34,517 nt of DNA, taken from positions 1 to 34,517 of the forward strand of contig WLMU01000012.1 of assembly GCA_009700115.1 (NCBI GenBank). The letters are read 5' to 3'. Below are positions 1 to 34,517 of this stretch, piece after piece. The stretch is from Actinomycetota bacterium. GTDB taxonomy: Bacteria; Actinomycetota; Acidimicrobiia; Acidimicrobiales; Acidimicrobilacustridaceae. Within the stretch, counting starts at the first letter, position 1; every line of letters starts with the position of its first letter. The position numbers and the translations under genes were made by a program. Below the pieces are notes generated by a model. That model saw only the letters and a program-made list of their open reading frames with translations, made no database searches and was not told the DNA's origin.

Positions 1-324
1 GACGACGGCCTTCTTCACCGGAGCCACCTTCGCTACGACCTTCTTGGCCGGGGCTTTCTTGGCCGGAGCCGCCTTCTTCACGACCTTCTTCGCTGGGGCC
101 TTCTTGGCCGGAGCCGCCTTCTTCACGACCTTCTTCGCTGGGGCCTTCTTGGCCGGAGCCGCCTTCTTCACGACCTTCTTCGCTGGGGCCGCCTTCTTCG
201 CTGGGGCCTTCTTGGCCGGAGCCGCCTTCTTCACGACCTTCTTGGCCGGAGCCGCCTTCGCCGTCTTCTTGGCCGGAGCTTTCTTCGCTGCGGACTTCTT
301 CGCCGTTACTTTTTTGACTGCCAC
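1..324 (-). CDS. Histone H1-like Lys/Ala/Pro-rich DNA-binding protein, 3' end outside window
   Basis: The minus strand reads an unbroken frame from GTG at 324 to the window edge (108 codons, no stop). The product is almost entirely Lys, Ala, Pro and Val, built from modules such as AAPAKK, APAKK and VVKK. It resembles eukaryotic histone H1 tails, bacterial H1-like proteins (Hc1 type) and the C-terminal tail of mycobacterial HupB. Such proteins bind DNA through charge and help compact the nucleoid. The N-terminus starts directly in repeat sequence, so no folded HU domain precedes the tail; whether a globular domain follows cannot be seen. A GGGAGA ribosome-binding sequence lies about 6 bases upstream of GTG. 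The phenylalanine-rich frame on the opposite strand is a shadow of this gene. The class is clear; the exact family is not. Confidence 0.8.
   Translation of the reverse strand, partial: MAVKKVTAKKSAAKKAPAKKTAKAAPAKKVVKKAAPAKKAPAKKAAPAKKVVKKAAPAKKAPAKKVVKKAAPAKKAPAKKVVKKAAPAKKAPAKKVVAKVAPVKKAVV
56..190. repeat. Three perfect 45-bp tandem repeats inside the H1-like gene
   Basis: Positions 56-100, 101-145 and 146-190 are identical 45-bp units, each starting ttcttggccggagccgcc on the plus strand and coding for 15 residues on the minus strand. An 18-bp partial unit (191-208) and a degenerate copy (209-238) follow. Perfect identity at synonymous positions points to recent slippage or unequal crossover, so copy number may differ between strains. 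Confidence 0.95.
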
Positions 325-358
325 GGATGATCTCCCTTGAGTGGCGGTGGATCGGCGG

Positions 359-387
359 AGGGTAAGGGCGCCACCCTCCCACGTCAA
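359..387 (-). promoter_or_regulatory. Probable promoter of the H1-like gene
   Basis: On the minus strand TTGACG (382-387) and TACCCT (359-364) are separated by exactly 17 bases, matching a housekeeping sigma factor promoter. It lies 35 bases upstream of the GTG start. It shares the 109-bp divergent gap with ileS. Confidence 0.55.
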
Positions 388-402
388 CCCACACGCACGG
401 AA

Positions 403-418
403 GCCGTTCAGCAACGGC
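403..418 (+). other. Short perfect stem-loop in the ileS leader
   Basis: GCCGTT (403-408) and AACGGC (413-418) form a perfect 6-bp stem with loop CAGC, 15 bases before the ileS ATG. It is too small to be a T-box. A role in ileS translation is possible but untested. Confidence 0.35.
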
Positions 419-433
419 GTACGCTTGGCCCTC

Positions 434-3400
434 ATGCCATTCGGTCCCGTCGACCCAGATCTCAACCTCCCCTCCCTCGAACAGCGTCGTCTGGACCAGT
501 GGAAGGCCGATGACACCATCGCTGCGACCCGCCGTTTGCGGGCCGGTGGCGAGCCCTGGATCTTCTATGAGGGCCCGCCGACTGCCAACGGCCGGCCCGG
601 CCTTCACCATGTGTGGGCGAGAGTCTTCAAAGACATCTATCCACGCTTTCAGACCATGCGGGGCCGAGATGTTCCTCGCAAGGGTGGCTGGGATTGCCAC
701 GGCCTACCCGTCGAACTCGAGGTCGAAAAAGAACTCGGACTCTCGACCAAACAAGAAATCGAAGAATTCGGTATCGCCGAGTTCAACCAACGATGTCGCG
801 AATCAGTTCAGCGCTACGTCACCGATTGGACCGCACTCACCGAGCGTTCCGGCGTATGGATCGACACCGCCGATGCGTATTGGACCCTCGACAACTCCTA
901 TGTCGAATCGGTGTGGTGGCTCATTCGACAGCTTTGGGACAAAGAACTTCTCTATGAAGGCCACAAAGTCTCGCCCTACTGCGGTCGCTGTGGCACCGCA
1001 TTATCGAGTCATGAACTCGGCCAGCCCGACGTGTACCGCGACATCGTTGATCCGTCGGTCTATGTGCGATTCCCCATCGTCGATCGTGATGTCGACCTCA
1101 TGGTGTGGACCACAACCCCCTGGACACTCATCTCCAATGTTGCCGCCGCCGTCGGCCCCGACATTGACTATGTAAGAACGGCGTCTACCGATGGAAGTCG
1201 CGACCTAATCATGGCCGCAGCGCTTGCACCCGAAGACGCAATCATCGTTGAGCAGTTCAAAGGCGCCGATCTAGTTGGATGGCGTTATGAACGACCGTTT
1301 GACACCCTCGCTGCACCTGCCGGCGCAGACGGTTGGCGTGTCGTTGCCGCCGACTTTGTTACGACCGACGATGGTTCCGGCATCGTTCATCTCGCTCCCG
1401 CATTCGGCGAGGACGACGCTGTCGTTGGTCGAGCGGAGAAGCTTCCTGTTTTGAATCCGGTTAACGCCGACGCTGCTTTCGATGACTCCGTTCCGTTCTT
1501 GACAGGAACCTTCGTAAAAGATGCCGACCGCGACATCATCGATGATCTCGATGCCCGCGGACTACTCGTTCGCGAACAGGCCTACGAGCACAGCTACCCG
1601 CATTGCTGGCGATGCAGCACTCCGCTCATCTACTGGGCGAAAACGTCTTGGTTCGTGCGTACATCGGAACATCGTGATCTGCTCATGTCTGAAAACGAGC
1701 AGATTTCCTGGCATCCCGAATTCATCAAACACGGACGATTTGGCAAGTGGCTCGAAGGAAACATCGATTGGGCACTTTCACGCGATCGCTATTGGGGAAC
1801 TCCGCTTCCAATCTGGCGTTGCGATGCCAACGGCCATGAACACTGCATCGGCTCTGTCGCCGAACTCAGCGAACTCACCGCACGAGATCTCACTGAACTC
1901 GATCTTCATCGCCCGCACGTCGACAACATCACCTTCGATTGCAACGCAGATGGCTGCTCGGGAACGATGCGCCGCGTCGCTCCTGTCCTCGACGCGTGGT
2001 TCGACTCCGGATCAATGCCTTCGGCTCAGCGTCATCACCCATTCGAAAATGCCGATTCTTTCAATGGTGCATTCCCAGCCGACTTCATCTGTGAAGCCAT
2101 CGACCAAACCCGTGGCTGGTTTTATTCGCTCCTCGCGGTGAACTCTCTGGTCTTCGGTTCAACGCCTTACAAGAACGTTGTCTGTCTCGCACTCATCGTC
2201 GATGAGAACGGGCAGAAGATGTCGAAGTCGCGTGGCAACGTCATCGCACCATTCGATATTTTTGACACTCTCGGTGCCGACGCTCTTCGTTGGTATTTCT
2301 TTTCATCGGGACAGCCATGGACACCACGGCGCGTTTTCCCTGACGGCATCCGCGAAGCCACACGCCAAACGTTGCTCACACTCTGGAATGTGTTTTCGTT
2401 CTTTGCCACCTATGCCGACCTCGACGGATGGCAGCCCGACCCGCAAGCAGCTCCGCCCACGCATGTCCTTGATCGCTGGATCCTCTCTGAACTCGACGAC
2501 ACCGTGGCCACCGTCACCGCGTCCCTTGAGGGTTTTGATGCCCTCAGCGGTTCCGGTCGAATCGCGAAATTCATCGACGATTTGTCGAACTGGTACGTGC
2601 GTCGCAGTCGGCCCCGCTTCTGGAAGTCCAGTGATGCTGCCGCTCACGCCACGCTCTACGAGTGCCTCACCACCATTTCTCAGGTGCTTGCACCCTTCTG
2701 CCCATTCCTGTCCGACGAGATCTACACAACGCTCACAGGGGGCCAATCCGTCCACCTCACGGACTGGCCGGCAGCCAGTGGCCGTCACGAGCCTCTTTTG
2801 GCCGAGCAGATGGACGCGGCCCGACGACTTGTAAGCCTTGGCCGCTCAGCCCGCACCGACGCCAAGATGAAAGTGCGCCAGCCCTTGGCTCGAGCCCTCC
2901 TTCTTCATGGCGGAACCAACCTCAGCCCCGAAATCGAAGCCGAAATCAAAGTCGAACTCAATGTGAAGACACTTGAACGACTCGATTCGCTTTCTGGCCT
3001 CATGGGCTGGAGCGTCATCCCAAACTTCCGACTCCTCGGACCTCGACTTGGCCAGCGCGTCAACGAGATCAAAGCCGCCCTTGCTGATGCCGATGGTTCG
3101 GCACTTCACGCGCAACTCGCAGAGCAGGGTTGGATCGAGATCGCTGGCGAGCGACTCAGTTCCGAAGAGGTCGAGGTCCGCGCCGAAAAACACGCCGATC
3201 TTGCGCTCGTCGAAGACGACGGTTGGGCAGTTGCTCTTGACCTCGAACTCGATGACGAACTTCGTGCCGAAGGAACGTCCCGAGAACTCGTGCGCTCGCT
3301 GAACGATGCCCGAAAGACCGCCGGTTTGGAAATTGCCGATCGAATCGCAGTCACGATCGATGCCGATGACGGCCTCCGTGCCGTCATCGAAACTCACCGC

Positions 3401-3511
3401 GAAACGATCATGGCCGAAGTTCTCGCTCGATCACTCGAGTTCGGTGAAGGCGATCGTGCGATTGAGATCGATGGAACCAGCATTCCGATCTCGATCATTC
3501 GTGTCGACTGA
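434..3511 (+). CDS. ileS: Isoleucyl-tRNA synthetase, IleS2 type with GLHH signature
   Basis: This enzyme charges tRNA-Ile with isoleucine in the cytoplasm. From ATG 434 it is 1025 residues, the length of the large, eukaryote-like IleS2 class; a GTG at 341 is in frame but the extra 31 residues look non-coding. The class I signature at residues 56-59 reads G-L-H-H (599-610) instead of HxGH. KMSKS is intact at residues 595-599 (GQKMSKSRGN). The CP1 editing domain carries WTTTPWT near residues 225-231. Paired Cys motifs (CGRCG, CWRC) and the motif WDCHGLPVE fit the IleS2 class. The C-terminal half is the anticodon-binding region. The gene stands alone, divergent from the H1-like gene and convergent with divIVA, whereas many actinobacteria have it co-oriented downstream of divIVA. 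No strong ribosome-binding site precedes the ATG. Confidence 0.97.
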   Translation: MPFGPVDPDLNLPSLEQRRLDQWKADDTIAATRRLRAGGEPWIFYEGPPTANGRPGLHHVWARVFKDIYPRFQTMRGRDVPRKGGWDCHGLPVELEVEKELGLSTKQEIEEFGIAEFNQRCRESVQRYVTDWTALTERSGVWIDTADAYWTLDNSYVESVWWLIRQLWDKELLYEGHKVSPYCGRCGTALSSHELGQPDVYRDIVDPSVYVRFPIVDRDVDLMVWTTTPWTLISNVAAAVGPDIDYVRTASTDGSRDLIMAAALAPEDAIIVEQFKGADLVGWRYERPFDTLAAPAGADGWRVVAADFVTTDDGSGIVHLAPAFGEDDAVVGRAEKLPVLNPVNADAAFDDSVPFLTGTFVKDADRDIIDDLDARGLLVREQAYEHSYPHCWRCSTPLIYWAKTSWFVRTSEHRDLLMSENEQISWHPEFIKHGRFGKWLEGNIDWALSRDRYWGTPLPIWRCDANGHEHCIGSVAELSELTARDLTELDLHRPHVDNITFDCNADGCSGTMRRVAPVLDAWFDSGSMPSAQRHHPFENADSFNGAFPADFICEAIDQTRGWFYSLLAVNSLVFGSTPYKNVVCLALIVDENGQKMSKSRGNVIAPFDIFDTLGADALRWYFFSSGQPWTPRRVFPDGIREATRQTLLTLWNVFSFFATYADLDGWQPDPQAAPPTHVLDRWILSELDDTVATVTASLEGFDALSGSGRIAKFIDDLSNWYVRRSRPRFWKSSDAAAHATLYECLTTISQVLAPFCPFLSDEIYTTLTGGQSVHLTDWPAASGRHEPLLAEQMDAARRLVSLGRSARTDAKMKVRQPLARALLLHGGTNLSPEIEAEIKVELNVKTLERLDSLSGLMGWSVIPNFRLLGPRLGQRVNEIKAALADADGSALHAQLAEQGWIEIAGERLSSEEVEVRAEKHADLALVEDDGWAVALDLELDDELRAEGTSRELVRSLNDARKTAGLEIADRIAVTIDADDGLRAVIETHRETIMAEVLARSLEFGEGDRAIEIDGTSIPISIIRVD

Positions 3512-3544
3512 CGCGCCTGACCTTCAGGCGACGTGTCAGAAAAC

Positions 3545-3590
3545 GAAAACGGGACCCCTCAGCCCTAGCTGAGAAGTCCCGAACGTTTTC
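3545..3590. terminator. Bidirectional rho-independent terminator between ileS and divIVA
   Basis: CGGGAC (3550-3555) pairs with GTCCCG (3576-3581) and CTCAGC (3558-3563) with GCTGAG (3568-3573), around the loop CCTA, with a small internal loop. An A-rich flank on the left (GAAAAC) and a T-rich flank on the right (GTTTTCTTT) let it work in both directions, as expected between two convergent genes. Confidence 0.85.
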
Positions 3591-3596
3591 TTTGAT

Positions 3597-4502
<906 letters not shown>

Positions 4503-4557
4503 GGCGGCGATGGTATCGGCCGAACGCGGCTCGGGTGTCAACGCCCTCAGATTGGGC

Positions 4558-4815
4558 TCAGCCCGGCAGCCACGCCAAAAGGATTTCCAGTCCGATAAAC
4601 ACAATCATCGGGGAAAGGTCGAGCCCCATCCCGCCCACACGAACGGGAGGAAGTAAGGCTCGGATCGGTCCAAGAACTGGCTCAGTGACGCGGTAGAGGA
4701 CCTGTCGAAGCGTCTCTATTGGTCCGGAGCCAGATGGCGGAAACCAGCTCAGAACGATTCGTCCAAGCAGACACAGCAAAAACAATTGAGCGACGTAATG
4801 AATCAGTACCCACAC
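4558..4815 (-). CDS. yggT: YggT family small integral membrane protein
   Basis: The 85-residue product has two hydrophobic segments (residues about 5-24 and 66-84) joined by a loop with the family pattern LSWFPPSGSGPI and RVTEPVLGPIRALLPP. YggT proteins sit between sepF and divIVA in many Gram-positive genomes; their role is unclear, with links to osmotic stress and division. The start is GTG at 4815, nine bases after the sepF stop, so it is probably cotranscribed with and translated after sepF. Length and motifs fit the family well. Confidence 0.88.
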   Translation of the reverse strand: MWVLIHYVAQLFLLCLLGRIVLSWFPPSGSGPIETLRQVLYRVTEPVLGPIRALLPPVRVGGMGLDLSPMIVFIGLEILLAWLPG

Positions 4816-4824
4816 GACAGCGGA

Positions 4825-5415
4825 TCAAAAATCTTGATCGTTGGAGCGGTCGGCAAGTAGTGCGCGTTCTTCGGCGGGCACCTCGACGCCTACCGGAAGA
4901 ATCAGGTACACGCTGGCGGCGACCTTCTCCATGTTGCCCCCAAGGCCGTAACAAAGGCCGCTCGAGAAATCGATCAGACGACGCGATAGATCGCGGTCGG
5001 CGTCATAGAGATCCATGGCGACGGCATTGCCGGCTTTGAAATTGTCGGCGATGTCTTGCGCCTGATTGAACGATGTGGGCGTTACCAAATGGGGCCGCAC
5101 CGACTGGCGGCGGGGAACAGCACGAACTCGTGGCTTCGAGGCATCTTCGAAACCACGATTTGCGGTTGGCCCAGACGGCGCCGGAACGGGGCGCACGGCC
5201 GAAACATCACCAGTCTCCGGAGAAGTGGACAGCACTGCACCTGCAGACGCGGGTGGTCGCGGTCGAACCGTCCCTGTAGGACGAGCTGTTTGACGAACCA
5301 CCCGAGAAGGAGGCGGCGGCAATGGGCGATCGTCCGGGGACGCCGCATAATCGTCGTACTCATCGTCGGGCCCTAGCCCGAGGTACACCATGGCATTGCG
5401 CCACATCGAAGACAT
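4825..5415 (-). CDS. sepF: SepF, FtsZ membrane anchor
   Basis: SepF ties FtsZ filaments to the membrane and replaces FtsA, which is absent here as in other actinobacteria. The 196-residue product starts MSSMWRNAMVYLGL, a short amphipathic membrane-binding helix. A disordered Pro/Arg-rich linker follows to about residue 105, then the conserved dimerising domain with SFNQAQDIADNFKAG, RRLIDFSSGLCYGL and VYLILPVGVEV. The ATG at 5415 has a good GGAGG site 8 bases upstream, and a GC-rich hairpin sits just before that site. The gene lies 104 bases after yggS. Confidence 0.95.
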   Translation of the reverse strand: MSSMWRNAMVYLGLGPDDEYDDYAASPDDRPLPPPPSRVVRQTARPTGTVRPRPPASAGAVLSTSPETGDVSAVRPVPAPSGPTANRGFEDASKPRVRAVPRRQSVRPHLVTPTSFNQAQDIADNFKAGNAVAMDLYDADRDLSRRLIDFSSGLCYGLGGNMEKVAASVYLILPVGVEVPAEERALLADRSNDQDF

Positions 5416-5429
5416 CTGACCCTCCGTAT

Positions 5430-5445
5430 GGGGGAACTCTCCCCC
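5430..5445 (-). promoter_or_regulatory. Stem-loop just upstream of the sepF ribosome-binding site
   Basis: GGGGGA (5430-5435) and TCCCCC (5440-5445) form a perfect 6-bp stem with a 4-base loop. On the transcript its 3' edge lies 4 bases before the GGAGG of sepF (5421-5425). It could influence ribosome access or mark a processing site. No poly-T follows, so it is not a terminator. Confidence 0.4.
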
Positions 5446-5519
5446 GGTCCGAAACGAGAGGCTAGTTGGTCAGCGGCGATCGGGAACATTCACCAGTTCG
5501 GCGACCAAAAGTCCCGCGG

Positions 5520-6197
5520 TCAGGCAGAGATTCTGGGGCCTCGAGGCCCAAAGAGAGCCGTCCCGACCCGAACCATGGTTGAGCCCTCGGCCACCGCTAG
5601 ATCGAGATCGTCAGACATTCCAATCGACCGCTCTGGGAGCCCAAGTTCCTCTGCCAACTCCACAAGCTGTCGGAACCCGGCGCGCGAATTCGATGGGTCG
5701 TCAGCGGCTCCCACGCCCATGAGTCCGACCACCACCAGACCCCTTTCTTGAGCGCTTCGAACCAGGGAACGACAATCACTCATCGCAGCGCCACCCTTCT
5801 GCGGTTCATTGGAAAGGTTCAGTTGAATCATGATGCTCGCACCCGCGGACCGTTTTGCGATTTCTTCGATCAACTCAACTCGATCAACGCTCTGCCATAC
5901 CGACACGATCGGAGCCAACGAGCGCACCTTGTTCCGCTGAAGCCGCCCCAAGAAATGCCACTGGATCTGCTCTCGCTCTTGCGGAGTTAACTCTTCGTGC
6001 TTGGCAACTAATTCCTGTGCGTAGTTCTCCCCCACCATCGTCAGGCCCGCCGCCAATGCCGCTCGTGGAGCCTCGACCCCGAATCCTTTTGTGACTGCGA
6101 CGATGCCAACCGATTTTTGAGGAGAGAGCGATGCAAGGTGGTGCTGTAACGCGGCGATTCGCTCGGCCACGAGTTGCGCATCGAGTTCAGTACTCAC
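5520..6197 (-). CDS. yggS: YggS/PROSC family pyridoxal-phosphate homeostasis protein
   Basis: This 225-residue, single-domain TIM-barrel protein binds PLP and helps keep free PLP and amino/keto-acid pools in balance; it has no known catalytic reaction. The PLP lysine is K37 in AVTKGF. Further family motifs are VGENYAQEL, WHFLGRLQRNK, QLNLSNEPQKGG and GMSDDLDLAVAEGSTMVRVGTALFG. The start is GTG 6197, whose GTGA overlaps the pgeF stop by four bases, so the two are translationally coupled. The position between pgeF and sepF is the usual one in Gram-positive dcw clusters. Confidence 0.95.
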   Translation of the reverse strand: MSTELDAQLVAERIAALQHHLASLSPQKSVGIVAVTKGFGVEAPRAALAAGLTMVGENYAQELVAKHEELTPQEREQIQWHFLGRLQRNKVRSLAPIVSVWQSVDRVELIEEIAKRSAGASIMIQLNLSNEPQKGGAAMSDCRSLVRSAQERGLVVVGLMGVGAADDPSNSRAGFRQLVELAEELGLPERSIGMSDDLDLAVAEGSTMVRVGTALFGPRGPRISA

Positions 6198-6883
6198 GCG
6201 CTCTCACTCCATAGAACAAGTGCCTGTCGACCTGACTCCCCACGACGACGAAACGAATACAACTGGTGATCACAGGACGTACACGTGTCATCTTCAAAAA
6301 CGATCGTCACGTTTAAGCGGCCAAGTTCATTTCGAATGCCACAGCGAACATTGAGAGCGGGTCGACCATCGTTCGTGAGCGATCGAACACTGGAACCAAA
6401 CTTCGCACTCAAGCGTTCAAGATCTTCGTCACCGAATTCGTAACACTCAGGACCAATCGATGGCCCGATGACTGCAGAGATGGGTTCGGAACTTTTTGTA
6501 CGCAAAAGTTCGATACAAGATTCGACAATTCCCGCCTCGAGTCCGCGCCAGCCCGCGTGCACTGCACCGAGAACCCCATCTTCGGACCACAACACAATCG
6601 GCACACAATCTGCAGTATGGATTGCGAGAGCGAGATCTGGTTGTGCTGTGACAACCGCATCGGCTTCGGCCCCAGTCGCACTCTCGATACCAACCTCGTC
6701 GAGGTCAATGCAACGTTCGCCGTGCACTTGACGCAGCCATACCCATGGCCGATCGGTCACGTCACGCCGACGCTGCTCGAGTTCCGGCATCGCTTCGTCG
6801 ATTGCGAGGTTGCCGTCGGTTCGATCGGTCCACCGGACGCGAATCGAGCGCCCGTTACCGAGCGCTCGATCAAAAAACCGCAC
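6194..6883 (-). CDS. pgeF: PgeF/YfiH, peptidoglycan editing factor (multicopper polyphenol oxidase fold)
   Basis: The 229-residue product belongs to the YfiH/DUF152 family. In E. coli PgeF removes wrongly incorporated L-Ser from the UDP-MurNAc stem; other members act as purine nucleosidases. The metal-site motifs are present: RQVHGE (H54), HTADCVPIVL (C93), AVHAGWRG (H109), GPSIGPECYEFG, and a C-terminal CTSCDHQLYSFRRRGESGRQ. The expected pattern GPCCYEV reads GPECYEF here. The start is GTG 6883, 17 bases after the ftsZ stop, and the 3' end overlaps yggS. The location after ftsZ is typical. Confidence 0.93.
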   Translation of the reverse strand: MRFFDRALGNGRSIRVRWTDRTDGNLAIDEAMPELEQRRRDVTDRPWVWLRQVHGERCIDLDEVGIESATGAEADAVVTAQPDLALAIHTADCVPIVLWSEDGVLGAVHAGWRGLEAGIVESCIELLRTKSSEPISAVIGPSIGPECYEFGDEDLERLSAKFGSSVRSLTNDGRPALNVRCGIRNELGRLNVTIVFEDDTCTSCDHQLYSFRRRGESGRQALVLWSESA

Positions 6884-6900
6884 CGGGGCGGAGACGATGA

Positions 6901-7968
6901 CTACTGAAGGAACGACGGGACGTCGAAGTCGCCATCGTCATCGAGGTCGCCGTCGGAGGAGAACACATCACGAGCAATCGGTCGATCGTCGCGGCCGCGC
7001 CCAGCGCGAACCTCGCCGTCCCAGCGATCGAAGCCAGCAGCGATGACCGTGACACGGACTTCGTCACCCATTTCGTCGTCGATCACAGTTCCGAAAATGA
7101 TGTTGGCGTCGACATGAGCTACCCCATGAATGATCTCGGCGGCTTCATTGACCTCGAACAGGCCGAGATCGCTGCCACCGGCGATTGTGAGGAGAATGCC
7201 CCGAGCGCCCTCGATGGAAGCTTCGAGCAATGGCGAAGAAATCGCCGCCTTCGCTGCGGCGACGGCTCGACCCTCGCCTGAGCCGTAACCGATTCCCATG
7301 AGGGCCGAACCGGCATCGCTCATGATCATCTTGACGTCAGCAAAGTCGGTATTGATCAGACCCGGCGTTGTGATGAGGTCGGTGATGCCCTGGACGCCCT
7401 GCAACAGAACCTCGTCGGCCATCTTGAAGGCATTGAGCACCGAGGTCTTGTCATTAGAGACAGAGAGAAGTCGATCGTTCGGGATAACGATCAGGGTGTC
7501 GACTTTTTCTTTCAGCGTCTTGATTCCGGTATCGGCTTGAGTCGAACGACGTTTGCCTTCAAACCCAAACGGACGGGTGACGACGCCAATGGTGAGTGCA
7601 CCAAGGCTCTTGGCCACCTGAGCAATAACCGGAGCGGCACCAGTGCCGGTGCCGCCGCCCTTGCCGGCCGTAATGAACACCATGTCGGCACCCTTGAGGG
7701 CCTCTTCGATCTCGTCGATATGCCCTTCGGCCGCTGCGCGACCGATTTCCGGATCCGAACCGGCCCCGAGGCCCTTTGTAAGGTCACGGCCAATATCGAG
7801 TTTGATGTCGGCATCGCTCATAAGTAGTGCCTGGGCATCGGTGTTCACCGCGATGAACTCGACCCCCTTGAGGCCAGCATCGATCATGCGATTGACGGCG
7901 TTAACGCCACCACCGCCGACGCCTACGACCTTGATCACCGCGAGGTAGTTCTGCGGACTGGCGGCCAT
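6901..7968 (-). CDS. ftsZ: Cell division GTPase FtsZ
   Basis: FtsZ is the tubulin homologue that forms the Z ring and recruits the divisome. The 355-residue product has the tubulin signature GGGTGTG at residues 104-110, the early [14 protein letters not shown] loop, and the T7 synergy loop region [13 protein letters not shown]. The linker is short (roughly residues 315-346) and rich in Asp/Arg. The end DFDVPSFLQ is the conserved C-terminal peptide that binds SepF and other partners. The ATG at 7968 has an AAGGAG site nearby. An 81-base gap separates it from ftsQ, one of the larger gaps in the cluster, so a local promoter is possible, though no convincing boxes were seen. Confidence 0.98.
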
Positions 7969-8049
7969 GGGGAGCTCCTTCGAGAGAAATGCAGGACGGA
8001 CTTTGGTACGAGGTACGAGAACTGGAACGAGGTTACTCGCCCCATGGTG

Positions 8050-8841
8050 CTATTTCGGGGTTCTCACAACCACGGGGGTTGTGGGATTCACCACATTGAT
8101 GCTGGCAAGGTCCCGCTGGTCGACCTGACCCATCACGATTCGCAGCGAGTCGACCTTGGCCCGCAGGTCTGTGGGCGGTCCCATAATGACGATCCCCTGG
8201 GGGATCAACGCCAGATTTAGGGAACCATCAGGCGCTGTCGCGATCCCGGCAACCCGGGCTCGCATGCCCGGAGTGAGCAGCGATGCCACGTCGAGGGCAC
8301 CAGGGACGCCCAGAACCGATGTTCCAGGGGATCCAGCCTCAACTCCAATCAACACCGTCTCCACGCCATCACCAGCTACATGCGGTCCGATAACTCTGCC
8401 GGACCCGTCGATCAGCATCGCCACGCCATCGGCGCTTGCCGCGAGAGCGACGGGCACTCGTTCGGTCACAGTGATGGCAATCAAACCATTCCAATTTCGA
8501 ACAATCGCGGCAGATGCGATGTACGGAAGTTGACGAATATGAGACGCAGACGCAGCAGCATCGACTTCGAGAAGCGCTTCGCCGGGATGAATTCCGGAAG
8601 CAGCGATGATGTCCTCGGCCGTCGTCACCGTTGCGCCATCGACCTTGATTCGATCGACATCAAGCAATGACGTGCGAGTGAGGAACCAAGCGCCAACAAG
8701 CACCGCAGCGACAATCGCAGCCACGAGCCACCAACGACCGCGTCGTCGACGCTTTTCGCTCTCTACTTCGTCGCGCCTCGCCGCGATTCGTGGATCGATC
8801 TCCACTTCTGCGGCGGAACGATCAAGGACACGACTTGCCAT
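8050..8841 (-). CDS. ftsQ: FtsQ/DivIB family divisome protein
   Basis: FtsQ is a bitopic membrane protein that bridges early and late divisome proteins, working with FtsL and the FtsWI synthase. The 263-residue product has a charged cytoplasmic tail (1-36), a single transmembrane helix (about 37-55) and then the POTRA domain beginning LLDVDRIKVDGATVTTAEDI, followed by the beta domain (YIASAAIVRNWNGLIAITVTER). The ATG at 8841 overlaps the murB stop by one base (TGATG). It lies between murB and ftsZ, as in most actinobacteria. Confidence 0.92.
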   Translation of the reverse strand: MASRVLDRSAAEVEIDPRIAARRDEVESEKRRRRGRWWLVAAIVAAVLVGAWFLTRTSLLDVDRIKVDGATVTTAEDIIAASGIHPGEALLEVDAAASASHIRQLPYIASAAIVRNWNGLIAITVTERVPVALAASADGVAMLIDGSGRVIGPHVAGDGVETVLIGVEAGSPGTSVLGVPGALDVASLLTPGMRARVAGIATAPDGSLNLALIPQGIVIMGPPTDLRAKVDSLRIVMGQVDQRDLASINVVNPTTPVVVRTPK

Positions 8842-9797
8842 CAGCTGATCGCCTCGACCCGCCGCGCTCCAGCAGCCTCAGTTGCTTCAGTGGAGAAACC
8901 AAGGAAATGAGTTTCCGCGTGGAGGTCGACACCTGTTCGCTCGTGCACCTGTGCGCGGACAAGAGCCATGAGTTCCGCTACATCGTTGGCCGAACCGCCA
9001 TCGTCGACCTGAATGAAATTGGCATGCTTGGTCGACACCTCCGCAGAACGGAGACGCAAACCTTTCGCCCCCGCTTCATCAACGAGTCGACCCGCCGAAT
9101 CGGGAAGCGGATTGACAAAGACCGATCCGGCATTGGAGCCACCGGGTTGGTTCTCACGCCGCCATCGCACAATCTCTGAGATTTCCGCCTCGGCAGTAGC
9201 TCTGTCGCCCGCCGAAAGGGCAAGTTCAACATCGGTGACAACCAGTGAACGCCCGAGGGTTGAGGATCGGAATCCCAATCCGAGGTCGGCCAATGACATC
9301 TCTCTATGGTCGCCGCTCGCAAGATCCACCACGCGGACCCCGACGAGACCTTGTGCCATGTCAGAACCATGGCCACCAGCATTCATACGAACTGCGCCGC
9401 CGATTGAACCGGGAACTCCAACAGCCCATTCGAATCCGGTGAGCCCAGCGGCTGCAGTTCTGCGAGCGACGACTGGCAGCAACGCCGCTCCGCCAGCGTG
9501 CACCGTGGTTCCGGTAATCGTGATGCCGGCCAATCCCTCGCCAAGCGTGACAGCGATCCCGTGGAATCCCTCGTCGGCGACTAGCAAATTTGAGCCACGA
9601 CCAATGACAGCAAACGCGGAACCGAATTTTGCGATGACCTTGCCAATCGAACTGACATCACCTGGGGATTCCGCACGAACGCGAATAGCCGCCCGCCCAC
9701 CAACCCGATAGGTGGTGAACTCACCTAAACCTGCGTCGAGCGCAACACGATCACCAAAATCGTTTTGTAGCGCCGCGAAAACGGCGTCGAAGCTCAT
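8841..9797 (-). CDS. murB: UDP-N-acetylenolpyruvoylglucosamine reductase
   Basis: MurB reduces the enolpyruvyl group of UDP-GlcNAc-enolpyruvate with NADPH, giving UDP-MurNAc. The 318-residue product has the FAD-binding motifs TTYRVGG (28-34), VIGRGSNLLV (64-73) and VPGSIGGAVRMNAGGHG. The catalytic serine region is NAGSVFVNP, and the C-terminal part (LHAETHFLGF) supplies the conserved Glu. The ATG at 9797 overlaps the murC stop as ATGA. It is part of the tightly coupled murG-murC-murB-ftsQ block. Confidence 0.96.
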   Translation of the reverse strand: MSFDAVFAALQNDFGDRVALDAGLGEFTTYRVGGRAAIRVRAESPGDVSSIGKVIAKFGSAFAVIGRGSNLLVADEGFHGIAVTLGEGLAGITITGTTVHAGGAALLPVVARRTAAAGLTGFEWAVGVPGSIGGAVRMNAGGHGSDMAQGLVGVRVVDLASGDHREMSLADLGLGFRSSTLGRSLVVTDVELALSAGDRATAEAEISEIVRWRRENQPGGSNAGSVFVNPLPDSAGRLVDEAGAKGLRLRSAEVSTKHANFIQVDDGGSANDVAELMALVRAQVHERTGVDLHAETHFLGFSTEATEAAGARRVEAIS

Positions 9798-11203
9798 AAC
9801 GCTCTTCCTTGATTGAGAAGCACAAGAATTTCATCGGCGAGCGTCGTGATATCGCCAGCACCAAGGGTCAGACACAAATCACCTGAGCGCAGTTCGGATG
9901 CGAGGACCGCTGCCAGCGATTCCCGTTCAGCGACGTACTGCACCGCTTGTTCCGGATGTGCAGCTGCCACCGCATCGACAATGAGTTGGCCTGTGACTCC
10001 TGCACGCGGTGCCTCGCCGGCCCCATAGATACCCGTGAGTACAAGGAGATCAGCGTCTTCGAACGCATCGGCGTAGTCCTGCCAAAGCGTTTGCGTTCTG
10101 CTGTATCGGTGCGGTTGAAAGACAACAACAAGCCGTTCCCAATCGCCATCTTGGCCAGCCGAAATAGCTGCCGTTATCTCCGTAGGAAGATGGGCGTAAT
10201 CGTCAATAAAGACAATCCCATTCGCATCGCCTTTCGGCTCGAAGCGACGACCAACCCCACCGAACGTTGCAAGTGCCATTACACAGTCATCGAATGACAC
10301 TCCCAGTTGGAGTGCGAGTGCAATTGCCGCGCACGCGTTGAGCGCATTATGAGTACCAGGAACCGGGACATGAACCTGACCCAGTTCCTCTCCGCCAACA
10401 ACAACCGTGAAATCGACCCCAGAGCGCGAACCTTCCAGTCCAACAATGCGAACAGTCGCTTCATTGGAGAGTCCGTAGGTAATCGCCTTCATGCCACGCG
10501 CGAGACGAGCAGTATTGGGGTCATCTGCGCACAACACAACTGGTCCGCTTGTCGACGCTACGAAGCGTTCGAATGCCCGATAAAGATTTTCAAACGAACC
10601 GTGAAATTCAAGATGGTCGGCTTCGATGTTCGTGACGATCACTGCTTCATGGTCGATCGAGAAACCAGAGCCATCGCTTTCATCGGCCTCAAGAACAAAC
10701 CACTCGCCGTCTGACCATTTCGCATTGGTCCCGAGTTGACGGAGTTCTCCGCCAATAAGAAACGACGGATCTAGACCGGCGCCGAGAAGGATCAGGGCGA
10801 GCATCGACGATGTCGTTGTCTTCCCATGCGTTCCTGTCACAGCGATGGTTCGCCGCTCCGCTGCTATCGCTGGCAACAGCGCCGTGCGGCGAACTACGGG
10901 GAGCAAACGCGCTCGCGCCGCGATGATTTCAGGATTGCCTTCGGGTATTGCAGTCGAGACAACGAGGGCTTCGACATTGACACCAATATTGTCGGGACTA
11001 TGGCCGACATAGACAACAACGCCCTCAGAACGGAGTCGTTCAAGAACCGCTGACTCGACGACGTCACTCCCCGAAACTGCGTGACCCATTCCCACAAGCG
11101 CAGATGCAATCGCCGACATTCCTGGTCCGCCCACGCCAAGAATATGAATCGACCGTCGCTGTGTGAGCGAGGGAACGGGATCGCTCTCAATCGCGGCGGG
11201 CAT
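9794..11203 (-). CDS. murC: UDP-N-acetylmuramate--L-alanine ligase
   Basis: MurC adds L-Ala to UDP-MurNAc, the first step of stem peptide assembly. The 469-residue product has the Rossmann-like start IHILGVGGPGMSAIA, the ATP loop GTHGKTTT (about 124-131), the Mur ligase motif EADESDGS, and FIDDYAHLPTEI where most homologues have DDYGHHPTE. The start ATG 11203 lies 17 bases inside the end of murG and has GGAG 6 bases upstream; a longer in-frame start at 11239 would overlap murG further and is less likely. Confidence 0.96.
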   Translation of the reverse strand: MPAAIESDPVPSLTQRRSIHILGVGGPGMSAIASALVGMGHAVSGSDVVESAVLERLRSEGVVVYVGHSPDNIGVNVEALVVSTAIPEGNPEIIAARARLLPVVRRTALLPAIAAERRTIAVTGTHGKTTTSSMLALILLGAGLDPSFLIGGELRQLGTNAKWSDGEWFVLEADESDGSGFSIDHEAVIVTNIEADHLEFHGSFENLYRAFERFVASTSGPVVLCADDPNTARLARGMKAITYGLSNEATVRIVGLEGSRSGVDFTVVVGGEELGQVHVPVPGTHNALNACAAIALALQLGVSFDDCVMALATFGGVGRRFEPKGDANGIVFIDDYAHLPTEITAAISAGQDGDWERLVVVFQPHRYSRTQTLWQDYADAFEDADLLVLTGIYGAGEAPRAGVTGQLIVDAVAAAHPEQAVQYVAERESLAAVLASELRSGDLCLTLGAGDITTLADEILVLLNQGRAL

Positions 11204-12317
11204 GACGCTCCACAAGTTCGGCGACACTGTCGGCAGCATGAGGTTGAGCCAACGTGTGCGCGGCAGCGCCCATTCGCCCTAAACAACCCGGAGTGTCGAT
11301 AAGAGGTTCGACCTCGGCGATCAACCGCTCTCCATCAAGTTCACTATCAGGAATGAGTACCGCTGCTCCGGCACGAACAAGCGCCGCGGCATTGGCGGTC
11401 TGATGGTCACGAGGTGCCTGCGGAAGCGGAACAAGAACCCCGGCGACCCCAACCTCGGCAAGTTCGGCCACCGTGGTTCCACCGGCACGGCCAATGAGAA
11501 GGTCAGCAGCAGCCAGAACGGTATCCATGTGATCTTCGTAGCGCACCGCGACGTACTCAAGACCGTCGGTCTGGGGAAGCCTGTCCTGAACCAATTCCCA
11601 GTCTCGTGAACCGATGACATGACGGATGGCGAGATCAGTTCGAGTCGACCACTTGGGCAACGCTTCAAGGACCGCCTCATTCACTTTGCGCGACCCAAGC
11701 GAGCCGGTCACGACCGCTATGAAGGTCCGACGTTCACCAACCCCGAGCGATGCTCGTGCGATTTCGCGATCTGCGCTGCGGGTTATGGCGAGAACCTCCG
11801 CTCGCACAGGGTTGCCAGTAAGCACACTGCGGGGCAGGTCAGTTTCGACAAAGGGAACGGCACTGGCCTTTGCGAAGCGACCAGCGAGTCGGTTGGCCGC
11901 ACCAGCGCGCGCATTTTGTTCCATCACCACGATCGGCACTCGCCAAATGACTGCACCAATCGTGCACGAGACGCTCGCATACCCGCCAAGAACAAGCACA
12001 ACCTTCGGGCGTTGGCGACGAACGAGAGCAATCCCCTTCACAATCGCGCGAATCAGGCCCCACACGGCTGCAAGATTTTCGAAAGTGATGCGCCGCTGAA
12101 GACCCCTGCCCGGCAACATCGTCAACTCAAACCCTGCGGCAGGCACAAGCGTTCGCTCAAGGCCGCGTTCACTTCCAACGAAGTGAATCGTTGAGCGCGA
12201 ATGACCACGATCGACAAGCGCTGCAGCCACAGCAAGACCGGGCAAGACATGTCCGGCAGTTCCACCGCCGGCCACAAGGACAAAGGTGGCGGAATCGGCA
12301 GTAGGCCGATCCCCCAT
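11187..12317 (-). CDS. murG: UDP-GlcNAc:lipid I N-acetylglucosaminyltransferase MurG
   Basis: MurG is a peripheral membrane GT-B enzyme that turns lipid I into lipid II. The 376-residue product has the glycine-rich acceptor loop AGGGTAGHVLPG (16-27), the second motif LVLGGYASVSCTIGAVI with VVMEQNARAGAANR, and the UDP-GlcNAc site DLLIGRAGGTTVAELAEVG with PQAPRDHQTANA. The usual HEQN is MEQN here. The ATG at 12317 overlaps the ftsW stop by one base (TGATG), and the 3' end overlaps murC by 17 bases. Confidence 0.96.
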   Translation of the reverse strand: MGDRPTADSATFVLVAGGGTAGHVLPGLAVAAALVDRGHSRSTIHFVGSERGLERTLVPAAGFELTMLPGRGLQRRITFENLAAVWGLIRAIVKGIALVRRQRPKVVLVLGGYASVSCTIGAVIWRVPIVVMEQNARAGAANRLAGRFAKASAVPFVETDLPRSVLTGNPVRAEVLAITRSADREIARASLGVGERRTFIAVVTGSLGSRKVNEAVLEALPKWSTRTDLAIRHVIGSRDWELVQDRLPQTDGLEYVAVRYEDHMDTVLAAADLLIGRAGGTTVAELAEVGVAGVLVPLPQAPRDHQTANAAALVRAGAAVLIPDSELDGERLIAEVEPLIDTPGCLGRMGAAAHTLAQPHAADSVAELVERHARRD

Positions 12318-13477
12318 CAGCGTTCCTGTCGGGCGATGTTAAGGAGAATTCCCGACGCCGCCATCGTGAAGATGAGCGAAGATCCACCTGCGGAAACGAA
12401 CGGCAAGGGGACACCTGTGATCGGCAGGACTCCCACACACGCGCCAACGTTCACGAATGCTTGGATGAGAATCCAAGTGGTTATTCCAGTTGCTAACAAC
12501 ATGCCGAAACGGTCTCGGGAGCGAAGGGCGGTGCGGACGCCATAGAGAGCGAAGGCAAGAAATAGACCGATGACGAGCACTGAACCAAGTAGGCCAATCT
12601 CCTCGCCGATGATCGCGTAAATGAAATCGGTATGAGCTTCGGGGAGAAATCCCCACTTTGCTCGACCTTGACCGAGACCGGTACCGAGAACGCCTCCATT
12701 GGCGAATCCCACTTGGCTTTGAATCGTCTGAAATCCCGTGTTCAACGGATCCGCCCAGGGGTCAGCGAATGCCATGAGTCGACGCACACGATATGGCGCA
12801 GAGAAAGCAAAGAGGGTCGCAAGAGAGACGAGCAAACCCGAGAAGAGGGCCAACGGTTTTATCGGCACACCACCCACAAACAACATGACCAACACGATGG
12901 TCGCCAAAATGATCGTGGTTCCTAGATTTGGCTGAAGCATGAGTAACAACGCAAAGCCACAAAAAACGACCGCAATCGGCCGCATCACGGCCTTCCAATC
13001 ACGAATTTGACCAACGCGACGAGTCAACGTGTCTGCTGCGTAAAGAATGACGGCGAGTTTTGCCAATTCCGATGGCTGCACTCGTAACGGTCCCCAACCC
13101 AGCCAGCGGGCCGACCCATTCACTGATACCCCGAGCCCCGGAATCAGGACTGCAACCATCAATCCGGCTGTTGCAAAAAGCAACGGCTTCATAAACTTCG
13201 ACAACTGTTCGTAGGGGAAGCGGCTCATGAAGAACATCGCTCCGCAAGCGAGTACAAACCAACCAACTTGCAACCGGAACTGGTACCAAGACGAGCCATA
13301 TTGATAGAGCGCAGTTACCGACGACGCCGACAAAATCATCAGAAGCCCGAACAAATTCAGGATGATGATCAGAATCCAAAGAACTTTGAAATCGGTCGTA
13401 CGTGGCAGTGGCTCGCGAGCCGATTGAAGCAACCGACCTACTCGCGTGCGCGATTCGGTAACAGATGGGGCGCTCAT
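12317..13477 (-). CDS. ftsW: SEDS-family septal peptidoglycan glycosyltransferase FtsW
   Basis: FtsW polymerises lipid II at the septum together with FtsI. The 386-residue product has about ten hydrophobic segments and the SEDS motifs NGSARWLGWGPLRVQPSE, GLGQGRAKWGFLPEAHTDFI and GVLPITGVPLPFVSAGGSS. The catalytic Asp region of the family fits AEHTDFIFA-like AHTDFIYAIIGEE. The start ATG 13477 overlaps the murD stop as ATGA. Position between murD and murG is canonical. RodA is the alternative assignment, but the context favours FtsW. Confidence 0.96.
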   Translation of the reverse strand: MSAPSVTESRTRVGRLLQSAREPLPRTTDFKVLWILIIILNLFGLLMILSASSVTALYQYGSSWYQFRLQVGWFVLACGAMFFMSRFPYEQLSKFMKPLLFATAGLMVAVLIPGLGVSVNGSARWLGWGPLRVQPSELAKLAVILYAADTLTRRVGQIRDWKAVMRPIAVVFCGFALLLMLQPNLGTTIILATIVLVMLFVGGVPIKPLALFSGLLVSLATLFAFSAPYRVRRLMAFADPWADPLNTGFQTIQSQVGFANGGVLGTGLGQGRAKWGFLPEAHTDFIYAIIGEEIGLLGSVLVIGLFLAFALYGVRTALRSRDRFGMLLATGITTWILIQAFVNVGACVGVLPITGVPLPFVSAGGSSLIFTMAASGILLNIARQER

Positions 13478-14841
13478 GGGGCACCTACCGACACGAAATT
13501 GGGAAGTCGACGAACAGCGTCGGCAAAACGATCACCACGTTCGCTATAGGAAGTGAACCAATCGAAGGATGCACAACCTGGCGACAGCAACACGACATCT
13601 CCGGCTGTTGCCAGCGTCGCCGCCAGCGAAACCGCATCTTCGATCGATGAATGGACCACATGCACTTCGCATCGGTCGTTAAAACATGCCTGTACTTCCT
13701 CGGCCGCTTCTCCAATCGCAACCACTGCTCGAACTGGAGGCACACAATTGGCGAGCACTGAAAGGTCAAGGCCCTTGTTGCGTCCGCCGGCAATCAGAAC
13801 AACCGAGTCGAAAGCGGACAACGCGGTTGCCACAGCATGAGGCGTGGTCGCCTTTGAGTCGTCGAACCAGAGAGTGCCGTTGCATTCGCCAACAAGTTCC
13901 ACACGGTGATGGAGGCCTCGAAACGAGCGAAGAGTTTGCCGGAGACCTTCGATCGTTGCTCCTGCCGCCATCGCTGCAACCGACGCGGCGAGCGCATTGG
14001 TGATGTCGTGGGGGAATCCACGAGGAAGATCTTCGATTGCAAGAATCGCGGTGCCATCAGGCAGGCGTAGCCAACCATCGACAACCGTCGCATCTGCATT
14101 TGTTCCTGGTCCACCAAACGTCACCGTAGAAAGTTCAGGATTGCGATTCGCCAGCACTACCGGATCAGTCGCCGATGCAACGGCGACACCGGTTTCAGGA
14201 TCGAGGTGCATCCAAATGGAGGCCTTCGCCGCTTCATACGAAGCGAGCGATGCGTGTGCATCGAGATGATCTGGGGCGAAGTTCAACCACACTGCAACCG
14301 AAGGCTGGAACCATCGAGTAGTTGCGAGTCGGAATGACGAAGCTTCAACAACGAACACTTCAACATCTGGATCAGCGATCGCCTCTACCAACGGTGTATC
14401 GGTATTTCCGCAAGCAACGGCGCGAATACCTGACGCAAGCAACATCGCCGTGACAAGCGTCGTGACAGTGGTTTTCCCATCGGTGCCCGTGATGGCAACA
14501 ATCGGGCGAGAATCCCAGCGGTCGGCCAGATCAAATTCCGATTCCACTTCCTTTCCGCATGCGGCGGCGAGTTCAAAAATCGGGTGAGTTTCTGGAATCC
14601 CCGGACTGGGAATAACAAGATCGCACCCTGAGACAAGGCGCGTGAGGTCCTGCGAGGAAGGCGATTCGACGATTTCCACTCCCATTGATGCTGCCTCAGC
14701 GCGAATCGCGTCGGTGGGATGCTCATCGACAGCGATGACGGTCACACCATGGAGAGTCAGCGCTTTCGCAACAGCGCGCCCGGTAACCCCGAACCCCAAC
14801 ACGAGGGCGGACCCCAATGGGACGCGCATTGGCGACACCAC
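13474..14841 (-). CDS. murD: UDP-N-acetylmuramoyl-L-alanine--D-glutamate ligase
   Basis: MurD adds D-Glu to UDP-MurNAc-L-Ala. The product (about 455 residues) has ALVLGFGVTGRAVAKAL at the N-terminus, the ATP loop GTDGKTT (about 119-125), NFAPDHLDAHAS with the carbamylated-lysine region YEAAKASIW, and the C-terminal DDSKATTPHA and SPGCASFDWF motifs. The start is uncertain. GTG 14841 overlaps the mraY stop (TAGTG) and has GGGAG 10 bases upstream; GTG 14838 and ATG 14829 are alternatives that differ only by a few residues. Confidence 0.95.
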   Translation of the reverse strand: MVSPMRVPLGSALVLGFGVTGRAVAKALTLHGVTVIAVDEHPTDAIRAEAASMGVEIVESPSSQDLTRLVSGCDLVIPSPGIPETHPIFELAAACGKEVESEFDLADRWDSRPIVAITGTDGKTTVTTLVTAMLLASGIRAVACGNTDTPLVEAIADPDVEVFVVEASSFRLATTRWFQPSVAVWLNFAPDHLDAHASLASYEAAKASIWMHLDPETGVAVASATDPVVLANRNPELSTVTFGGPGTNADATVVDGWLRLPDGTAILAIEDLPRGFPHDITNALAASVAAMAAGATIEGLRQTLRSFRGLHHRVELVGECNGTLWFDDSKATTPHAVATALSAFDSVVLIAGGRNKGLDLSVLANCVPPVRAVVAIGEAAEEVQACFNDRCEVHVVHSSIEDAVSLAATLATAGDVVLLSPGCASFDWFTSYSERGDRFADAVRRLPNFVSVGAP

Positions 14842-15875
14842 TAGTCGATCACTCCCGGGAGACTCACGAAGTCTGCGTAATAGAGACCGAGCGCCAATGC
14901 GGTGAAGAGGCCAGCGACGATCCACAGTCGAATGATCACGGTGGTCTCAGGCCAGCCCACCAATTCGAAATGGTGATGAAGCGGCGCCATCCGGAAAATT
15001 CGGCGCCCGAACATTCGGAAGCTGCCTACCTGGAGCATCACCGAGACCGTTTCCATGACAAACAATCCGCCCACGATTGGGAGCAGCAGGATCGTGTTCG
15101 TACTGAGAGCAAGCGCTGCGAGTCCAGCGCCGATCGCAAGGGCTCCCGTATCGCCCATAAAGATCCGAGCAGGAGCTGCATTCCACCAGAGGAAACCAGC
15201 AACTGCTGCCATCATCGAGGCGGAAACGACAGCGGTATCAAGGAAACTCTGGTCGCCGTAAATCGAGTTGTGACGAAATCCCCAGAACGCAATCACCGTG
15301 TAAGCGGCAAAGCCAAAGATCGAAGCGCCTGCTGCCAATCCATCAAGTCCGTCGGTGAGGTTTACGGCGTTGGTCGTCGCATAGAAGATGATGACGGCGA
15401 GAACGACCCATCCGACTTTTCCGATGTCGACTCCAGGGAAGTCGAAACGTGAAAATGAAAGCGTCGTCGTGACGTTCGTAAAGGCGAGCATCGACAAAGC
15501 GAAAGCAGTGGCAACGACGAGCAACCCGACCGTTTTTGCTCGCTTCGATAATCCGAGGTTCCGCTCGCGAAATACTTTGATCGAATCATCAACTAGGCCC
15601 ACGGCTCCGGCTCCAACAATCGCAGCCATGCATAACAACCCACGTCGTGTGAAAACTGCTCCACTCAGATCGCTCACGAACCAGCCCACCGCTGCGGCCG
15701 CCACAAAAGCAAGGCCGCCCATTGTCGGAGTCCCCGCCTTTGTGATGTGACCTTGAGGCCCATCTTCTCGAATCGGTTGACCGATGCGGCGGTGTTCCAG
15801 CCACGAGATAAGAAAACGAGTGCCAAACAACGAGAGCCCCAAAGCAATCGCAGCGGCAATGAGGAGACGAATCAC
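14841..15875 (-). CDS. mraY: Phospho-N-acetylmuramoyl-pentapeptide transferase
   Basis: MraY transfers phospho-MurNAc-pentapeptide to undecaprenyl phosphate, making lipid I in the membrane. The 344-residue product has about ten hydrophobic helices and all family motifs: ITKAGTPTMGG, GLVDDSIKVF, NLTDGLDGLA, FMGDTGALAIGA and PLHHHFELVG. The ATG at 15875 overlaps the murE stop as ATGA. MurF, whose product makes the MraY substrate, is normally coded between murE and mraY but is absent here. Confidence 0.97.
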   Translation of the reverse strand: MIRLLIAAAIALGLSLFGTRFLISWLEHRRIGQPIREDGPQGHITKAGTPTMGGLAFVAAAAVGWFVSDLSGAVFTRRGLLCMAAIVGAGAVGLVDDSIKVFRERNLGLSKRAKTVGLLVVATAFALSMLAFTNVTTTLSFSRFDFPGVDIGKVGWVVLAVIIFYATTNAVNLTDGLDGLAAGASIFGFAAYTVIAFWGFRHNSIYGDQSFLDTAVVSASMMAAVAGFLWWNAAPARIFMGDTGALAIGAGLAALALSTNTILLLPIVGGLFVMETVSVMLQVGSFRMFGRRIFRMAPLHHHFELVGWPETTVIIRLWIVAGLFTALALGLYYADFVSLPGVID

Positions 15876-17305
15876 CGATATTCCTCAAGTTTCTTCCACT
15901 GTTCAGTAGCCACGACGCGATCGTCGAACTCCGAGCTGACGTCACCGATGATCTGGACTGTTTCGTGCCCCTTGCCAGCGATGAGAACAATGTCGTTGGC
16001 GGTTGCGGAGCGCAGGGCCAATGAAATCGCGGCTCGCCGATCTGGCTCGACAGTTACGACTTCAGCCCGGGGCCGCAACACTCGCCCTGCACCTTCAACG
16101 ATTGAAGCGATGATTTCCTCAGTTGTTTCTGTCCGAGAGTTATCGGCGGTAACGATCACCATGTCAGCATTCGAAACTGCAGTCTCGCCCATCAACGGAC
16201 GTTTCGAGCGATCACGATCTCCGCCACAGCCAAAAACAATGATGACTCGACCATCGACAAGATCACTTGCGGCAGAGAGGAGTTGCTCAAGCCCGTCCGG
16301 TGTATGTGCGTAATCGACCACGATGGCAAAGGGTTGGCCCGCATCGACACGCTGGAACCGACCATCAACGACCAACGGCAGCGACAAACCCTCGGCGATC
16401 GTGGCATCGTCGATACCGACCGCTCGTGCCGCATGCGCAGCTGCCAGTGCATTGCTGACGTTGAACGCGCCACCAAGAGCAAGAGCAACAGTGTGGCCCT
16501 CCCACCGAAACGTTGAACCGTCAACGGTGAGTTCGAGGTCCTCGACCTCACCGATTGAATAGCCATCGGTGGGGACGGTGGAGGTGTCGGCAAGCAGACG
16601 CCCATAAGGACTATCGAGGTTGACAACGGCACGTTCGCAGCGCGCTTCGTCAAAAAGACGCGCCTTTGTTTCGAAATACTGTTCGATCGAGCCGTGATAG
16701 TCGAGATGGTCGCGACTCAGATTCGTGAAGACCGCGACGCGAAACTTCATTGCATCGACGCGGTGCTGATCAATCGCATGCGATGAAACTTCCATCGCCA
16801 CCACGTCAATGCCGTGGTCGCGCCACTGCGCGAGCTGGCGCTGCAAATCCGGGGATTCAGGAGTCGTGCGAGCACCCGACAGCGTCCCAAGCACTTCAAC
16901 ACGACGACGTGCCGCAGTAAAAATATTCTGAAGCATCCAGGTCGTCGTGGTCTTCCCATTCGTGCCTGTCACTCCGATCACCAAAAGATCATCGGCCGGA
17001 TGGCTAAAACAAGCCGCAGAAACTGTGGCCATAGCTTCTCGAACATCGTGAACCACGAGTTGTGTTGCTTCGATATCGAGCCGATGGTCAACGAGGACTG
17101 CAACCGCTCCTGCGTGAACCGCTTCACGAGCGTGCAGATGACCATCATCATTGACGCCGGGAACGCAGCAGAAGAGTGAACCCTTAGAAATGAGTCGGGA
17201 ATCAAACGTCACGTCGGTGATTTCGAGGTCTGCGAAGGCAACAGCATCGCCGCCCCCGACGATGTCAACCTCGTTCAGTTCGGCAACGATCGTCGCCAGG
17301 CGCAC
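15872..17305 (-). CDS. murE: UDP-MurNAc-tripeptide synthetase, probably meso-diaminopimelate-adding
   Basis: MurE adds the third stem residue. The 477-residue product has the ATP loop GTNGKTTT (114-121), the MurNAc-binding VSSHAIDQHRV, SRDHLDYHGS and the carbamylated lysine in FETKARLF (K214). The specificity loop reads D-N-S-R at 388-391. DAP-adding enzymes normally have DNPR; the key Arg is kept, so meso-DAP is predicted, but Pro is replaced by Ser. Length is normal for MurE alone, so it is not a MurE-MurF fusion. The start is GTG 17305, 3 bases after the ftsI stop. Confidence 0.95.
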   Translation of the reverse strand: MRLATIVAELNEVDIVGGGDAVAFADLEITDVTFDSRLISKGSLFCCVPGVNDDGHLHAREAVHAGAVAVLVDHRLDIEATQLVVHDVREAMATVSAACFSHPADDLLVIGVTGTNGKTTTTWMLQNIFTAARRRVEVLGTLSGARTTPESPDLQRQLAQWRDHGIDVVAMEVSSHAIDQHRVDAMKFRVAVFTNLSRDHLDYHGSIEQYFETKARLFDEARCERAVVNLDSPYGRLLADTSTVPTDGYSIGEVEDLELTVDGSTFRWEGHTVALALGGAFNVSNALAAAHAARAVGIDDATIAEGLSLPLVVDGRFQRVDAGQPFAIVVDYAHTPDGLEQLLSAASDLVDGRVIIVFGCGGDRDRSKRPLMGETAVSNADMVIVTADNSRTETTEEIIASIVEGAGRVLRPRAEVVTVEPDRRAAISLALRSATANDIVLIAGKGHETVQIIGDVSSEFDDRVVATEQWKKLEEYR

Positions 17306-17308
17306 GCG

Positions 17309-19618
17309 TCACCTCACCGATGCGGTCTTGCGAGCCGCCGACGTCGTGGTCGTCGTCGCAGGAGGAATCGTTGTCGGCACCGAAGACGCGAGCGCCGCTG
17401 GAGAACCGGCGGTCAGAGCGCGAACGCGATCGCCGTCAGTGATAGTGGCCTGCATTGACGAGCTCGGAAGTCCGAGTACTGAGGAAACGGGCGCGCCGCC
17501 AAGTGCGAGATCGGTCGCAGCCGGCGCAATGCCAAGTCGATTCAGTGCGAATGATCCAAGTTTCGAGAAGACCGGGGCTGCCGTTGCACCGCCTGTGTAA
17601 TCGCCGCCGGGCTCATCGAGCATCACATAGACAGAAAGTGCTGGCTGCTGGGCGGGGACGAAGCCCACGAACGTCGATTGGTAACGAGTGATTCCGAATT
17701 TGTCGGCGTAGCCGCCACCAGGTTGAGGCTTGCGAGCGGTGCCGGTCTTACCTGCGACGGAGTAGCCATTGATCGCGGCGTGCTGTCCAGTTCCTTCGTT
17801 CACGACGTTACGCAGCATCAGGTTCACTTTGTCAGCGGTCGCAGTGCTCACCGCTCGATGAGAGTCACCTGCAGCAGTGAGATGTTCAACACCTTGGGCA
17901 TCGATTGTTGAATCAACAAGTTTCGGAGCGACATAGACGCCCTGATTCGCGATCGTGTTATAAGCGAAGAGCAGCTGCATCGGCGTCACAGAAATGCCCT
18001 GACCGATGGCGATGGACGGGAGAGATGTCCCCGAGTACTTCGACGGAGCGAGAACTGATCCGGACGCCTCGTTAGGAAAGTCGAGCGTCGTTTTTACGCC
18101 GAGGCCGAATGCTTTCTGAGTTGCATAGAGCGCGTCTTTTCCGAGGCCCTGACCAATTTTGATGGCACCGATATTCGACGAGTGCGTCAGAATCTGCGTG
18201 GTATCCCACGTAACCGTTCCGCGACCTTCAGCTTCACCAAATTCAGCGTCGTAGATTTTCAACGTTGGAGGCAGATTGAACTGAGTTGATGGAGTGACCT
18301 GACCTGCTTCAATTGCGCCAGAGATCGTGACGGTTTTCATTACCGAACCCGGCTCGTACTGCGTCGTAAGCGCGCTGTTATTCGAGCTGACGCGAACCAG
18401 CCCCGTCTCTGGATCAAGGACCATGTTGGCCATCGCGAGAATCTCGCCAGTTCCAGGCTTACTCACAATGGCCACTCCGCCCTTGGCGCCGGTTGCTTTC
18501 ACCTGGTCGCCCAATAGGCGCTCTGCTTCATATTGGATCGATTGATCAATCGTGAGTTTGAGATCATCACCCTTTTGAGCAGGTGTCAGAGAGTGGTCAC
18601 CAACTGCGATCGTTCTCCCCGATGGGCTTCGCTCGAGCGAGAGACTCCCTGGAGTGCCGGTGAGCGCGGCTCCGTACTGAGATTCGAGACCCGAAATTCC
18701 GACGTTGTCCACATCAACGCTTCCAAGCAACGAACGCGCCGAGTCACCTGCAGGTGCGAAGCGTTCGCTCTCCTCAAGGGATGAAACGCCAGCGAGTCCG
18801 AGCGCCGCGACCTGATCAGCGACATCAGAAGTTACGCGTCGAGCGAGGTAGGCAAATCTTCCTTTGCCGTTCATCCTTGACTCGACCCATAGAGGATCAA
18901 GGCCCAGAACCGGAGCGAGTTTGGCTGACTCGCTCGATGCATCTGTCACAAGTTTCGGATCGACAAAGATTGAGCGACCCGGCCGCGAAATGACGAGTTC
19001 AGCGCCGTTGCGATCAAGGATCGCCCCGCGGTCTGCGGCCAATATCTGCGTGTTTGTGCGCTGACCGGCGCCGTAGACAACGTAACGACCTCGATCGAAA
19101 ACTTGGAGGTTGACGACCTGAGCCAAAACAATTGCGAAGAGCACAACAATGAACCCGAGGACGATCAACGAACGTCGACGCTGATTCCCCACCGACGTCC
19201 TCACCATCGTGGGCTTCGACCCTTTTCCAGAACTTGCTGGATCAAAGATTCCTCGAATCGAGGAGAAGATCGAAGCAATGATCGAACCAATCCACGATTG
19301 TGCGATTTCTGAAGCCGTCATCGACCCATAACGCGAGGGTTGCATTGAACGCGGCACTGAATACGAGGCCTCAACGCGCCCTTGAGGACGAGACGTAACT
19401 CGCCCTTGAGTCGGGCGCGCCGTTGTCGACCGGTTTTGGGAACTGTGTACTGACGAGGTTCGTGGCGCCGTGGTTCCGCGTCCCGTCGAATGGCGAGTGG
19501 GGCGAGATGGAGTCGATACTCGGCGACGACCACGCGGCAAATAATCAGCAGAATTCCAAGGTGCGTTCTTCGGCGGATGATCAACCGAAGGCGACTCGGG
19601 CCCAGGGGGTGGGTTCAT
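17309..19618 (-). CDS. ftsI: FtsI/PBP3-type septal transpeptidase with long N-terminal extension
   Basis: This class B penicillin-binding protein crosslinks septal peptidoglycan, working with FtsW. Catalytic motifs are SxxK at S425 (PGSVMKT), SxN at 480-482 (SSN) and KTGT at 624-627. The single transmembrane helix spans about 149-171. The dimerisation domain begins DRGAILDRNG. The product is 769 residues because of a cytoplasmic extension of about 148 residues, rich in Ser, Arg, Pro and Thr, with a possible amphipathic helix at 103-125, and a Thr/Ala/Ser tail at the C-terminus. The ATG at 19618 overlaps the ftsL stop as ATGA, which supports the long form. Confidence 0.94.
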   Translation of the reverse strand: MNPPPGPESPSVDHPPKNAPWNSADYLPRGRRRVSTPSRPTRHSTGRGTTAPRTSSVHSSQNRSTTARPTQGRVTSRPQGRVEASYSVPRSMQPSRYGSMTASEIAQSWIGSIIASIFSSIRGIFDPASSGKGSKPTMVRTSVGNQRRRSLIVLGFIVVLFAIVLAQVVNLQVFDRGRYVVYGAGQRTNTQILAADRGAILDRNGAELVISRPGRSIFVDPKLVTDASSESAKLAPVLGLDPLWVESRMNGKGRFAYLARRVTSDVADQVAALGLAGVSSLEESERFAPAGDSARSLLGSVDVDNVGISGLESQYGAALTGTPGSLSLERSPSGRTIAVGDHSLTPAQKGDDLKLTIDQSIQYEAERLLGDQVKATGAKGGVAIVSKPGTGEILAMANMVLDPETGLVRVSSNNSALTTQYEPGSVMKTVTISGAIEAGQVTPSTQFNLPPTLKIYDAEFGEAEGRGTVTWDTTQILTHSSNIGAIKIGQGLGKDALYATQKAFGLGVKTTLDFPNEASGSVLAPSKYSGTSLPSIAIGQGISVTPMQLLFAYNTIANQGVYVAPKLVDSTIDAQGVEHLTAAGDSHRAVSTATADKVNLMLRNVVNEGTGQHAAINGYSVAGKTGTARKPQPGGGYADKFGITRYQSTFVGFVPAQQPALSVYVMLDEPGGDYTGGATAAPVFSKLGSFALNRLGIAPAATDLALGGAPVSSVLGLPSSSMQATITDGDRVRALTAGSPAALASSVPTTIPPATTTTTSAARKTASVR

Positions 19619-20130
19619 CGCTTCGCTGCCGTCGATGCTGCGGTGGTCGGAGTCGTCGCTTTCGCCGCCGTGGACGGCGATGTCTTTGCCTTCGGAACGG
19701 TTGTCGGCGTGGGGGCCGGCGGCATTTCACCAGCGCGTGCATCGTCAGTCATCTTGGGCTGGAGATAGACCGGGGTCGGAGCCGGGATCATCCCAAGCTT
19801 GGTCGTCGCCAACGTTGTGACATTTTGAGGACTCTGCAATTGCGCAAGTTCAACTCGAAGATGCTCCGCTCTCGTTTCTGCTTCGCCGATGCGCGTAGTC
19901 ACACGATCGATATGCGCCTGTTCGGAGATGATGAGCGTCTGAGCGGCTGCAATCGCAAAGAGCACGAAGACGACGCCAACGACGGCGGCAACCAGCCCGA
20001 TTCGGCGGCGTTCAGGTGCGGTGCGATCTACAAGTCGAAGCCGCGATCGGATGCCCTCACGAGGCGCGACCTGCGATTCACGGAGAGCGGCCGATCGGCG
20101 CCCCTCTGCAGCTACTCGAGCGCTGGTCAT
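19615..20130 (-). CDS. ftsL: FtsL-like bitopic septum protein
   Basis: The 171-residue product has a basic cytoplasmic region (1-43), one transmembrane helix (about 44-67), a coiled coil (about 70-100) and the FtsL-like ending NVTTLATTKLGMIPAPTPVYLQP, then a Pro/Thr/Ala/Lys-rich tail to the end. FtsL forms a complex with FtsQ and FtsB-type proteins and activates FtsWI. Sequence identity in this family is low, so the call rests on architecture and on position between rsmH and ftsI, with 4-base overlaps at both ends. The tail is longer than in most FtsL proteins. Confidence 0.85.
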   Translation of the reverse strand: MTSARVAAEGRRSAALRESQVAPREGIRSRLRLVDRTAPERRRIGLVAAVVGVVFVLFAIAAAQTLIISEQAHIDRVTTRIGEAETRAEHLRVELAQLQSPQNVTTLATTKLGMIPAPTPVYLQPKMTDDARAGEMPPAPTPTTVPKAKTSPSTAAKATTPTTAASTAAKR

Positions 20131-21068
20131 GATCGTTCCGCGATTCGAAGACGAGCGCTTTCAGCACGAGGATTCACACTGCATTCAGCGGCACTAGGAG
20201 TTGTTCCGCCACGACGAATGAGACGAACTTTTGAAAGGGCGCCACAAACACATGGGAGGTTTGTCGGACACATACACCCGCCAGATTCCGCGTCACGCAT
20301 GACTTTCTTAACGATGCGATCCTCGCCCGAGTGATACGACAACACGACCAAACGGCCGCCAGCACTCAGCGAATCGATCGCAGCTTCTACTGCAACCGGA
20401 AGAATCTCGAGTTCATTGTTGACCTCGATGCGAATGGCCTGGAACGTGCGCTTTGCTGGATGCCCACCTGTTCGCCGCGCCGGTGCCGGAATCGCATCGC
20501 GAGTGATCTCTGCGAGTTGCGTCGTGGTTTCAACGGGACGCGCCGCGATGATTGAGCGAGCAATTCGACCTGCAAATCGTTCATCGCCGAAGTCGCGAAG
20601 AACCCGAGCAAGTTGCTTTTCGTCGTACTCGTTGACGACTGTCATTGCGCTCAGCGACTGCGAAGTATCCATTCGCATGTCGAGAGCAGCATCGAATCGA
20701 TAACTAAAGCCGCGATCAGCGCGATCGAACTGTGGAGAACTGACGCCAAGATCAAAGAGGGCCCCGAGTACAGGCTGATCGTTCAGTTCTGAACGAACGA
20801 TTGCGGCAAACGAATCGAATCGGGCCTGCACGGTGCGGACGCGAGCCCCGAAGCGGGACAACCGTCCACGGGCCACAACAAGGGCATCGGCGTCTTGGTC
20901 GATACCAAGCACGGAAAGATGTGGATAGGCATCGAGGATCGCCACCGAGTGGCCAGCGCCACCGAGCGTGGCGTCGATGACCCAACCTGCAGGGACCGAA
21001 TCGAAGGCCGCCACGATTTCGTCGAGCATCACCGGCTGGTGGTCGAACTCATCGTGGTTCTCGGCCAT
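20127..21068 (-). CDS. rsmH: 16S rRNA (cytosine-1402-N4)-methyltransferase
   Basis: RsmH (MraW) methylates N4 of C1402 in the ribosomal P site. The 313-residue product begins with HQPVMLDEIV, followed by the SAM site VIDATLGGAGHS, LGIDQDADAL, LGVSSPQFDRADRGFSYR, KRTFQAIRIEVNNEL and LSYHSGEDRIVKK. A four-cysteine cluster near the C-terminus (GGCMCPTNLPCVCGA) is often seen in this family. ATG 21068 has an AGAGG site 8 bases upstream; a longer frame to 21383 overlaps mraZ and reads through structured leader RNA, so it was not used. The 3' end overlaps ftsL by four bases. Confidence 0.96.
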   Translation of the reverse strand: MAENHDEFDHQPVMLDEIVAAFDSVPAGWVIDATLGGAGHSVAILDAYPHLSVLGIDQDADALVVARGRLSRFGARVRTVQARFDSFAAIVRSELNDQPVLGALFDLGVSSPQFDRADRGFSYRFDAALDMRMDTSQSLSAMTVVNEYDEKQLARVLRDFGDERFAGRIARSIIAARPVETTTQLAEITRDAIPAPARRTGGHPAKRTFQAIRIEVNNELEILPVAVEAAIDSLSAGGRLVVLSYHSGEDRIVKKVMRDAESGGCMCPTNLPCVCGALSKVRLIRRGGTTPSAAECSVNPRAESARLRIAERS

Positions 21069-21090
21069 ATCGGATACCTCTCGCTGCGGA

Positions 21091-21225
21091 GCCAGCCGGC
21101 AAAGCCGGGGCCGGTCCTCAGCAGTCCCTCGGAACACGGGCGCCCGCCGGGATTTCTCCCCGGTCGGGCTCGATGGGAAGCGGGCGGAGTAGGGGCCTTC
21201 CATCGTGTATTCCGAGAGACTGCTG
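21091..21225 (-). promoter_or_regulatory. Structured leader RNA of rsmH, candidate mraW RNA motif
   Basis: The 233-base gap between mraZ and rsmH folds into a three-way junction. The closing stem pairs 21119-21138 with 21204-21225 (CAGCAGTC with GACTGCTG, then CTCGGAA and CACG with their complements, small bulges). Inside lie one hairpin at 21142-21169 (GCCCG CCGGG with CCCGG CGGGC, 7-base loop, one bulge) and one pairing 21171-21180 with 21197-21205. A further CCGGC/GCCGG hairpin at 21096-21108 sits just before the rsmH ribosome-binding site. A conserved mraW RNA motif upstream of mraW in Actinobacteria is established; assignment to it is inference from position and fold. Confidence 0.7.
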
Positions 21226-21301
21226 AAAATCGGGCGACCGGCTCGGTCGCAGGAGTGGTCCTTTCGTTTCTGGGTCAGGGACAAGTGGGACATGACACGG
21301 A

Positions 21302-21721
21302 CTAGAGCCCCAAGGACGTAACGGCTTGGGTGAGGCTGTCGTCGGCGAGTGAGGCTTGGTCGTTCCAGCGACCGGCGTTCCATATCTCAATGCGACCAAA
21401 GGCGCCGATGACGACGGCCTCTTTGTCGAGCGAGGCGAATTCGCGCAAACGCTGGGGAATGGTGATGCGGCCTTGAGAATCGGGTCGGACCTCGTGGGCG
21501 TTGGCGGCGAAGGCACGGAGCGATTCCTGGCTGGTTTCGCCCGAGCGGACCTTGTCCTGAAGACGGTTGGCCATTTCGCTGAAGCCCTCTTCGGTCCAGA
21601 GGCCGAGACAGCGGTCGAGTTGGGAAATAAAGCCCTTATCGACCAACTGGGCGCGGAAGGTCGCGGGAAGGACCACTCGGCCCTTGTCATCGAGCGAATG
21701 CTCGAACGTCCCAACGAACAT
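21302..21721 (-). CDS. mraZ: MraZ, DNA-binding transcriptional regulator of the dcw cluster
   Basis: MraZ is an AbrB/SpoVT-fold protein that forms rings and binds TGGGN repeats upstream of its own gene, repressing the dcw operon. The 139-residue product starts MFVGTFEHSLDDKGRVVLPATFRAQL, the first swapped-hairpin domain, and has the second at DSQGRITIPQRLREFA. ATG 21721 is supported by the conserved start MFVG and a GAGAGG site about 9 bases upstream; the longer frame to 21781 would reach into the promoter. It is the first gene of the cluster, 233 bases before rsmH. Confidence 0.96.
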   Translation of the reverse strand: MFVGTFEHSLDDKGRVVLPATFRAQLVDKGFISQLDRCLGLWTEEGFSEMANRLQDKVRSGETSQESLRAFAANAHEVRPDSQGRITIPQRLREFASLDKEAVVIGAFGRIEIWNAGRWNDQASLADDSLTQAVTSLGL

Positions 21722-21744
21722 GCCTGCAATCCTCTCCACCGGCT

Positions 21745-21823
21745 CCCCACGGAGCCCCAACGAGTTGCTATCTTGCCCCACTTTCCCCCACTACGCAAGT
21801 ACTTCCCTCCCCTGCACACCCCA
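21745..21823 (-). promoter_or_regulatory. MraZ operator: six TGGGG/AGGGG boxes in three pairs
   Basis: On the minus strand TGGGG occurs at 21745-21749, 21755-21759, 21776-21780, 21786-21790 and 21819-21823, and AGGGG at 21809-21813. Each pair is spaced exactly 10 bp (5-base box, 5-base spacer), and pairs are 21 and 23 bp apart, close to two helical turns. This matches the known MraZ target of TGGGN repeats with 5-base spacers. Confidence 0.85.
21770..21798 (-). promoter_or_regulatory. Core promoter of mraZ
   Basis: On the minus strand TTGCGT (21793-21798) and CAAGAT (21770-21775) are separated by exactly 17 bases. The spacer itself holds the middle pair of TGGGG boxes, so bound MraZ would block RNA polymerase. 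The mraZ ATG lies about 48 bases downstream of the -10 element. Confidence 0.6.
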
Positions 21824-21888
21824 AAGACCCCTTTCCCCTTGCAATCGGAGGCAAAGGAGGTACATCCGCCCCGGGGCAGGCCCATGGC

Positions 21889-21936
21889 CAGGGCCAGCCC
21901 GCGGCAGGGCCAGCCCGGGCCCGCGCCCAGGCGCGG
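21889..21936. repeat. GC-rich 16-bp direct repeat and hairpin upstream of the mraZ promoter
   Basis: CAGGGCCAGCCCG occurs at 21889-21901 and 21905-21917 (period 16). A perfect hairpin follows at 21921-21936 (CCGCGC, loop CCAG, GCGCGG). It lies between the stop of the ligase gene and the mraZ promoter. No T-run follows the hairpin on the minus strand, so it is not a clear terminator. Confidence 0.7.
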
Positions 21937-21986
21937 TACTGAGCTCGACGAATTCGGCCGGCTCGCTAAAAAATTTCTGAGAACGG

Positions 21987-22649
21987 TTACGGAAGAGCGT
22001 CGATAAACGCGTCGCGTAGATCGAACGCAGCATCTCCGAGCGGTGCAGTCGTTACCGCAACGTCGTTGATCGAACCGCCACTCTTCGCAACACCTGGAGC
22101 CAAAAGTTGTTGATGACGCGTCGCGTCCCAACGCAGCGGCACCGAACATTGAAAGCGAGCGCCCGCACGTGTGCGTCGCTGCGAAATGCCAACGACCTTC
22201 GCGCCACCAACAGTCACTTCACCAGCAGCAAGTCCAGCAAAACACACAACCGGCGACAATGCGTTCGTAAGCATTGCCCCCCGATGCACAACTCCTTCGA
22301 CACCCACTGACAGAAGTGCCGCGACCCACACATCGCCGAGCCATTGTGACGCCAGACTGACATCGTCTTGCCACAACGGATCAGACCGGCCAATCACGAC
22401 ATCGATCCAAATCTGTGCGCCGGGATCGAGCAGCACAGCTCCTCCCCCGCTCTGGCGATTGAACACATCGATATCGAGTCGCTTCGCTACCTCAAGGTCA
22501 ACATCCTCGATCGATTGTGCCGAACCGAGGGCGAGCGCCGAACCATTCACGTCGAGCACGCGCACCGAACGCTGTGCGCCATCAGGAACGCCATGGCTGT
22601 GAAAGCCACGTGCATCTCCCTTTGCTCTCACAACATCCCAACGAGCCAC
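21987..22649 (-). CDS. Lipoate/biotin--protein ligase (LplA/BPL) family protein
   Basis: The 220-residue product has the family core: RQSGGGAVLLDPGAQIWIDVV (65-85, compare R-x-SGGGAVYHD in LplA) and the catalytic lysine in VGGAKVVGISQRR (K151). Members attach lipoate, octanoate or biotin to carrier domains using an adenylate intermediate. The exact substrate cannot be told from sequence. The start is GTG 22649. It is divergent from the SDR gene with a 36-base gap and lies upstream of mraZ on the same strand, though mraZ has its own promoter. Confidence 0.8.
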   Translation of the reverse strand: MARWDVVRAKGDARGFHSHGVPDGAQRSVRVLDVNGSALALGSAQSIEDVDLEVAKRLDIDVFNRQSGGGAVLLDPGAQIWIDVVIGRSDPLWQDDVSLASQWLGDVWVAALLSVGVEGVVHRGAMLTNALSPVVCFAGLAAGEVTVGGAKVVGISQRRTRAGARFQCSVPLRWDATRHQQLLAPGVAKSGGSINDVAVTTAPLGDAAFDLRDAFIDALP

Positions 22650-22685
22650 ACGCGCAGGTTACCGACCAGCGATACGGTCACCGCC

Positions 22686-23534
22686 ATGACTGTTACCGGC
22701 AATGGATATCTCACAGGACGATCGATCATCGTGACCGGAGCGGCAAGCGGCTTCGGCCGGATCGTCACCAAGATCGCGTCGGAACGCGGCGCCAACGTCC
22801 TTGCCGCCGATATCGATGCCGATGGTGTGACCTCACTCGCCGCCGAACTCCAGGCTCAAGGTCGCCTTGTGCACGCTTGCACGGTGGATGTGACTGACCC
22901 TGCACAGACAATCGCCATGGCGAACGCTTGCATCGCCAACTTCGGATCTATCGATGTACTTGTCAACAATGCCGGCATCATGCCCCTCGCCTTTTGGGCC
23001 GACCATGCCGAAGCTGCCGAAGCTTGGAACCGGTGTATCGATATCAACTTCAAAGGTGTCGTGAATGGAATCTCCGCCGTTCACGATCAGATGATCAAGC
23101 AAGGCCGTGGTCAGGTCGTGAACATCTCATCGATCTACGGAAATGTTCCAGTGGCTGGTTCTGCGATCTATACCGCCACAAAAGCGGCCGTCAACGTGCT
23201 TTCAGAGTCACTGCGTATCGAATCACAGGGACGCATCAAAGTAACGACGGTCAAACCAACTGGCGTCATCGGCACAAACCTCGGTGCGTCAATCATCAAC
23301 GGTGACGCGATGATCGGAATCCTCGGACAGAACATGGACTCGTTCCGCGAGAACGCCGTGAAGTTCATGACGCCGGGTGAATCCGAGGGCCTCACCGATC
23401 CCGAGAACATCCGCTACTGGGCGATCTCACCCGAAGAGCTCGCAGAACAGATCATCTATGTGATTGATCAGCCCTGGGGTGTGTCGATTAGCGACATCAC
23501 CGTTCGCGCATCGGGCGATCAGTACCTGTCCTGA
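22686..23534 (+). CDS. Short-chain dehydrogenase/reductase (classical SDR)
   Basis: The 282-residue product is a Rossmann-fold NAD(P)-dependent oxidoreductase. It has the cofactor motif TGAASGFG (17-24), NNAG (94-97), the catalytic Ser in NISSIYG (148-149) and YTATK (Y162, K166). Asp in AADIDADG after the second strand suggests NAD rather than NADP. The substrate is unknown. ATG 22686 is preferred because the cofactor motif lies 16 residues in; the longer frame to 22368 runs antisense through the ligase gene. Neighbouring genes do not point to a pathway. Confidence 0.9.
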   Translation: MTVTGNGYLTGRSIIVTGAASGFGRIVTKIASERGANVLAADIDADGVTSLAAELQAQGRLVHACTVDVTDPAQTIAMANACIANFGSIDVLVNNAGIMPLAFWADHAEAAEAWNRCIDINFKGVVNGISAVHDQMIKQGRGQVVNISSIYGNVPVAGSAIYTATKAAVNVLSESLRIESQGRIKVTTVKPTGVIGTNLGASIINGDAMIGILGQNMDSFRENAVKFMTPGESEGLTDPENIRYWAISPEELAEQIIYVIDQPWGVSISDITVRASGDQYLS

Positions 23535-23538
23535 GTCG

Positions 23539-23817
23539 TCAGTGTGTTTTTGAGGTGACTTCGGGCCAGGCCCGGCACCAATGCAGATAGGTGATCAGGT
23601 CCTTGGGTTGAGGATCGCCACCCGAACCGCCGTAGGCCGTCACCAGCCGAAACTTCAAATACGCCGCGTCCGGAAGCGGAAGAAACGGCGCACGCTTCCA
23701 CCAACCGCTTGGCGCCAACCGAAATAGTTGGCGTAGGGCTGTTGCCCACAGCGAAGGATGACGAACAACTGCGACTGCTCCGGCGAGCATCCAGCGCGGA
23801 GAGGGTTGATCGGTCAC
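23539..23817 (-). CDS. Small conserved actinobacterial protein of unknown function
   Basis: The 92-residue product starts at GTG 23817, nine bases after the ROK kinase stop, and its stop lies 4 bases from that of the convergent SDR gene. It is rich in Trp and aromatic residues (HPSLWATALRQLFRLAP, GWWKRAPFLPLP, AYLKFRLVTAYGG, YLHWCRAWP). It looks like a compact soluble or membrane-proximal protein rather than a shadow, because composition and position fit the operon. I recognise the pattern as one seen in small uncharacterised actinobacterial proteins, but no function can be given. Confidence 0.75.
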   Translation of the reverse strand: MTDQPSPRWMLAGAVAVVRHPSLWATALRQLFRLAPSGWWKRAPFLPLPDAAYLKFRLVTAYGGSGGDPQPKDLITYLHWCRAWPEVTSKTH

Positions 23818-23826
23818 GAGATGATC

Positions 23827-24702
23827 CTACTGATCGAGTCCGCGCCAGCCGACCGCCGCCGCACCAATGAGCGGACCATCCGCGCCGAGACCTCCACGCC
23901 GAAGCTCACAGCCCCTCGAAAAATCAAGTTGTGCGCGCAATGCGATCTCGTCGTTTGCAGCAGCGAAGAACGGATCGCCGAAGCCAAGCGCTACCGAACC
24001 AGCGACAACAGCGAGGCGTAGATCAAGCAAGTTTGCAACCGTTGCTACAGCGCGTCCGACAAGGCGGCCGGTGCGTTCGATGACATCAGCCGAAGCCTCC
24101 GCCGCAGGAAGTCCGGTGATCGCTGCGATCGCGGTGCCTGACGCTTCTGCCTCGAGACAACCGCGTGCTCCACATGCACACGCTCGACCTTCGGGTTCGA
24201 CACATATGTGGCCGATGTGCCCAGCGTTCCCATCGGCGCCATCAAGAAGTCGCCCGTCGAGAACAATTCCTCCACCCACTCCCGTTGAAACAACCATCGC
24301 GAGGTAATTGTCGACGCCTTGTGCCGCTCCCAACCAACCTTCTGCCAACGCAAGCGCTTTCGCGTCGTTGTCAACGAATGTCGGGAGCGCCGTTGAAGCG
24401 GAAAGTCGCGCAAGAAGTGGAAACGCGCGCCACGCCGGAATATTCACTGGCGAAACTTCGACACCGCCACGAGTCATCGGGCCACCGGTGCCGACGCCAC
24501 ATACGACCGGAGACGTCGCCGATTCACTGACCACCTGACGACTCAGTTCAACAATCACGCCAAACATGTCATCGCCAGATCCATGCGCCGGCGTCACTGC
24601 TCGCTTACGGGCAAGGATCGCTCCGTCGCGATCGACAATGCCTACGTCAATCTTGGTTCCGCCGATATCGACAGCGAGGGCTACCGGACCAGACAGAGTC
24701 AG
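23827..24702 (-). CDS. ROK-family sugar kinase (glucokinase-like), probable CTG start
   Basis: ROK kinases phosphorylate glucose or related sugars with ATP. The frame carries the phosphate loop DIGGTK (residues 12-17 from the proposed start), the catalytic Asp in VDNDAKAL (about 111-113), GVGGGIVLDG, GHIGH (161-165) and the ROK zinc motif C-x-C-G-x-x-G-C (175-182). No ATG, GTG or TTG lies in frame between the upstream stop (TAA at 24745-24747) and DIGGTK. The GTG at 24597 would delete the phosphate loop. CTG at 24700-24702 forms a CTGA overlap with the DUF3040 stop, the same geometry as the ATGA and GTGA overlaps elsewhere here, with GAGG close upstream. Length is then 291 residues, normal for the family. 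Confidence 0.85.
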   Translation of the reverse strand: MTLSGPVALAVDIGGTKIDVGIVDRDGAILARKRAVTPAHGSGDDMFGVIVELSRQVVSESATSPVVCGVGTGGPMTRGGVEVSPVNIPAWRAFPLLARLSASTALPTFVDNDAKALALAEGWLGAAQGVDNYLAMVVSTGVGGGIVLDGRLLDGADGNAGHIGHICVEPEGRACACGARGCLEAEASGTAIAAITGLPAAEASADVIERTGRLVGRAVATVANLLDLRLAVVAGSVALGFGDPFFAAANDEIALRAQLDFSRGCELRRGGLGADGPLIGAAAVGWRGLDQ

Positions 24703-25085
24703 TCCTCGTCCTCGCGCTGAAGGCGATCTTTCAGACGCGATCGAGTGTTACCAAGAGCGTCACGGAAGCCCGTTGCCTTCACCGATTGTGTCATCTGCTG
24801 CATCCCGGCCTTACCGAGGCGACGGCCATTACGTTCAAACGCCAAAGCTGAAACCAACATGATGAGGAATCCACCAAAGGCGATCACCGGAATCTCGCCG
24901 ATGCCCAATGTGAGAACAAGCACAACCAAGCCGACGAAGAATCCAAGTGCCGACCATTTCATTCCGCGAGAGGCTGCCGTGTAGACCGTCGTATCAGCGA
25001 TGTCTCGAGCCAGACCGGGATCAGTCTGATAGAGCTGCTGCTCAATCTCGCTGAGGATGCGTTGTTCGTCCTCGGAAAGCGGCAC
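24699..25085 (-). CDS. DUF3040 family membrane protein
   Basis: The 128-residue product starts MPLSEDEQRILSEIEQQL, the conserved DUF3040 opening, followed by two adjacent transmembrane helices (about 45-60 and 64-82) and a charged C-terminal tail. The family is common in actinobacteria; its function is unknown. The start is GTG 25085 with AGGAG upstream. A 91-base gap separates it from dinB, and its stop overlaps the proposed CTG start of the ROK kinase. Confidence 0.92.
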   Translation of the reverse strand: MPLSEDEQRILSEIEQQLYQTDPGLARDIADTTVYTAASRGMKWSALGFFVGLVVLVLTLGIGEIPVIAFGGFLIMLVSALAFERNGRRLGKAGMQQMTQSVKATGFRDALGNTRSRLKDRLQREDED

Positions 25086-25176
25086 TGCACCTGCTCCTTG
25101 TAACTACTGCGGACTTTTAGTCTCCCACGGACGATCTCATTTCACAACGGCAGGCAGGAAAGCGACCGGCACTGAC

Positions 25177-26442
25177 CTAGGTCGTCTCGGCGTCGGGGCC
25201 CCATTGCTGGTTTCCCCTCCGCTTGAGCCGCAGCCCATCAGGACCGGCCGAGATGGCTGGGCCAATGGCACCGTCACCGAATCGGGCACGAATCTCATCG
25301 ATTGTTCGATCCGCTTCCTGCCAACCAGGACCAGCAGTTGCCTCATCAAATGTGAGTTGCTTCGACGAGTCAGAACTGAGACCACTCACTGATAGTCCAA
25401 GAAGACGAACGCCTTGAGCGGGGTCGACGAGTTCAAGTAGCAGGCGACCCGCTTCGAGCAACGAACGCGAATCATCAACTGCCACAGCCAACGTCGTTGA
25501 CCGGGTGATCGTTGTGAAATCGCCAAAGCGAACCTTTAACTGAATCGTGCGCGCCACCAAGCCCTGCGCTCGGAGACGAGAGGCAACCGCATCGGCAAAC
25601 TGCACTAATTCATGATCCAGGGTTGAACGAAGGTGGTGATCACGAGAGAACGTCTCTTCATGACCAATTGATTTCATCGCTCGATCTGGTTCTACCGATC
25701 GTTCGTCGTGGCCATTCGCCAAGGAATGAAGATGACGTCCTTGTGAACGGCCGAGAACAGCAACCACGTTCTCCTCAGGAAGGTCCGCTAGATCAGCAAT
25801 CGTTAAGACACCGATTCGATGCAACTTTGAGAGCGTTGCCGGTCCGACACCCCAGAGCGACTCAACCGGAAGTGGCCGCAGGAATCCCAACGTCTCCTCT
25901 GGTTGAACGACAAAAACACCGCTTCCAAACTGCGGACCCTTCTCCGATGCCTTCGGTTTCGCTGCTTCGGTCGCGAGCTTGGCGACGAACTTGGTACTCG
26001 CAACCCCCACCGAACACGTGAGCCCTTGTTCGTCGAGCACACGCTGACGAAGAGCGCCTGCGATCACCGGGGCTTCGCCAAGCAACCGCAATGCTCCCGA
26101 GACATCAAGAAAGGCTTCATCCAACGAGAGCGGTTCAACAAGTGGAGTCACATCGCGAAATATTGCCATCACGTTTGTGCTTACTTCGGAATAACGCTCG
26201 TATCGACCCCGAAGAAAGATTGCGTGTGGGCAGAGCCTGCGAGCCTGCACCGACGACATCGCTGAATGAATGCCAAAGGAGCGAGCCTCGTACGAAGCGG
26301 CGGCGACGACGCCTCGTTCTCCGTCGCCTCCTACGACAACGGGCTTTCCTCGCAACTCAGGCTGATCAAGTAATTCGACGGAAACAAAGAATGCATCCAT
26401 GTCGACGTGGATGATGCTCGCCAGGCGCGGTGCTTCGCTCAC
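25177..26442 (-). CDS. dinB: DNA polymerase IV (Y family)
   Basis: This error-prone polymerase copies past DNA lesions. The 421-residue product has catalytic acidic residues in HVDMDAFFVSVE (D14) and SLDEAFLD (D108, E109), the GVASTKFVAKLATEAAKP palm segment, helix-hairpin-helix LWGVGPATLSKLHRIGV, and the little finger domain. Near the C-terminus KQLTFD resembles a sliding-clamp binding peptide. The start is GTG 26442, overlapping the NUDIX stop as GTGA. A palindrome GACCTAGGTC (25174-25183) spans the stop codon. No LexA-type box is visible upstream because the gene is inside an operon. Confidence 0.95.
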   Translation of the reverse strand: MSEAPRLASIIHVDMDAFFVSVELLDQPELRGKPVVVGGDGERGVVAAASYEARSFGIHSAMSSVQARRLCPHAIFLRGRYERYSEVSTNVMAIFRDVTPLVEPLSLDEAFLDVSGALRLLGEAPVIAGALRQRVLDEQGLTCSVGVASTKFVAKLATEAAKPKASEKGPQFGSGVFVVQPEETLGFLRPLPVESLWGVGPATLSKLHRIGVLTIADLADLPEENVVAVLGRSQGRHLHSLANGHDERSVEPDRAMKSIGHEETFSRDHHLRSTLDHELVQFADAVASRLRAQGLVARTIQLKVRFGDFTTITRSTTLAVAVDDSRSLLEAGRLLLELVDPAQGVRLLGLSVSGLSSDSSKQLTFDEATAGPGWQEADRTIDEIRARFGDGAIGPAISAGPDGLRLKRRGNQQWGPDAETT

Positions 26443-26924
26443 ACGCGCGTGACCAATAGTGAAGAACGATCAGTTCCTTCGATGTGATAGGCGAACGAAC
26501 GAGGATCGACCCAGCGATGCAGCAGCCATTCAAGAACTGGTTCGGCAACCCATGGGGCGCCGTCGTTGAGATGCACTCCGCATTGATCGGAGTCGACCCA
26601 AGCTGCGGTTTCGACGATTCCGTCGGGGTCATCGAACCGAAGTTCGCCTTCCCACGATTCGGCCAACCACGCTTCGACACGAAGTTTCCACCCCATATCG
26701 GGTGCCGACGCTTCGATTTCGTAGAGCTTCCCCGCCCACTTGGTCACAACAAGACCGGTTTCTTCAACAACTTCTCGACCAATTCCATCGAGAACGGATT
26801 CGCCGGCATCAATCACTCCGCCAGGCGGGCTCCAATCAAAAGTTCCGTCATGGCGACGATTCCGCACCAACAAAAGACCGGACGGGCCTTCGATCACTGC
26901 GCCGCCGACAAGCCAGTCACGCAT
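26439..26924 (-). CDS. NUDIX hydrolase
   Basis: The 161-residue product has a complete NUDIX box at about 35-57, with pattern G-x5-E-x7-REVVEETG, so it should hydrolyse a nucleoside diphosphate linked to another group. The substrate is unknown; oxidised nucleotides would fit its coupling to dinB, but that is inference. ATG 26924 lies two bases after the stop of the glycosyltransferase gene, and its own stop overlaps dinB by four bases. Confidence 0.92.
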   Translation of the reverse strand: MRDWLVGGAVIEGPSGLLLVRNRRHDGTFDWSPPGGVIDAGESVLDGIGREVVEETGLVVTKWAGKLYEIEASAPDMGWKLRVEAWLAESWEGELRFDDPDGIVETAAWVDSDQCGVHLNDGAPWVAEPVLEWLLHRWVDPRSFAYHIEGTDRSSLLVTRV

Positions 26925-26926
26925 AG

Positions 26927-27667
26927 CTACGAGGCATCGACTGGCAGCGGACGACGGAGAATGCGATCACGGACCGCCCACCACGTAACGAGAATCAACG
27001 CCTCAAACACGATCCGTGAAGACATCTTCGATGTTCCACGCTCGCGGTCGCTGAACGTGATCGGAACTTCAACAATGCGACCGCCTCGCCGCGCAATGTT
27101 GTACGCCATCTCGATTTGAAACCCGTATCCGTCGGCGGTCACGAGGTCGAGAGGAATACGCGACAGCATCGGTGCGGCATAACAGCGGAAACCAGCCGTG
27201 GCGTCGCGGACCTGAAGTCGGAGTACAACCGCGGCATAGCGATTGCCCCCTCGAGATAACCATTCACGATGCTTGGGCCAATCAGGGATATGACCGCCTG
27301 GCACGTAGCGCGAACCGATCGCGAGATCGGCGCCGGACTCAACAGCGTTTACTAACGAAGGAAGCGCTGCGGGATCGTGTTGAAGATCCGAGTCCATTTC
27401 GATCAACGCGTCGTAGCCATTCGCTAGGCCGTAAGCGAAACCAGCCCGATACGCCGAACCCAACCCCGCCTTGGCTCCACGTCGAAGCAAAGACACATGT
27501 CCACCATGTTCGGCTCCCCAACTTTCGGCCAGCGATGCAGTCCCATCCGGACTGCCATCGTCGACCACCAGAACTTCCGCCTCCGGCAATGCCACCGCTA
27601 TGCGCTCAAGAACTTCAACAATATTCTCCGCCTCGTTGTAGGTGGGCAGGATCACGAGGGGCTTCAC
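26927..27667 (-). CDS. Polyprenyl-phosphate mannosyltransferase-like GT2 (DPM1 type)
   Basis: The family transfers mannose (or glucose) from the nucleotide sugar to polyprenyl phosphate, donating sugar for lipoglycans or protein mannosylation. From GTG 27667 the product is about 246 residues: ILPTYNEAENI, VVDDGSPDGTA, GLGSAYRAGFAYGL, EMDSDLQHDP (the metal-binding DxD region), GSRYVPGG and VTADGYGFQIEMAYNIARR, VEVPITFSDRERGTSKMS. These match the DPM1/Ppm1 catalytic domain; no multi-helix membrane domain follows. GTG 27688 is an alternative start. It opens the minus-strand operon and is divergent from the small membrane gene. Confidence 0.9.
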   Translation of the reverse strand: MKPLVILPTYNEAENIVEVLERIAVALPEAEVLVVDDGSPDGTASLAESWGAEHGGHVSLLRRGAKAGLGSAYRAGFAYGLANGYDALIEMDSDLQHDPAALPSLVNAVESGADLAIGSRYVPGGHIPDWPKHREWLSRGGNRYAAVVLRLQVRDATAGFRCYAAPMLSRIPLDLVTADGYGFQIEMAYNIARRGGRIVEVPITFSDRERGTSKMSSRIVFEALILVTWWAVRDRILRRPLPVDAS

Positions 27668-27731
27668 ACCCCCAACTGTAGGAGCCACCGACCACGCCCG
27701 GGTGCGCGGTCCGAGTCCGGTGGCCCATACG

Positions 27732-28073
27732 ATGGCGTCGATGTCCACCACGCGCCCTTCCTCACCAACGCCTTCGGCCCTCCCCTCAGTTGGTGCCCGA
27801 GTGCTCGCATTCGTTGCGATCCTCATTGGCGGAACGGCAGGCGGGTTTATTGGCTACGCGTTCGTTGATCTTCAGGTCACTGGTGATTCCTCGGTGTGGG
27901 CAGGACTCGGCGCTCTCGTCGGAGCGATCATTGCTGCACTTGGAACCGCAGTCGTTGTCGTCCTCACACTTCGAGCGATGGGCGAATGGAACACCATTCG
28001 GGAACGCGAAGAATCTGCAACTGCAGCAGCAAAATCTTCCGCCGCAACCCGCAATGTTCCGCGCGTTCGATGA
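27732..28073 (+). CDS. Small two-helix membrane protein of unknown function
   Basis: The 113-residue product has a Ser/Pro/Thr-rich start and two hydrophobic, glycine-rich helices (about 21-41 and 54-78), the second followed by a charged tail. Its stop overlaps the next gene as ATGA, which supports it as a real coupled gene. ATG 27741 is an alternative start. I do not recognise the family. Confidence 0.75.
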   Translation: MASMSTTRPSSPTPSALPSVGARVLAFVAILIGGTAGGFIGYAFVDLQVTGDSSVWAGLGALVGAIIAALGTAVVVVLTLRAMGEWNTIREREESATAAAKSSAATRNVPRVR

Positions 28074-28870
28074 CCCCAACCGATTCTGCAACGCTTCTTG
28101 AACTCGCAACATCAGTTGCTGCCGAAGCCGCTGCGCTTATCGTCGAAGGACTTTTGCGAGAGCGAACCACCGTCGATACGAAAACGACGGGCACCGACAT
28201 GGTGACCGAAATGGACCGTTCATCAGAAGCGTTAATCCTTGGTCGTCTCTCCGAGGCTCGACCCAATGATGCGATTCTCGGAGAAGAAGGAACCGATCGA
28301 AGCGGTTCCACCGGAGTGCGGTGGATCGTCGATCCGATCGACGGCACAACCAACTACCTCTACGGCCATGCCGGCTTCGCTGTCTCTATCGCAGCCGAGA
28401 TCGACGGAACCGTTGCCGCTGGCGTTGTTCATGATCCGCTACACGGAGACGTGTTCACTGCGATCCGCGATGGCGGCGCCTTTCGCAACGGCCAACCGAT
28501 TCAGGCATCGAGTGAAACCGACCTCTCCCGTGCCCTCGTCGCTACGGGGTTCTCTTATGAACCCGACCGACGGCGCCGACAGGCCGCCGTGCTCGGCCGC
28601 CTCATCGCCAATGTCCGAGATATCCGCCGAATGGGTGCAGCCTCAGTTGACCTGTGTTCGGTCGCATGCGGACGAGTCGATGCGTATTACGAACGCGGCC
28701 TTCAACCTTGGGACCATGCAGCGGGAGCACTTATAGCAACCGAAGCAGGCGCCATTGTCGAAAATCTCAGCGGCGGTGGCCCCGAATTTGAGTTCTGTCT
28801 TGCCGCCCCGCCGGCGCTGTTCAACGAACTCAAGTCGCTCCTCATCGACGCCGACGCTGCCAACGCCTGA
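28070..28870 (+). CDS. Inositol monophosphatase family protein
   Basis: The 266-residue product is a Mg-dependent, Li-sensitive type sugar phosphatase. It has the metal-binding motifs GEEGTDRSG (E72, E73), WIVDPIDGTTNYLYG (D88, D91) and WDHAAGALIATEAGA (D215). In actinobacteria such enzymes dephosphorylate inositol phosphate, histidinol phosphate or related compounds; the substrate cannot be fixed here. The ATG 28070 overlaps the preceding stop as ATGA. Confidence 0.93.
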   Translation: MTPTDSATLLELATSVAAEAAALIVEGLLRERTTVDTKTTGTDMVTEMDRSSEALILGRLSEARPNDAILGEEGTDRSGSTGVRWIVDPIDGTTNYLYGHAGFAVSIAAEIDGTVAAGVVHDPLHGDVFTAIRDGGAFRNGQPIQASSETDLSRALVATGFSYEPDRRRRQAAVLGRLIANVRDIRRMGAASVDLCSVACGRVDAYYERGLQPWDHAAGALIATEAGAIVENLSGGGPEFEFCLAAPPALFNELKSLLIDADAANA

Positions 28871-28898
28871 GCACCGGAATCTGGCCAAAGCGGGAAAT

Positions 28899-28928
28899 CT
28901 GACGCGGTGGTCGCCGATCGGTGACAAT
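28899..28928 (+). promoter_or_regulatory. Possible promoter of the mtrA-like operon
   Basis: CTGACG (28899-28904) and GACAAT (28923-28928) are 18 bases apart, 9 bases before the regulator ATG. Transcription would start very near the ATG. The match is moderate and no direct evidence exists. Confidence 0.3.
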
Positions 28929-28937
28929 AGGAGACTT

Positions 28938-29618
28938 ATGGGAACCCGCATCCTTACCGTCGAGGACGACGAACGAATTCGCACTGCCGTTCGCCTCGCC
29001 CTTGAAGACGAAGGATGGGAAGTCGAAGAAGCCGACACCGGCGAAGACGCACTCCAAGCGTTTACGCGTCAACCGAGTGATGTCGTGCTCATCGACATCA
29101 TGCTGCCTGGCATCGATGGCTTCGATGTCTGCCGTTCGATTCGACGCGTCAGCGACGTTCCGATCGTCATGGTGACCGCACGCGCCGATACTCACGACGT
29201 CGTTGCCGGACTCGAAGCTGGTGCCGACGATTACCTCACGAAGCCGTTCGCGCCGAAGGAACTTTCCGCCCGTATTCGCGCTCTCCTTCGACGGGCGCGC
29301 ACAATCGACCTCGCACCGACACACCTCCGATTCGGGGACCTTGAAATCATCCCCGATGAAGGAATCGTGCTTCGCGATAACGCAGAGGTCCACCTGACGA
29401 AAACAGAGTTCCGTTTACTCGTCGAACTCGCATCAGCCCCCGGTCGCGTCTTTAGTCGCGAGGTTCTCCTCGAAAGAGTTTGGGGATACGGCTACTTCGG
29501 CGACGGACGTCTGGTCGATGTCCATGTTCGCCGCCTTCGTATGAAGGTCGAAGCCGATCCAGCAAACCCGCGTCACGTCATGACGATCCGCGGCCTCGGC
29601 TACAAACTGCAGCAGTGA
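28938..29618 (+). CDS. mtrA: MtrA-like OmpR/PhoB-family response regulator
   Basis: The 226-residue product has a receiver domain with acidic pocket D10-D11, phospho-acceptor D53 in LIDIMLPGIDG, the VTAR threonine and the TKPF lysine, then a winged-helix DNA-binding domain ending in RLVDVHVRRLRMKVEADPANPRHVMTIRGLGYKL. This region closely matches mycobacterial MtrA. In Actinobacteria MtrA controls cell-wall and division genes. ATG 28938 has AGGAGA 5 bases upstream. The next gene, an MtrB-like kinase, overlaps by four bases (GTGA). The symbol is inferred from motifs and locus order. Confidence 0.9.
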   Translation: MGTRILTVEDDERIRTAVRLALEDEGWEVEEADTGEDALQAFTRQPSDVVLIDIMLPGIDGFDVCRSIRRVSDVPIVMVTARADTHDVVAGLEAGADDYLTKPFAPKELSARIRALLRRARTIDLAPTHLRFGDLEIIPDEGIVLRDNAEVHLTKTEFRLLVELASAPGRVFSREVLLERVWGYGYFGDGRLVDVHVRRLRMKVEADPANPRHVMTIRGLGYKLQQ

Positions 29619-31093
29619 CCAAACCGATTACAACCCGAACTCGGCGCCGCCGCAGGGCGCGAATCATCGCTCCGGTGCGCCGTCGATTCGGCCTCAGGAC
29701 ACGGCTCACTCTCACCTTTGCGCTCGGCGCTGCTGTCTTGTCGACGTCATTGGCCTTCATCACGTTCGGTCTCACCCGACAAAATCTGATTGATCAGCGA
29801 CAAGACTCCGCCGTCACACGAGCATTTGCGAACGCCGACAGGCTGGCGGTCGAACTCCCCTCCGCAAAGACGCCGGCAGCAGTAACTCGCTCCCTCAACG
29901 CCCTGTCCCACCCCAATGCTGCCAACGCTGTGCTTTCAAGCGGCGGCCGTTGGTATGCCACAAACGGTTCTGCATTCGACCAACTATCGATTCCTGAGTC
30001 ACTGACCGTGATGGTCAGCGACGGTCAAGCTGCTCGCATGCGAACGCCGGTTGACGGCTCAACACAGCTGATTGTCGGCGTCCCCGTCCCTGATCTTGAT
30101 GCCCAGTACTTCGAAAGTGTCCCGCTCGCCGATCTCCAACACACGCTCAATGGTCTGGCGACAACCTTGCTCATCGCGTCGGTGCTCACGACCGTTGCCG
30201 GAGCTCTTATCGGCTACTGGGCTAGCCGTCGAGTCTTTGCCCCACTTCTCGATGTCGGAAAAGCAGCAGGTGCAATTGCTGGAGGTCGCCTCGACACTCG
30301 CCTTCCAGAAGGAGTCGACCCCGACCTCGACCTGATCTCACGACCATTCAACGAAATGGCCCAAGCCCTTGAAGACCGAATCGAACGAGATGCGCGATTC
30401 GCGTCTGAAGTCAGCCACGAGTTGCGGTCACCGCTCATGACGCTTGCAGCATCAATCGAGGTACTTGAAAACACCCGAGATGACCTTCCCGAACGCGCCC
30501 GCACTGCCCTTGAACTGTTGTCCGCCGACATCGATCGCCTACAACAACTCGTCGAAGACCTTCTCGAGATCTCTCGCTTCGACGTCGGGGCGATCACCCT
30601 CCACCTCGAGGAAGTTCTCGTTATCGAACTTGTGTACCAATCAGTGAGCATCCTCGGCGGCGGCGGTGTCCCCGTCATCCACGATGTCGATACGGAAGAT
30701 CTCATTGTTCGAGTCGACAAGCGAAGATTTGGCCGCGTGATCGCCAATCTCCTGGACAATGCCGATCGCTACGCCGGGGGTGCGACATCAGTGTCTATTG
30801 AACGCACCGGCGACCTCATTCACATCAGCGTCGAAGACAACGGCAACGGCGTGCCTGAAGATGAACGTGACATTGTCTTCGATCGATTTTCGCGTGGGAG
30901 CGAGGGCGGCAATCGTTCCAACGACACTGGCGTTGGCCTCGGCCTCGCACTGATCGATGAACATGTGCGCCTCCACGGTGGGCGCGTATGGGTCGAGGAT
31001 CGTCGTGATGGGGACCACGGAGCCCGATTCGTTGTCGAACTTCCGCTTGTCGCCGCGCCACCTGCTGACGACAATGAGGAAGCCGAACTATGA
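29615..31093 (+). CDS. mtrB: MtrB-like sensor histidine kinase
   Basis: The 492-residue product has two transmembrane helices (about 31-53 and 180-203) enclosing an extracellular domain of about 125 residues, then HAMP (about 204-257), HisKA with the phospho-acceptor H268 in SEVSHELRSPL, and the ATPase domain (N box NLLDNADRYA near 378-387, DNGNGVP, GVGLGLALI). DLLEISRFDVGA after HisKA resembles MtrB. The start is GTG 29615, overlapping the regulator stop. It presumably phosphorylates the MtrA-like protein. Its 3' end overlaps the small lipoprotein gene. Confidence 0.92.
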   Translation: MTKPITTRTRRRRRARIIAPVRRRFGLRTRLTLTFALGAAVLSTSLAFITFGLTRQNLIDQRQDSAVTRAFANADRLAVELPSAKTPAAVTRSLNALSHPNAANAVLSSGGRWYATNGSAFDQLSIPESLTVMVSDGQAARMRTPVDGSTQLIVGVPVPDLDAQYFESVPLADLQHTLNGLATTLLIASVLTTVAGALIGYWASRRVFAPLLDVGKAAGAIAGGRLDTRLPEGVDPDLDLISRPFNEMAQALEDRIERDARFASEVSHELRSPLMTLAASIEVLENTRDDLPERARTALELLSADIDRLQQLVEDLLEISRFDVGAITLHLEEVLVIELVYQSVSILGGGGVPVIHDVDTEDLIVRVDKRRFGRVIANLLDNADRYAGGATSVSIERTGDLIHISVEDNGNGVPEDERDIVFDRFSRGSEGGNRSNDTGVGLGLALIDEHVRLHGGRVWVEDRRDGDHGARFVVELPLVAAPPADDNEEAEL

Positions 31094-31239
31094 CCAAAAC
31101 CATCCGCCGGCTTGTCGCCACGACCGCGATCCTCGCTGGCGTTTCGTCAGTTGCTCTGTCTTGCGGCATCCCCACCGAAGATCAGCCGCAACCACTGAAT
31201 CAGGAACAGACAACGACAACTGTCGCTTCCGCCCCTTGA
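31090..31239 (+). CDS. 49-residue lipoprotein in the LpqB/GerMN position
   Basis: This short frame starts at ATG 31090 inside an ATGA overlap with the kinase stop and ends at TGA 31237-31239. It has a basic start (MTKTIRRL), a hydrophobic segment and a lipobox ending VALSC (C25), so it should be a secreted, lipid-anchored protein with only 25 residues after the cysteine, ending in Thr-rich sequence. Downstream of mtrAB one expects LpqB or a GerMN-type lipoprotein of hundreds of residues; the start CGIPTEDQP resembles the beginning of such proteins. It may be a remnant or a real small lipoprotein. There is no room for more: the next gene ends 14 bases later. Confidence 0.75.
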   Translation: MTKTIRRLVATTAILAGVSSVALSCGIPTEDQPQPLNQEQTTTTVASAP

Positions 31240-31252
31240 GGCGAGGCTCGCG

Positions 31253-32488
31253 TTAGATCGGAAGGTCGCCTGTCGCTGTGCGAGTACTTCCATGGTCACG
31301 CCAGGCGGCAATTGTGCGTTGTGCAATTCGCATCTGGTGGATTTCATCGGCCCCATCAGCAAAGCGCGCCCAGCGGGCCTGCTGATACATATGAGCGAGA
31401 GGCGTATCAGTCGAGTAACCAAGAGCGCCGTGCACCTGAATTGCTCGATCGATGATGCGGTTGAGCGAATTTGCAACAAAGTGCTTGGCCATCGACACCT
31501 CAGCAGTGAAGTCATCGCCGCGATCGATCTTGTAGGCAGCGTGCAACACCATGAGTTTGCACTGATAGAGCTCCATCGCCGAATCGGCGATGAGCCACTG
31601 GATACCTTGCTTCTCGGCAAGGATCGAGCCGTGGGAATAACGATCAAGCGAACGCGCCACCATCATGTCGAGCGCGACTTCAGCTTGAGCGATCCAGCGC
31701 ATGCAATGAGCAAGGCGCGCCGGGCCAAGGCGATATTGACCGAGACGATGACCTTGCCCTCGTCCTCCCAGCATCTGCGAATCAGCGACGCGAAGATCCT
31801 CGATCAGAATTTCTGAATGGCCTGTCGCTCCGTGCATCGTTTCGATCTGACGCACCTCAGTCCAACCTTCGGAAGGAATATCGACAATGAACGCCGTGTT
31901 GGCAGCCTGCGGAAGATCGGGATCGTCTTCAGTCCGCGCAACGAGAATCGCGAAGCTGGCTCGATGGGCGTTCGAGATAAACCACTTATGACCATTGATC
32001 ACCCATTCCTCTCCGTCTTGTTCAGCGTGTGTACGAATGAGAGTGGGATCTGAACCAGCAACCTCGGGTTCAGTCATCGCGAAGCATGACCACACACGTC
32101 CTTCGCAAAGCGGACGCAGATACTTTTCTTTCTGATCGTCGGTTCCCCAGTGCAGCAACGTGTGCATATTGCCTTCATCGGGCGCCTGACAATTGAGCAC
32201 CCACGGACCAAGTCGCGTGCGAGCCGCTTCGGCCTGCACCATTGCGAGCTGAACATGCCCAAGACCCATGCCGCCCCATTCCGCCGGCATGTGCGGAAGC
32301 CAAAGCCCTAGTTCTTGAGCTTGGCGTCGCAACTCGATCAATTCAGCGACATAGGCGCGCCGATCGGTCTCGGCAATCCCCTCGGCCTCGAGACGCCGTT
32401 CGGTCGGGGTAACAACCTCGGCGATAAAGGTTCGGACCTTCTCTCGGATCGCTTCGAGTTCGGGTGACAGACTGAAATCAATGCTCAT
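31253..32488 (-). CDS. Acyl-CoA dehydrogenase family protein, ACAD10/11-like
   Basis: The 411-residue flavoprotein should oxidise an acyl-CoA at the alpha-beta carbons. It has CFAMTEPEVAGSDPT (flavin/substrate loop), EWVINGHKWFISNA, and QVHGALGYSTDTPLAHMYQQARWARFADGADEIH at the end. The usual catalytic Glu in the YEGT motif is replaced by Asp (D378 in ADGADEIH), as in the ACAD10/ACAD11 subfamily. ATG 32488 is preferred because the extension to 32653 lies antisense to glpK. It is divergent from glpK by 30 bases and convergent with the lipoprotein gene. Substrate unknown. Confidence 0.92.
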   Translation of the reverse strand: MSIDFSLSPELEAIREKVRTFIAEVVTPTERRLEAEGIAETDRRAYVAELIELRRQAQELGLWLPHMPAEWGGMGLGHVQLAMVQAEAARTRLGPWVLNCQAPDEGNMHTLLHWGTDDQKEKYLRPLCEGRVWSCFAMTEPEVAGSDPTLIRTHAEQDGEEWVINGHKWFISNAHRASFAILVARTEDDPDLPQAANTAFIVDIPSEGWTEVRQIETMHGATGHSEILIEDLRVADSQMLGGRGQGHRLGQYRLGPARLAHCMRWIAQAEVALDMMVARSLDRYSHGSILAEKQGIQWLIADSAMELYQCKLMVLHAAYKIDRGDDFTAEVSMAKHFVANSLNRIIDRAIQVHGALGYSTDTPLAHMYQQARWARFADGADEIHQMRIAQRTIAAWRDHGSTRTATGDLPI

Positions 32489-32518
32489 GCCCGCAGTCTG
32501 CCCCGAACTGACACCCTC

Positions 32519-34024
32519 ATGAGCGTTGTCGTCGCCATCGATGCCGGGACTACAGGGGTGAGGGCTATTGCCTTTGACCACAGCGGGCTGCCACTCACCT
32601 CTTCGTACCAAGAATTCAATCAGTACTTCCCCCAACCCGGTTGGGTGGAACACGACGCCGAAGAGATTTGGTCAGCCATTCACACCGTGCTCGGTCATCT
32701 CGGCCGCGCGCTTCAAACCATGGACCAATCGGTCGCCGCTATCGGCATCACCGACCAACGAGAAACGATCGTGGCTTGGGATCGGACAACAGGTCGCCCC
32801 CTTCACCGCGCGATTGTGTGGCAGGACCGACGCACCTCAGATCTCTGCGCGCAACTTGAGTCTGAGGGCGTCTTACCGATGGTGCGCTCGGCCACCGGAC
32901 TCGTGCTCGATCCGTATTTCTCCGCGACCAAGGCACGGTGGATCTTCACTGAAGGGGGAATCACTCCCGACCATTCCGTCGCACTCGGAACAATCGATTC
33001 ATGGCTGGTGTGGAAACTCACAAATGGCGCAACCCACATCACCGATGCCACCAACGCCAGCCGAACGATGCTGTTCGATATTCGAAACGGTCAGTGGTCT
33101 GAAGAACTCTGCGACCTTTTCGGCGTACCGATGCATGTGCTCCCCGAAGTCGTTCCTTCGAGTGGTCGCATGGCACTCACCTCTGACTCCTGTCCCCTCG
33201 GCGCGGGAATCCCCATAAGCGGAATCGCTGGCGACCAGCAGGCCGCATTATTCGGACAAGCCTGCTTCGAACCAGGAATGGCCAAGAACACCTACGGCAC
33301 CGGAAGTTTCGTTCTGATGAACATGGGTGCGACCTGCCCTGCGCCCGTCGATGGACTTCTCACCACCATCGCATGGTCTCTGCCCGACGCGTCTGGCGTT
33401 CCGAAACTCACCTATGCGTACGAAGGCGCAATCTTCGTGACGGGTTCCGGCGTCCAATGGCTGCGCGACGGTTTGCAGGTCATAGAGAACTCAAGCGACG
33501 TCACGGCACTTGCAGCGTCAGTCGAAAGCAGCGAGGGCGTTGTCATCGTCCCCGCGTTCACCGGACTCGGGAGTCCCTGGTGGGACCCGTATGCGCGAGG
33601 GACGATTCTGGGAATCACTCGAGGCACAAGCGCTGCGCATCTCGCACGCGCCATGCTTGAGTCCATTGCGCTTCAGACCCGAGACGTTGTCGAGGCAATG
33701 GCATCAGCAGGAGGCCTCACGCTCTCCGCACTCCGAGCAGACGGCGGAGCCGCAAGCGACTTTGTCCTTCAACTTCAGGCCGACCAGTTAGGTGTCCCTG
33801 TACATCGTCCCGTCGTGCAGGAAACCACAGCACTCGGTGCCGCGTATCTCGCTGGACTTGCTGAAGGGATTTGGGACTCAGTCGAACACATCAGCCAGAA
33901 CTGGGCGATTGATGTTGCGATTGAGCCGCAAGCAGATCGTTCACTCGTCGATACTGCGCACCAACAATGGTTGCGCGCCGTCGAACGGTCTCGAGGCTGG
34001 GCGAAGTTCACGCCGCAGGGCTAA
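32519..34024 (+). CDS. glpK: Glycerol kinase
   Basis: The 501-residue FGGY-family enzyme phosphorylates glycerol to glycerol 3-phosphate. It has AIDAGTTGVRAIAFD (phosphate loop), ITDQRETIVAWDRTTGRPLHRAIVWQDRRT, GTIDSWLVWKLTNG, ISGIAGDQQAALFGQ, NTYGTGSF and ALRADGGAASDF. These match GlpK rather than other FGGY kinases. The lone gene opens right after a 30-base divergent gap with the acyl-CoA dehydrogenase gene; no GlpF or GlpD gene lies beside it. No promoter boxes are obvious. Confidence 0.95.
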   Translation: MSVVVAIDAGTTGVRAIAFDHSGLPLTSSYQEFNQYFPQPGWVEHDAEEIWSAIHTVLGHLGRALQTMDQSVAAIGITDQRETIVAWDRTTGRPLHRAIVWQDRRTSDLCAQLESEGVLPMVRSATGLVLDPYFSATKARWIFTEGGITPDHSVALGTIDSWLVWKLTNGATHITDATNASRTMLFDIRNGQWSEELCDLFGVPMHVLPEVVPSSGRMALTSDSCPLGAGIPISGIAGDQQAALFGQACFEPGMAKNTYGTGSFVLMNMGATCPAPVDGLLTTIAWSLPDASGVPKLTYAYEGAIFVTGSGVQWLRDGLQVIENSSDVTALAASVESSEGVVIVPAFTGLGSPWWDPYARGTILGITRGTSAAHLARAMLESIALQTRDVVEAMASAGGLTLSALRADGGAASDFVLQLQADQLGVPVHRPVVQETTALGAAYLAGLAEGIWDSVEHISQNWAIDVAIEPQADRSLVDTAHQQWLRAVERSRGWAKFTPQG

Positions 34025-34028
34025 GTCG

Positions 34029-34517
34029 TCATCCATTCACCGAAGGGTGGCGGTGACGCGACAAGTTCATCAACTCTCGAAACCTCGTGTCGACGATCCG
34101 AGCCAGTGCAGCCGCTTGCCTCCGTTCACGAGCCCGGAACGATTCGCCGTTCCGACCCATCACGAGCGCTCGCCCTGCAGCAGGCAACGGAGCCCACACC
34201 ATGTCAGAGGGACCACTATCGCCATCAGAAACACGAGCCGAGGACTGACTTCCAGCGACAAACGCCGCGATCCATGCGGCCGGCGGACACTCACCGACTT
34301 CTGAGCCGATGGAACCGCTTGAGAGATCGAGCACTACTCCCCAATGAGCGCCAACGGTTCGAACGCCATGGATACATAATTCGTCGAGCGCGGCCGATGG
34401 AGTTGGCGCGCCTACTAACAGCGCCGCAGTCTCCAGCGCATCAACCCGAGGATCGTGAAGCGATTCGGCTGCGGGACGAATGCTTTCGATGTCAACCCCA
34501 TCCACCTGGTGGATCTC
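34029..34517 (-). CDS. GAF-like sensor domain protein, 5' end outside window
   Basis: The frame is open to the window edge, so the true start may lie beyond 34517; a GTG at 34505 is a possible internal start. The visible 160 or so residues are a GAF-like fold: ETAALLVGAPTPSAALDELCIHGVRTVGAHWGVVLDLSSG, then WAPLPAAGRALVMGRNGESFRARERRQAAALARIVDTRFRELMNL, a closing amphipathic helix. GAF domains sense small ligands in kinases and cyclase regulators. No output domain follows, so it would be N-terminal to the part seen. It ends 4 bases from glpK. Confidence 0.6.
   Translation of the reverse strand, partial: EIHQVDGVDIESIRPAAESLHDPRVDALETAALLVGAPTPSAALDELCIHGVRTVGAHWGVVLDLSSGSIGSEVGECPPAAWIAAFVAGSQSSARVSDGDSGPSDMVWAPLPAAGRALVMGRNGESFRARERRQAAALARIVDTRFRELMNLSRHRHPSVNG

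Follow-up and report, generated by a model that had tools for sequence, protein, structure and literature searches.

The forward strand of the window, the 34,517-nucleotide stretch of contig WLMU01000012.1 analysed here, carries an isoleucyl-tRNA synthetase gene (ileS) whose product carries GLHH in place of the canonical class I signature HXGH. Is this exchange genuine, does the enzyme stand alone in its genome, and is it a peculiarity of this organism or a property of the lineage? The features on which the answers rest are collected in Table 1.

Table 1. Features of the ileS region, in window coordinates
Feature	Position	Strand	Basis
ileS, IleRS2-type isoleucyl-tRNA synthetase, 1025 aa	434..3511	+	TIGR00392 score; best PDB matches are IleRS2 structures
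GLHH, non-canonical G/AXHH class I signature, residues 56–59	599..610	+	Translation; aligned on HXGH position
Editing (CP1) domain, approximately residues 201–390	1034..1603	+	phmmer match to isolated IleRS domain 1wk8
KMSKS, intact, residues 595–599	2216..2230	+	Motif scan of the window IleS
Anticodon-binding domain PF08264, residues 680–818	2471..2887	+	Pfam match
DivIVA gene, convergent with ileS	3597..4604	-	Pfam match

The signature and the enzyme that carries it

The DNA of the motif, GGCCTTCACCAT, is read as the codons GGC CTT CAC CAT, and the translation of positions 587–619 is NGRPGLHHVWA, which bears out the swapped signature proposed in the initial annotation. In a phmmer alignment that is gap-free over the motif, GLHH lies opposite PHVGH of 8c8u and 8c8v and PGVHH of 8c8w, three Priestia megaterium IleRS2 structures (HVGH in the first two and GVHH in the third), and thus falls on the HXGH column. 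A motif scan of all 1025 residues finds one G/A-x-H-H (residue 56), one KMSKS (residue 595) and no H-x-G-H, ruling out a canonical signature at another site of the window IleS. The KMSKS and editing domain that the initial annotation had reported as intact are both present, the latter matching 1wk8, which we take to be an IleRS editing domain, and the translation also contains WTTTPW and HLAPAFGEDD. Pfam matches cover catalytic, anticodon-binding and DUF5915 domains.

GLHH exceeds what chance would give, because all 30 best-match loci, own genome included, of an order-wide search (191 of 198 genomes matched) read GLHH (28 loci) or GVHH (2 loci); chance or a frame artefact is ruled out by the gap-free alignment together with the same residues in the relatives' loci. 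An error of sequencing or assembly has a negligible probability and is refuted by the recurrence of the motif in other assemblies, such as those of L071–L084 at 80–100% identity, and by a frame (341–3511, from a GTG at 341) that stays open across 1056 codons. Within this frame, translation more likely begins at the ATG at 434, whose residue 1 is where the alignments with close homologues start.

The window IleS scores 873.5 bits against the TIGR00392 ileS profile (cut-off 621.4). Among structures, it reaches 898.5 bits with 8c8w and 842.7 bits with 1ile (T. thermophilus IleRS), versus 333.3 bits with 1ffy and 320.8 bits with 8c9f; we take 1ffy to be S. aureus IleRS1 and 8c9f P. megaterium IleRS1 (the IleRS1/IleRS2 labels following in part PMC10485003). 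Judged by its sequence, then, the enzyme is an IleRS2 and not an IleRS1. The distinction matters because the swap is reported to abolish the activity of IleRS1 and to be tolerated in IleRS2 (PMC10485003). Among Gram-positive bacteria, bIleRS2 is described predominantly from firmicutes and actinobacteria (PMC4861432).

G/AXHH IleRS2 are already described as a kind, with Streptomyces griseus and Deinococcus radiodurans (ALHH) as examples (Brkic et al. 2023, PMC10485003), and the window enzyme is an expected member. It shares with them, as that source presents them, the IleRS2 type, Gly or Ala at the first position, His at the third, a KMSKS-type loop and the housekeeping role; Gly first, His third and fourth, the KMSKS and editing domain, and its place in the tree (below) all agree with this assignment. 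The five Streptomyces enzymes with GAHH that were compared (L101–L103, L105 and L116) are 47–49% identical to it. The canonical IleRS2 of P. megaterium and T. thermophilus, which provide the best PDB matches, have the same family and domain order; unlike the window enzyme, they carry HVGH, with mupirocin Ki values of 1.08 and 0.20 µM, respectively (PMC10485003, Table 1). The published census counts 158 HXGH IleRS1, 77 HXGH IleRS2 and 86 G/AXHH IleRS2, lists S. griseus among the last, and allows that an IleRS2 may be the sole ileS gene (PMC10485003). With 86 of 163 IleRS2 in the G/AXHH state, the rarity that the initial annotation implied does not hold up against this source.

Gene setting and copy number

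Past divIVA, and like it on the minus strand, follow sepF, an Ala_racemase_N-domain gene, a Cu-oxidase_4 gene and ftsZ (Pfam); this setting of ileS is core chromosomal. The mupirocin-resistant IleRS MupA and MupB (NCBIfam NF000257 and NF000258) are related to the window IleS, which scores 787.4 and 794.1 bits against them. However, these scores are far under the curated cut-off of 1900 bits and, unlike MupA/MupB, the window ileS is a chromosomal housekeeping gene; the scores and the place beside divIVA, sepF and ftsZ rule out a gene of the MupA/MupB type. A search of window positions 1–1000 for a T-box ileS leader RNA returned, up to E = 1, a sole match to a snoRNA family at 13.4 bits (gathering score 40). 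We note that a lysine/alanine-rich repeat protein, cut by the window edge, is encoded divergently from ileS at 1–318 on the minus strand, and gives a weak match to the histone H1-like HC2 family (25.4 bits against a curated cut-off of 40).

The own assembly (2,233,191 bases in 183 contigs, 85.4% complete) contains one locus over the TIGR00392 cut-off, and its next match, at 216.4 bits, fits other class Ia synthetases, as these would score. The gene was initially annotated as chromosomal and apparently the sole ileS, and this reading holds. Given the fragmentation and incompleteness of the assembly, and the published coexistence of IleRS1 and IleRS2 in some bacteria (PMC10485003), one might suppose that the window copy is a resistant spare, a canonical ileS being encoded in the portion that the assembly lacks. 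We consider this highly improbable: of 61 relatives, a number that counts the own genome, 55 have exactly one ileS match over the cut-off and none has two, and 42 of the 61 reach a completeness of 90% or more with contamination of no more than 5%. In addition, 191 of 198 genomes in the order sample match the window IleS at E ≤ 1e-100, with at most four candidates scored per genome, and 187 of these have a single match; four have two (G002, G041, G083 and G759), and in G002 and G041 the pair looks like one gene split over contigs.

Inheritance of the swap and its predicted effect

Motifs read from the fetched loci of the 61 relatives comprise 36 GXHH, 17 HXGH and 2 XVHT, with 6 not readable. 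Within the window's own family (37 genomes, own included), 31 of the 32 readable genomes are GXHH (GLHH or GIHH) and one (G032) has HYGH; the others, G001, G013, G021, G025 and G035, yield fragments or no ileS match. The 24 genomes from other families of the order divide into 5 with GLHH, 16 with HYGH or HHGH, 2 with XVHT and 1 not readable (G046). GXHH is thus not universal among the relatives, since G032 and 16 of the 24 other-family genomes have HXGH. The nearest named records are lake and other environmental metagenome assemblies, with the titles Actinobacteria bacterium, Candidatus Microthrix, Microthrixaceae or Acidimicrobiia; they overlap with the examined genomes and so do not provide an independent count. 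Four loci titled Bifidobacterium breve (L073, L081, L095 and L096) encode IleS 83–97% identical to that of the window, and these assemblies look mislabelled. The HYGH enzyme of G032 (L054) is an IleRS2 of a different clade, which suggests that ileS was replaced or that a contig was misbinned.

A tree was built by a quick method from 172 IleS frames (several genomes repeated), reduced to 89 that are less than 78% identical and, after 26 were dropped by hand, to 63 rows of 975 columns; it is unrooted and retains the motif columns, with 15 of 60 inner branches drawn open and an unusual letter make-up in 20 rows. The window row falls within three GXHH-only sets, which comprise 5, 13 and 17 rows (branch values 97, 100 and 99), and the HYGH/HHGH enzymes of the order form a separate set of 11 rows (branch value 100). 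This arrangement indicates that the swap is inherited with the gene and that the order holds IleRS2 of at least three clades. On the evidence of this tree, GLHH is an inherited clade trait that is common to the relatives and no local oddity, the window result showing inheritance of the swap across the clade.

Inheritance alone explains the presence of the motif in these organisms. The motif may be selectively neutral, with resistance a by-product and mupirocin-like inhibitors of no consequence, a reading compatible with the preferred one and to which we give slightly less than an even chance. It accords with the near uniformity of GLHH/GIHH in the family, with the 16 other-family genomes that manage with HYGH or HHGH, and with a tree that needs only 4 state changes among HXGH, GXHH and XXHT over its 63 rows. 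Against it, L189 (G292, same phylum) is an IleRS2 with canonical HIGH inside a GXHH set, so that return to HXGH seems possible, and the fact that it occurs a single time gives a weak indication that the GXHH state is being maintained. The HIGH of L189 is likely a reversion, like the one described for Deinococcus-Thermus (PMC10485003).

Published enzymology connects the swap with millimolar Ki values for mupirocin (PMC10485003). In the D. radiodurans IleRS2, exchange of the natural ALHH for HVGH lowers the Ki from 6600 µM (6.6 mM) to 8.1 µM, and introduction of GVHH raises it from 0.20 to 35 µM in T. thermophilus and from 1.08 to 460 µM in P. megaterium (PMC10485003); computed from Table 1 of that source, exchange in either direction shifts the Ki approximately 175- to 820-fold. 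The natural ALHH enzyme is reported to show no catalytic trade-off, and GVHH put into HVGH enzymes costs up to about 10-fold in kcat or KM (PMC10485003). These data agree with the initial annotation, which had associated GxHH in IleS2 with very high mupirocin resistance at little loss of activity.

The window IleS is very probably the housekeeping IleRS2 of a clade with an inherited G/AXHH signature, predicted by analogy to aminoacylate normally and to have a millimolar mupirocin Ki. We infer its activity, geometry and resistance from the published enzymes, the kinetics behind the analogy coming from Deinococcus, Thermus, Priestia and Streptomyces. During activation of the amino acid, the third-position His would do the work that falls to the first His in HXGH enzymes, and the shifted signature helix of IleRS2 would leave space for it beside the adenine. 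Mupirocin has been proposed to clash with the third His (PMC10485003), and the same clash would exclude the inhibitor here. The window adds an environmental Actinomycetota family to the bacteria whose only detected IleRS has this mupirocin-resistance-linked swap.

A related lineage with XVHT and EMHGS

Two members of the order, G037 and G039, have IleRS that read LGVHTAWGR and LAVHTAWGR at the signature, with EMHGS at the KMSKS site. A scan of the whole G037 IleRS finds no HXGH, no G/AXHH and no KMSK. Searched with this protein, 12 of 59 genomes match at E ≤ 1e-150, adding G073; 166 of 296 phylum genomes match, and the best 30 loci, those in which the motif was read, add G202, G264, G266 and G354; and 8 of 395 class genomes match at E ≤ 1e-200, all eight being XVHT (G266 again and seven new). 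XVHT (X being G, A or P) thereby stands at the HXGH site in 14 genomes (L064, L065, L152, L162–L165 and L200–L206), of which 3 belong to the order of the window genome, 8 to its class and 3 to its phylum; EMHGS replaces KMSKS in 13 of the 14, L152 ending before the motif. The XVHT/EMHGS IleRS lacks the first and the fourth His of the signature as well as both lysines of KMSKS, and keeps the swapped-in third His.

The TIGR00392 profile detects one IleS in each of the seven XVHT genomes checked (G037, G039, G073, G202, G264, G266 and G354; 84, 97, 63, 97, 97, 98 and 89% complete). Five of these score over the cut-off, G202 is just under it (620.0 versus 621.4) and that of G073, a fragment, is also under it. 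A second IleS was detected in none of the seven, which include the single-contig assembly G264; the next best match, at 211.5 bits in G202 (L199), looks like ValS. The titles and abstract openings searched, in a collection with few subscription papers, contain no description of the XVHT form.

In the tree, the five XVHT rows form one set (branch value 100) nested in a minor GVHH clade. The first KMSKS lysine is already gone from all 20 GVHH rows read from this clade, and the second is kept in 15 (as MHKS or FSKS) and replaced by Tyr in 5, so that loss of the second lysine is not unique to XVHT; loss of the fourth His is unique to it in these data. Between 6 XVHT and 13 minor-clade rows there are 15 fixed differences, including fourth His to Thr and second lysine to Gly. 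Erosion of the class I signatures looks stepwise, the first KMSKS lysine being lost already in all of these minor-clade rows and the second in 5 of the 20, and the proposal that the G/AXHH state is a stepping stone to further erosion, as in the XVHT/EMHGS IleRS, stands at even odds in our judgement.

If active, the XVHT/EMHGS IleRS would be a class I synthetase without most of the textbook catalytic residues, and the lineage would directly test to what extent such an enzyme, given the third His, can do without HIGH and KMSKS, a question that matters more than the window itself. The lineage is found beyond the window and leaves the standing of the window feature unchanged. We note that L169–L172 and L174, minor-clade GVHH IleRS of the phylum, have MHYS, with Tyr for the second lysine.
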